A stretch of 64,000 nt of DNA, from contig OX485807.1 of NCBI GenBank assembly GCA_950295325.1, positions 19,623,666 through 19,687,665 on the forward strand, given 5' to 3'. The stretch comes from Polytrichum commune (lineage: Eukaryota > Streptophyta > Polytrichopsida > Polytrichales > Polytrichaceae). Below the pieces are notes generated by a model that searched no databases, had not been told where the DNA came from, and worked only from the letters and a program-made list of their open reading frames with translations. The position numbers were made by a program, and so were the translations under genes. Within the stretch, counting starts at the first letter, position 1. Each line of letters starts with the position of its first letter. Positions 1 to 64,000 of this stretch are shown here, piece after piece.

Positions 1-12
1 TTTTGACTCCAG

Positions 13-1969
13 AAAAAGTTTCTCAGAATATGATCCAAGGCTAGTGGCTCCAACATGCTTGTATTTAGCATCCAAGGCTGAAGAGAGTACAGTGCAGGCT
101 AAGCTTCTTGTCTTCTATATGAAAAAGATTCGAGTAAATTTCACAAGTTTGTTCACACGTAAGTTAGTTCTAACCATTGGTTATTTTGTCCAAGGAAGCA
201 TTGGCAGTGTTTCACATTCACAGAGCTGGACCTTTTTGTTGCAGTTGTTTCCCAGTGTAGTGAGTTGCACCTGGTTGGTGTACTGCTGAGCTACAGAGCT
301 TCTACAAAGAAGCCTCTCTAAGAGAATTCATCAGCTGGAAAGCCTAGATCCTTTGCCTGCCTATAATATCATTTGTGTTATTGCTTAAATTGTTACTAAA
401 AAAATACACATGATGTGGCAGCCGCAGATGATAAAGCACAGCGATATGATATCAAGGACGTCCTTGAGATGGAGATGAGGCTTTTGGAAGCCTTGGATTA
501 CTATCTCGTGATATATCACCCCTATCGTCCTCTGATTCAGTGAGTACCACCAGCTGTCAGTTGAAAATCTGGTCTTACACAGTAAAAACATGTCTGTTTA
601 TTTATAAAAAGAAGGAAACCCACTATGTAATAAGGTTCGTATGGATTGATCTCCCAGGTGAGGGGCTTGTATGCTAGTGGCACTTCATTATCAAAGGTCA
701 TTGCCTTGGTACACACTTTTGTTTAGTGGAAGAATCTTACATTTTAGACTATCTTGTGTGAGCTAGAGAGATACCAAATTAGAGAACTCAGGGTTATTGA
801 TGAAGTACAGTAAAGGCTTTGTATCACCCATTGAAGGTCTAATGATTGCAACCTATCTAGTTCTGTCAACAACATCGTTTGACCATGAGACCTTCTTGAT
901 TGCAGACTTTTGCAGGACGGTAACCTTACAGATTTCACTTCATACACCTGGTGAATACCCTTCCAACCTTCCACGTTTGCCCTGGTTCTCACACCTATGC
1001 AGGAGCTTAGAAAGTGTCTTGTGTATGTCAAATGTCTTTTTTGATTTGATCGCTTACATTCTACTATTTTCTTGCTCTCCTTCATATGTCCTCTCAAGTT
1101 CTTTTAATGTTCGAGAGAATGAGTTTTTTTAATTTTCTATGTCAATCTTGTTTACTCCCTTGAGATTCCTTGTGCATTTCTTCCTCATTGAACCTGCTTA
1201 GCATCACGAGTATATGAACTAACAAGTAGAGTTTTCTCTTTCTTTCATTACCATTTCAAGGTATCTTTGCATTGCCTATGGGGTTATTTTTGGCTCATGG
1301 AGGCAGGAGGCAGCTTTGGAGTGCTTTCTCAAGCAAATTGTTTATATATACCCATGCGATCTGCTCAATAAAAACCAAGTGTGTGTTTGGTGGGCCAGGT
1401 CACTCGTGAATGATTCATACAGAACGGACCTCATTTTAATGTACCCGCCATTCATGATTGCACTTGCTTGTATATACATTGCTAGTGTACTTAAAGAGAA
1501 GGACACGCGATCATGGTTTGAAGAGCTACGAGTCGACATGAATGTGGTATGCCCAAGTTTGTCCATCCACTTCCCTTCAATCTGCTTACATTTTGTTGTC
1601 CATAATTCTTGCTATTGTAAACTGAGTTTTCTGCTTCCTGTGCTGCTTTTTCTTTTTGATGTTCTTGATAGAGTCCACCTGGTGAACCCTATGGATCATT
1701 ATTTTTTATTTTTCCATAGTGTCATCTGTATCTCCTGTACATTTGAAGAAGATTCACTCATGTTCATGATTGTGGAGTGTTCCAGAATGATAATTGTGAA
1801 GACTTTTGCAAGAATTTTGCTAACTTGTGGACTTTCTGTGGTTGGCACTGCGGTACACAAACAGATAAAGACTATAGCATTGGAACTTTTGGACTTCTAC
1901 GACAACTATCGTCAAATACCAGACGAACGCATCAGTGCTGCAGTGAACAAATTGCCACAACGTGGATAG
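13..1969 (+). CDS. CYCC: Cyclin C, 3' part of gene (5' exons outside window)
   Basis: Cyclin C partners CDK8 in the kinase module of the Mediator complex and acts in the nucleus on RNA polymerase II transcription. Exons read as 13-133, about 428-539, 906-950, 1399-1546 and 1865-1969 (stop TAG at 1967). The product carries the cyclin-box helix motif LVAPTCLYLASKAEES, then the LEMEMRLLEALDYYL and YPPFMIALACIYIAS segments, and ends near DERISAAVNKLPQRG, as in plant CYCC proteins. Exons 2-5 join in phase with GT/AG borders. The first join does not: the donor at 134-135 leaves phase 0, while the acceptors ending at 421 and 427 need phase 1. An AG at 440-441 would restore the frame with a five-residue loss. 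The N-terminal half lies left of the window. It is convergent with WDR83. Family call is firm; integrity of the first junction is uncertain. Confidence 0.9.
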
Positions 1970-2828
1970 GAGAAGCCTTTGGCTCTTGCAAGGTCACATT
2001 GAGTAGCTAGTCAGAATGTATTATGTTTCCTTGAATTGGGTTGGCAGCATTTGTAGCCAAGCTCTTGGGATGTAAAATAGCCAGGGTGGTTTCTTCTGAG
2101 CTCATTACTGATTTCATTGGTGCAGTCAGAGAAATTTATTATACTGGATGTTTGACTCGGATGCGGTTACAATTTGATGGAGAGAAATTTCTCATTGACA
2201 TTGTCACTTAATCTGAAGTTTTCTTTGACACATGAACAACATTAGTTTTACATTGGATGCCCAGAAAAGTCTTGACATATAACTCATTGACTTCTCCTTT
2301 CCTTGATGCAATACATTGGCATATAATCTGGAACCATGACAACCTTGTATCTAACTTGGAGGTGTGCATTCATAATCTTTCATCAAAACCTTGATTTGAA
2401 GGTGATCACAAACTGGATCTCAGGTGAGGCTACCCAAGTTGGCCTACATTTTATATTAGACATTTTACATGGGTGGATTCTGCTAGGCTTCCACTACATG
2501 ACATGCCATACACCTAACATTGTTATGAAAACAGTCTGCTGTGGAGCTTCATGTGATGCTGGTCACAAACACACTCCAATATACCCTATGCATCTAGAAT
2601 GACATCACTGCAAAATTGGTTGCATCTTCAAAAAAAATTCAGATTGTAACAAAGGATGCAAATGTTGGTACACCAACATGCTCACCAATTGCATCTTGTT
2701 TCCTTGTGGCTTGGTTTTAATGCACAACTTCTTTCCACCTGTGCTTGGAGGGGGTGAGGTGATTCTTACTCAATCCACCTCTTCTAAACCAAAAATCATG
2801 CGTAATCCAAAAAATGGTGGCGATGCTC
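1970..2828. other. Convergent intergenic region
   Basis: About 860 bases lie between the cyclin C stop (+) and the WDR83 stop (-). They must hold both 3' UTRs. I see no further coding exon, tRNA or clear transposon end. Confidence 0.5.
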
Positions 2829-5800
2829 TCAAGTTCTCCACATTCGCACAGTGCTGTCGACAGAGGATGTGAGCATGCAACTCTCAGAGGGATGATATGA
2901 TACGCCTGTCACCTGTCATGTTGAGTGGTTAGATCAGACTGCATGTTCAACCCCTAAACGTCTAAGAGGCCCAATGCAGACCTCTCCACACATGAAAACT
3001 TGTATTTGAGCTAACATACTTCCAGTTTCAGCTATTGGGTCAAAAGTGACCCTATCGAAAATTAACTCATTCTTCTAGTACACTTTTTAAAGTGTTAAAT
3101 ACATCAATCTTATTGAGAAGATTTGGGTTTAAATATACAGCATGGTGCCCTTGGATGCAAATATATACTGACTATTTTGATCAACAATGTCACATGCGAG
3201 TGTTTTCATATTGTCTCCTTGACATAAGATACTGTTAAAAACAAAATGGACAACTCAACAGCATAAGACTATGTGAGGCTCATAGAAATTGTGTATTTTG
3301 CCGTATATTGAACTCCTTGGTCCTTCAAGATTTGAACATAGGGAAACAAAGTCGAGCCTGTGCAAACTTCTGTAGTGGATATAATTGAGAAGATTGAGAA
3401 ACAATAGGCCACTAAGAATCCCTTATTGTTTAGGTGCATCAGGCTTGATAGTGTACCACAGAAGCGTGTGCCTTGAAAGAGGTGACTACTGAACCATCCA
3501 CAAGATCCCAAAAGTACACAGCACCGTCTTCAGAGCCACTCACAACATGCGCATCGGTATTTGTTAGGCAGCTGTCCATCTTAAATGCCTGCAGGAAGCA
3601 ACCAATGTTGAATTGGTATCCCCTTTTCCTGATATCACTCGGATATATTTAATGAGGTTTCAATTCCTTTTTATACCAGTAGGGTACATGTATAGGAGGG
3701 TATTTTTGTTATTGATACCATTATGGTCTATATATCATGCAAGAACCTTCATACCTAGATAAAATCATGCTAATTTCAACATGGCTTTACGATGGTACGA
3801 CCCAAATAATGACTCCGGTATACAAAGATTCTCTCATCTTGTGATACCCACCAAGTATCAAAAAATTCCAGTATTACAATTTTGATACTGGTCAGGTAGA
3901 TCCTTCACTACCATTAGTGATACTGTCCATTGATAGCATGCATCCCAACCTATACACTGGTCCAACATCGGAAGCAACTCTCAACTTGTTAGCACCCATA
4001 TTGCTGAGTTTAAGTTTACACAGCTGGACTTTGCACTCAATAATTATTGTGTGCTGCCAAAATCCAAGACAACATCACCCAAGCACAAACTTCAAACCCA
4101 CCCAAAAACATACCTTGTTCACATGTCCCTTGTACTCCTGTAGTTGCTCCCCTGATGCCCTGGTTGATAATCCAAATGCACGACTTGAGATTATTCTATC
4201 CATACAAGTGGTGGAAGTATCATGAAAGAGGGAATTGAAAGAAGAAAGAAAATTCAAGCCTCAAACGTGCAAAACGATATCCTTGGATAAAACCAGGAGG
4301 AAGAACAAGCAAACCTGTCAAGAAGGCGTATGGTGGAATCAAGACAGCTTGCAAGAACACAATTTTCATCATACGACAAGGCCACACTGTTGACAGATTG
4401 CCCAAAGTTGTCAATAATTTCCCTGCAGTCAAAATCAGATCAATGAGTTGGTGAACACTGCCAGCTATCTTATAACATGAATCATGTCTGAACTGCTGAT
4501 TTGTTGCAAAGACAAGGTGTAGGTGTAAAACAGAGTTCAAAACAGTCATTACTAATGGAAATTTACAACTCAACGGAACGCCTGAGAAACTTGCCATCAG
4601 ATTTGTATTATAAGGTCATTTCTAAGCCAATATTGATCTTCTCAAATATTTGTTTCCTAGATAAGTCCTTATTGATATGATAGTTAGGGCCGGTAGACTG
4701 GATAATCTGAATTCATAGGACTCTTCCATAGCGCTTCAAACAGTCCAAATAAACAATAAGAGTGGCAATAGATTTAGACCAGAAAACCTGTCACAAGCAT
4801 TCCTTCAGAACAATTAAAAAATGTGCAGGTGAACCACAAAACACCGACGCACCTGCCATTGCGGATGTCAAAAGTGCGAACAGTGCCATCCACACAACCA
4901 GCAACAATCTCTGTCTTCGTCAACACAACTGATGTCACACTGTCACCAAATGTGTCAATCACCTGTTAATGAGTCCAAAGCCTGTCAGTTTTCCCTCTCA
5001 TCCAACACCTCAAAAACTCCACAAGAACTGATACTCCATGAAGAGAAAGCTGAATCCTTTTAATGGTATCAAAACTGTAGTTTTTGAATAAATCTCATCC
5101 TGAACTTACATATCAAAGTAACAGCGACATTCCAACAAAGGGAGTACTTCAGTACTCTACATGTACAAGAGTTCCAATGTAGCAGACAAAATTACACCAA
5201 ACTTCCCATAGAAGGTAGTTGAAAGAGTGACAGACCTGAATTGGATCTGTTCTGTGAGAGCGGCAATCCCAAGCACGTACACTGCGGTCGTAGCCACCTG
5301 AGACAATTGCTGCTGCAAACTCATTGAACTTAACAGAATTGATCTGAGAACACCAAAACAAGCATCAGATTAAGTGCAACAACTACAGAAGACAATATCT
5401 CCAAAGAAAATCCAAGTGCACTTCCAGGATTTAGCTGCACAGGCCCAAGTTCAATAAGGTCCCTCTCAAGATATAGCAATTATGATCTTGAGATGCGTGA
5501 TTTGAAATTTTATGAAAATTTCACTGAATGATAATAGGCTTGGATCTGCAAGAAGATGTGTGACATACATGTTCCATTGATTTACAATTTAAGGATTCTT
5601 ACCTCACTATCATGGCCCTGGAACTTGCGAATTATACGGCCAGTAGAAACATCCCAGTAAAAGAGCTGCCGGTCACCTCCACAGGAACTCAACTTGGAAT
5701 TATCACTAAGTCATTCAAACAAGTGTTTCACATTCAATTTCAATACAGGCGAGCGAGCACTGGAACAAAGACAACTGGACTTCTAGGACGACTTACGGTC

Positions 5801-7241
5801 ATGCCTTGTTCTGGTTCTAAAGCCCAATTTACAAGTGATTCTTACTTCACCAACATCAAACACATGCCTACTGAATAGAGAGAAAAACACAGTTATACAA
5901 TCTCTTAAATGAGGATGGCAAGGAAGGAACAAATACAATGACAGGTAAAACGGCATGTTAAAACATCATTTTCAGATGTTCAAGTTTCATAATGTTGCCT
6001 CTTTGACACCACAATTTGAAAACTTTAAACTCTGGAAAAAAATTTGCTGCTATTGAGATTTCTTTATTCTTTTATGTTCATTCAATTTCAATCCAGCGAG
6101 CACTGTGACAAAGAAGACTAGACCTCTAGAAGGACATGCCTTAAGTTCTGAAGGGGTTTTGAAGTCCAATCTGCAAAAGATTCACGCTTCAGAACATCAA
6201 AAACATGCCTATAGAGAAAATCAACGAGGATGGAAGAAATACAAAGCCATGATGAAGACATCAAGTGAGCTACAGGTGTTCAATCTTGCCCTCTTCAACA
6301 TTCCGCAATTCAAAAACTTCAAAACTCAGAGAAAATTGCTTCTCTTGACATTCTCACTCATGTTCATTTAAGACAGCGAGCACAGTAACAAAGATAACCA
6401 GACCTCTAGGAGTATTGCTCATGCCTCAAGTTCTGTAAGGGTTTTAAAGTCCAATTTGCAAATGCTTCATTCTTCTCAAACATCAGTCAAATGACTACTA
6501 AATGTAGAGAAATCACAGTTGCTTATGCACTTTCTCAAATGAGAATAGAACAAATGCAATGATAAGAAAAACGGCATGATTAAGAAATCAAGTGAGATTC
6601 AGTTGTTCAAGCTTCATAAAGTTGCCCTCTTCACACTCTGCAATTTGGAAAGTTTAAGACTATGGGAATACAGGTTCTCTTGACATTTCTTTAATCAACC
6701 AGGACATCCCTAAATTTCTGAAAGGGCTTTGAAGCCCAATTTCGAAATGATTCGTACTTCACAAACATTCCACGCAAGCCTACTGAATGTAAAGAAAGCA
6801 CAGTTGCTTACACACTTTCTCAAATGAGGATAGAAAAAACAATGACAGGAAAAACGGGATGATTATGACACCAATTCAGTTTCAGAAGTTTAGATTTCAT
6901 AGAGTTGCCCTATTCGACACTCCGCAATTTGGGAACTCTAAAACTCTGGAAACTTCTATAGACACTTCTTGATTCACGACGCAATCGCAATCACAGGTTT
7001 GGCGACAAGAGGATTACCTTGAGACAGCCACGTCACGAACATCGCGAGCGTGACCGGAATAAGTCTTGATGTGCACACCCTTGTATGGGTTCCATAACCG
7101 CAAGGTGCGGTCCTTGCCACAGCTCAGACAGTATTTGCCATCCTTGTTGAACCGAACTGCAAGCACCGCCCCTTCGTGACCCCGCAACACCGTCACCTCC
7201 TTGGTGGGAAGCAGCCCAACTGCTGCGCTCGTTGGTTCCAT
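2829..7241 (-). CDS. WDR83: WD repeat-containing protein 83 (MORG1-like), complete eight-exon gene
   Basis: WDR83/MORG1 is a WD40 propeller described as a MAPK-module scaffold and a spliceosome-associated protein in other eukaryotes; its plant role is less defined. Exons on the minus strand: 7241-7018, 5705-5603, 5343-5236, 4962-4853, 4422-4315, 4159-4114, 3588-3457, 2912-2829. All borders are GT-AG and all phases agree, giving 304 residues, close to the roughly 300 of plant homologues as I recall them. Visible blades include LRGHEGAVLAVRFNKDGKY, GKDRTLRLWNP, SGGYDRSVRAWDCRSH, VDGTVRTFDIRNG, LASCLDSTIRLLD, GSEDGAVYFWDLVDG and the last strand SSVDSTVRMWRT before the stop. The start at 7241 is the first in-frame ATG before the conserved PTKEVTVLRGHEG segment; an in-frame GTG at 7256 is not needed. 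An out-of-frame ATG nine bases upstream opens a short overlapping ORF. Confidence 0.95.
5726..6980. repeat. Degenerate tandem repeat filling WDR83 intron 1 (about four units near 310 bp)
   Basis: Intron 1 is nearly all repeat. Units begin near 5726, 6077, 6362 and 6690. Each carries in order a CAGCGAGCAC-like block (absent from the last), a block around CATGCC and TTCTG, a CACAGTTG block, AATGACAGG/AAAACGGCATG, and a closing run around AACTTTAAAACTCTGG. Unit length varies from about 285 to 350 bp through indels. Confidence 0.75.
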
Positions 7242-7250
7242 TCTTTCAGC
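7194..7250 (-). promoter_or_regulatory. Possible upstream ORF overlapping the WDR83 start
   Basis: An ATG at about 7250 lies in another frame nine bases before the WDR83 start. It opens about 19 codons ending in TGA inside the WDR83 coding region. If the transcript starts upstream it could lower initiation at the main ATG. The transcription start is unknown. Confidence 0.35.
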
Positions 7251-7321
7251 ATCCACTCCGTTAGGGTTCCTTCCTTCTCAAGCCTTTCTTAAACCCTAAA
7301 CCCGAAATTCCTGCCTAAGTT

Positions 7322-8470
7322 ACCAGTTTCTGCCGAATGCCAAAGTCTCAGATAGATCAGATGTTGCCATCTTATGTTCATTCGAAATTTCATGCATTGC
7401 TTCGCTATGCCAAGTTAGGGTTTACTTGAAGTCCACACGGTTTTGTGGAATACGAAGCTGATTGTTAGTTAGAAACGTCCTGCTTGCTAGCGAACATCAT
7501 CCATAACATTATACAAGAGGAAATATTATTTTATGTTACCTAGTACATCACGCTACATTTTCAGCATTGCACTTGAGAAATGCGACCCAACACTGATAAA
7601 TTCAGGAATAATGTACGACACATGCAGGGGAATTTCCTAGATACATACCAATGTTGTCATCCAGACCAAGAACGATAAATTTATGTCAAAAGTTACTCTC
7701 GAGAAAAGATGGTTTCTGCCTAATGCCAAACTCCGATAGATCAGATATTGCGAGATGATGATATTCATTCGATGATTCTCATGCTTCGCTTTGCTATGCG
7801 ACATTAGGGTTTACTTGAAATCCACACAGTTTTGTGGTATTTGAAGCTGATTGTAAGTAGAAACGTTCTGCTTCAATCCAGAGAACATTCACCATAATAC
7901 ACAAAAGAAAATAATAGTTTAACTCATAACCATGTCCAATATTACAGGTATTAAAGTGGTCTGCATTTTCAGCATTAGACTTGAGAATTGTGAGACTCAA
8001 GAATGTTCTCCTTCTGTATAACGTACGACACATCTCATTCGAGGAACTCCGGTAGCTTGATGTACATCATGCAGGGCGGTTTCCTAGAGACATAATTTTG
8101 ATGTCATCGAGACCAAGAGTGATAACTTTATGGCAAAAGTCACCTAGTACCTACTCTCGAGAAAAAATAGCATGTGCCGAATGCCAGAGTATCAGGTAGA
8201 TCAGATATTGCAAGCAATTGTTCTTTCGAAGTGATGCATTGCTTCGCTACGCCACGTTAGGGTTTCATGGAAATCCACCAGGTTTTGTGGAATTTGAAGC
8301 TGATTGTAGCCGTAAACTGAAATTCCAGCAATGTACGACACTCTCATTCAAGGAACTCCGGTAATTTGATGCAGGCCTTTGTCCTAATTACATAATATTT
8401 TCATCCAGAGCAAGAATGATATATGTATGTCAGAACTTACTCTCGAGGAAAGATAGCATCTGAGTAGATA
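7322..8470. repeat. Three degenerate tandem units upstream of WDR83
   Basis: Three direct units start near 7322, 7711 and 8171. Each opens with TGCC(G/T)AATGCCA and GATAGATCAGAT. Each then holds a block around TTAGGGTTTAC, CCACA and GGTTTTGTGG followed by GAAGCTGATTGTA, and a later block around CGAGACCAAGA. The array covers the 5' flank of WDR83 and presumably part of its promoter. Confidence 0.7.
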
Positions 8471-9182
8471 AACTCTCGGAAGATGATTGATTAGGTGTAC
8501 ACAGCGATCAGTACGGTGTTTCAAGCACCAGTCGGTGCAGTCGGTTTTTCATGTCCACGGTTTCTTCCCATCCTTCCATTCGTAAAACCTTCAGGAAATC
8601 CTGGTTTGTCGCGAACAGTAGACGTTAGGTGCTTGACTGCTAATTTCCCCGTCGATTGCAAGTCAAACATCTTAGTAAGTAATTCGAATGACGAGCATCA
8701 CATTTTTGGAGGCTAATAACTTGTAAGTGGCGGAAATGTAGAGGGGCCGAAAATGAGACTCAAGCTGTTGATCGAAAAGTTAGAAAGACTTTGAAACTTG
8801 TAGGCAATCAAATGCGGAATCCACGACGAATTCGCAGCGAGATCTCAGTGGATAATTGTAGGTGGAGAGACCACATTTAGAATCAGCCATGTGGTTAAGC
8901 AGCTAACTGAATCAAATCGCATCTGAGCCACCGAATGTAACAGTGACATACCATATTCTTTGACCTCTTGACTGTTGTAAGTTGCAACATTTCGATACTC
9001 ACGGCCCGATCACACCAAACTTTCCGTCCAGTTCCGGCAGTGAAATTGCTGGATTATGCTTGAGAAATAGATTCTAGCCCACCACTTTTCACACTATTAC
9101 AGTCGGAGATGCCGACGGATGGTGTCAGAACTGGCTGGTGTGATCAGCCCCTCATCGTACTTACTTTCTGAATGGCGTCTGA
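8471..9182. other. Spacer without recognised gene
   Basis: No family is recognisable. A 73-codon open stretch at 8495-8716 (+) begins at GTG, has no in-frame ATG early on and no homology I can name. Confidence 0.4.
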
Positions 9183-9390
9183 GGGCCTTTTACTCACAAG
9201 ACTGAAGACCCGTGACAGTTGCAATCTAAGAGCTTTCATTGGTCGAAAGGGTGGAGATTGTCCAAGTTCACTTCACACTAGTATGTGAAGGCTTTTCAAA
9301 GCTCAAAGAAAATCTCATGGATGAAAAGTCTACATGAAGTCCTGCATGGTAAATTGTCAATATGGTTTTATGGCTTGACAAAAATTCCAG
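9183..9390 (+). mobile_element. PIF/Harbinger-like element, left end
   Basis: TGA then GGGCC at 9183 is the terminal motif of the GGGCC(A/G)CTTCACAC family seen repeatedly in this window, here worn to GGGCCTTTTACTCAC. The following 200 bases match the left arm of the 590-bp copy at 25703. The matching right end may be the one finishing at 12831. Confidence 0.65.
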
Positions 9391-9698
9391 CAAACCATAA
9401 CAATCAAACATCTCTCATTGGTTGCCATGTTATTTTCATATTTTTTTCCAACAGTAATTTTGCGGGATAGATAGTTAAAGGCTAGACAAAAGGTTATCTC
9501 TCCCAGCTATCCACATCTCCAAGTTTTTTTAAGTTTGCTAGTACATGTGTTTGTGGTAGACGGATTTTATTGGCTCTGTCTGTAGGACAGAGTCTATGCA
9601 TGAACTTCTTCATTTCAAGAGCAAATTTCCTAACCACTTTGCGTTCACACTTGGACGTTACTTGTTCTTGTTATTTTTGGTCCACCTTATTTAATGTG

Positions 9699-9700
<2 letters not shown>

Positions 9701-9736
<36 letters not shown>
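9701..9736. repeat. (CT)18 microsatellite
   Basis: Uninterrupted CT dinucleotides over 36 bases. Confidence 0.95.
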
Positions 9737-9737
<1 letters not shown>

Positions 9738-12600
9738 ATTGCTCCCTAAAATGTATTGAAAGAAATCTAGTTAACTATAGTTATTTCGGCAGTTCTTGAT
9801 TATTCATTTTAAAAATTTCGAGTGATAAATGAGTAGCTTCAATTCTTGACCCGCATTTGAGAAGAAGGTGCCCAAAATCCAAGAAAGGTTTGGTATAGTG
9901 AATAACCATGGATTGGCATGAGCAAAGTGGACAACTACAATTATAGTCTTTCATAGTAAAGGACAGAGCCTCGCGGTTTTACCGTTTTCTTGTTTATTTA
10001 TTTATTATTTTGTCAATGACAAGTTTTTTGCAAGATGGCAGTGGCTTTGAAACTCAACAATGGAGTCATAATGTTTTTTAGATTACATGAAATCAACTAT
10101 AATTTGGACGTGCATGGACCCTCATTGGCAAGTAGGAATTTGAGCAATTTTTAATTATTTCATGATGCATAAATAGAATTGATTAGATCACAAATACCAC
10201 CAAATGTCGAAGGTAGTAAAAATGTGATCATGGAAGGAAAGGTGGAAGAGAGTGCCACAAAGAAAGAAGACCTTGTTAAAGAAGAAAAAATGCAGGTAAT
10301 CAATTTCAAAATTGAAATGAGCATCCAAAAAGAAAACAAATAATAATGTAATTGAATTGGAAGATTCGGAAAGATGATGAGAATGTCCCTATTTAATGAC
10401 ATTACTATAAAGTTGAAATCATTATTGTAATAAAGCAGGAAAATATAAACAAAGTATGTAATAATCTGACTGAAATGAGGATGTGGATTTTTTTTTTTTT
10501 TTAATTGGGCCAATTAGGCCTTCACTTTTGCCTTTTACCATGCACCCCTATTTCCTCCCATTGTGTATTTAGCGCTTGAGGTATAATTCTATCAAACTCT
10601 AAACCTCGGGAATTGGAGCCGACACTTGTATAAAGGATTAGATTGCTGACTCTTTTTTTCAAGTTGATAGAATTTTTGACATTTTATATTTAATTCAATG
10701 ATAGCCTACTATAATTTGCAATGGTTGTATGTGGGCATGAATTAATGTTGGATTAAGCTTCACACTCGTATGATCTTAAATTTGCACAATTTTGGAAGGA
10801 CTTGGTCGACTTGTATGAAGAAATACAAGATAATTTTGATGGAGTTCAAAAACTACAAATGTTCGAATGAAATTTTAGATCACGATAGATGTGAATATCA
10901 TTACTACAAGCCGATAAATATGTAGAATGGATAACGTACAAATATAATCAATCAAATGCAACCAAGTGCTCAGAATGATGATCAATACCAAGACAATAAA
11001 GACATGCAACAAAATTCATATTAGAGAGTCCACCTCCAAATACTACAAAGGTTAAAAAGAAAGAAAAAAAATTAAGAAAAATTGAAATGAATTTTAGAAG
11101 AAGTTGTCAAAAATTCTTTTATTTTGATAACATATTTTCAAAGTTCAACAAATTTATGGATGGATATGACTATTTATATGACAACATTAATACAAAATAG
11201 TAGTCACTCACTCATATCAGATTTAGTATCCATATCCTGAATTTTTTTTTTATTATTTATGGAAATTGATTTTCTATAATGATTTGGCTATTTTTTCGTG
11301 TTATTTTGTGGCCTCCAAAAATAAATCTCCATTTTTTTCAATTTCTTTTATCAAGAAATTTTCAGTCATTTTGTTCACATCTTCACATTGTTCTAGACTA
11401 TTTTTTGTACTAATGACACATCTTGCTTCACCTAAAGCTATCATTTTAATCCTCATTTCATGTTATTATCTCAATAACCTATTATTTATTATTCTTTGCA
11501 ATTTTTTATTCTTCTGTCAATTATTTATCTATCTTGTTGAATGTACACATATTATGTAGCTCAATACATGTAGCAATAATATCAACTCTATGGTGTTAAG
11601 GTACATTGGTCCTTCTTATAATATCTCTATCTTCCCTTTAGGATCTTGAAAGCACATTTCACACACGTGCGAGTATAATTTGGAATAATATTCCAGTTGG
11701 CTTTTAAGCCCTGTAGATAACCTTTGGACGGGCTTTAATATCATGGCCACATTGGATATGCATAATATCTACTCAGCTTATAGGATAAGAATTTATTTTT
11801 TATCCAATCTCTTTTAACGTTTGTTAGTTGAAATAATGTCAAATTGTGCATGCTTCCTATCCATCCAAATTCGTAACATCAAAATACAAATTTTGTATCA
11901 ACAACGCCTTGTAGTAAAACCAAGTGAAATGTTTTTTTAATAATAATAATTTTCTCTTCCAACCACAAGTATAATAATTGGAATGTGAGGTCCATCAAAT
12001 GCTCTGTTAAAATGAAGAATTATATGAAGTGCCTTAAATTCTTGTGCTAAAATCCTAAATCAAGTTGGACTTAGAAATTGCGCAAAAATGTGTTACTAAC
12101 GAACTCTTACCAATCTACAAAATTTCTCATAATTTATTTAATTATATTTTTGGCACAAGAATACACAATACACAAGGTATTTCCAATCCCAAACCTTTGT
12201 AATGACATTGCCACTCTACTTTAAATTAAAATTTCCTCTTTCATATGTCTATTTTTCCTTTGCAAATACAGACCTAACTTCTCACAAAGAAACTTGAATG
12301 TATTATGAGATACACGAGTCTTTGCTTTGAACACATTTTTTTGTGAAAGAATCCAATAATAATCTATCGGTGAACCCTACATTTCTCTCAACTGCCCACA
12401 CACTACAATTGCCTGTATTCATAGTCTCAAAGCACATGCTAAAAATCAGGGCACTCTCCCATCTTCCAATGAGTGCCAATACTTGCATATCAAGCACACA
12501 TTGCACAATCATGTGCAAACACCAATATAAAGCCAATGCAACAAGCGTCCACCCCTTCTCTCAAGATGATTCACTATACTCTTCTTTCCTTGCTAATGTA

Positions 12601-12627
12601 AGATAATAATAATAATAATAATAATAA
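12601..12627. repeat. (AAT)n microsatellite
   Basis: About eight ATA/AAT repeats. Confidence 0.9.
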
Positions 12628-12636
12628 AGTGAAGAA

Positions 12637-12831
12637 GGATTGCCCCTCTTTTTCCACCAATAAAATATGCAACGGTCCCTCAACATGGTCCATTTTCACT
12701 TCACACGATGCTTGAGGGCCCAAGCCTATATAAAACGGCTATCCCAACACCCATGGTACGGCCTTTGGATGAGAACCAAGGGCCCTCACCGTTACATGGT
12801 CACGGCCCTTGGCTCATGTGTGAAGTGGCCC
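12637..12831 (+). mobile_element. PIF/Harbinger-like element, right end
   Basis: Ends in GTGTGAAGTGGCCC followed by TAA. The 195 bases match the right arm of the 590-bp element at 25703-26292, including CAACACCCATGGTAC and GGCTCATGTGTGAAG. Same orientation as the left end at 9183. Confidence 0.75.
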
Positions 12832-12834
12832 TAA

Positions 12835-14853
12835 TTGTGAGCCCCGGCCTTGTTTTCATAAGGCACTCATGGATGGATACTTCCTTCTGTTTTTTTAACA
12901 CGTTCATTTCAGTTACTTGATTTATTCCATCGGGTAGCACATCTGATTCCTTGACTTCATGTTTGCAGAGTTGCCAACAGTAAGAATTATTTCAAGGTTC
13001 ACCTGTTTCTTTAAGGATTCGCATAGCATGCACTTCAATCATGCTTTTTGTCATTCACAACTCCCTTCAAAACGTCACTAGGAGATCTAACTATACCAAA
13101 TGCCTCCTCTTCCGACATCGCCCAAGGGTGGCAACTAGTGCAAAATAATTTGTAACATATAATCCATCCATATTGTCCTTGTACATTCATATCAAAGAAC
13201 AATTTTACAGAACTTGGAATGGAGTCATGTAGTGCACATTGAGACTGTCCATAATGTGTAATAAGTTCTTGATTTGAACATGTCTATGTAGTATAATACA
13301 TGAGTATTTTGAAAATAATGTGGACTTTCTCTTGGACAGGGGGGCTTGTTCATAATCTGGTCTCCATCATGCCTAATTATAGTTTATACGATCTACAACA
13401 ATTTGGAGATAATCTAGATTATTTTGGCTCGTGAGCCCTAACCCTAACTCTCTTCCCGATTTCTCTTGGTGGCTTCTCTCCCGGTTCTCTTTTGAAACTT
13501 TTGGATCCAAAGAATTTGAAACATAATCTAGATTATATGTACAATTATGTGTGCATAATCTATGCTTTCGTGAAATTTTTGGACGAGTCCCTTGTAATTA
13601 TTTGTTTGAGTTGCCACCCCAGGGACATGGCCTTTTCGTGGTGACATGTACACACAACAGGCAAGACATCGACATTCGTACTCATTAATTTTAAGTTACT
13701 TATTATGGAAAATCCGCATTCACTTAACAACAAGACATTCTTACCCATAGCGAGAGGTGCCCTCAAAGCCATTTAGGGAAATTTGGTAGATTCTCTCCCT
13801 CATAGGTTTTCTCATAGATATGATTTTCATCATCGGGCACCTCCCTTGCACCGTTCGATCAACATAACAACATACAAACTATCTCCACAAAAAAATAATC
13901 TACACCGTCAACTTGGCCGTTCCCACCCTCCCCGCCACCGACGATGCGAATCACACACTAGAAGCTCAATTGCACATGCCATGAGCTCCACAAGGAGGTA
14001 GGATTAGAAGCACAACATGTGTGGCTCCGTAACGGTGACATGACAACACCGCAACAGGAGGAATAGTGTGGGAGAGAACCACAGAGAGGAGAGAAGAGAA
14101 GAGAAGAGAAGAGAAGAGAAGAAACGTTGACCTTAGTGGGATCAGCGTGATTGAAATGCCCGTTCGACCCACCCTTGGTACTATGTCCACTAGACATAAT
14201 GTCAATGGTGCAAGGTTACTAACCCCCCTTCGGGGTGGGCACTACAGTTTCCAGGGTAACCAAAGTGACCATGGGATAACTGCATAGACAATATAATTTT
14301 GTACAACGAAGTGGTTATGAAACGCTCTCAGATGGATCCAAACCACACTTGCATGGAAGAGCGCATCAAGAAGGGAACCTTTATAGTTTGGCAGTGAGAG
14401 GGGTTTTAAGGTTTTGGGGTTTGGTTGTGCCATACCCTTACTAAAACCCTAAATGGTTTCGCCGGGCGCATCTCCACCCCCACCACCACATCCCCTCCAA
14501 TTCCCACTCCAAAGCGGCAATAGGAGGAGCTTGTGGAGTAAGATAGATGGGCCTTAAATGGTCACTTTTATGACTAGCCCACTTTTACTAGGATATGAAA
14601 CACTTGATTAGTATGAGATTATTAGCAAATTTGAGGTTGTAGCCACTTTCCTCATAATGGAGCTTTCACGCCAACACCAGGGATTGGCATCGTCCTCACT
14701 TTGACATTTTTAGCCTTGTACTTACTTCTCATAGGATATGAAGCACGCATTAATGCAAGATGATTAGCAAATCTTAATTTGTGCATGTGGCCATTTTCTT
14801 CATTAATTTGCGAAGATTGTATATATATCTTACCCTTTATCAAAGTGATGGTT
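12835..14853. other. Spacer without recognised gene
   Basis: No coding family seen. It contains a (GAGAA)n tract near 14088-14121. A 63-codon open stretch at 14433-14242 (-) starts at an ATG close to AAACCCTAA motifs, but no homologue comes to mind. Confidence 0.4.
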
Positions 14854-14975
14854 TGAGATGACCCTAAACTACCGGATGATAGTGGAGAGGTATTTATTTC
14901 CAAATGGAGTGGTTGCTGGTTCGGTACTAGCTATGAAAACTTCTCTCTATTTCACGGGAAAAAAAACTAGCTAGA
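14854..14975 (+). mobile_element. SINE-like element, worn copy
   Basis: Shares GAGATGACCCT, AACTACCGG and the box-A-like TAGTGGAGAGG (14880-14890) with the pair at 42.7-43.1 kb. The box B counterpart reads GGTTCGGTACT here. Confidence 0.6.
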
Positions 14976-17900
14976 AAGGAAGCCAAGAGCCCACCCACCA
15001 CAAGGTAGGCAATACCCTAGAACACATCAACAATTTTATGACAAGATAATGTTGTCCTACTTGAACGATTTTAGATCTAAGAATCAAATATTAGTTTTAG
15101 TTACAAAAATATGTTTTGATAAAGTTTTAAATCATCATTCTCTTAAAAATAATTTTAAAAAAAACATCCTTGCTAATATTCCAATGCTAATTATTGAAAC
15201 ACAACGTTTATCAATTTGAAATTTTGTAAAATAATTTAATTTCCCTTGAAACCACCTACACCATATGATGGTAACCATTGAGGATTGAATCTAGGGAAGT
15301 CAATATTTCATAGTGGACCACAATCATCTTTGCGTTTGCAACGAATGATTGGGAGCTCCAACCCATGCAACTTGTTGTCAAGCATGCAAGCATGCATCCT
15401 ATCCATGTTTTGGGATTCTATCAACAATCGATCTCCCTTGTCTAATTCCCGTTTGTGGAATTCTTTCCGATTAAGCTAACATGGGTTAAAATTTTGATAT
15501 TGTTGGTTTAAGAAGGCTAACAAGTTGTAATCGGTGATCAAAATTCAATTTGAACCTTAAACTAGGAGTTTCATGTTTCCATAAAGAGATAGCAAGTGAA
15601 TATGTATTTGACATTCCAAAATATGTCCTCTAACTTGGTTTTGTGAAAGGTGTTGTCTTAGCAAATCGGCATTTTGATGATTTCACATGGAGTGTTATTT
15701 TCTTAATAATGAAAGGACCTATTTCGTGTGCTTTATGTGGTCTTATTGGGATTTTGGAAACACCACCGCATTGTTAACTATACCAAGACAAAATTGTCAA
15801 GGCACGTTTCAAAGTGAATGGATACGATTGGGCCTTTTTGATCAACCCCCTCCCCTTGAGGAGGTATAATCATAACCCCCTATTGTGGAGTGTGTTTGAC
15901 CCACTTTGATCATAAAATCATTGGGCTATGTTTAAGATTAAAAAACTCCTCATTCACATCAACTCAAGCGGGAAGGAAGCAAGGAGATGAGTGATGAGTG
16001 GTAACATGTGAGCGATGTGTCCAATTCTAAGAATTTTCACATGGGTTCAAGGGTCGCATTACAAAATTGGCATGATGATTTACTAGTTCTTTATTGTATG
16101 AAATAACATTTATAGCAATTATCACAAATAACGGGGGCCACTAATGTGCATACTCATTATGAGTAACACCACATCACCCACAAGCTGGTAATGAACCGAA
16201 ACCATGGTTGCAATGGTAATAAACATCAACTCCCCACATTTTAATTGCTAAGTAAATCGAAAGAATGGAAACATGCACACAAAAGTACAAAGGGGAGCCC
16301 TCAGGATAGCTATGAAATTTGTAACAAGTGCAACCCTTTTGGGAAGGTTTAGCTAACGGGGAAAGATGGAGTTATCCATTCCAAGTTCCCAATGGAATAT
16401 TCATTTTATAATATTAAAATGGCAATGACAACACTCACGTGCCCATTTACCCCAAGCCAGGCTTACGGGTGAGGCCACAAGGAAGAGACACTAAAATATG
16501 AATAAGATGGAATGGAGCACCCTACATTTATACATCTTCAACTTATTCGAAGCAATCCGACCATTTTTCTTGGATAAGTGACTGCACATGAAATTCCAAC
16601 TATCGCAATGTGCCAGCAGGCATTAATTGTTAACCACCATATCATTTCAGAAGATCCAAATTCCCAAAACGATTTTCCATTGGATGAACAATAGAAGGTA
16701 TTCATTCCACAATGGTCTGGCTAGACGAGGTTCAAGTTCAAAAGCCATAGAATTTCAGGAGATCCGGATTCCAAAATCCTCAATCATCAGTGAGCTTTGG
16801 AGATGTGGTCCAGATTCACATTGAATTGGTTGAAGCTAATTTTATGTTTAGTAATAAGATGATTTGATTAAAATTAAGACTAGATTCTTGCAAGGTTCCA
16901 ACTTCTGACACCGTGCTAGAAATTCACTTCAGTTATATGCACAATGCATATTTCCACTAAGAACATGATGCACTATTTCATATTTGGTTAATTTGCACCT
17001 GAAAGTAAATTAATGAGGAATCGATCATTTGGCCTGAACCACTCTTGTTTGCATAAAAGAGTAACATTTAAGGTAATGGGAATTAAACTGGCATGTAGAT
17101 TTTCGTTACAAACTGAGCAATCATAAGTTTGCCACACTGATGGTGCACAAACATCTAGCTAAAATAGAGTATATCAAATTTACTCTTGTTTTTGAATGGA
17201 TTCTACTGGAGGCATGCACATGAGCTCCTCCAAAACTAAACTTGGATGTCTCCTAAAGTGATGATTACAATGACACTATTTAGATTTACATGGAGAACAT
17301 TTACTTTGCAGCAACATCTACTTAGGAACGGAATGAGGGGGCTTCAAAGCACAATGATTGATACTTGAAAGACACTAACAAACAGCCATTTGAGATCCAA
17401 TGTTGATAAATAATGCAAACTACATATTCAGCACTGAGAAATCGGTTAGTCAAATTCGTGTGAAATTTCAAAAAAGTATAGACATTCATGGAGGGAGAGC
17501 TTCTTCTCTCTATATACATATCACCCCACATAGGTTATGCTGCTTACCCTTGAGGCTCTTTTGGTAGGCAGCATGCCTATGTACTGTTAGGTCCGGTCAC
17601 ATATAATTGTATGAAGTTGCCTCGCACAATGTCCTTCGTGCCAAGGTGCCATGTGCTAAATGTGATAAGATCATAGACAAACTATTCTCTAGGGGGCTTG
17701 AAGCCACGTCACAATGGGATTTCCAGCGCTCCCTGCCCATCAAACCCTGTGCTGGAAAAATGAGCTCCGTAATGTATGTACTACCAGTATGTACTGGAGC
17801 ACTCTCTGTCTGCTTAGGGAGACAAAAATTTCAGGCACTTCGTACGAAAGATGCACCGAGTATGGAATGCTCATTGACACGTCAGGTATATATCTGACAG

Positions 17901-18026
17901 CCGAAAATGGATCCCTACAGTATCAGATTGTGTGAATTGAAAATGGTTCAGAATTACTCATTTGGAGGTGAATTGACCCAGTCATGTTGGCAGCAATGAG
18001 GATCCTGGTTAATCAGGACGTAGAGG
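14976..18026. other. Spacer without recognised gene
   Basis: Three kilobases with no recognisable coding family. The last part must include the 3' UTR of the glyoxalase-family gene. Confidence 0.4.
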
Positions 18027-19227
18027 TCACATGGCCTTCAATGCATCATCTTTAATCCTGTCGAGAGAGAGGCGAGTGAGGCTGCGCTTGCGGGCGGATA
18101 TTGTGCGAACAAGATTACACATCTCGGAGGCTTGACAACCAGTCAAGGGCTGCACTGGAAATTTCTCGCACGTGCAGATTTCAATCATGAAGCCGTCGGG
18201 GTCGTGGAAGAAAATCTGGTCAATTTCAATGCCGCCTTCACTGATTGTGTCTTTGACGTATTTGATGCCATGATCACGCAGTGCCTGCTCCACCTGTACT
18301 ACTGAGTCGCTCTGCCGCAAACATCACAGATAAATTAGTAGGTTAAGTACACCTCAACCCAACTTCCAGCTAATAACACCAACGCTAGAACGAACAAAAA
18401 TTCATAATGCTAAATGGTTAGTGGACGGTTTGCAATAAAGGATTGACCCTCGCAAACTGGACTAAAGAGACTCCATTTCAGGCTGTTACTGCATACAGTT
18501 TTGGATCACTGCAACAATGGCAGAACAACCAGAAGCTGCAGGTCATGGTGGATTTGCTGCGAACTCATCGAAGATGGATAGGGAATGCAATTCGTCCTCA
18601 ACCTTCGCATTGCCTTAAGACAAATATTGTATTATGCATTAAGACATAAATTGGATAGACATTTTGTATGGTATGAATGGGAGAAAATCCTTGCTGCATA
18701 ACAGAATGTGTAAACTTTCATACCTGGAAGGACAGGTGGTCATCTCGTGTATGGATTTCTCTCTCTGCAGGAGGAAAGCCCGTTAGCTCCTCCCCTTGAG
18801 CTTGGATAAGATGAATGCTGATGCCGTAATTGTGAAGCCTGCAACGCAGAGAACAGATAAGCTCATGATACCAGTCCTGATATCAACCCACAACTGCACT
18901 AGTATTGAGAGTATAGAACCCACCGACGTTCTTGCAGAAACAAACGGAAGACATCCTTTCACAGAGAAGCTGGTAATATTTAGACTTTCGTTAAAATATC
19001 ATTGCTGGTTCCAAAAATTTGGATCCACCATACAAGATTGTGATTATTGAGCATGTTATATCTTACCATGCTCCGTCGAAGTCGAATGACCCAGGCCTCT
19101 TGATGGGAACGAAGCCCAATACATGCTCATAGAAATTGGTGGTGGCGTGGACATCCCTACACACGCGGGACACATGGTTCAAGGATTTCAAGGGCAGCGA
19201 TTGCTTCGTCTGCATTGGCGTCGACAT
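18027..19227 (-). CDS. Glyoxalase I-family (VOC) protein, copy A
   Basis: Plant single-VOC-domain protein of the GLYI-like group, related to glyoxalase I (conversion of hemithioacetals of 2-oxoaldehydes); several members lack proven glyoxalase activity, so the substrate is open. Exons 19227-19067, 18838-18724 and 18311-18027 join in phase with GT-AG introns, giving 186 residues. The motifs run in the family order: SLNHVSRVCRDV (first metal-ligand His), FYEHVLGFVPIKRPGSFDF, NYGISIHLI, RDDHLSFQ (second His), then GGIEIDQIFFHDPDGFMIE with the ligand Glu. The ATG at 19227 precedes an 11-residue leader and the domain, with no organelle-targeting peptide obvious. The C-terminus after FPVQPL is divergent and basic (RKRSLTRLSLDRIK), unlike the paralogue at 30.3 kb. 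Confidence 0.93.
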
Positions 19228-20130
19228 ACTTTAGCGGTAGAATGTTTGATCTTCTGCAATTGCAAATGCCAAATCGTCATTGGTGAGACTGCACAACAGC
19301 AACACTGTGCACAACTGCCTACACAGCAATGTCTGCGGAGCGATCATGCATTCAAGCTACCTCTAATGGCAACTACAGCTTCCGAAAGTGTCCCTTGGAT
19401 GGGATCATATCTGAAAAGAGCTTTTGCTCATGCGATCGAGACACCACAAAAAGTAATCTGACTAAACTTCTAACCGACATTCTCAGTAAAATTTAATGCA
19501 CGAGGTGAGAATGAGAAAGAAAATTCACGTTAACTCTTTCCAAAAGTGATGTTTATGCTTACACTAATATTTATGCCAGGCACCGATCATGTTCCAAGAC
19601 GCATTCATCACAACTTCAACGTCACGATCGAAGAAACCTTGTGAAATCAAGAATTACTCAATGGTTAGCTGTCTACTGACATCTCTGGTATGGCAGTGTC
19701 GATCACGAAAAGGAAATATAAGAAACCAGAAGCAGCCCGGGCAGACCACACGCTATAACAAATAGATGCTAATGCGAGTCTAGGTACTCCATTGCGACCA
19801 ACGTACTCCGAGCCAAATCAGCGCCAAACACTCCAACACATCATCAAGCTATAAGGCAAAATGCCAAATGAAGTGCAACTACAGCCTTAGACGATTAAAG
19901 CATCATATATTTCTTAGTCTTCACCGCCACAAAGAGGCTTCGGCGACTGCTATAGGCAGGGAAGCGCCAGCCAAGTCAACCGATTATACACACAATTCGT
20001 GAACCAGTGAACCAAATGCGACATAAAGAGATGTAGTACCGGTGCTTCGGTTTCACTCTCTGTATGTTTGGCCAGCCAATTTACCTCTCCTGCGCCAGCG
20101 CATTACCTACAATACCCACAACAACAACAA
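19228..20130. other. 5' flank of glyoxalase-family copy A
   Basis: No gene seen. This is the promoter side of the minus-strand gene; I see no secure TATA box. Confidence 0.35.
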
Positions 20131-20345
20131 TGGCGGTGCTGATGACAAATAACCTTATGAACGTCCGTCTCTCTCTCTCTCTCTCTCTCTCTCCCGCGGT
20201 GCTGATGATAAACAACCTTATGAAAGCCTCTCTCTCTCTCTCTCTCTCTCCGGCGGTGCTGATGACGAACAACCTCACGAAAGTCAGTCTCTTTGTGTGT
20301 GGCGGTGCTGATGACAAACCACCTTACGAAAGTCAGTCTCTCATC
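20131..20345. repeat. Minisatellite of four units with CT tracts
   Basis: Four units start at about 20131, 20194, 20251 and 20300. Each begins GGCGGTGCTGATGA (CGCGGTGCTGATGA in the second), followed by AAC/AAA-rich sequence and CTTATGAA or CTTACGAA. The first two end in long CT runs. It lies about 0.9 kb upstream of the glyoxalase-family copy A start. Confidence 0.85.
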
Positions 20346-21631
20346 CTCTCTCGCTCTCTCGCAGGCAAAGACGAGAGGCGAGGAAATCGGTGGCAATGTA
20401 TGGTGTGATGGATCACGTGAGGGGAGGGGGAGGAATCCTCCGGTGCGAGAGGGATTGAAGGGAATGCCGAAGGGTGCGACGAGAGAAGAGCGAGGTAGGG
20501 TTTCCAGACAGAGGCTAGGGTGCTATGTCGGCACGCATGCCTGCATGCATGCAAGGATGCTCATGGATGTGGGATTAGCGGCAAATGGCGAGGGTGGCCA
20601 CCAGCTGGATGGATGACAAGCCACCTGGGCAGGGTGAGACTGCCACCTGGGACAATTTCATGCATCATGTCATGTCAGCCACACTGCTTAATTACCTCCT
20701 ACTGTATGTAAGTACTCCTGTCACTCAATTAACAAGCAGGCAAAAGCATCTCTCCTACTTACTACATGTGTCGAATCGCTTATTTGGACGCCGCACCTCT
20801 AACTTATTAGGTAAGTTAATTAATCATCTCACCGCCCGTCTCGAAACACACACACCACCCGGTACATTAGGGCTCGTTTCCATGTAGGCAGGCCATTTGT
20901 CCACCAAATTCTAGTGGAAATGTACATGCCACCTGGGAACGTAGATGCTACATGGAAACGGATCCTTGAAATGTGCGAGAAGGGGTTTTGATTGCATATG
21001 TGCTTCTCTCTCATTCATCCAAAGTTAAAGTTGTGAAATAATATCCATCCTGGAGGTTGCTTGACTTAGTTGATTTGACATCAAAATTAGTTCTAAATAT
21101 CTCAAATTAGTTCAAGGTCAAGCTCCTTTTGGAATGAATCACCCACAAACCTTATAGGGGAGTCAAGTGTGCGACAACTCCCCTCTCGACGGAGCTAGAG
21201 ATCCGTGGTGTCTACGCAAATTCATCCATTTGCAAAGACAAACACAATATAGTGAACTACTTTGTAATTCGGAACAAGGAATTCAACTTTGGAAATAGCA
21301 TCGGAAATCTCGAACTAGTCACATAAAGTGCAATCGAACGTCAACGTGATGTAAGACTTTGTTTACTAGAACCCTTTCTTTCATTTACGATGTATGAGTT
21401 TACATAGATGCCAAGAGACCCCAAGCCCTTGGGGCGGCGTAGAATACACACGGAGGTTGCCATACAATGCAGGTGTGGATAGAAAGTGGAGGCCCGAGGG
21501 ATGACTAGGAAGCCACCTAAGCAAGTGAAGGTGCCACATGGGACCCCAACACGCATCGTGGCAGCTACACCACTTAATGACCACTGGTGACAATGTATGC
21601 ACTCAACAACTTATTGTGATCCCCTCTTCGT
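20346..21631. other. Spacer with a diverged direct repeat
   Basis: No gene. A segment at about 20612-20715 with GCCACCTGGG motifs resembles 21508-21605. A GCATGC-rich palindromic patch lies near 20532-20550. Confidence 0.4.
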
Positions 21632-22593
21632 CTATGATCCGGGAGAACCGGATTTGGGCGAACCAACCAATACACTCGTTCCTTGTTGGACGCCTAAACC
21701 CTTGCCTCCATGCAACGAATGTACGGGTTGGTTCGCCCCAGCCAAAGAACCGGCAGTTAGTTACAGATGAACCAGTTTAGTTTGAGAAATAACCGGTTGA
21801 AGTTCACCAAGATTAGAGGGAAATTACCGATCTTTTTAGGGGAATTTATAGAATATACCCCAATTTCGTAAAGTAAAACCAACGGATGTCAACATGTAAC
21901 CCGGTTGGACTTGCCTCCATGGAACTGGTATACGGGTTGGTTCACCCCAGCAGGAGAACCGGCAGTTAGTTATAGATGAACTGGTTTAGTTTGAGAAATA
22001 ACCGGTTGAAGTTCACCAAGATTGTAGGGAAATTACTGATCTTTTTAGGGGAATCTATAGAATATACACCGATTTCGTAAAGGAAAACCAAAGGATGTCA
22101 ACATGTAACCCGGTTGGACTTGCCTCCATGGAACCAATGTACGGGTTGGTTCGCCCCAGCCGGAGAACCGGCAGTTAGTTACAGATGAACCGGTTTAGTT
22201 TGAGAAATAACCAGTTGAAGTTCACCAAGACTGTAGGGAAATTACCGATCTATTTAGGGGAATTTATAGAATATACCCCAATTTCGTAAAGGAAAACCAA
22301 AGGATGTCAACATGTAACCCGGTTGGACTTGCCTCCATGGAACCAGTGTACTGGTTGGTTCGCCCTAGCCGGAGAACCGGCAGTTACTTACATATGAACC
22401 GGTTTAGTTTGAGAAATAACTGATTGAAGATCACCAAGACTGCATGAAAATTACCGATCTTTTTAGGGGAATCTATAGAGAATACACCCCAATTTCGTAA
22501 AGGAAAACTGAAGGATGTCAACATGTAACCCGGTTGGACTTGCAAACACTCGGATCTCAACCAATTATGCCCAAGAAATCTCCCCCGTCACTG
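21632..22593 (+). mobile_element. Non-autonomous hAT element with amplified interior
   Basis: Left end CTATGATCCGGGAGAACCGG; right end TCTCCCCCGTCACTG, whose complement begins CAGTGACGGGGGAGA. Both match ends of the smaller copies at 24969 and 28689. Flanks CTCTTCGT (21624-21631) and CTCTCCAT (22594-22601) agree at six of eight positions and differ by transitions, as expected for an old 8-bp hAT target duplication. The interior is expanded by the tandem array listed separately. No transposase is present. Confidence 0.7.
21692..22529 (+). repeat. Four tandem units of about 209 bp inside the hAT element
   Basis: Successive units are marked by CCGGTTGGACTTGC at 21901, 22110, 22319 and 22530, giving periods of 209, 209 and 211. 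Each unit holds most of the short hAT element body (GAACCGGCAGTTAGTTACA, AATAACCGGTTGAAGTTCA, GGATGTCAACATGTAACC) plus a 38-bp linker with GGGTTGGTTCGCCCCAGCC. Confidence 0.9.
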
Positions 22594-22601
22594 CTCTCCA
22601 T

Positions 22602-24960
22602 TGAATGACTTAACAACACAAAGCCCACGTGTGTCTCGGACCTTACATGTGTTTCGCCGCCTATTTGTCGAAATCCAACACAGCAATTTATGGATCATCA
22701 TGATCCCCACCACCGCCTCAAACTTGAAACCTCAGAACTTAAAGAATGAGTGGTTGAATTCTCTCTGACCTGCAACACAGTACGTCAGTGAGAGCTAAAG
22801 GTACACAGAGTAGACGGGCCCGAGCTAGATCACATCTTCATTCGGCTGGGCCCCGCCTCTCCAACTCCTCCTTCATTGTCCGGTCTTCCTACCCGCACCT
22901 GCGTGGGAACTCTTCCTCATTGGGAACCAATGGGACAATACCTGGTCACTTGAGCCATTAAGTTTCCTTTGGCATGTGAAGGAACTATGATATTGGTGCT
23001 TGAACACTGACTTTCTTTTCTTTTCTTTTCTTTTCTTATCTTGTGCTACTTGTGCTACTTGTGCCAGCTTATTGATTTAGTGATGAAAGTGCGTGCGTGA
23101 TTATGTTTGAGTGTCTAGTTTGTGTTGTTGTTGATTATGACATCGGTTTGTTGTTTTTGTTGTGGCTAACATGATGGTGTTGTTTGTGGTTATCCAAGTG
23201 GCACTTTCATGCTACCTAAACAACTTCTCGTCCATCTAAGGTAAGAGCATGCTAAATCAACATCCTAAAGTCTTGCAGAATAAGCACACATTAAATGTGA
23301 GAGCATCTATCACCTTAATAGTTATGTTTTCGTGTTGGTTTTAGGTCATCTACCAATAAAACTTTGTTATCCCATAAAGTTTGCATGTGGAATTCAAATA
23401 AGACATGCTTTGGTGTGTTGGAAACCCTCGTCAATTGCTAATGTGACTCATTTTAAACCTTTACTATAAATATAATTTGTATGTTCGAGCTTGAAATGAC
23501 GAGTTCAACACCATCTACCTTGCATGCTCTCTACCGTGACAAGTGTCGATATTCCCCACATGCTTGCGTTAATTCAGTGCGACTCACTTGTCTTAGCATT
23601 TCATATTCTAATTGATCTTTAAACATAGATAAAGTGACCAAATTTTGATCATGTGTATATCAAAAGCAAGTCATGCTATTCTAGACGTTGGCATGACATT
23701 AGTCTACAACATCAGTCTATGAATCGTGGAAATCGCATATGTGAACTATATTGTAGCATGTAAATGACTCCTACAAATTATCTTACTTCCAAATATAAAA
23801 AAATCAAGGAATACAAATTGGTCTAGTCAACTGGAATTCATTATGTTTGAATTGGCCCTTAACTTATAAGACCTTGTTTTTCTTAGAGCCTCTTCATCCA
23901 CAAGCAACGAGTTTTGCATAGATACCACAAACCCCAATATGGTACATAGGTGTTATTTAGTTATTTTTCTTTATTGGACACCTATTATTGGTGTGTAGTT
24001 ACATAAGGATCAAAGAGAAAATACCATAAAGACACAAGTTTAAAAGAAATTGGACTACATCTTCAAATTGTACAAACTACTCCCATACTTAAATAGTGAT
24101 CACAATTGGGACTTCAGACATATGTACGCATTCAGTCAAGGAATCAACATACATGCACTTCCGATAACCATAACTAAAATGAGATTCATATTTCAATATG
24201 ATTTTTGCTAACGTTTCATCATAGACTTGCTAATCCAACACACATTTGAAGACGGAACTATGATCAATAGAAGATGGGAGAACAATAATAACAAGCATGG
24301 TCACATACCTAAGTATCTAGTTGGATCTGCTTACACCACCAAAGTCTTAACGCACACAACCCTTAATCAATCACTTATCTTATTAGAACACCTATGTCTA
24401 AAAGAGATCGGACTGCATGTTCACAATCTAATAATTTTTCTCGGTTCAATAGTCAACATTAATTGGGGTGGGGGTGGTGGGAGGGTAATATGACCATTCA
24501 ATGAGCACAAGAATCTTCACTTTGATGATGAAGGAAATATTCATGAGAGACCTCTATTTGGAATTTGCTACTAACCATCTTATAATAGTCGCGTGTTCGA
24601 TTTGGGCAAGCCAACCCATGCACTAGTTCTTTGTTGGATGCCTAAACCTTGATTTGGGCGAACAAACTCATACACTCGTTCCCTGTTGGATGCCTAAACC
24701 CTTACCTCCAAGGAACCAATGTACAGGTTGGTTCGCCCCAGCTTTGCGTTTTCCATAGCCCAAGAGAAGGGCAGCAGGGAGAAGTGACTATTTGAGACCA
24801 CCATTGATACCTTGTCAGTTAATGGCAAACTCCATTTCGGTTGAGCTCCAAAGGATTGGCGCGAATCTTTGCAGTGACATGGAATGCATTATATAATCCC
24901 ATGTTGAATAAAATTGTCATCAAAAACTCTTGTGATCGACATGTGTATCGGATATGAGAA
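22602..24960. other. Spacer without recognised gene
   Basis: No coding family seen. It contains a (TTTTC)n tract near 23012-23037, a G-run near 24466-24483, and at 24595-24745 two tandem copies of the left linker of the hAT element (GATTTGGGCGAAC..., GTTGGATGCCTAAACC). Confidence 0.45.
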
Positions 24961-24968
24961 CAGCCTGC

Positions 24969-25210
24969 CAGTGATTGAGGAGATTTTTGGGCATACTAAT
25001 CGGTTGAGATCCTCCTAGTGTTTGCAAGTCCAACCGGTTACATGTTGACGACATCCTTCGGTGTTTTTCTATATTAAATTGAGGTATATTCCACCTTAAC
25101 TTCCTCTAAAGCGATCAGTCATTCTCCTAAGTCTTGATGAACTTCAACAGCTTATTTCTCAAACTCAACCAGTTCATCTGTAACTAACTGCCCGTTCTCC
25201 CCGACCATAG
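24969..25210 (-). mobile_element. Non-autonomous hAT element, 242 bp, with 8-bp target duplication
   Basis: Begins CAGTGATTGAGGAGATTTTT and ends GTTCTCCCCGACCATAG. Identical flanks CAGCCTGC at 24961-24968 and 25211-25218 are an 8-bp target-site duplication, the hAT signature. Same family as the copies at 21632, 28689, 34967, 36350 and 46168. No coding capacity. Confidence 0.85.
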
Positions 25211-25282
25211 CAGCCTGCTGCTGGGGGACTTGGAATTGCCGTCCCAGTTGCCCAACTGCACCCACGGCCAAGGCGAGTGAAG

Positions 25283-25306
25283 TTAGGGTTTAGGGTTTAG
25301 GGTTTA
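25283..25306. repeat. Interstitial telomere-like repeat
   Basis: Three TTTAGGG-type units in a row, the plant telomere motif. Too short to be a telomere; AGGGTTT motifs of this kind are also common near plant gene starts. Confidence 0.8.
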
Positions 25307-25334
25307 TGAAGCCGCATAGAAAGAAATGGGTGGG

Positions 25335-25363
25335 CTTCCCTTCCCTTCCCTTCCCTTCCCTTC
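25335..25363. repeat. (CCCTT)n microsatellite
   Basis: Five to six CCCTT units. Confidence 0.9.
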
Positions 25364-25702
25364 TTGCAAGTCCTTTGTGCAAGGTGCTTGACTCTGCTCC
25401 TCATGCATGGCCCTGGATCTCGGCTTGTATGGCAATGCCACTTGGCATCTTGTGATGGGCCAGCTCTAGTGCACCTGCAGCAGGTGTAACCTTCTGGGCT
25501 CATCAGTTTCTGGGGCTTCTTCGGACCCTTTAGGCCAGCCCCACTTGCCACATGGTCGCTGCCCTCCTCGATTGTAAAGTGCTCGGCTCCCCAATACATC
25601 ACAATGTCATTGGTTTCAAGATGATGATAAGAATAAGAATAAGAATAATAATAATATTATTTCAATTTCAATTTCAGTGAGTGAGGTGGCGGTGTTGTTT
25701 GA

Positions 25703-26292
25703 GGGCCACGCACACACAAGACTGAAGGCCTGTGACCATTGCGATCTAAGAGCTCTCATTGTTCGAACAGGTGGAGACTGTCCAAGTCCACTTCACACAC
25801 GAAGGTGAAGGCCTAAAGGACCAAAGAAGACTTCATGGGTGAAGAGTCTACATGGAGTCCTACACGGCGGACTATGGAATAGGTTTCATGGTCTCCCAGA
25901 ATTTTCGTTAGACCCACCTCCAAGAGGTGGGTTGGACGCAAATTCCGGGAGACCATGACTTTTTTCTAAAAAATTCCCAGTAGGACAAATTATAGGGAAA
26001 ATTCCATAACAGATTCCAAGATGGATTTCAGGACAGACAAACACCACCAAGTACTTCTCTTACATCGCTAAAGTTTGAAACATATTGTATTAAACCAAAT
26101 CCTCCCTTCTTTTTCCGCCAACAAAATATGCAATAGTCCTGCAACATGGTCCATTCTCACTTCATACTATGCTTGAGGACCTGTGACTACATAAAACAAC
26201 TTTCCCAACACCCATGGTACAACCTTTGGATGAGAGTCAAAGGTCCTCACCATTACAAGGTCACGGCTCTTGGCTCATGTGTGAAGTGGCCC
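25703..26292 (+). mobile_element. Non-autonomous PIF/Harbinger element, 590 bp
   Basis: Ends GGGCCACGCACACACAAG and GTGTGAAGTGGCCC, flanked by TGA (25700-25702) and TAA (26293-26295), a 3-bp TWA-type duplication with one change. The length equals that of the opposite-strand copy at 47589-48178. Near 25890-25955 it holds an internal stem with arms GGTCTCCC and GGGAGACC around ACCCACCTC and GAGGTGGGT. No transposase. Confidence 0.85.
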
Positions 26293-26334
26293 TAAGCTTT
26301 ACAGTAAGCATAGAACTACTCAAGAAAAGCCCAG

Positions 26335-26357
26335 CTCTCTCTCTCTCTCTCTCACTC

Positions 26358-26390
<33 letters not shown>

Positions 26391-26391
26391 A
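26335..26391. repeat. Compound microsatellite (CT)n(AT)n(GTAT)n
   Basis: CT run, then TA run, then GTAT units. Confidence 0.9.
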
Positions 26392-26392
26392 T

Positions 26393-28680
26393 AATCGATT
26401 TGCGTGAGGCTTTGTTTCAGCCTCAGGCTCTTCAGTCGCTTTGTTCTTCCAGCATTGGGCTTTGGGGGCTGTTCAAGTTACACTGATGTCCATGCAGGGC
26501 ACCATGGCCCATGCGAATCCGAATCTGTTGATTGGTCAACAAATGTCCTGGGCCTGGCCACCGCTATGAGCTGGGGAATAAGTTACCACTTAAAGTTAAA
26601 AGGCTCGAGAGGCCCACCGCGCCGCTCGGGGCCTCAAGATGATGTCATGCCCATGCGGACGCGGTTTAACTTATTAAACCGGCTCAGCTCTACTTCAACA
26701 CAAATTGATTGTTCCTCCTCTCACAATGCGCCATGTGTCACGCTCACATTCGCCACGACCTATTTGTATCCCGCATGGAAAGTACATTCCGGTACATGTA
26801 ACGATGAAAGAAGGAGACCTTTACGATGCTTTTCATGTGTTAAGTTAAAGTGTCAAAAGTGATCCTAATCTACACCAAGATATTGTGTGCAATCTTGTTG
26901 TCTTCATGAACAGGTTGTCTCCATGCAAATCACCTTGGATCAAGACCAAATTGCAAAACTTATAACTTTTGTTTGTTCATATGTATAGCAGCCACAATCG
27001 AAGAAAAGTGGGTATCCCATTTTGTTATTGTTGTACTAAGTACGTTCAAAGACCGTGGAAATAATGGGCGTAGACATTTGGCATCATCGTGATGATGTTA
27101 AAGCAGGCGTACAACGGCAATTTGATTTGAAATTGGCCAAAAGGTCCGGAGTTCTCTGAATATTAGATATGATATAAATAAAGATTTGCAATGTACTCGG
27201 GGGGTTCATTGGCGAAAATCGTAGAACAATGTGCGATAAAAAAATAGGGTCTAATATATTCATTGTAGATAAATTTTGTAAAAAACTTACATATAATATA
27301 GGGGGTTTTAAAATAGTGAAAAAGGATTACATGTAAAATACCATCACACCTTTATTTTGAAAAATACCATACCTTATACTCTTTTTTGCAAGGTAAATAG
27401 CCCCCCAATAAATAGGTCCCGAACGCACGTGTATGCAAAATATAACGTGTATGCATGTGTATGCAAGAGGGAGCGAAACCCCCGAGGCAATGTATGATGC
27501 ACATGCAAAAGAAATTTGTGATGATGAGTTTGGACTATATGCTCAAAATATACGAATCACTCTACATTCAATTATTCACACAACAAGGAGAAAATTCAAA
27601 AAGACAAAAGAAAAAAAAAGAAAAAAAGAAAATCTTTCTTTGACCTCCTACAAACTTTACATCGAGTCTACTCTCATTTTGAAACTTGAATTGACAAGAA
27701 TTGTGCTGCTCCACGTTCTCTAACTGGATGAAACAATTCTTGATCTAATCCAACAACCAAAATTGCATGTGGAGTTGCAAGTGCTCACAATAAGGCCACA
27801 TACATTAGCTTATGTGAAGGAGATAGTTTATTGTATGCTTACTACATTCAGTGTTGAAGTGTAGGTACTGACTTACAACATTCCTTATGGTCAATGGGAG
27901 TTTGAAGCCTCCCAAACAATGATTGAAGAGACCTGGATTTTAGTAGTTACAAATGTGCGGATTCGGTTCTCTCAATTGTCGAGTCAAAATCATCAAAACT
28001 TTAGGGCCAAGTAGAACCATTCTCTCTTTCTATATACATATATATAATGTTAAATCATGAGGAGGCATTGTAGGGAGGCCCCACACATTCAAAAACTCTA
28101 GATTCAAAATGGATTTTGGTAAGCCAAGGTAAAAGAATTCCGGCCTTAACATGTGTTTAATTTCAAGGAGCTTGGTTTCAAGGTCCATCTCTCTTTTTGT
28201 GGTTAAGACTGTCCGTTTTCCAACTCCAATTGGAAACAAAGGTTTTAGACCTTGCAAAACCACCTGATTTCTATCTTCCTACATGGAACAATTTGCACCA
28301 CCTTATTCACAGATAGGTGAAACTCCTTAGACCTCCTCCTTCAATCTTAACCCTTAAGAAAACTTGTGCGATTCTACGGAAAGCTCCCAAACTCACTATA
28401 TAGCCTACACGCTTGGAGTTTGATCCGGAAACTTCACGATAACTCTAATCATTACCAGATAGCGTGCAATGTGTAAGTTTTCCAAGCTTAAAATTGGCAT
28501 TGGAATAAGGACTCCATGGAAAAAGGCTGTCTTCTACAGAGGGGAAGTAGCTTTAGTTTACGAAGAGGATTGCAGGGAATTCGATGTGCCATAGGAGCAG
28601 TATTAGTCACGCCTTGGAAGTGATCTGATGGGTAAAATGGGTAAAATACTCAACACCTTAGCACTTTTCATTATATGCTT
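26393..28680. other. Spacer without recognised gene
   Basis: An open frame at 26404-26862 (+) starts at GTG and has no recognisable domain. A/G-rich tracts lie near 27600-27640. The segment near 28262-28330 resembles an arm of the long inverted repeat at 35.2-36.0 kb. Confidence 0.4.
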
Positions 28681-28688
28681 GTCCAGGC

Positions 28689-28894
28689 CAATGAGCAGGG
28701 AGAACCGACCACTAGTTACAGATTCACTGGCAGTTGAAGTTCAAGATTTCAAGAAAATTAACCATTATTTTAGAGGAATATACGAAATATACCTCACTTA
28801 ATAAAGAAAAACAGAAAGATCACAACATGTAACCGGTTGGACTTGGAAACACTAAGATCTTGACCGATTATGCCCAAAATCGCTCCAGACACCG
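28689..28894 (+). mobile_element. Non-autonomous hAT element, 206 bp, perfect 8-bp duplication
   Basis: Left end CAATGAGCAGGGAGAACCG; right end CGCTCCAGACACCG. Flanks GTCCAGGC at 28681-28688 and 28895-28902 are identical. Interior blocks ACATGTAACCGGTTGGACTT and GACCGATTATGCCC match the other family members. Confidence 0.88.
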
Positions 28895-28902
28895 GTCCAG
28901 GC

Positions 28903-30253
28903 TCCCTAAAGGTACGGTGCAAAAACACAGTCAGCCAAATGGAGGATTCTCCAAAGTGATACTCTTGGCCCTGCAAGAGGGGTCCAAAGATTGATGCAAC
29001 CCCACCAAAATCAAAAACAAGAAAATGGAGAAAAAAAGACCACCAGAAGTATAGGAGTAGTTTGGGTGGGGACAAACTAACTACAGGAAAAAGTCTAAAA
29101 TTCCTGACAGTTGTAAGGCTAACCCTGTCTTCAAGAAAAATCAAAAGAAATTTGCAGACTGCAGGACCTAAATTCAATGTCTTTGCCCGTGTGCCAAAAG
29201 GATGGCCGTTGCTCGCCCTCGAAATGTGCAAATTTGGAGCTGAGTCACTTAAGGGAGCATATTACAATGTCTGCTTGTTTTTATAATTATTTTTGCAGAT
29301 CCAGAAGTGCAATGGGAACCTCAAAAAAGCTGGTGGTCAAGAGAAGGATGTCTCGTAAAGAAGTCTGGATATTATGTGCAGCATAGAAATCTCTCCTGTT
29401 CTGTCAACTTTTGCTTGAAATTCGCAGGAAGTACATCGAAGTTAAGTTCCATTGTCCCATCTAAGACATAGCCAAATCTCAGTGCAACCGGATCGAGATG
29501 GAAGAGCATCTCACAATGATGATGCCGAATGAAGTCGAATGAAAGCAAGTTATACACACAAAACATTGGCGAATTCAGACAAGGATGAAAATAACAAAGA
29601 GCAATTCAATGCAAATGCATGTATTACAAGTCTTAATACTGTTCCAAAGAAGTGCAATAGAAGTGCATGCTTCAATAGTGTAAGGATATTGCAGATATTT
29701 ATCAAAGCAACTCCATAAAGAGATCCTGCTAATGAATGATATGATGCATGCCATTGTTCCATTATTCCCCTCATGCTAGTATACAAAAAGTCTTCCGGAT
29801 ATACTTAATCATAATACTTAACCCTACATAACAAATCATCAAGGTCCTTCAAGAGTCTGAATGGTGGCTTGAATGAACCAAAGTTTCTGTGAAGGCTCAC
29901 ACATTCCAGGAGCTTCCCTAGTTGTGGAGGCTCCCAAACCTTTTAACTTATTACGTACCTATTCACTTTTCTTGGGTGACCAAGGTTGCTATTTGAGAAT
30001 CATCATGGGTAATTGGATACCCCAGGTGTTTTCTTTTTCTTTTTCTTTTTCTTTTTCTTTTTTTTGTTTGTCTATAGTACAATCACCCAAACTGTTGCTG
30101 CTGCCGCCTGGTGAGCTAATTCATCATCGCAAATCATCAAAATGTGAATGTGGACCATCACAACTAAATACACATTCTCCGATTCATCCTGTAGGGCGAA
30201 GTTGCTGCTACCTCGACTAATTAGTTAATGGAAATGTAGCAGGTGCCTGCTGC
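28903..30253. other. Spacer without recognised gene
   Basis: Open frames exist (for example 29231-28794 on the minus strand) but they overlap the hAT copy and have no recognisable domain. A (TTTTC)n run lies near 30028-30062. The last bases must include the 3' UTR of glyoxalase-family copy B. Confidence 0.4.
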
Positions 30254-31734
30254 TCAAGCTTGAAGCATGTGAAGGGAAGTCCTGCTGAAATCATCTCGTT
30301 GCGGATCGTTTGCAATGCACTTCATCCTTGGATTCGCACAACTGGCAAGAGAAGTAATTGCACCATTGGGTAATGGTTGCACTGGAAGCTTCTCACAGGT
30401 GCAAATTTCAATCATGAAGCCATCCGGGTCATGGAAGAAGAGCTGTTCCACCTCGATACCACCTTCTTCAATCACACGGCTTGTCCACTTGATCCCATGC
30501 TCAGATAACATTGCCTCCACTAGCGAGATGTCCTCACACTGCAATCAAAACAGAATTCCATGTTAATCACATTGCATTCCAGGTTAATTTATTTCCATCG
30601 TCATCAGCAATTGCAGTCCATTAACTTTCACATTACTGTATTCTGAGTGCAACATAGATAGATAGCCAGGTTTCATGGTCAGCCATGGCCACCCACAGTA
30701 CGATTCACATTGTACTCTGCATTCCAAGATAGATAACTTAGCCAGATTTCATGTTCAGCAATGGCAACCCATGCTCTTCGCACTGTGTTCTGAATGCAAA
30801 ATACGCAGAGTTCGTAGTCAGCCATGGCAACCCATATCAATCTTCACACTATATTCTGAATGCAAGATTCCCAGGCGTCATGGCCAGCCATGGCAACCCA
30901 CAATAAGCTTCAGAAGAATACCCAACAGCAGCAGCAGTAGGTATAACCTTCCATCAGATTTCACGGTCAACACTGACAACCCGAACTTTCACATTGTAGG
31001 TAGTCGAAATGCCAGGGGTTGATTGTATTATGTCAAAGAAAGGATAGCTTGATTAGGCACCCTTCCTTCCTTCCTTCCTTCCTTCCTTCTTGAATGTTGA
31101 TGATCATTGTGTGTTACCCAACAACAACAACAACAATAAGGGCAACATAGTTCTTTCTACCCACCATCGAAATCCCATGTGCGGTGAAGAAGATTATGTG
31201 AATGGTTCTGTGAAGGTTACGTTAAGGTTATGTAAGGTTATCGTGTAGGTGACGTGCCTGGAATGAGATGTGGTCATCTCGTGGATTGATTTCGCTTTTC
31301 GGAGGATGGGCGTCGATCTCCTTGTCTTCCGCTTGCAGGAGGTGGATGCCTATTCCATAATTGAACAGCCTGCAGCACCCAATTCCACAATTCGACATCA
31401 ACAATTCCGTCGTCGGCAATTTAATCCTCACCTCACCTCACCACAATATGTGCAGAGCAAAACATAAAAATGAGAGGAATTGAGTGGGTGACGATGATTT
31501 TAGTGCGTAAGAAGGCGGCCATGGTGGTAAGGATGGGATCATCATCTTCGTCAACACTCACCAGGCGCCATTGAAGTCGAAGGATCCGGGTCTCTTGATG
31601 GGTGCAAATCCCAACACCCTCTCATAGAAGTCCATAGACGCATACAAGTCTCGGCAGTTGCGTGATACGTGGTTGAGGGATTTGAGGGGAAGCGCCATGG
31701 GCTTCTTGCTGGTGGGAAGAAGATCTGGAGACAT
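30254..31734 (-). CDS. Glyoxalase I-family (VOC) protein, copy B
   Basis: Paralogue of the gene at 18.0-19.2 kb, same strand, same three-exon layout, 189 residues. Exons 31734-31562, 31369-31258 and 30538-30254; exon 3 is 285 bp in both copies. Conserved motifs: SLNHVSRNCRDLYASMDFY, LGFAPIKRPGSFDFNGAW, NYGIGIHLLQ, RDDHISFQ and GGIEVEQLFFHDPDGFMIE, keeping the His, His and Glu metal-ligand positions. The start at 31734 is the first ATG; a second in-frame ATG (MALPLKSLNHV) is 36 bases on. The exon 2 donor reads CAG then GCACGT, so intron 2 is apparently GC-AG, while copy A has GTATGA there. The C-terminal tails share almost nothing after PVQPL. Substrate not inferable. Confidence 0.93.
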
Positions 31735-34095
31735 TTTGGTCAACCAACCCCAACACTTCACTTCACTTCTTCACTCGATGAATGGGATGGGATGGATGGA
31801 TGGCAAGCAAAAGATTGATCCCACCCAAGAAACAAAGAAATCGAACAGTTTGCCCTCCTTCGTACGGACGCTTCCTGAAAGAGTGCATTTCACTTCGCTA
31901 TTCAGTCCGGGATTTGTACCTCAACTCAACAACGGCAACAGTTATAATTAAAACAGAGTTTTTCACATGATGGGGAGATTAAGCAAACGTCTACATCCAA
32001 AACTGCTTCTCAATATTGTAGATCAGCTGGAGCACTACTGGCCATGCCATCGCTTGTACGGCGTGAGCTGGCGACGACAACAAGAAGAATGTGGAAGAAG
32101 AATCGAAGCCTTCAAGAATGTTAAATTACTCTTTCTTCCTCTCTTTCATTCTTTCATTCTGTCCTCCTTTCTAAATGTACAAGTGCACTCGTGTGTTGGA
32201 GTGGGATGCGTGGGTAAGTGTCCGAGAGAGAGAAAGACAGACAGACAGACAGACAGACAGGATCACACAGGGTTAAGTGGCAATATTTTTTCTTAACTCT
32301 TCAGAAAAACATATCCTTCACTCGATAGGTATACCTTTAACGATGGATGCAGGCCGACAACAACAACAAGAACGGATCAGAGCGGGGCGGCCGCCTCGGG
32401 TATGACGAAATCACACAAAAACCCACCACACGATCCAGGCTACTGTCTATCTCCAACAACACCCAATTGATGATGATGATGATGATAATAATGATAGATT
32501 TTCTTCCTCCTCCTCCTCCCTCTTAACCCAACTTTTTGATGATGATGATCCCGCCACCGCAGCTTCAGAAGTTAAAAGACGATCCTGCAAATTTCTCTAA
32601 CCCAACAGCCGGTGGGTAGCTAAAGTAAGTGACGACACAGATGCAAGCTCGCTCGCTATCTTCTCTGCAGACATGGGAGGATTCAAACTGGAATGATGGA
32701 TCGAAGTCTTGGCCCGACTTGTCACTTAGAACCACTATATCTGCTTCTTCTGAGTCCTGAATTTAGCTTGCAATCCAAAGGACTTATTCACTCTGCAGAC
32801 CCACCACCATCGAAGACTTGTTAATTTCTAATCTCTTCTACTACCAAATGCTTGCTGCAACGTATCGGTGTTTCTACGTCACTCCAAATCCGGCGAGGAG
32901 GAATCACACATGAAACACTTGAGCAGCTAGCTAGCTATGTAGTCTAGCCAACAAGTTTCCCAGCTTGTACTACAAACACCCCACAACTTGGTTCAAGGCA
33001 GGCAGGCAGGCAAGCAAGATGTGCACTCACTCAGTTACAAATTCCTCCAGTTTGGGTTCCACGGTGGGAATGTCGTGACAACTAGTTAAGGAGCGGAGGG
33101 GACCCAAGGAAGGGGGAGCACGCACAGTTTTCAAGCCACAGCAGTCCACCACATTTCAGGTGGGATTAAAAAAATAGCAAATAACATCTGAAGTAACAAA
33201 CAGTATTTTCAACAATAATCACAATCAGAGTCATCATGCAGCTGACCGTGAGGCGCATCGGATCATCATGGCCATGGACATTAACGAAAGGAAAGGAATG
33301 AAAAGAAACACATCGATCCTGTGGCAAGAAAACATCATCCAAATCGCCACAATTACCATCAGTGTGTCGTGAGTCAAGTTAACTTCCTCACAGTCGTTGG
33401 TTTCTCGTGACTGGGGGTGAAGGGAGCATGGTAATTGACAGTCCAAACTCAGCCAGATCTGCTTGCTGGTTGCATGCACGCACCCAAATTCTGAACGAAT
33501 GTTGATGAGTCTACTACTGGGCGGGCCAGGCAGGGCGGAAGACCGTGATGCTCGAAAAATTGTGCTGGCTGGATGAATCGGCCGGGCCAAGGTGGGAGCT
33601 TTATACACTTGTGATCATAGCAGGTTGGAAAGACGTGGTAAGGAGGCGATTCGTGCGTCATTTTGCGGGTGGAGTTATCTGTGCTCGAGTCGATTCAATT
33701 CACCTTGCAGTAAGAGTATGAACTACGTAAATCGAATGCAAGGAGCCTTGTCACAGGTCGAAGTAGGCGCCCTACCTACCAAGCTGCATCATATGCGAGG
33801 TAGGTAGATATTTGTGGCAAGGTGGCATGTGTTCAATCAAGAATACACGTGTGTTTAGTTACCGATTTCCATGCGTACAAAGATAAGAGTTGTTTTTTTT
33901 GGCGGTGATTTAAGTTGTTTTGGAAAAGTTGGATATGAGCAAGCGTCATGTGTTTGGAGGTGCATCTTGTCTTTGGCGTCTTACATGATTCCAAGAGAAA
34001 AATATTAAAAATCGGGACAAATTTTCCGGTGAGAGTGAGAGTAGGAGGAAGACCGATTTGAACATTTGTTTATTCATAGGGCTTAGCATTGGAGA
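31735..34095. other. 5' flank of glyoxalase-family copy B and spacer
   Basis: No gene seen. Simple repeats include (GACA)n near 32235-32261, (GAT)n near 32468-32490 and GGCA repeats near 32999-33013. (TTCC)n and (CAA)n tracts at 31061-31088 and 31122-31136 lie inside intron 2 of the gene. Confidence 0.45.
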
Positions 34096-34632
34096 GACGA
34101 CACCATTTATAGTATTTGGTGTCACACACACTATTTGCAAAGGGCCTGAACTAGATGCCTAGAGGTCTCAAAGTGATGCATATGGTAATTGCCAATATAA
34201 TACTATTTGTCAACGTACATAACTTTTTCGAGTGAAAATTTATTTGCATTATGATATTTAACGTAGCACATTAGATTAATTGGGATGATAGCTTTGCATT
34301 TTAAAGTGCAAGGGAGAGATATTATTGAGCATTCTAATGAAAAAGTGTCATGTGTATACAATTTAATGTGCCAGAAGGACAATATTCTTGAGCTTTTTAA
34401 TGTCAAGTGTCATTTGTGTATAATTTACTCACCTTATAGACCGGGGATACACCTCATAACATTATTGAACATACTTGTGCCAAGATATTAGTAAGCATAT
34501 TGAAAAGCCAAGTGTCATGAGGTGACACTAATAATGAAGTTGTGTGATCGTTAATGTCACCTAGCATATGCCTCAAAATAGGGTAAGTGACACTATTACG
34601 CATGCGACACTAAATATCATAATTGGTGTAGT
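34096..34632. mobile_element. CACTA-like non-autonomous element
   Basis: Left end CGACACCATTTATAGTATTT and right end AATATCATAATTGGTGTAG are inverted versions of CTACACCATTTATGGTATTT with TTTAGTGTCAC inside, also seen at 39229 and 41869. Interior blocks (GATGCCTAGAGGTCTCAAAG, ACACCTCATAACATTATTGA, GCCTCAAAATAGGGTAAGTG) recur in the nested copy at 39.2-41.9 kb. Target duplication not clear. Confidence 0.6.
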
Positions 34633-34966
34633 TGTACAAAACTAGATTACACTGTGAAATTCATCTCCTATCTCACTTGATAAGAATAATTAAGCAAATG
34701 CTAATGAAGGCAAGTAGACATAGACCGTATAATTATCTTCATCGTTATCTGAGTGACGACCTTCCTTCTTAAATGATCATATAAGTCGCTCCAGCTCTGT
34801 TGGCTATTCAACCTAAAGTCGTTCAGATATTCTTAACAAGTACTCCAAACTCTTTCACACAAGCACTTGTGATGAAGATCTCAAGAAAGAGTCAGTGTTA
34901 AGATGATCCACTCATGGTATTTGGGTGGCCTTCACTTTGATTTGATTCATGCTGTGGCAGCAAGAT

Positions 34967-35163
34967 TATAAACGGGGAGATCCAACTGCTAGTTACAGAT
35001 GGACTGGTTGAAGTTCAAGACATTAGGAAAATCACAGACCATTCTAGAGGAATCTATGGAACACACCTCCAATTCATAAAGAAAGATCACAACTTGTAAC
35101 CAATTGAAGTTTGAAACACTATTATTTTTGACCACTTATGCCCAAAAATTTCCTTGGACACTG
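34967..35163 (+). mobile_element. Non-autonomous hAT element, worn copy
   Basis: Family blocks ACGGGGAGATCC, CTAGTTACAGATGGACTGG, TTGAAGTTCAAGAC and CACTTATGCCCAAAAATTTCC. The right end complements to CAGTGTCCAAGG. No target duplication is visible. Confidence 0.65.
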
Positions 35164-35210
35164 TTATGGTTCATGTTATTAGCTCTCCGTTAATGAGATA
35201 GGGAGTCGTT

Positions 35211-36044
35211 AGAGTAGAGGCGTCCATGATCGATTACTTAAGAGATTTTGCACCAAATTTGGCGAAGTATAAGGTGGTGCAATTCTTTTCCATGTAGGAA
35301 GATAAAAATCAGGAGGACTACAATTTTTTTGGTAATGGTATTCCTTGAATTGAAATTATTGTGAATTTTAGAAGTCAGATTTTGGTCTGAACATATTGCC
35401 AATGTCTAAACTTTGACATAATCGCTCATTTCAACGGCCCATTCCTCCTCACTTTAGCACTCAAAACCGGGACATGTGTCATGGCATTATATGGATCTGC
35501 CTTGATCGAAATTCAATCCCAACTTAGTTGGAGACTTAATCCCAGCCCGATCGAAATTGCAGTACTCAATAGATTGCCGATGGGGTCCTGATCGAGAATA
35601 GGTGCCTCTATTGTACTCACTTGGCAATGATTGTGATCCAAAAGCGAGTGCTAACTTAATCAAGATTATTATCGAACCACCTATCTCCGATCAAGACCTA
35701 TCAAGACTCTATAGGGTGCCATGATTTCGATAAGGTTGGGATTGAATTTTGATCAGTCCCGAACCAATAGTGCCATGACACATGTCCATGTTTTGAGTGC
35801 TGAAGTGAGGAGGAATGAATGGTTAAAGTAAATGTTTATGACAAACTCTAGACATTGGTAACATCTTCATGCCAACTTTTGAGTTGAAATCCACAGTGAT
35901 TTCAATTCAAGGAATAAAAACGCTAACTTTTTTGCAATCCTCCATATTTCTATCTTCCTACATGGGAAACATTTGCACCGCCTTATACTTCTCCATATCT
36001 AGCGCAAAATTTCATAAGCGATCAGTTATGGGCGCCTCCACTCT
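35211..36044. repeat. Long inverted repeat with arms of about 310 bp
   Basis: Left arm 35211-35524 and right arm 35732-36044 are imperfect reverse complements around a spacer of about 207 bp. Matching landmarks: AGAGTAGAGGCG with CGCCTCCACTCT; TTTTCCATGTAGGAAGAT with ATCTTCCTACATGGGAAA; GGGACATGTGTCATGGCA with TGCCATGACACATGTCC; ATTCAATCCCAAC with GTTGGGATTGAAT. A transcript would fold into a long hairpin. Probably a foldback-type or long-TIR transposon. Confidence 0.8.
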
Positions 36045-36349
36045 ACATGAAGATCTCGGGAGGTGACAGGTGGCAGCTGATTCATTCTTTCATTCGCAAC
36101 TTTTTTTCTTTTTCTTTTTTCTTTTTTGTTCTGAATTGGCTGGCACCAAGCGAACGAACAAAATAATTGAGAAGTGACCTAAAGCCTGCTTGACACAGAT
36201 GGTTGAGCCTTGTCATAATAAAAAGAGAGCCTTAGCCTTATCGGTAGTGAGATTCTGATAACCCTTAGCATGTTTTTGGATATGGACTTGGACCAGTTGG
36301 ATGAACCAAAAATCATGCATTGGACATCTCCTCCACCACATTTGTCAAG

Positions 36350-36796
36350 CCATGAACGGCGAGAATCAGCTGCTACTTATTACGGATGAACCGGTTTCCA
36401 TGATGCAATGTCTTTTGATCAACCTCTTTGCAAGACACTGAAACGGTTCAGCCGCATGTGGTTTTTCTTAGGAAGCGGTCTCCCGTGGATCATTTGGCAT
36501 CAAAGGAACGATTTGGGTTTCAACTTTGTACAATGGCCCATTGACAAAACGCACCAAGTCATTTGGGATGCCTTGCAAGATTACAGTAGGATCGAGTGGA
36601 AACGTACTCTCTTGGACTTGGATAAGGTCCCGGACGTAGCAATTTAGTGGTTACTTGGAAGGTTAGACCTCAAATGGACATTATTTCTTGATTTCCCCTC
36701 GGGTTGCGTTGGTTCTTCCAAGATGGTTGTATTTTGATTCCTCCTTGCAATTATTTTTCCAATTTATGCCAAAAAGAAAAAGAAAAAAGAAAAAGG

Positions 36797-36838
<42 letters not shown>

Positions 36839-37000
36839 ATGAATGGGTTGAACTTCAATACTTTGCCGATCATTTAGAGGAATTTGTATAATATACTCTA
36901 AATTAATATAGAAAAAACTAAAAGATATCACATGTGACCGGTTGGACTTGGAAACACGAGAATATTGACCAATTATGCCCCAAAAAAACCCCAGACATTG
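36350..37000 (+). mobile_element. Non-autonomous hAT element split by a LINE
   Basis: Left end CCATGAACGGCGAGAATCAG, right end CCCCAGACATTG. Flanks TTGTCAAG (36342-36349) and TTGCCAAG (37001-37008) match at seven of eight bases. Without the LINE the two halves rejoin as the usual family body (GGATGAACCGGTTGAAcTTCAA). Confidence 0.75.
36397..36838 (+). mobile_element. 5'-truncated LINE fragment with A-rich and (ACA)n tail
   Basis: Codes for a C-terminal piece of plant LINE ORF2, visible as FSRMWFFLGSGLPWIIWHQR, IDKTHQVIWDALQDY and RIEWKRTLLDL, ending in a stop at 36647. The 3' end is AAAGAAAAAG-rich followed by about twelve ACA units. Flanks ATGAACCGGTT (36386-36396) and ATGAATGGGTT (36839-36849) form an imperfect 11-bp target duplication. 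Confidence 0.8.
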
Positions 37001-37008
37001 TTGCCAAG

Positions 37009-37423
37009 GAAACAAGTACGCCTTGAAATAATGTGTATGTCAGAGCTTAGTCTTTGCATTTCAATCTACCCTATATTTAGCTTCAAAAGACTTCAAACAG
37101 AATATAGTAGGACACATTCAAATGAAGTAACTACAAATCTCATTACAAGAGGATGGATGAGAGGTACGCTCAAATACAACAATTCTTAGGGGCAACATGT
37201 TACCTTTGTATAGTTTTAGCACATTTCAAATAGAGACTGGAGCACAACAATGAAGCTTCATGCACGGTCCCCACCCCCAGCCGAGTTCTAAAGAGATTCG
37301 TGCACATTAAAAAATAAAATTCTCTTGTTTCTATAGTATTCAACTGAAAAGTGCGAATGCTTGCAAAATGTTGAGCACCAACATCTGGTTTATTCCGTGT
37401 GTCAAATCCACATATGCATTAGC
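37009..37423. other. Spacer
   Basis: No gene or repeat family recognised. Confidence 0.4.
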
Positions 37424-37426
37424 TTA

Positions 37427-38012
37427 GGGCCGCTTCACACTATGGCCATCCAAGTCAAGAGGCCGTGGGATTGAATGGCGAAATTTTGTTGAGAGTTCAA
37501 AGAAATGGGTTGAAAATAGCCAATAAAATTTAGGAATTGGAGCCTTCGGCTGGGCATAGTGTGAAGCTTTTAAAGGCCACGCCCAAAGTCCAAACCTTTG
37601 GCCATGAACTCCCACGGCCCCTCATCTTGGATGGCCATAGTGTGAAGCTTTCAAAGGTCAAGCCCAAAGTCCAAAGGAAGAAGGAGCATCCCACTTTATT
37701 CCCTGCCCAAAACAACCCCTCCAATATGTCAGCCAAAATCTTGTCAATTTTTGAATTATTTATGAAAAAAAAATTGAAAAATTGACGGCCTCTCGAGCAT
37801 TGTTTGGGTTTCCATTCTTGTATGACCCAAACTTCCTTCGAGAGTTCATCGTCTTGGTCAAAAGTATTGCCATGTAAGCATTTTAGAGAGCAACGACCTT
37901 TGGACTTTGGCCTCTAGTGTGAAGGGTCGAGAGGCCGAATTCTTGGTTTCTTGCAATATGATTGGTGGAAATCAACAACCTCTCGACCTTCATCCATAGT
38001 GTGAAGCAACCC
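37427..38012. mobile_element. Non-autonomous PIF/Harbinger element, 586 bp, divergent subfamily
   Basis: Ends GGGCCGCTTCACACTATGG and CCATAGTGTGAAGCAACCC, with identical TTA flanks at 37424-37426 and 38013-38015. TIRs resemble the GGGCCACTTCACAC group, but the interior does not match it. Confidence 0.82.
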
Positions 38013-38015
38013 TTA

Positions 38016-39228
38016 GAATTTTATGCTCTGGTAAGAATACATAAAATTGTATCAAAGGAATGCGAGCCTTATGTGGTCACTCGTCCTCAACAAACACCTC
38101 TTTTCAATGCTATATGGAAAAAATTATTGTTGAGATAGAACACATAAAACGAAAGGTGTTGTGATGAGATTGGAGTATGTCTTTGGAATGTAAATGTCAA
38201 CCAATGGTGAACATAATTGGGAGAACTTGTGTGCACCAAAATTAGAATATTCACGTTGAGGTATCATGATTAGATTTGTATTTCTACTCTTTTTACAAAG
38301 CTTGAAAACCATTATGAGTCACACATGCTAAAAGGATGAGACAATGCCCAAACCAATTCAATGGCCCTTATGGTATGTGGAGTTGGAAATGCCCATATTA
38401 ACGTTTTCCTAAAAAGGACCAAATACAAGAAAAAAATCTCAATTTCCATAAGTAGTTCTATTATTGTATAATCTACCCCTCCTTTGTAAATAAGCTCATG
38501 TTCAAAGAGTTTTTGTACCTATTATTGACCTCACTAGAGTTTAGTCTTGAGATTGACCACTTTCTCGTGGAAACATGTAAATCAAGCTTGAAAAGAAAAA
38601 AATGGAAGTTGCAAGTTTGGTGAGCCTCGCATGTTTGTACATGCAGTATTTGTTGGAGTTGGGAGAAATTTGAACCAACACAACAAAGACAAGATGCACA
38701 TCCAAACACCATATGTATACTATTACACAACGACTAGGGTGTGTTCCCCTTTACTAAATGGGGAACCCCATTAGCTATGATCACCTAGCCTCAAATCATG
38801 GCGTAGTGATTTTAGTCTAGCCTAGCGATGACATACACAACTAGTAGCCCGACACACATGAGGCCCCAAAAACTCATAAACTATGCCATAAGTGACTGGA
38901 GGAATGAATAAATGGGGTGTTTGGCCTAGTTGTTAGTTTCCTCTCATAAATTGATAAGTACTTAGGCTAAGTATTGCTTATTTTGCAAGGGTGGTCCAAC
39001 ATAAGTGGAGAATGTTTTTCATGAAATTCTCAAGATTTTCAGCACTAGGGGTGCAACACCCTAATGTTGAGTAGCGCTCGTTTAAGGATAACTCTAATAG
39101 AGCCACATAGTGTATGTCCTTATCATTATTTTTGGTCCAAACACAAAAATGGCCTCCACCCAAGGCCTTCCCATCGAGTCCCTCCAAAACATATAAAGTA
39201 GGTGCATGGTGACTCCCATGAGAGTTAT
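38016..39228. other. Spacer with a dispersed repeat
   Basis: No gene. The block near 38975-39075 (CATAAGTGG, GCACTAGGGGTGCAACACC, TGTTGAG) recurs in worn form near 55146-55245, and its start also near 53215. The family is unknown. Confidence 0.45.
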
Positions 39229-39807
39229 AAGTACACCGTTCATGGTATTTAGTGTCACGTACGTTAGTTGCGTAGGGGCCGAACTGGATGCCTAGAGGTC
39301 TCAAAGTGTCACGTCTGCTAATTGCCAATATAACACTATTCATCCACACAAGTGACATTTATTTATTTTATTTTATTATAACATCCTAGCATTTTAGCAT
39401 AGCGCATTGGGATACCTTTTTTCTTCTTCTTTTTGAGAGAGAAGGCCAACAAAGCCACCGCCAAATGCATTAATACCAAGAAAACACGCCCTCGCCGAGG
39501 GGAGGTGGAACCCCTCAGGCGCAAAACACCGCCGCCACGTAAAGAGTAACAACAACCGACCCCCACCATGTACAACCCACAGGTCCCACCAAGCCAGGGA
39601 CCACCCCCCATGCCACCAGTGTTCAAGATTGAAGTCTTCAATGCCCTTCAAACGCGATTTGGCCCTTCAAAATATACCTCTCTCAAAACAACCCTTCAAA
39701 ATGCAACCCCAAACTCAAAATGAAAACTTCACTTGACGTCCTCAAAAATTTTACACCCGTCAACACTGTAGCGCTACAGTGACGAGGAGGTCGCTACAGT
39801 AATGAGG

Positions 39808-40422
39808 AGGTCGCTACAGTGACAACCTCAACACCTAGCAAATGATTCATTCAACATCGATTTGACTTGGAATTCAACTTTTTAGGTCTTGCAAACGATT
39901 GGAATCCAACCCTTTCTTTGGTAAGCATTGAGTCAGTGTTGTAGTGTGATGTGATTCAATCAATGTGAAATCAGTGCTGATTTGGGTCTACAAATTTAAA
40001 GGTTTGTGATGTAATTCACAGACTAATCACGAATGAATGTTTTTTGTGGGGTGAAGGCCAACACACTGGTAGTGGTGGAGCATGATGGTGGGGTTCTGAA
40101 AGGATCATCAATTAGTGCAATTGCAGCTGCGAGTGCATTAGGGGAAGGAAGCACAGTCGTGGAGGTCGCTACAGTGACAACCTCAACACCTAGCAAATGA
40201 TTCATTCAACATCGATTTGACTTGGAATTCAACTTTTTAGGTCTTGCAAAAGATTGGAATCCAACCCTTTCTTTGGTAAGCATTGAGTCAGTGTTGTAGT
40301 GTGATGTGATTCAATCAATGTGAAATCAGTGCTGATTTGGGTCTACAAATTTAAAGGTTTGTGATGTAATTCACAGGCTAATCACGAATGAATGTTTTTT
40401 GTGGGGCGAAGGCCAGCACACT
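39808..40422 (+). repeat. Direct duplication of 260 bp inside the hAT element
   Basis: Copies 39808-40067 and 40163-40422 are nearly identical, for example AACACCTAGCAAATGATTCA, AGCATTGAGTCAGTGTTGT and CGAATGAATGTTTTTTGTG. The 95 bases between them are almost exactly the captured exon fragment. Confidence 0.9.
40057..40160 (+). pseudogene. ETFA: Captured exon fragment of electron transfer flavoprotein alpha subunit
   Basis: ETF-alpha is the FAD-binding mitochondrial subunit that passes electrons from acyl-CoA dehydrogenases to ETF-QO. Reading from 40057 the sequence encodes ANTLVVVEHDGG, VLKGSSISAIAAASALGEG and STV. This matches the N-terminus of mature plant ETF-alpha (pattern TL.(L/V)AEH..G..K, then AA..LGE.S). 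The reading frame is open from an ATG at 40033 to a stop at 40198. Only about 35 codons of homology exist; the FAD domain is absent. It lies between the two 260-bp copies inside a hAT element, so it is a transduplicated fragment, not a gene. Confidence 0.75.
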
Positions 40423-40503
40423 AGTTTCGTAGACACTATCTGGGTGAAAGTTTTGGCCTGACAACCAAACACCTAGGAAAGTTTTTCCGCGAGGTGGTAC
40501 CCA

Positions 40504-41193
40504 ATGGGCAGATATTGTATGTTGATAGTTTTGGGTGTGAAAAAAATGCATATCTTGCATTATGATTCCATGCCCGAGTGTGACGTAGGAGGCTCATTGG
40601 AGGCATGCATCATGTTGGGGAGGCAGTATGTGCAGAAGATCATCGATTCACTCAATGATCGATTTCCTGACTTGTCCATTTTCAATGCGGCCCGGCTTTT
40701 TAGCCCGAAGCACTATCCCGTAGATGAATTGGACAGAGGGACATTAACGGAACAATGGTTGAACCGGTTGGTGACACATTTCCGTTGCAGCGATGACCTT
40801 GTTAATCAATGCAATGCGGAATTGCTAGAATTCGTGGAGATGTTATGTTCCGTTTGTGAACGCCGAAGTATGCAAGAAGCTTGGGTTTTTTGTGGCAATG
40901 ACCGGGAGTTCATGATTAATTGGCCAACTATGATGTCGCTATGGCAAGCCATACTTGTGATCCCAACTAGCACTGATGTTTGTGAGCGTGGTTTTTCAAA
41001 GCAAAATTGGGTTAAGAGTGAAAGGAGAACTAGACTCAACCTTGACACACTAGATGCTTTAATGAGGGTTAGTCTAAATGGGTTAGGAGTTGAATTCATG
41101 GATTGGGATAGTATTTTTGAATCTTGGAAAATTGGCACAAGAACCAACAAGCGTAGGGCATTATCACTAGAAGAGGTGGAGTTAGATGGTTGA
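40504..41193 (+). pseudogene. hAT transposase, C-terminal fragment with dimerisation domain
   Basis: The last about 190 residues match plant hAT transposases: DLSIFNAARLFSPKHYP, then LWQAILVIPTSTDVCERGFS, KSERRTRLNLDTLDALMR, the hAT C-terminal dimerisation region. Residues before about 38 are not recognisable. The upstream BED zinc finger and first catalytic residues are missing, replaced by the duplication and captured exon. It may still be translated as a truncated product, with stop TGA at 41191. Confidence 0.85.
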
Positions 41194-41608
41194 TTCTTAA
41201 TTCTTCACATTGTATTGGAAGCATGCACCATATAAATCATGCATAAGTTTAATATGAGTTTTTTATATTTTATTTCTATATTACTGAATTGACGTCTTGA
41301 ATTTGAACTAGCCCTTCAACCGAAGGGCTCAAATTTTAGAGCCCTTCAAAATGAAACTCATATGAGGGCTTCAATCTTGAACACTGCATGCCACCTACCC
41401 ACATTGGGATACTTGAGATGATGCTTTTGCATTATAGTATCCAAGGGGAGGATATTAGTAAGCACACTAATGGCAAGTGTCATGTGTTTACATCTTAATA
41501 TGCAAGAGAAAGATATTCTTGAACATGCTAATGTCAAGCATCATTTGTGCACACTTTTTAGTCAATGTGTATATACTAGGCACACCACCTCATAACACTA
41601 TTGAACAT

Positions 41609-41735
41609 GCTCGCGCCCAGATATTAATAAACGCAAATCGCAAATCGCACTTGCACATGCTCATGCTAAGATATTAATAAACACAAGCGGCACTTGAACA
41701 TGATCGTGTCGAGATATTAATAAACGCAAGCGTAC
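41609..41735 (+). repeat. Three-unit minisatellite
   Basis: Three units share GATATTAATAAACGCAA or AACACAA followed by GC and CTTG(A/C)ACATG, spaced about 45-60 bases. Confidence 0.8.
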
Positions 41736-41869
41736 TTGAACATTGAATGAGGTGACAAAAATGGCAAAGTTGTTGGTAGTTCTTTTGACCTTTGCATGCG
41801 CCTCAAAATAGGGTAAGTGAATCTAGGACACGCGTGAAAGTAAATAGCATATATGGAAACGGTGTAGTG

Positions 41870-42577
41870 CTCCCAAAGTGACATGGGCAGATAAGCATCC
41901 CCGTCAGCGAGAGAAGAGATGTGTTGGAATCCCGGGGGGTCCACGCTTATTAATGAACAGTAAATAACTACATAGATTATAATTACCATGGCTTGCTACG
42001 AAGCCAAGCTTTAATAGGAGGAAATCTAGCTACATGCATGTCCGCTAAATTGTTGCAAAAGTTAACTACACTAAATAAACCCAAGTGTCCGAGTCCAACC
42101 CCGGAGAGAAGGAATTACCGTGTACGAGTGTACGTCTCATCCACCCAACATTCAAATCAAAAAACTTGGCCTCTTGTAGATTTGTTGTTGATGCATCTCA
42201 AGTGATCTCGAGTGGATTAATCCCAAGGTCTTTAAAAGTGCATTGATTATCTTGACTAGTGCGTGTTATTGTTCATAGTTACGCATTATGATAACGTCTT
42301 ACTTAGGAGTCCAAATTTTCACTAACCGAAGTTTAGTAGGTTGTTTGGACAGTATGGAACATAAATGACTTTGCTTGGTAACCCTACATACATGAAGTGC
42401 GGCTTTTTAAAGAAGAAGAAACCTACGCGTCAATTGATGCATTAGAAATTGAAATGACACGTACTACTGGGCATGTGACATCGAGGCGATAGTTCAGAGA
42501 GGAAAATGTAGATGTCAGTTGACATTCATTTTTTGTTTTTGAAAACATCATGTGACACTTTAGATTTGAACATCAAA
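41870..42577. other. Spacer without recognised gene
   Basis: Nothing recognisable on either strand. Confidence 0.4.
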
Positions 42578-42683
42578 TGCAATTTTGTCAAACATACACA
42601 ATGATCGTAATTCCCTCTCTCTTTGGCCCCCTCGGCCCCCTCGGCCCCCTAGAATGATGAAGGAAAAGAAAGGGAAAGTCATC

Positions 42684-42836
42684 CGAGATGACCCTGAACT
42701 ACCGGAGGATAGTGGAGAGGTGTCCAAAACCAAATGAAACGGTTGGCGGTTCGATTCCCAGCTACGAAATCTTCTTTTTACTTGACGGGAAAACTAGCCA
42801 GGTGGCTACATGTGCCTCGTGTGTTTCCAAAAAGGT
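42684..42836 (+). mobile_element. SINE-like element with Pol III boxes
   Basis: TAGTGGAGAGG at 42710-42720 fits the box A consensus TRGYNNARNNG. GGTTCGATTCC at 42748-42758 is a perfect box B. The 27-base spacing between them is in the range seen in tRNA-type promoters. No cloverleaf tRNA fits, so this is best read as a tRNA-derived SINE. A second copy at 42931-43085 keeps box A and has box B worn to ATTTCGATTCC. Confidence 0.65.
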
Positions 42837-42930
42837 CAAATGCGGTTTTGTTAAACATACACACCGATCATAATTCCCTCTCTCTTTGGCCCCCTAGAAT
42901 GATGAGGGAAAAGAAAGGGAAAATCATCCG

Positions 42931-43085
42931 AGATGACCCTGAACTACCGGAGGATAGTGGAGAGGTGTCCAAAATGAAATGAAACAGTTGGCATTTCGAT
43001 TCCCAGCTGTGAAATATTCTCTTTACTTGATGGGAAAAACAAGCCAGGTGGCTACATGCGCCTCGTGTGTTTCCAAAAAGGGGAA
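42931..43085 (+). mobile_element. SINE-like element, second tandem copy
   Basis: Same body as the copy at 42684. Box A is at 42955-42965; box B is altered at its first bases (near 42992-43003). Followed by an A-rich stretch (GAAAAAAAAGGAAAAATG) that could be its tail. Confidence 0.6.
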
Positions 43086-43290
43086 GAAAAAAAAGGAAAA
43101 ATGAAAGTCCCAGTCCGTGCACACAGTAGAGACTCGGAGTTGACCTCCAATTATAGGAGGCAGTGAAAAGGATTGTGTCAGGATGAGTGCAAAGGGTGAA
43201 CTAACTTATCATGGCTTGCCATTTGACTTACTTATTTTATTAACTGCCTCTGCCAAGTCGCACCCAGGAAGTTTCATAAAGGGAAAGGCA

Positions 43291-43796
43291 GGCCTAATTA
43301 ACTTCACACACGAGACTGAGAGCCCGTGACCAATACACTTCAAGCACTCCCGTTGGTGGAAAAGGCGGAGCCGGTCCAATTTCGATTTACACTACCCTTG
43401 AGGGACCAACGGAGTATGCGAGTGCAAGATGGATGTAAAGTCTGCAGGGATTCCTACATGGCATCGAATGGATCATGTTTCATGGTCACTTGGACTTTTT
43501 TCAAAAACCACTTCTTGGAGGTAGGCCTAACACAAAACCGGGAGACCATGGCACTCCGAACGCTCACAACCGTTGATTTATCTTATTTTGATTTATCACA
43601 TGTGAGGACTTGCATGAATATAAATTCATCGAACTAGCATTTGGTCGAGGGCCCAATCACATATGACTTCACACTACACTTGAGGGTCCAGGACCACACT
43701 ACATGATTTTGGAAGTGTCTTGGGACAACCTTTGGACACTTTCTTTTGGGCCCTCACAATTTCATGGTCACGGCTCTTGGCTTGTGTGTGAAGTGG
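43291..43796 (+). mobile_element. Non-autonomous PIF/Harbinger element (485-bp subfamily), worn ends
   Basis: Left end GGCC then a small change and ACTTCACACACGAGACTGAG; right end GGCTTGTGTGTGAAGTGG with the last CCC lost. The interior matches 47062-47546: AGCCCGTGACCA, AAGCACTC(C/T)CGTTGGTGGA, TTGAGGGACCAA. Confidence 0.75.
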
Positions 43797-43806
43797 TGTT
43801 TGTTGA

Positions 43807-44142
43807 GGGCCATTTCACACACAAGCCAAGGGTTGTGATGTCGTAATTGTGAGGGTCCTTGGACTCTCATTCAAAGACTCTATCATATGTTTAACTAACA
43901 CGGTCTACTGGAATTTGCATTAGGCCCATCTCCTAGAGGTATGCATGACATAAATTCATGTGAATCACAAAACATTGTGCAATAATTTTTCATGTAGGAA
44001 TCCATGTAGACTTTTCATCCATGATAATTTCTTTGGACCCTTAGGCCTTCACCTTCTAGTATGAAGTGAACTTAGACAGTCTCAAACTTTTTGACCAATG
44101 AGAGATCTTGGAATGCAGTGGTCACAAGCCTTCAAGTGGCCC
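43807..44142 (-). mobile_element. Non-autonomous PIF/Harbinger element (590-bp subfamily), internally deleted
   Basis: Starts GGGCCATTTCACACACAAGC after TGA (43804-43806), ends AAGTGGCCC at 44142. Same order of blocks as 47589-48178 but only 336 bp. It begins ten bases after the previous element ends. Confidence 0.75.
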
Positions 44143-45299
44143 TCGGGGTCAAGTGAGTGCATGGGAGAGATATGCAAGAAAAATGCCTACAAATCTTACC
44201 TTCTATGGTTAACCCCCCCCCCCCTTTCCTCTTCCCAAGTTCTCATCCATGTTGTCACAATTTTGTGTAATGTGTATTTTCTTGTCATTTTTCCCATTCA
44301 CACAGTAAGGCACATTTTCATTCATTTTTAAGTTGTCCTTCAATCAAGACTTTTCAATCCATGAGGAAATTTACCTATCAAACCTCACATTTTGGTAATT
44401 TTTTTGGGTGGGGGGGGGGGTGAGGGGGAGGTTCAAAATGTTATTTAAAATATTTTCAAGGCTTTGAGCCTTTATTGACCCATAATGAGCATGTCTTTGC
44501 CCATGGAGCCAAAAGAGTGTTTTGGACCATGGAGTTTGGTTCACTCCGTGAGACTTGACCCTTATCACATGTATTTCATGTATCTTGAATACATTATATA
44601 AAGAGAAGACTTGCACGTGATGTTGATGCTTTGTTTATATTCTTGATTGTATTTAATGTTTGTTGGATCAAACGGCATGCTTCGTAACATTTCTCAGTGT
44701 GCATCAACTATAGTTTTTTCGTTTGTCCTTACTGTTCTTAGCCGCCAACACATTGAAAACATAACAATGTTAGTGCAATTCCCCGCATTCATGATAAGTT
44801 GGATAAGTCCTCCGTCAATGAGGAATCTCACATGTGAGACACATGTTCATAAGAATTGACATTTGATGATGGTCCCAATCTTACCTCAAGTACATTTATT
44901 GCAGGCTACACCTCTCCCCATGGCATGCCTACACCCATGTGCCAAAGACAACCCTATAATGTTGTCCCCCACCTATGGTCTTCTACTATTTTAAAAGCAA
45001 GATAGACAAAGGGATTGTGAAACAATTTATGTAAAACCCTTTTTTCAAAAAAGATCACCAAATATAAGCTAAAGAAATGTCATTTTTTCCATTTTTAGGA
45101 TGTAAAATACAATCCATGCAAGGGGACAAGCCCCAAGAAAACCATTCACAAAGCCGTAGATTTTGCTTAAGAAACCACTAAGGAAATGGCGAGCACTAAG
45201 AAACCACTAAGGAAAACAAAGTTGTCACACCAACCACCACGTAGTAGGAACCCACACCTAACCTTCGCAAAAATATGCTTGCATGTAACACTTGCTCAA
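44143..45299. other. Spacer with homopolymer runs
   Basis: No gene. Runs of C at 44214-44224 and of G near 44411-44420. A TATA-like ATTATATAAAGAG sits near 44592-44604 with no gene after it. Confidence 0.4.
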
Positions 45300-45301
45300 T
45301 A

Positions 45302-45828
45302 CTCCCTCCGTTTCATATCAAAAGTTATGTTTCACTAAATATGTGGGATTAAGGTCATTTTTCGCATTTTTAGCACGAAATTGTGTGCGTTGTATAGCTC
45401 TCACTAAGCACTTTCCGGTGAGCTAGGGGTGTCCAAAAAAAAATCAAAATTTTTTTAACGCCAATTTCATTGGAAGCCCGTCATTTTGGGCGGATGGCAC
45501 TGAAGCTCATTTGCTAATGAGTAGTGAGGTTGAGACTCGTGCTCCTTAAGGTTTTTGTTTAGGGTTAGGGTTTTTGAGAAGAAACGGCATGGCGATGTCC
45601 ATTTATGATGAAATCGATGTTGACGGTGATGCTCACGGAGTGGAGATTGTTAAATAAGTGTAAATTGTTAGTTGATTGACTTGGTAGTTCATCAGCAACA
45701 ACATTTACATTGTTTACAGCAACATTCCAATTCGTTTGACGAAGTTTGAAAGAAATTTCACCAAACGTATCTTTTGTTTCGTAACGCAAATTATGTCCAA
45801 ACGTAACTTTTAATATGAAACAGAGGGA
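45302..45828. mobile_element. Stowaway-like (Tc1/mariner) non-autonomous element, 527 bp
   Basis: Ends CTCCCTCCGTTTCATAT and ATATGAAACAGAGGGAG are the classic Stowaway-type inverted repeat, flanked by TA on both sides (45300-45301 and 45829-45830). It is longer than most Stowaway MITEs. A short ATG-led frame near 45588 is open for only about 22 codons. Transposase not recognisable. Confidence 0.9.
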
Positions 45829-45842
45829 GTAGTTGCCAACAC

Positions 45843-45970
45843 ATAAGACTACATCATTTATGGTATTTAGTGTCACATACTTAACAATGCCATATATCCT
45901 AATTGGAGACGTATGCTAGGTTACACTAATGATCAGCAACTTCACCATTAGCGTCACCTCATGACACTTG
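45843..45970. mobile_element. CACTA-like element fragment
   Basis: GACTACATCATTTATGGTAT then TTTAGTGTCACATAC matches the left terminus of the elements at 34.1 and 39.2 kb. Only the end is preserved. Confidence 0.5.
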
Positions 45971-46167
45971 ACGTTCACTTGCTTTAATTGATATTTTGAC
46001 ATAAGTGTATTTCATAGTGTATAAGGGACAAGTTATGTTTGTCAGAGAATATCTTATTCTACCTCGGGTAGAATTGGGCATTCTTACCGACCCGTTTTCC
46101 CTTGGTTTCTTGATTACCTTATTGGAGTACCAAGTTTGTCGCATTACCGGGAATTACTATCACTAAT

Positions 46168-46393
46168 CAGTAATCAAGGAGATTTTTGGACATAATCAAT
46201 CGAGATCCTAGTGTTTGCAAGTCCAACCAGTTACATGTTGACATCCTTCGGTTTTCCTTTATTAAATTAAGATATGTTCTACAAATTCCTCTAAAATGAT
46301 CGGTAATTTTCTTGCAGTCTTGAACTTCAACCGGTTATTTCTCAAACTCAACCGGTTCATCTATAACTAATTGCCGGTTCTCCCCGATCATTG
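46168..46393 (-). mobile_element. Non-autonomous hAT element, 226 bp
   Basis: Begins CAGTAATCAAGGAGATTTTT and ends CCCCGATCATTG, opposite to the copy at 28689. Interior TCCAACCAGTTACATGTTG and CAACCGGTTATTTCTCAAAC match the family. No target duplication is visible. Confidence 0.75.
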
Positions 46394-46695
46394 GATAGAT
46401 GATGCCAACTCCATTATCTTACTGGTAGAGGGCATCATCCATTGATCACGTTGCCAAGCAATTTGTGATTTGCATAATCACACAATGTAGGCACAATGTT
46501 TGTGAAATGATTGCACCATTTATGGTATTAAGTGCCACTTACTTGAGGAGAAAACACATTTAACTACAAACTTAGTGTTCTTGTACACAAATTACAACAA
46601 GTAGTATGGAGATAATAGAACATCCCAAGCTTTATTTGGTAAAGACTTCTCACAAAAAGAATTAAGTTACATCATTGCGTGTTTCTCAACTTATA

Positions 46696-46696
<1 letters not shown>

Positions 46697-46736
<40 letters not shown>
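46697..46736. repeat. (TG)n(TA)n microsatellite
   Basis: TG repeats followed by about 13 TA repeats. Confidence 0.9.
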
Positions 46737-46739
<3 letters not shown>

Positions 46740-47061
46740 TTAGTGTGACATAAAATTCAACATGCCATGATAATTAGAAACACATCCACGACTTGCCTTG
46801 TGACAACAAGTGTCCGATGCCATCAAGTGATTGCAAGATCACACCATGAATTGATGAAAAATAGTGTGGGTGGCATTAAATCAGATAGCATAGTGTAATA
46901 AGCGACATCAAAGACCATTACAAATTGCGGTGGTCTATCAAGTTTGAGAAAAGTAGCTTTGCCATAGCATTGTAAAATGGCATCCTTGTTATGCACTTGG
47001 CTCTTGGCTTAAATAAGGTATTTGAGCCTAATTTGATTGCTCCTTTCAATCAGACAACTGA
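46737..47061. other. Spacer
   Basis: No gene or known repeat family recognised in these roughly 325 bases. Confidence 0.4.
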
Positions 47062-47546
47062 GGGCCACTTCACACACGGGACTGAGAGCCCGTGACCATC
47101 GCACTTCAAGCACTCTCGTTGGTGGAAATGGCGGAGCCGGTCCAAGTTCGCTTCACGCTACGCTTGAGGGACCAATGGAGTGTGTGAGTGCAGGATGGAT
47201 GTAAAGTCTACATGGAGTCCTACATGGCATCGAATGGATCATGTTTCATACCCACTCGGACTATTTTCAACAACCACCTCTTGGACATAGGCCTAACACA
47301 AAACTAGGAGATTGTGGCACTTCGAACACTCACAACCATTTCTTTATTCTAATTTATTATGTGTGAGGACCTACATAAATAGAAATTCATTGAAACAACA
47401 TTTGGTTGAGGACCCGGTCACACATGACTTCACACCACACTTGAGGGTCCGTGGCTTGGAGGTGTCTTGAAACGGCCTTTGGACACTTTCTTTTGGGTTG
47501 TCACAATTTCATGGTCACGGCTCTTGGCTCCTGTGTGAAGTGGCCC
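47062..47546 (+). mobile_element. Non-autonomous PIF/Harbinger element, 485 bp
   Basis: Ends GGGCCACTTCACACACGGGA and CCTGTGTGAAGTGGCCC with identical TGA flanks (47059-47061 and 47547-47549). Same length as the split copy at 58043-60679 once its insertion is removed. Confidence 0.9.
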
Positions 47547-47588
47547 TGATTTGAGTGATGTGTGGTTAGGCATGCTACATGGATCTAA

Positions 47589-48178
47589 GGGCCACTTCAC
47601 ACATGAGCCAAGAGCCGTGACCTTGTAATGGTGAGAACCCTTGACTCTCATCCAAAGGTTGTACCATGGGTGTTGGGAAAGCCATTTTATGTAGTCTTGG
47701 GCCCTCAAGCATAGTGTGAAGAGAGAACGAACCATGTTGCGGGATCATTGCATATTTTGTTGGCAGAAAAGAGGGGAGGATTTGGTTTAACATGATATGT
47801 CTCAAACTTTGTCAATTTAAGAGAATTACTTGGTGGTGTTTGTTTGTCTTGGAATATGTTATGGAAACTGCCATGCAGTCTATCCTGAAATTTGTCCTAT
47901 TGGAAAAATTTATTAAAGAAGTCTCGGTCTCCCGGAATTTGCGTCAGGCCCACCTCTTGGAGATGGGTCTGACGCAAATTCTAGTAAACCATGCACCCTT
48001 ATCCATAACATGCCATGTAGAACTCCATGTAGACTTTTCATCCACAACCTTTTCTTTGGGCCTTTAGGACTTCACCTCGTAGTGTGAAGTGAACTTGAAC
48101 AGTCTCCGCCTTTTCGACCAATAAGAGCTCTTACATTCCCATGGTGAGGGGCCTTCAGCCTTGTGTGTGAAGTGGCCC
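47589..48178 (-). mobile_element. Non-autonomous PIF/Harbinger element, 590 bp
   Basis: Ends GGGCCACTTCACACATGAGC and TTGTGTGTGAAGTGGCCC with identical TAA flanks (47586-47588 and 48179-48181). Reverse complement of the subfamily at 25703-26292, exactly the same length, with the same internal hairpin near 47927-47995. Confidence 0.92.
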
Positions 48179-48409
48179 TAAGAAGGGACATGAAAAAATC
48201 ATGTGTTCCGAAGAGATCGGACTGTCCTCAATTTTTAATTTTCAGGAACTACTTAACACTGAGTTAGTCATTTAATAATCAAGCACGCATACAACAGTTT
48301 CATGATTTTTTAATCATATTTTGTGCAACATACTAATGAAGCCTAGAGTCACGGCTCTCTTTCCAAATGGGGAGGTAAGCCTAAGGCTAGGTTTGATTGC
48401 CAGATTCGA

Positions 48410-48772
48410 CACTTGCATGGAGTTTGGCCTCCACTCTCTGGTGCCACTAAGGACACTAAAGTACCCCCTATGAACTTGTAGGGGCAGGCGGATATGGGCT
48501 TGGGCAGCCCTGGAATTTTTTTGAGATTTTTTGAACCCGACCGAAAATTGTTGTACGCCCCGCCCAACTTCGAAAAAAACATTGTCCTTGCATTCTTGAT
48601 TGCATATAATTACGCTTAATTAGTTTGAATGCGTATGAATACTTGTGAAAGTTCGTAGAAGGCATTACGTGAACTATTATAAAACATACATATTAAATCA
48701 TCACACTAATTTAACTTTCATTCAAAATGACAAAACACTTCAAATGATAAGTCACATGCTTTATTGACGTCT
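48410..48772 (+). repeat. Dispersed repeat R, copy 1
   Basis: Shares AACTTGTAGGGG(C/G), TTTTTTTGAGAT, AACCCGA(C/A)C and CCCGCCCAACTTC with 53105-52800 (reverse) and 57440-57720. The family is unknown. Confidence 0.65.
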
Positions 48773-49135
48773 TGTGGGAGTCCAAATTCGACGGAAAGAC
48801 GGAAATACGGATTCCATTTCCATATTTTTCCCTGCTTATCTGAAGGTAATAGGGCCTCTTAGGTTAAAATTAATTGTACTAGGAAATAGAGTATTCTAAC
48901 TCCGCCTTGTGCGATAAAACGACTTAAAATACGTACTATGACCGGTCCGTCAATTTGGATGGGCGGACCATGTAATCATGATCCGAACCATTGGTCCGGA
49001 CCAAGTAACGGACGCGCCAAGATTACCCAACGGGCCGGAAGTGGCGGTTATAACGGGTTTATGACGGTTGGGGGAAGACCGTCGGAAAACCGTTATAACC
49101 GTTTTCCGTTAATCCAAACGGTAACAGGGGAGGGA

Positions 49136-49142
49136 TATTTAA
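49136..49142 (+). promoter_or_regulatory. TATA-like box of the LTR-type element
   Basis: TATTTAA followed about 30 bases on by a pyrimidine-rich stretch (CTTCTCCTTCCCAC). Just upstream lie a 14-base perfect palindrome, TTGGTCCGGACCAA (48991-49004), and a near-perfect 26-base palindrome at 49083-49108 with arms CGGAAAAC and GTTTTCCG. Confidence 0.5.
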
Positions 49143-49186
49143 GAGTCCCTTCCTTCTCCTTCCCACTTTTTTCTGATTCACAAACG

Positions 49187-49303
49187 ATGAAATTGCTGAG
49201 AGAACGAGTGGTGAGGTTGTTGTCATTTCGAGCCGCCAGCAGTTGGATTGTTGGGACTCAACACTTTTCAGTCACCGGCAGTTGGCTTGCCGGGACTCTG
49301 TAG
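49187..49303 (+). promoter_or_regulatory. Upstream ORF in the leader (38 codons)
   Basis: ATG at 49187 and TAG at 49301, ending 76 bases before the main ATG at 49379. Its C-terminal half holds a small repeat of GCAGTTGG with GGGACTC. It would tend to limit initiation at the main ORF. Confidence 0.4.
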
Positions 49304-49378
49304 CAGTTAGACGGAAGAGAGGGAATCCGGAAGAGAGGGAGAGAGTTTGCAAGCTGGAAAGTTAGAAGGGAGAGGAAA

Positions 49379-50965
49379 ATGCCGGAAGCACGGGAAGAGG
49401 ATCAGCGGGAACCTATCCCGATTCCGCTGAAAGCCCTCACCCCTGCAATTCCGAGGGAGGATAGAGAGCTGCAAGAGCTCGCGGAGGATCTCCGGGTCAT
49501 GGGTTGTGCGGGATTGCTCTCTAAACCCTGGAACCTCAGAGCGGAAGATACCCTTCGTGAGTTTAAGTTCGAGAGAGGCAATCAGTGGTTAGGCACAAAG
49601 AGGAGGGATCCGGAAAATTGGACTCCGGATACCTGGAACAGGGTCTACGGGTTTCCCAGGGGGATTGCCGAAGGGTGGGCCGGCCGCCGCGACGGCCTGT
49701 TCGCCGGAAAGTTCAGAGGGGACGCGGATCCAAAGGACGGATTCCACCTTGGGAACTGCCGGAATATTAGGGAGCGGAGAGTGTTAGAGTTTCTCCTGCC
49801 CATTCTCAACCCGGACAAGCCGAAGCAGATTAGCCTCACCATGGCTAATACGCTGTTTGGGGCAATGTCCGGAGTCCGACCGGTGAACTGGGGCCTGATC
49901 ATCCAGGAGATAGTCGGACGGGCCCTCCCCCACATCGGCCGGAAACCCTCCTTCCTCTCCCCCTTCATTTTGCACCTCTACCAGCACTTCGACTGCATCT
50001 TGGCGGAGGAGGAGGACCTGCTAACGATAGCGGCGGACGAGGTCGCCTACAAGCTTCTTCCGAAAGCCGGAGACGTCGAGACGGAGACCTCCAGCGACCC
50101 CATTCTTCCAGAAGCACCTCCCTCGTCACCCGGAAGCCCGCCGCCAACCGTCTCGAGGCCACTCTCTCCCCCTCCTCCTCACCATCATCCGGAAGCCGGA
50201 CCCAGCCGGGAGACCACATGGCGAAATGTGGACCTATCAGCTTGGGACTTTCCGGAAAATCCTTTCAAGCGGATGCAGGAGGGGATGGAGGACCTGCAAA
50301 CCCAGTACTTCCGGCTGGAGCACATCGTCCGAGGGGCGAACCAGGCTCTGGACGACTGCGGGCCCGGAAATATTCTTCGGGAGTTGGCAAAGAGGGCGGA
50401 CCGGAAGGAGCTGGAGCAGGCCAAGACGGAGAACGCTCACCTCACCGCGCAGGTAGCGGCCATGACTCAGGAGCTGAGTCAGAAGAGCGAAGAGATCCGG
50501 AAGTACCACGCGGAGCAGGCAGTGTTCTTCAGCCGGATCCGGGAGTTGGTGGGGCACCCGGCGGAGATCGTCAACAAGGTGCACCTCTACGACCGGATGA
50601 TGGAGTCCGGAGAGCCCGCTTCCGCCAGGCAGATCCTTCCCATCCTCGTGAAGTACTCACGGACGATGAAGGACCTCCTGGCGGAAATCCAGAGGGTGGT
50701 TCCATCAAGCGGAACACCCCGGCGGGTACTCTATCCGGGCCCGCCTGGGTCACCAACCGGAACCCTCTATGAGGTAGTTGGTGAAGTGGCCCTGGTGCAG
50801 AATCCGCCGACATCTGCAGGCCCCAGGCAGCAGGGAGGTGGCTCGCAGCCGGCTAGTTCCGGGAGGGTTCCGGAACAGGTCCGTTCTCCCCAGGTGAGGA
50901 GGAAGAGTACCGGGTCGGTCCGATCCGGGAGAGGCCAGTCCCCGGTTCCGCGAAACTCGGATTGA
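49379..50965 (+). CDS. Retroelement-borne protein of unknown function, 528 residues
   Basis: I do not recognise a named family. Residues about 25-235 look globular and conserved in style, with several Trp (WNLRAEDTLREF, WTPDTWNRVYGF, EGWAGRRDGLF) and RRVLEFLLPILNPDKPKQIS followed by VRPVNWGLIIQEIVGRALP. A Pro/Ser/His linker follows (SPPPPHHHPE near 270). Residues about 310-400 form a likely coiled coil (NILRELAKRADRKELEQAK). The Ser/Arg/Pro tail is basic (VRRKSTGSVRSGRGQSPVP). There is no zinc knuckle and no polymerase motif. The general layout recalls accessory or gag-like proteins of plant retroelements, which is inference. Start chosen at the first ATG of a long open frame with GC-rich third positions. 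A possible continuation in another frame lies at 51075-51416. Confidence 0.7.
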   Translation: MPEAREEDQREPIPIPLKALTPAIPREDRELQELAEDLRVMGCAGLLSKPWNLRAEDTLREFKFERGNQWLGTKRRDPENWTPDTWNRVYGFPRGIAEGWAGRRDGLFAGKFRGDADPKDGFHLGNCRNIRERRVLEFLLPILNPDKPKQISLTMANTLFGAMSGVRPVNWGLIIQEIVGRALPHIGRKPSFLSPFILHLYQHFDCILAEEEDLLTIAADEVAYKLLPKAGDVETETSSDPILPEAPPSSPGSPPPTVSRPLSPPPPHHHPEAGPSRETTWRNVDLSAWDFPENPFKRMQEGMEDLQTQYFRLEHIVRGANQALDDCGPGNILRELAKRADRKELEQAKTENAHLTAQVAAMTQELSQKSEEIRKYHAEQAVFFSRIRELVGHPAEIVNKVHLYDRMMESGEPASARQILPILVKYSRTMKDLLAEIQRVVPSSGTPRRVLYPGPPGSPTGTLYEVVGEVALVQNPPTSAGPRQQGGGSQPASSGRVPEQVRSPQVRRKSTGSVRSGRGQSPVPRNSD

Positions 50966-51074
50966 TCCCGGACTCCGGATAGGGCTAGGACGCCGATCCG
51001 GCACCAGACTTCTGATCGGGAGGCAACTCCGAGTAGGGACCCACGCCTCGCCATCGTCTCCGCAGGACTGTCAA

Positions 51075-51416
51075 ATGGTCAGTCCCTTTCCTCCGCCACC
51101 CTCAAGGGCGGCCTCCAACAGGGATCCGCGGACGGCTTCGATCTCGGGCGGACGGAATCCGGAGCAGGGCACCGGAAGCGATCCTTCTTCGATCCGGAGC
51201 CTCCGGATGGGGGCAGTTTCCGGAAACCCAGGGACCGGGACACTGCGGACCGAGAGAGCAGCGGATTCGGAGGACGAGGTTGCCCCGTCTCCGAACATGA
51301 GAAGGATGCTCACGCGGCTGCAGAAGGCATCGCCGGGAGGGGGCTCATCCGCCGTCAGCGGGTTAGGCAGTCACTCAAAGGAGGGATCGGCTCCGAAGAA
51401 GCACCGCTCTTCTTAG
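51075..51416 (+). CDS. Possible second exon or frame-shifted tail, Ser/Arg/Pro-rich
   Basis: This 113-residue stretch, led by an ATG but perhaps entered by splicing or frameshift, is basic and low-complexity, with MRRMLTRLQKASPGGGSS near the end and a stop TAG. It resembles the tail of the 528-residue ORF in composition. The overlapping frame is also open, so the true frame is uncertain. Confidence 0.35.
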   Translation: MVSPFPPPPSRAASNRDPRTASISGGRNPEQGTGSDPSSIRSLRMGAVSGNPGTGTLRTERAADSEDEVAPSPNMRRMLTRLQKASPGGGSSAVSGLGSHSKEGSAPKKHRSS

Positions 51417-51488
51417 TAGAGGATAATAGCTAGTTTAGTTAGGCAGAATAGAGGTAGGCAGGTAGGACTTAGGAGTTTTTGAAGATGA

Positions 51489-51704
51489 GTAATAAAATTT
51501 TCCCTTGGGAGTGTCAGCGGAAAACCCGGATCTTGATCCGGGAAATCCGGGAGACCGGGTGTAGTTAGGGTTTTCCTTAGCGGTGGCCGCTTGGGCCGCC
51601 GCCCTCAGTTTAGGGATTTTGAGCCTCTACTTAAGGCTGAATAAGGAGCTTGAGAAGGGTTCCTTCTCCATTGTTGTATTGTGATTACTCCTACTCCGAA
51701 TAAA
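51489..51704 (+). terminator. Candidate poly(A) signals
   Basis: AATAAA at 51489-51494 and again near 51699, downstream of both ORFs, with T-rich sequence nearby. Plant poly(A) signals are loose, so this is suggestive only. Confidence 0.4.
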
Positions 51705-51889
51705 TGCCTTTTGCTTCCCACTCCTTAACTTCTCTTGATTGATGTTTGTGTGAATGATCCGGAGACTGTTAGCGGAGGATAGAGAGAGAGAGCATGAGGG
51801 ATAGGAGTTCCGGATAGGACATGAGAGAAGAGACCCGGATCAGATCCGGTTATTGCCTTGTAGATCCTCTCTGAGTGTAGTGGGAGGGA

Positions 51890-52510
51890 AACCTCACTAA
51901 TCCGGTGGGTTGGGTAACGTCTAGGTGGGATAGCCGCTGGGAAGATTGGGTGAGATCCGGAAGGGATCCGGACTTACGCCAATCTGATCTTCTGAAGAGG
52001 TCCCACCGCCCTTAGACGGACCTATCCGGATGGTGGTACGGATCGCCCAGTTAGCGCAGATTGAGTAGAATCCAAGGTAGAGGTAGCCGGACAAATCCGT
52101 CAGAAGGAGAAGGGAAGGTCCAGATCAGTAAGGATTCCGGGTTGGAGGCCACCTCCGGAGTGAAGTAGGAAGAGATCCTCATTGTTCCGGATGTCCGGGT
52201 AACATCCCGGTGAGACAGTCGTGGGAGATTAGGCAAAGGTCCGGAAGGGATCCGGACTTTACTGACCTTCCAAAGGGGTAGCCTCACTGGTGGACGGGAC
52301 AATCCGGAAAGTGGTACGGGTCACCCACTCATCCCGTCGAGTCAGATCTCCGGTCGGAATCCGGACTCCTCTGGTCACCATGGTCCCAAGAAACAATCCG
52401 GATCTCTCTGTGTGACCTGCCAAGAGGGATCTGATCAATCCGGATTGGTTGTGAGGGAGTTTCCGGATTCCAATCTTATGAAGGACGTCCTCACAGGAAG
52501 AAACCACCTA
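51890..52510. repeat. Degenerate tandem repeat in the 3' part of the LTR-type element
   Basis: Two clear units, near 51890-52075 and 52150-52350, share GGTCCGGAAGGGATCCGGACTT or its near form, a CC(A/T)(A/C)TCTGATCTTC or GACCTTCCAAA block, and (A/C)CGGA(T/A)(G/A)GTGGTACGG. A weaker third unit follows to about 52510. Confidence 0.65.
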
Positions 52511-52799
52511 TTCTAGAGGGTAGATGTAAAAGGGGGAGGTAAGTATTACAATAAGGACCTAGAAATACCATCCGGAAAGGCACACTCCGGAAAAAGGCTA
52601 AGAGTGCCCAAAGGCCAAAAATCCGGAAATTAGGGTTTCCGGAAATTTGGCTAAGGAAGAGGAAATAAGCAGGTACAGAGAGTTCTAGACCTCCTACACT
52701 TCACAGAATCCCTGGACGATACTAGGGTCATCCGGACAAAACCGGATTAGGCACTTAAAACCGCCAATCCGGATATTTTGGTGTTCGCGTGTTCCCACA

Positions 52800-53105
52800 C
52801 ATCTTACTTCCAAATTGGAAGTGCATGTATATATATATATATATATACATGATTTTAGACCTTAAAGGTGAAGTGCACTCAATATGGGATATGTGGACAA
52901 GTGGCCTTCAAGGATGCAAGGGCAATGTATTTATTTATTTTATTTTTTCTCCTGAAGTTGGGCGGGGCGGGCAACAATTTTTGTTCGGGTTTAGAAGATC
53001 TCAAAAAAATATCGGGGGTTGCCCCAACCTGCATATGCCTCCCCCTACAAGTTCGTATGGGGTACCTTAGCGTCCGCCCTAAGCAAGCATGCCACCCCCA
53101 CGTGA
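52800..53105 (-). repeat. Dispersed repeat R, copy 2, inverted relative to copy 1
   Basis: Read on the minus strand: CGGACGCTAAGGTACCCC, AACTTGTAGGGGGAGGC, CCCGCCCCGCCCAACTTC, then CACTTGTCCACATATCCCAT. It includes a (TA)n tract at 52827-52847. With copy 1 it brackets the LTR-type element in inverted orientation. Confidence 0.65.
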
Positions 53106-56100
53106 GCCCTAGGAAATAATATATCGTCAATATTTATTAGTAAAACCTAGTATGGCAAGCTCAAAAACATTGGTTTGTTGTGTGAGAATGAACAAGTCTC
53201 GGGTTGAATACTAATAATTTTGTAAGGGAACCCCAACATAAGAGGGCCAGTATGCATGTTTTTATTCATGACCTCACAGTGTAAGAGCATGCCACTGAGG
53301 AATGTTAGGTGCCGATACTTCTATCATAGATTTCCTAATGCACCAAAAGTTTTGTTACGTACATCTTATCAATAGAAGATGGAGAACATGAAAACTCACT
53401 TGGTTACTTGGTTTGATGAGGTGTGTTCACTTGAGGGTAATGGGCTTGGGTGAGGCCCGCCACCCATCCCGATGTCTATGGCAGGTTTCCCAACAAGTCA
53501 CCTGGTGCGTTATGAGTCAACTTGATTTTTGCTAGAACCCTCAACAATATTCATGTTGGTCACATTTGAATGACTAGGCTCCTAATGACTAGACATCTAA
53601 TGATTAATTGTACCTAAACCAATACACATTATCCAACTGCTATCAAGCGTTCCATTTTAATAATACAAGTACATTGCTTCACCCAAAAGTTTTTCAACTT
53701 GAATCTGCCAATGCAATGCTTTGCTGTGAGAATAAACAAAGCATAATTCCAAATAGAATCTCGCTTATTCCCAGCCCCACCCAACATACAAAACTTAGCC
53801 GAATAATGTTATGAGCAATTCATGCGTCATAGAAATCATCGTCTCCAAGCCATGGTGGGGAGGCAGTGTCCCATATGAGTGGGAGGGTAGCAAGGTCGGC
53901 TCTCATTGGGCTTCCAAGACTTTAAAACCAATCTCAAGTCATTGGAAGAAGTGCAGCCGGACCCATCTAGGTGTACTCCCTAGCACCTAAAAGCAACCTA
54001 GTTGTACCCTCACCCAGGCTACGCAATGACCAAGGGCCTGCTAATCATGGCTACACATGTGTATATATTGCCTTTTGATACGGACATCTGGCGGTAGCCA
54101 TGCCCTTGCCTAGGTTTCAATCTAAACTCACAAAGATGCCGACATCCCACTTGATTGTGCTCAAATGAGCAGTGCATGTCCGAGGGTCCCACAAAATAGT
54201 CGATATATATATATATATACACCATTTGCCAATGACAGTCACTTTGTACTTAGACAGGAACACTTGTGGCTTGCCATCAATCATTTACTGGGCTATGCAA
54301 GCTTTGTGCAAATCTTCAGACTGTTTGCTCAGGACAAAATCCCAGAGCCACTGCTACACGGAAGAGTCATATTGCCACAGTAATTTTCGGGAGCCCACAC
54401 TAATTCTGACAATGAGAATTCATGTGGACCACATTCTTTTCTTACCTGCACTAAATTTACAGTAGAGAATTAGTGTGGTCCGCATTAACCGTTTTTCCTG
54501 AAACATCAATGGGGTGATTACTAAATTTTATGCTATTTTTGTCTCATACTTTATATTTAATGTGTTGGTTGGAAGTCTTTTTGAAGTCTTATGGGTACCA
54601 ATAGGACTATGTTAGTGTGGCTACTTCCATGGATGGTGTTTTGGCCCTCTAATAAGGTACATAAGAAGGCCTATTGTGGGGGCACTTCCAACTCCGAAAA
54701 TTGCGGCCATTGAATCGGCAAGGGAATCGTCTTGTTCGGGTAGCAATGAATCATGCATATGATGGCATTGTCATTTCAAAGTTTTTCAAATCATAGTTGA
54801 GATTAAAACATTATTGGAGGTCAAAGTGAACATAAGGTTGCATTATTCACGAGGTTGTACCTCCTCCTTTTATCAAAGAAGCGTGTGTAAGCACACATAA
54901 CATTGCTAACGCATGGGCTCCCATTCCCTCTATGATCGAGCGCTAAAACTGGCACGGGATCACTGTGTAATGTTATTAGGTCTACCTTGGGCAACTTGGC
55001 CTAGCCGCATGCATCAGGTAGGTATAGCAGCCCCTACATGTAGTTTATTGAAAAAATTGGTTAGTTTTTATATTAGGTTCTAGAGGTGGGCCCAGCTATC
55101 GACCCCTTCCACAAAATGAATTGTACTCATGTTGAGTACTATCCATTTTGTCAAGGTGTTTATCCATAAGTGGGGTATTGTTTAGTTGAAATGCAATATT
55201 CCCGGCACTAGGGATGCAACACCATAGTGTTGAGGAACGTTATGCATGTTCGACTTTCTAACATTGCTAAGTAACCCCCCATGTTCCCTCATTTTTTTTG
55301 AATAAAAGTGAAGCCACGTGTCCATGGGGACCTTACCATGGTACTGAGACTTGGGTCATTGTTTTTCATAGTCGTCACATGTTTAATGTTGGTCCTTGCT
55401 TGTATTATGCTACTTACATAGGGTGAGAGAGCATGAGGCTTAGCCATGCTTTGTTGTGGCCTAACAATGCTAGATTCAAAACGAACATCGGTTCCTTGAT
55501 TGAGGCTCATAATTACACTTTCAATCTCCTCGAGAAGGGGAGGAGCAAACCATCAGGTGGTATTGTCCATTGTATACTACGACAACTCATGTAAAATACA
55601 TATGACATTGACAAAAGGATTGCACTAAACCCCTTGTAAATAATATTATGAAGATTTTCTTTCACTTTAAGTGATCACATACCTGCACTAGACAAGGTCA
55701 TTAGTGTGACTGGCATTAAATTCTCTAACATTTCATAAATATTCATAATGCTTATTTTTACTATGATAGTAATTGTAATGGTAGACCAAAATTACTAGAA
55801 AATTGGATCGTTGCATTGAATAGGTGGATGCAAGCATGGTAAAGTGGACCAGAAAGTGTACCAATATTCTAAAACCATTGTTTTTATGATCAAACGATTA
55901 AATATAGTCGCAAATTATTGTTTGTATGGAGTTTTTTCACGGTGTCCTCTATTGTTGTGTTGAGTACTCGAATGTATATTTTACTAAGGTGAGATCCTCA
56001 AAACTTAACATTAAAAGTTATTTGCAAAAGCAACTAGGTAAATATGGTTTTGCACGTGAATTGCACAATGTTAATTATTTTGAACTTGAAGTTTGTTTCC

Positions 56101-56490
56101 ATATCCCTTGATTTCATTATAAGCTCGAGGTCATCATCAAATTTTTTGGGTAGAAAAGCATCAATTTATTGTAATTCTAGCATAATTTAAATGAATTTCA
56201 GACAATTACTTCTTCAACATCACCACTTGCGCCATCTTCTAAACACATGCAAACCTTTTTTGAAATTGTATTTGTGAAGACAAATTGTTTGGCCTTGTAA
56301 AATAAATATGTTTTTAAAATAAAAAACTATTTTTTTTCTTCACAAAACTCAAAGTCAATATATAATTTTTGAATCACTTTCACTGAAACATGTGCAAGGA
56401 TCAAGGGTTGTCCACTTTACTGTGCTTGCACCCAAAGTAAGAAGACACACTCATACAACTCCACATGTCACAAAGTGGAAATTGACCTTA
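53106..56490. other. Spacer without recognised gene
   Basis: 3.4 kb with no recognisable gene. It holds a (TA)n tract near 54202-54219, an imperfect short inverted repeat near 54391-54480 (CACACTAATTCT and AGAATTAGTGTGG), and worn copies of the repeat seen near 39.0 kb at 53215-53300 and 55146-55245. Confidence 0.45.
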
Positions 56491-57012
56491 TGCCCCCTTC
56501 CCACCCGACTTTAGCTAAGACCCAAAGTAATTCCTAAAAAACGGGTAAAACTCCCTCGGTTATAGCGGAGGCATCTGGCTATCCCAATGCACCTACAAAG
56601 AACTTGCTCTGGAGATTTTCAAGTAGGTTTGTAGTTAAGTAGCTTTCACATATGTTCATTGTTTGATCTACCAAGCAATGAATGTTGGGTAGTTCTTGTC
56701 CCATCCCCAAATGCCTTACTACTCACCTATCTTACCATTGGTTTTTGTTAATGGAGCTCCTCGTGCCCTCATAGCTAAGACTAAAGAGCAACCAATCACA
56801 AGGGCAGGAGGCGACCATTTTAAAGCTCGTATATTCTTGCCTCATGTTTAGGGACCGATGGGAGGGTCGGTGCTTGAGGCTTAAAACCTCCACTTTTAAG
56901 CCATGCCCCATCATTTGTCAACTAGGCTTGGCACAGATAATGTCGATGGTGTGAAGGCTGGGTTGTTAGAACCAACTTTTAGTCTTAGCTAAAGTCACGT
57001 GGGAAGGGGGCA
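56491..57012. mobile_element. Inverted-repeat element, 522 bp, TTA flanks
   Basis: Ends TGCCCCCTTCCCACCCGACT and its near complement AGTCACGTGGGAAGGGGGCA, with the match continuing through TTAGCTAAGAC. Flanks are TTA at 56488-56490 and 57013-57015. The 3-bp TTA flank suggests a PIF/Harbinger-type MITE unrelated to the GGGCC group. Confidence 0.75.
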
Positions 57013-57015
57013 TTA

Positions 57016-57439
57016 TCTTTGTAACTTGGAACTACAAGTTGTCAACGCAATTTGTCACTTCTACACGAAGGTCACACTAAATATGGTGCAACAAGACCTC
57101 CCAAGGGCATTGAGCAATCAATCCTAGAATAGCACATTCTCATTGTAGCACATGTCTTTTGCGTGTTCCGTCCTTAACTAAAAGCGTTGCCCATAATCAT
57201 CCAAATATAGTAATTAGGTGTTCCATTAGAATAGGGGCCGTTGACTACATAAAGCCCACATACACATAACTTACATGTGCTGTATATTCAAAGAGGCAAG
57301 CTATTATATAAGCCAGGCCCATAAATAAGTTATAATACATGTTGGATTGGGCTTGATCGTACGTACTATGCTATAACTTTGAAACTTCCAGAATCTGAAA
57401 CGTACATTAAGTTACTATTTGCATATGACTCTTCTTTCT
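57016..57439. other. Spacer
   Basis: Nothing recognisable. Confidence 0.4.
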
Positions 57440-57960
57440 TTGGGCGGACGTTAAGTTCCCCCCCCATGAACTTTTCGGGGGAGGAATATTCGGGCAAGGG
57501 CAGCCGCACGTCGAATTTTCTGCACCCGACCGAAAACTGATGCCTGCCCGTCCAACTTCGAAAAAAACTATTGAGCTTTCATTTTTGAAGGCTACTTGTC
57601 CACAAATCCCATATTGAGTGCACTTCATTTTCAAGGTCTCAAATCCAATATATATGTTCACTTCCATTGAGTAAATATGTAATTGACTAGATTTCATTTT
57701 CAAAGTGAAACCACCAATAAAGCATGTAATTAAGTTGGAAGTAAAAAATATTACAAAATCCTCATTAGCACTGAGGTTATAATTTTTGTCACTTACAATT
57801 GAAAGGGACTTTGTCATTCTAAAATGAAACTAAAATTTTAAAAAATAAAAAATAAAAAATAAAAAATATAGTATATAGTATATACCTTCTACTATCACAA
57901 AGTTTTCATACGCATTTAAACTAGTTAAGTAAGATTGAATGCAATGAATGCAATGTTATG
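57440..57960 (+). repeat. Dispersed repeat R, copy 3
   Basis: Begins GGGCGGACGTTAAG, includes CACCCGACCGAAAA, GTCCAACTTCGAAAAAAAC and CACTTCATTTTCAAGGTCTC, matching the other two copies. The far end (TACGCATTTAAACTAGTTAA, near 57912) is the reverse complement of a segment of copy 1 near 48620. A (AAAAT)n tract lies at 57838-57868. Confidence 0.55.
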
Positions 57961-59149
57961 AGGTGTTACCACAAGTGACATAAAATACCATATGACGCTA
58001 AATACAATGTATAGTGTTAGTGGACCTAGTACTACCTACTTAGGGCCACTTCACACACGAGCCGAGAGCCGTGACCGTGAGATTGTGAGAGCCCAAAAGA
58101 AAGTGTCCAAAGGTTGTCCCAACACACCTCCAAAATCACATAGTCTAGTCACAAACCTTCAGTGTAGTGTAGAGTCATATGTGGTTGGACCATAACTAGA
58201 TGCTATTTCAATGAATTTTTGTTCATGCGTGTCCTCACACATAATAAAATAGAATAAATCAACGGTTGTGAGTGTTCGGAGTGCCATGATCTCCTGGTTT
58301 TTTTTGTTAAGGTAGTTTTTGAAAATAGTCCAAGTGACCATGAACATGGTCCATTTGATGCCATGTGGGAATCCACGTAGGCTTTACATCCATCTTGCAT
58401 GCACATACTCCGTTGGTCCCTCAAGCGTAGTGTGAAGCAAATTTGGACTGGTGTGAGCCCAAAAGGGTGCCCACATTTAGTCTTAGACCCCTGAAACGTT
58501 AGTTGATGCACTTTGAAGTAGCATGTTACTTCACAAAAATATAAAAAGAGTGAAATGTTAGTCTTAGAAGTACCATGTTGTAAGAGGCTAGGATGTGAGT
58601 TGTTATTGTGTTTTTACCTTCGGAAGGATTTGAGTGAATGAGGATAGGTAAGGAGAACTTGGATTGAGTAGTTAGTGAGTAGGCTAGTACAAATGGATGG
58701 AGACAACCAAAGTGACTCAAGAGGCAAGTGCATTCGAATTGGGATGAATGGAGGATCACATGGAGCGCACAAGTGGACCACCTCATCATGGCCACTTAAT
58801 GGGGAAGGCCCAAGGAAGAATGCAAGGTGGAGGATAAGCAAATTCTCAAAGCACCAATCAAATCACGAGTTAAGCATCGTGGTTTGAATTAAGTGGTGAG
58901 CGACGATTTGGGAAAGTAAGGGGAGAAAGTTATGGCGGCGGAAAGCGAAGGAGGCTAAGTTTGGGTTGAAGCATCCCAAGTTTGCTAAAGTGTGGTAGGT
59001 AGAAAGCCAAGGCTAGTTAAATGTTCGAATTAGGATCCTTGTTGATCATTTGAGGGAGGAAGGCTTAGAAGATAGGATTGGCGCCTACTAAGTAGGAGGA
59101 AATCTCAAGGGCTTATCGTGAGCCTTGAGGGTGCTCACCCCCTCAAGCT

Positions 59150-59160
59150 TACTATATAAT
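59150..59160 (+). promoter_or_regulatory. TATA box of the solo LTR
   Basis: TACTATATAAT followed by a pyrimidine-rich CCTCTCTTTCC stretch about 25-35 bases on, the arrangement expected at an LTR U3/R border. Confidence 0.6.
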
Positions 59161-59668
59161 CCCTCATTCTTCCCTCACTCATCCTCTCTTTCCTTTGTGC
59201 TCCAAGGCACCCCACGAGTTATAAGTGTGGGTGTGGGAAGCCATATTGGAGCACATGTGTGTGCTTAGTTTTTAGTTTGAGAGCCAAGGCTTGTTAGCCT
59301 TGAAGAGGGCTTGACCTCTTGGTAGAATTAGTGTTGACGTGAAGGATTTTAAAGTTAATTCATGATTCCAATTTGTGGTACTTAAAGTTCATGTTTTGAA
59401 TACACGTGGTTGCAAGTTCCATGTTTAAGAGTTGAGCACTTGATGTTGTGATGAGTGCAAAAATATACTTGTGTGGATTAGTTGGTCTTAGTGAAGTTAG
59501 GAAATTCTCTCTCCCCCTCTCCTCTCTAGGATTTTAGGATTTTAGGATTAGAGAAGAATTGTGTGATTAGAAAGGGGTTGTTAGTAGAATTAGGGAAATT
59601 AGGTAGGAAGATTAGTTAAGGGCTTGAATAATTAGTGAGGTAGTTGGGGATTACAACTACAAAGTTGT

Positions 59669-59905
59669 GGGTTCATGAAGGAGCTGGGTTTATGAAGGAG
59701 CTGGGTTTGTTTAGTTAGAAAGTAAAGAGCTGGGTTTATGAAGGACCTGGGTTTGTTTAGTTAGAAGCTAAGGAGCTGGGTTTATGAAGGAGCTGGGTTT
59801 ATGAAGGAGCTGGGTTTGTTTAGTTAGAAGCTAAGAAGCTGGGTTTATGAAGGAGCTAGGTTTATGTAATTAGAAAGTAAAGAGATGGGTTCATGAAGGA
59901 GCTTA
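59669..59905 (+). repeat. Minisatellite inside the solo LTR
   Basis: Repeated GAGCTGGGTTTATGAAG with spacers TTTGTTTAGTTAGAAG(C/A)(T/A)AA. Nine or so copies of the core are arranged in a higher-order pattern. Confidence 0.85.
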
Positions 59906-60682
59906 GTAGATAGCCTACCTAATTAGCTCATAGACAAGTAGTTAGTTACATTATGCTAGTTAGTGTTATGTGTGGCTTTCACAAGTAAATGTATTTGAGA
60001 TTGACTATAGAGAATAGTGTTTTTTTAACACTTGCATCCTCTCTTTAAAAATAAACCACGTGCACAAATTAATGGAGAATGTGGAGCACTCTCGCGATGG
60101 CAAGACAAAGGAAGCAAAGACCAAAGGTGCGAGGGAGAGATTGACATAAGTCACATAAGTATTTCTTAATACTTAAAGGCTTATGTACGGTATGGAGACA
60201 CCAAGTGAGACCTCTTATAGTAGCGATACGGAATACACAAGTGATAGTTCAAGTGGTAGTATAGAGTCAACGGCACGGACTCCATTTAGGAGAGGGATAT
60301 CCTTAAGGGCTTGTGTAGCTAAAGCGGCCGGATGGACGTTAGAAGCAAACAAAGACAAAATAGCACCCGAGCATAAGGAGGTTAAAATAACATAGTTAAC
60401 TTGTGCATTCTCCACATACGTATTGAAATCGTACATTGAGTTGTTAAACGTGAAATTCCAGTTAAATCCAAGACCACTTGAAGGGTGAACCTTGCACTAT
60501 GGACTCATCCAAGTCCAAATCCAATACCGCGGAGGAATGTGAGCCCAAACCCACTACTCGGACTACGGACGCTTAAGGGTGGGGGATTTGGCCTCACAAC
60601 TGGCTCCGTCTTTTTCCACCAATGAGAGTGCTTGAAGTGCAATGGTCACGGGCTCTCAGTCTCGTGTGTGAAGTGGCCCTTA

Positions 60683-61054
60683 CCAAACAGCTGCTTCCTC
60701 CCAAAGGCATTTGCATTCCTTCCCATGTTTCCTTCCTTCCTTCCCCTCCATTGTAGCCAAAAGGATAGAAACCACAGCAACGACCATTCGGGAAGTCGGT
60801 TGGGATTGAAGCTAACGCACCTTAACCCTTAAAGGACAATGCTGCCCCACGGGCTTGGTATTATTTTGGGAGAATCTTGTTCAAAACTTCTACTTCATTG
60901 CACCAAATGGGGTTTTTAGAATGCCAAATCGAGCACCTTAGCAAGATCTATACTTCTTTAGAATAGAGCCTATGTAAATTAATTGGTTAATCATGCTTAA
61001 AGTGAATTTTAAAAGATGTTTTGGGTGTGGTATCGGGAAAGCATATGTCCTTAA
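60683..61054. other. Spacer
   Basis: No gene; (CTTCC)n-like tract near 60727-60752. Confidence 0.4.
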
Positions 61055-61781
61055 CTAAGGTAGAGGGTGCTAAAACCAACACCCCATCCAAAACCAACAC
61101 CTATAAACGCCCCCCAATTGCCAACACTCTACAACCTTGAACCGTACCCGGTGGTGTAGGAGTGTCTGGGCCCATGGAGTGATGGTTTTAGGTGCCATTA
61201 GTGGTGCCACCTCATAGCGGCCTCCATGACCTTCATGTAGGGTATGTAACGGGCTCCACTCTATCTTGGGTTGGTTCAAGGTGGGATTAGGGTGGCTTGT
61301 CAATGCCTATTCTAGCCATTCTATTCACAACGCCAAGGAGGTAGGTCCACAAAGCACAAAAGGGTCATTTTCCGGGATGCAAGGGGGTCGGTTCCCGGGA
61401 TGCAAGGTGATGGTTTTGCAAGCGAACCGGGGAGGGGGCCGTGTGGCTTTGCATACCATTACTACTTGGGCTTTGATGTAGTTTGGGTCTAGTACCCAGC
61501 TATGTTGTGTTGGTTCTAGGCAATGAAGGTGGGGGTCCTCATCATATGCGAGGTTGCCATACACGGGGCCTATGGATTGGTATAAGGAAGCTAGTAGTTT
61601 TGACTTTGAATATTCATCAAATATCCAATTGAGACTAAAAATATTTTTTCTTTCTTGATACCTATGTTTAGCCCAAAGGCTAATATGAATATATATTTTA
61701 TATATCAACCACATAGCCATATGTATGTGCAATAGCTTAAAGTGTTGGTTTAAATGCGTATTTAAACACCCTCTACCTTAG
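61055..61781. mobile_element. Inverted-repeat element of about 727 bp, class unclear
   Basis: Left end CTAAGGTAGAGGGTGCTAAA with AACCAACAC; right end complements to CTAAGGTAGAGGGTGTTTAA with an extra insertion before AACCAACAC. Flanks are TTAA and TTTAA, not decisive. Confidence 0.55.
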
Positions 61782-63246
61782 TTTAAATGCGTATGAAAAG
61801 TTAACTTGACACAGAGCTCCACACTCTTGCCTGTGAGTGAGATACGTCCCAAGTAAATTAGTTTACTCTATACCATAGTTTCTTACTCAATTCGATGGAA
61901 TACACTCTAAACTCCGTATTATCACACATGTGGCAACCAAAGTGCACGTGCTGTAGTATCACACCTGTGGCAACCAAAGCGCATGTGATATTACAAAGTT
62001 TGTAGTGTTAACATAGATGCAAGGTACTATAGAATTAGTGTAGCATGTGACACTATGGAATAACACAAAGTGCAACATTTTAATCGTGTGGTATGGTCCA
62101 CTCCACTTGGCCTTCCCGGGTGATGTGGCATATGCATGCACCAACATTTAACAAGTGGCATAAGAATAAGAATAAGATTAAGAATTTGACACTCCACAAA
62201 TTGACACATGGTGCAATATGAGGGTGTGGGTTGACTTCTTTGGTAGTTTGCATTTACGACAAAAATTATGATATAAAGGGGAGAAATGTGACAATGAGGA
62301 ATGAGATTTGAACTACAAACATCCGTTCCCTCGGGTTTCGGGATATTAAAAAGTGAGTGACATTATGGGGATTGATATTATGGAGTTTAGGGTGTACCTT
62401 GAATTCGAACCAATTCGTAATATTCTCGTTCGACCATAACACCACATAGGATTATGTGTCACCTTGGCTTCTTTATACTAATATTACAACCTTAAACACT
62501 TTGATGTTGTAGTGTGCCATTCTTCTTCTTCTTCTTGCCAACAAATGAACAATCACTCGAACAAGGACAATTTGTCTCAACAATTCACCATCCTCATGAG
62601 ACAAATGGTCATGGACAATACTTAATCTAGAAATTAACCACATTAAATCAGAGGCTTCACACCTTGATCACTAAAGTTCAGACTATGGCATTAGTGAATT
62701 TAACCTCAGTTAATTCAAGCATTCTCTCACATGAGCTCAATCATATAGTCATTCCTCAAGACAATTTGTCATCAACGACCCACAATTCTTATAAGATAAA
62801 TTGCCATGCTCAGTCATAATTATGAATTTTTCTTTACTCCACACAGAGTTTCTCACCTACGAATGCACTTCAAGCCTTTACATTGTTCACATTCATTTTA
62901 TTAAGCAATCACTCCCTTCTCAAGAGACAATAAAAAAAAAAAAAGCAGCACATCAAATGAGACAGTATATTAGGTTCAAGTACATCTCAAAATACTTACT
63001 TAATCAAAGAAGGGCTTCACACCCAATAACTTCACTGAGACTATGGTGCATACATGTATCGACTCAAAAAATCCACTCTCTTCTTGAGAGGGATGTTTTA
63101 AGTTTTTGGCCTTCCTTGAGTTTCCACTAACTAACTATGACTATTGCCTATGAGGATAAATCTAGAGAGGAGGAGCAGGATGTTCGATCCTCAAATGGTT
63201 GGCATGGTACAATTGAAGGTGGGCAGAGGAAGGGAATTTGTCTAAA
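61782..63246. other. Spacer with a diverged direct repeat
   Basis: No gene. Segments near 62649 and 63002 (AATCA...GGCTTCACACC, then CTGAGACTATGG or CAGACTATGG) look like diverged direct copies about 353 bp apart. (CTT)n near 62521-62537 and an A-run at 62931-62944. Confidence 0.4.
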
Positions 63247-64000
63247 CTTTTGGGTACCCTCTTTGGCCTTAACCTCAATAGCCCCATTGTTGGTTATTTT
63301 CTCTATTCTAAATTCTCTAGGAAACTAGGCTATTCAAGTACTTAAAACTTTCTATGGCAGGCAAGGTGGTAATTTGCAATCACATTTTACTATCAACTTT
63401 GTGGTTTTTAATCATGGTTTGGGGATGCTCAAATAAAAATACTTAGGAAAATCATAAACAATATACACAATCACCTCTGGTTTGGCAAGGAGAATCTTAC
63501 ACACATCAAGGTTAGTTGGAGGGAATGTTGCTTAAAGAAGAAATACGGAGGACTGGGATTTGCAGACCCGGAAGTTGCTAAGACTAGTCTTCTTTGCAAA
63601 TGGATCATTAAATCCATGGAACTTGGAAAATCTAAATTGCACCTCATCCTATGATATAGACTTGCTAGATTGAACCCCCAAAAGAGGAAGAAGTTGGGGA
63701 ATTAACATGGATTGTTTACTAGTAGACAACACCAAGGCTTCTCTGGCGCTAAAGTTTGGGGACACATTAGTGAGGCATGGAAAGTCATAGTCAAGGCATC
63801 GACAAACTTCGCCTTTGCAACTTGATGGAATCACTGCATTATAATATTTGGTGGTCAAGTAGGCCTTCAACTAATTAACAATGGCTTACCTACACTAGGA
63901 CATGCTACAAAGTCTACCGCATAGGGGTCCCATGTGTTGACGATATTGGGATAGTGAGTATTAGACCTTTCTTTCGTGGGACAAGCCACAAAATAAATTC
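63247..64000 (+). pseudogene. LINE ORF2 remnant, reverse-transcriptase C-terminal region
   Basis: Across shifting frames the translation shows LGTLFGLNLNSPIVGYFLYSK, MAGKVVICNHILLSTLWF, WRECCLKKKYGGLGFADPE with LLCKWIIKSMELGKSK, and GFSGAKVWGHISEAWKV. These are hallmarks of the end of plant LINE reverse transcriptases. Several stops and at least two frameshifts show it is dead. It continues past the window edge. Separate from the LINE piece at 36.4 kb. Confidence 0.85.

Follow-up and report, generated by a model that had tools for sequence, protein, structure and literature searches.

A non-autonomous hAT copy in Polytrichum commune carries ETFA exon and intron DNA shared with its transposon family

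Capture of host-gene DNA by hAT transposons is already in print for Hatvine-6, maize Ds and Pack-hAT elements. As far as the consulted sections of these reports go, the variable region of the grapevine hAT family Hatvine-6 frequently consists of genic DNA, introns as well as exons, and is unique or common to few elements (PMC2528002), and for maize eleven gene-bearing, non-autonomous Ds elements are reported, 2 of Ds2 and 9 of Ds-l4 (PMC3260210). In comparable excerpts, Pack-TYPE elements are described as non-autonomous and are explained by fusion of neighbouring insertions (PMC8903248), and the animal multicopy Pack-TIR element Pack-hAT-N8_XT is said to have amplified into three chromosomes (PMC8277862). 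An earlier note on the DNA analysed here had called gene capture by hATs less often described than capture by MULEs or Helitrons, which holds, but it was already reported in 2008, 2011, 2021 and 2022. Our literature search turned up no ETFA-bearing hAT named in titles or abstract openings.

We analysed a hAT copy within a 64-kb stretch of Polytrichum commune DNA (the window; 64,000 nucleotides of contig OX485807.1). Our preferred reading, to which we assign a probability of roughly 0.87, is that this copy, which is non-autonomous, derives from a family that amplified recently and whose long members hold pieces of host genes in the stretch from the 5' end to the transposase region. Many shorter copies with their own target site duplications (TSDs) are internal-deletion derivatives.

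The copy entered a 208-bp retroposon (its length without the hAT and one hAT TSD), which had itself inserted earlier in an old MITE-like repeat (Table 1). The earlier note had reported an 11-bp target duplication around the retroposon and an 8-bp one around the hAT, and we found both at the respective edges; CATTGGGATAC occurs on the plus strand of the window at those two positions only. The proposed order of insertion, outer repeat then retroposon then hAT, also stood. Of the four-level nest that had been claimed, three nested insertions remain: the ETFA segment is family cargo that arrived inside the hAT by inheritance, so it does not count as a fourth event at this site. The retroposon has both the longer TSD (11 bp) and the 3' A-rich tail that mark LINE/SINE-type insertions. 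Further marks of that class would be a reverse transcriptase, a tRNA-like promoter or copies of a known family; two minus-strand ORFs, in an element of only 208 bp, had no credible Pfam match, and Rfam at gathering score found no family in the whole window.

Table 1. Positions of the nested elements and their parts in the window.
Feature	Position	Strand	Basis
Outer ~0.64-kb repeat element (MITE-like), left half	39229..39404	+	blastn and alignment to paralogue
Outer element, right half	41413..41868	+	end ...AACGGTGTAGTG; other strand CACTACACCGTT
Unfilled paralogue of outer element (empty site)	34100..34632	+	alignment to joined halves
Partial third copy of outer element	45845..46026	-	nhmmer E 1.4e-7
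Retroposon 11-bp TSD, copy 1 (CATTGGGATAC)	39405..39415	+	sequence search
Retroposon 11-bp TSD, copy 2 (CATTGGGATAC)	41402..41412	+	sequence search
Retroposon body, A-rich tail at 39416 end	39416..39616	-	read from sequence
Retroposon 5' end, 7 bp beyond hAT	41395..41401	-	read from sequence
hAT 8-bp TSD, copy 1 (CATGCCAC)	39609..39616	+	sequence search
hAT 8-bp TSD, copy 2 (CATGCCAC)	41387..41394	+	sequence search
hAT element, 1,770 bp, non-autonomous derivative	39617..41386	+	TIR and TSD; 39 other copies among 40 scored
hAT 5' TIR	39617..39640	+	24 bp
hAT 3' TIR	41363..41386	+	24 bp
20-bp minisatellite (CGCTACAGTGACGAGGAGGT) adjoining cargo boundary	39772..39811	+	window repeat family D7
First copy of the ETFA non-coding stretch taken as intron 1	39827..40056	+	match to host gene
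ETFA exon segment, 34 codons (ANTLVVVEHDGG...GEGSTV)	40057..40158	+	host-gene match; Pfam; profile search
Second, truncated copy: ETFA intron and first exon codons (GCCAGCACACTAGT)	40182..40425	+	91.0% to host gene
Constant 3' module	40421..41386	+	99% shared with 39 other scored family copies
Transposase ORF 3' remnant, 238 codons and stop, hAT dimerisation region	40477..41193	+	PF05699

That the two outer halves rejoin, as had been suggested, was confirmed within the window: once joined, they are identical to the unfilled paralogue at 410/509 aligned bases (81%), and blastn of the left half alone gave 80.6% (39233-39340 vs 34100-34207). Querying the genome with the paralogue returned, among the 40 scored of 4153 first-look candidates, full-length matches at 77–80% besides the query itself. 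The label CACTA-like is unproven for the outer repeat. The outer repeat reads CACTACACCGTTT at its right end and AAGTACACCGTT at its left, so only one end reads CACTA, the paralogue ends in GACGACACC and AACTACACC, and a TSD was not found, with only scattered 3-mers and none longer within 5 bp of the ends of both copies. CACTA elements in plants have a 3-bp TSD. Those treated in the consulted part of PMC8903248 have one of 5 bp.

A scan of the 64-kb window for perfect 14-bp inverted repeats (arms 100–12,000 bases apart) with 8-bp direct repeats immediately outside them yielded the hAT alone. Its terminal inverted repeats (TIRs) are 92% complementary over 24 bp and start with CAGTG, as is typical of hATs. 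The features of the superfamily were all found, namely an 8-bp TSD, short TIRs and a transposase with an N-terminal zinc finger (seen in the long member L056) and a C-terminal dimerisation region, the last of which is matched in the window ORF by PF05699 (E 2.7e-5, above the curated cut-off). The window copy is a non-autonomous derivative shaped by an internal deletion and a tandem duplication: its own deletion removed the rest of the cargo and all of the transposase except the C-terminus, which persists as the 238-codon frame. Being non-autonomous, and having DNA of an identified host gene, ETFA, between its TIRs, it agrees with how Pack-TYPE elements are defined; the long member L056 of this family differs in keeping an open transposase frame.

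The earlier note had read 35 codons in the hAT as mature ETF-alpha and had named the host's own ETFA gene as the check. That gene, on C1 with three ETFA exon matches, resembles the window piece at the DNA level (93% over 273 bp, covering exon and upstream non-coding DNA read as intron), which confirms ETFA as the source. The codons are the exonic part only, however, and the extent first given (40033-40200) was too short, as ETFA-derived DNA is much longer, with adjoining intron and a second partial copy ending at 40425. Positions 211-541 of the hAT are 91.9% identical to the host gene (locus L086), and the exon segment agrees with it at 96/101 bases and 32/34 residues. Two direct repeats of 265 bp (39806-40070 and 40161-40425; 5 differences) align as mostly ETFA intron DNA. 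The idea that this repeat is the hAT's own 5' region was ruled out, since the host ETFA gene matches it. Pfam matches to GNAT, ZapB, Elicitin, DUF998, FemAB-like and Mig-6 were weak and were set aside.

The family is young, high-copy and recently amplified. We scored 40 of 1,246 first-look candidates, the latter figure not being a copy number. Among the 35 copies with both ends, 34 had perfect 8-bp TSDs and the remaining one was off by one base; all 35 flank sequences were distinct, and 33 copies had one left and one right end match, with one further match in the fetched stretch for L028 and L041. In 54 copies compared over their final 480 bp, divergence from the column majority had a median of 0.21%. 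The constant 3' part of L082 does not reach 480 bp, which makes the maximum of 0.30 an artefact and inflates the mean of 0.0082. At a substitution rate of 1.3e-8 per site per year, rough ages would be ~3 My for the capture and ~0.2 My for the burst; we did not use them as evidence.

One member, 6,053 bp long, has three segments in a row upstream of its transposase region, from ETFA, a CBL-like gene and a TYW2-like gene, the ETFA part consisting of upstream non-coding DNA (read as intron 1) and part of the next exon, then a ~55-bp gap, then the exon end and the following intron. In L057, which the ETFA-bearing copies match at 95–99.6% in their left part (lower values include small insertions), ETFA DNA is 7.0% diverged from the host gene in the intron part and 4.0% in the exon part. 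The 5,500-bp member L056 has an open 748-codon transposase with zf-C17orf113 (PF25431, E 1e-11) and Dimer_Tnp_hAT (PF05699, E 4e-6), both above cut-off. Read from the same ATG, it is the only open transposase frame among the long members found: the frame is shifted near its start in L057 and L058, and L083 has an early stop, so the ETFA-bearing long members found may make no transposase. L058 has TIRs without a matching TSD (5/8 bases differ). L056 carries other cargo, putatively from a sulfhydryl-oxidase gene and with only weak matches in Pfam and PDB, together with a 43-bp remnant of ETFA intron. This combination suggests that its ETFA cargo was probably replaced, though recombination with an ETFA-bearing copy could have left the remnant instead. 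The locus of the CBL-like match (C1:15071000-15073500) and two C4 loci matching the L056 cargo are putative donor genes, though they may instead be older element copies. By search coordinates, a composite locus at C5:14840200-14847300 combines two ETFA matches, L056-type cargo, a TYW2-like piece and transposase. A 228-bp stretch whose end lies ~90 bp before the transposase ATG has 84% similarity to C1 DNA ~1.2 kb beyond the CBL-like match; a captured host gene may have supplied part of the transposase leader.

Other accounts of the ETF-like stretch fit these data less well. Chance or low-complexity similarity would explain why single-peptide searches returned nothing in PDB and nothing in plasmids, why NCBIfam gave no match and why the PF01012 match (E=0.0019, profile positions 1-39) scored 18.5 bits, under the curated whole-domain cut-off of 26.7. 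Yet a profile of ETF-alpha (8 bacterial and 2 PDB sequences) placed ORF 40027-40197 at the top of all 2,183 ORFs in the window (E=9e-4), and the same ORF was absent from the window matches of an ETF-beta profile (7 sequences). Shuffled peptides reached the score in 0/1000 cases for 6/8 bacterial ETF-alpha sequences and for human, and in 13, 6 and 15 of 1000 for L002, L008 and Paracoccus ETF-alpha, compared with 88–931 of 1000 for 7 ETF-beta sequences. The host-gene DNA match, non-coding DNA included, refutes this explanation, whose probability we consider negligible. It is also very improbable that the window copy itself captured the exon in a four-step history at one site, even though the ETFA DNA does lie inside it and the order of the nest is right. 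Of 59 candidate places, 40 were scored, and every one of these matched the same ETFA and adjoining intron DNA at 96–100% (a pair of them ~350 bp apart at one locus). Structure was examined at 28 of these 40, L074 and L075 being identical; 27 are hATs with perfect TSDs, and the tandem-duplication junction in the cargo recurs in 13, the window copy and 12 others. Only descent of all other copies from the window copy could rescue this account, and that is unlikely given its own internal deletion.

A somewhat better candidate, though still improbable, is that the stretch is an exapted 5' exon of the hAT's own transposase coding sequence. It lies upstream of the transposase ORF in L057, in the same direction and with the frame kept (33/34 residues equal to the host protein), and 4/5 base differences from the gene in the 102-base exon segment fall at third positions, a bias that constraint on the ETFA gene itself could equally explain. 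Against this, ETFA non-coding DNA flanks the stretch on both sides, L056 has its open transposase ORF without the ETFA exon, and the exon is deleted from many mobile derivatives. The earlier note would have taken the segment's presence in other elements, as part of a conserved hAT protein, as contrary evidence; that holds in part, since many other elements do contain the segment, yet what they contain is DNA of the gene together with neighbouring intron and not a portion of the transposase protein.

Under our preferred reading of inherited family cargo, template switching in the course of gap or fork repair would have brought in host segments as genomic DNA that retained its introns. Aborted repair of this kind may also have produced both the internal deletions and the duplication, as nearly all counted junctions show microhomology or filler (55 junctions in 49 elements, shared junctions being counted repeatedly: 30 with overlaps of at least 2 bases, 24 with filler and 1 with a single-base overlap). 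Short copies would be moved in trans by the predicted transposase of long members such as L056. More tentatively, and at somewhat less than even odds, an active or very recently active hAT lineage may be a cargo-swapping shuttle, in which long, transposase-bearing members repeatedly take in and swap multi-gene segments in one slot beside the GAGGAGGT minisatellite and deleted offspring spread exons and introns.

The present family bears on the unsettled matter of how host DNA enters TIR transposons and is exchanged between them. Its junctions allow the order of events to be read, and a single genome still contains the donor gene, long members, deletion derivatives and a residue of cargo that was probably replaced, making it a clean and recent case. 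The presence of dozens of ETFA-derived copies that are 96–100% alike across the piece used as query could also influence how the host gene is expressed or annotated.

Within the limits of the source sections consulted, there is a close likeness to Hatvine-6, which combines similar transposase and TIRs within the family with a variable, often genic region; in contrast, the ETFA cargo here is present in dozens of copies, one element unites segments of three genes, and the remnant in another points to exchange of one cargo for a different one (PMC2528002). Maize Ds2 and Ds-l4 likewise hold captured gene fragments including introns, with capture via genomic DNA (PMC3260210). Pack-TYPE and Pack-hAT elements of rice and maize are similar in that they are TIR elements which contain parts of host genes and have multiplied in clusters, whereas in the present family the cargo also sits in members with a transposase, and in each of L056, L057 and L058 the left end and the right end are matched once (PMC8903248). 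Pack-hAT-N8_XT is also a hAT that amplifies a host-gene piece, with microhomology taken as a sign of template switching; compared with it, ETFA places in the present family are, in 27 of 28 examined, hATs with perfect TSDs (PMC8277862).

The insertions in this locus can be put in order: a MITE-like repeat was interrupted by a retroposon, which then received a hAT that brought ETFA DNA (from the host electron-transfer-flavoprotein alpha gene) along. The earlier note had described a nest of four levels, in which a CACTA-like element encloses a retroposon, the retroposon a hAT and the hAT an ETF-alpha exon. Both target duplications, around the retroposon and around the hAT, were present as the note had placed them (listed in the table), and ETFA DNA does lie inside the hAT. 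The hAT has 24-bp inverted repeats (92% complementary). A scan of the window for perfect 14-bp inverted repeats (arms separated by 100-12,000 bases) with 8-bp direct repeats immediately outside them gave this site alone. Among 1,294 pairs of equal 11-mers (at least 3 different letters, spacing 150-5,000 bases), 8 pairs, several of them overlapping, have a T-rich or A-rich retroposon-like edge, including CATTGGGATAC. With the hAT and one copy of the hAT duplication excluded, the retroposon insert measures 208 bp, and its A-rich tail is on the minus strand; a Pfam search of two of its minus-strand ORFs gave no credible match.

Coordinates of the target duplications in the window and of the host ETFA gene (C1, a contig of the host genome)
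Feature	Position	Strand	Description
CATTGGGATAC	39405-39415 and 41402-41412		11-bp duplication around the retroposon
CATGCCAC	39609-39616 and 41387-41394		8-bp duplication around the hAT
Host ETFA gene	C1:71326696-71329337	minus	Three exon matches; upstream part read

For the outer layer, self-comparison of the window identified a relative without the insertion at 34100-34632. The joined halves of the outer element (keeping one copy of the 11-bp duplication) align to it with 410 identities over 509 bases, so the unfilled site is present as a paralogue. The CACTA label is unproven, as CACTACACC was read at the right end only and the ends of both copies showed nothing longer than scattered 3-mers as a possible target duplication. 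Genome-wide, there were 4,153 first-look candidates for this repeat (genome-search counts, here and below, are lower bounds), of which 40 were scored, and full-length matches other than the query itself were 77-80% identical, so the repeat is old and abundant.

Within the hAT, the ORF at 40477-41190 matched the hAT dimerisation region above the Pfam cut-off. A 34-codon stretch matched the ETF domain, starting at position 1 of the domain (E=0.0019, short of Pfam's curated cut-off), and ranked first among 2,183 window ORFs with an ETF-alpha profile built from 8 bacterial and 2 PDB sequences (E=9e-4); it was absent from the window ORFs matched by an ETF-beta profile (7 sequences). The peptide on its own had no match in PDB or among plasmids. 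The reading of this stretch as ETF-alpha was confirmed when the host gene was found: 254 of 273 positions are equal between the gene and positions 250-521 of the long member. This match spans the exon at which the mature protein begins, together with non-coding DNA on its upstream side; we read the two as exon 2 and intron 1, a provisional numbering and a provisional intron, since exon 1 was not found. In the long member L057, divergence from the gene is 7.0% in the intron part (16/228) and 4.0% in the exon part (4/101), while the window exon differs at 5 of 101 bases and keeps 32 of 34 residues. Overlooked earlier, 39806-40425 holds one 265-bp sequence twice, 355 bp apart and with 5 differences, the second copy again extending into the first exon codons. 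As this repeat is mostly ETFA intron, the captured DNA is genomic.

The hAT family is young. Of 1,246 first-look candidates in a whole-genome search, 40 were scored; one is the window copy, and the other 39 were all examined as sequence. Both ends were within the retrieved stretch for 35 of these 39, with perfect 8-bp duplications in 34 and a single mismatch in one, and all 35 have distinct left flanks. For the remaining four, whose left end lies farther out, it was located in a longer stretch for three and was not found in the extended sequence for L059. When 54 copies were compared over their last 480 bp, they differed from the column majority by a median of 0.21%, a set in which L082 (a short copy with a shorter constant end) inflates the mean (0.0082) and maximum (0.30); the window copy differs at 1 of the 480 positions. 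Compared with the 7% that separates the captured intron from its gene, this median shows that the ETFA capture predates the insertion of the window copy.

A search with the 139 bases containing ETFA gave 59 candidates, and all 40 that were scored match at 96-100% (two of these places lie at one locus on contig C5). Element structure was read for 28 of the 40, and 27 of the 28 have a hAT element with perfect 8-bp duplications. The exception, L058, has both TIRs, yet 5 of its 8 flank bases differ. L074 and L075, both 1,594 bp long and located on contigs C27 and C1, have the same sequence and the same duplication and are probably one locus assembled twice. A junction at which the cargo restarts (L057 position 522 to 160) is common to 13 of the 28, including the window copy, so the tandem duplication of the cargo most likely arose once and was amplified afterwards.

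ETFA is not the only cargo of the long members. L057 (6,053 bp between TIRs, perfect duplications) continues past ETFA into a CBL-like segment, with a 37-residue exon matching CBL4 from PDB (E=2.6e-14); this part is 92-95% identical to C1:15071075-15071956, which we infer to be the CBL gene itself. About 1.2 kb beyond that match, C1:15073165-15073394 is 84% identical to a 228-bp stretch that lies a short way before the hAT transposase ORF, and the hAT leader may also be host-gene DNA. A third L057 segment is 89-93% identical to C2:8576048-8576908, a locus with two frames that gave E 4e-7 and 1.3e-5 against the N-terminal domain of TYW2. One of these frames falls in a stretch absent from the element, as expected with the C2 locus as donor.

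L056 (5,500 bp, perfect duplications), whose open frame of 748 codons includes both a zinc finger and the hAT dimerisation region, carries a different cargo in place of the ETFA, CBL and TYW2 pieces. We take this cargo to resemble plant sulfhydryl oxidase, with weak database support. It is 95% identical to both C4:45279955-45282198 and C4:53261455-53263644, which may be either two copies of a duplicated donor or earlier copies of this cargo. L056 retains a 43-bp piece of ETFA intron, so its ancestor probably had ETFA ahead of the present cargo; alternatively, the piece was acquired by recombination with an ETFA-bearing copy. By search coordinates, C5:14841014-14846566 combines ETFA pieces (twice), L056-type cargo, a TYW2-like piece and transposase, and is possibly a recombinant or nested long element. 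The transposase frame is shifted near its start in L057 and L058 and has an early stop from the same ATG in L083. The transposase N-terminal region matched 24 places, 6 of them at 98% or above; the other 18 come from relatives or fragments, with identities of 67-84% except in a 73-base piece (97%).

The deletion derivatives can be grouped by junction, and the same fixed junctions turn up at separate sites; each deletion therefore most likely arose a single time, with transposition afterwards. The 1,328-bp L017 class is the commonest derivative of the set (12 of 35 complete copies) and lacks any ETFA DNA. Its cut is at L057 position 179 (177 in one copy), adjoining a minisatellite, with 9-11 bp of filler. 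Among 55 junctions in 49 elements, counting shared junctions repeatedly, 30 have overlaps of at least 2 bases, 24 have filler and 1 has a single-base overlap. Repair of excision breaks has a role in the formation of Ds-like deletions, and aborted or template-switching gap repair would yield the junction pattern observed here; the captures and the tandem duplication probably arose by the same mechanism. Gap filling and microhomology are discussed for Pack-TIRs (PMC8277862), and excision-break repair is cited as a suggested capture route (PMC3260210). Since the window copy retains both ends but only the C-terminus of the transposase, it would have been moved by transposase supplied in trans.

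Elsewhere in the window, 21701-22543 consists of four 209-bp units in tandem, matching at 91%, and 59668-59903 is a complex tandem repeat with nested periods of 46, 63 and 109. A 553-codon open frame at 49304-50962 lies in a GC-rich patch (59% GC at 50001-52000) and had no credible match in a Pfam search. The 248-aa frame at 1223-1966, with a partial Cyclin_C_2 match below the cut-off (E 5.3e-5), probably belongs to a host cyclin gene as one of its exons.

This ETFA-bearing family groups with known gene-capturing hATs: grapevine Hatvine-6, with a common transposase and TIRs and variable cargo that often includes genic exons and introns (PMC2528002); maize Ds elements, which carry gene fragments with introns (PMC3260210); Pack-hATs, a named class in maize and rice (PMC8903248); and the multicopy Pack-hATs of frogs (PMC8277862). 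An ETFA-bearing hAT was not named in the titles and abstract openings covered by a literature search. Relative to Hatvine-6, Ds and Pack-hATs, this family stands out in three ways: dozens of very young copies share a single cargo, one element joins three gene segments, and a remnant points to the replacement of one cargo by another.
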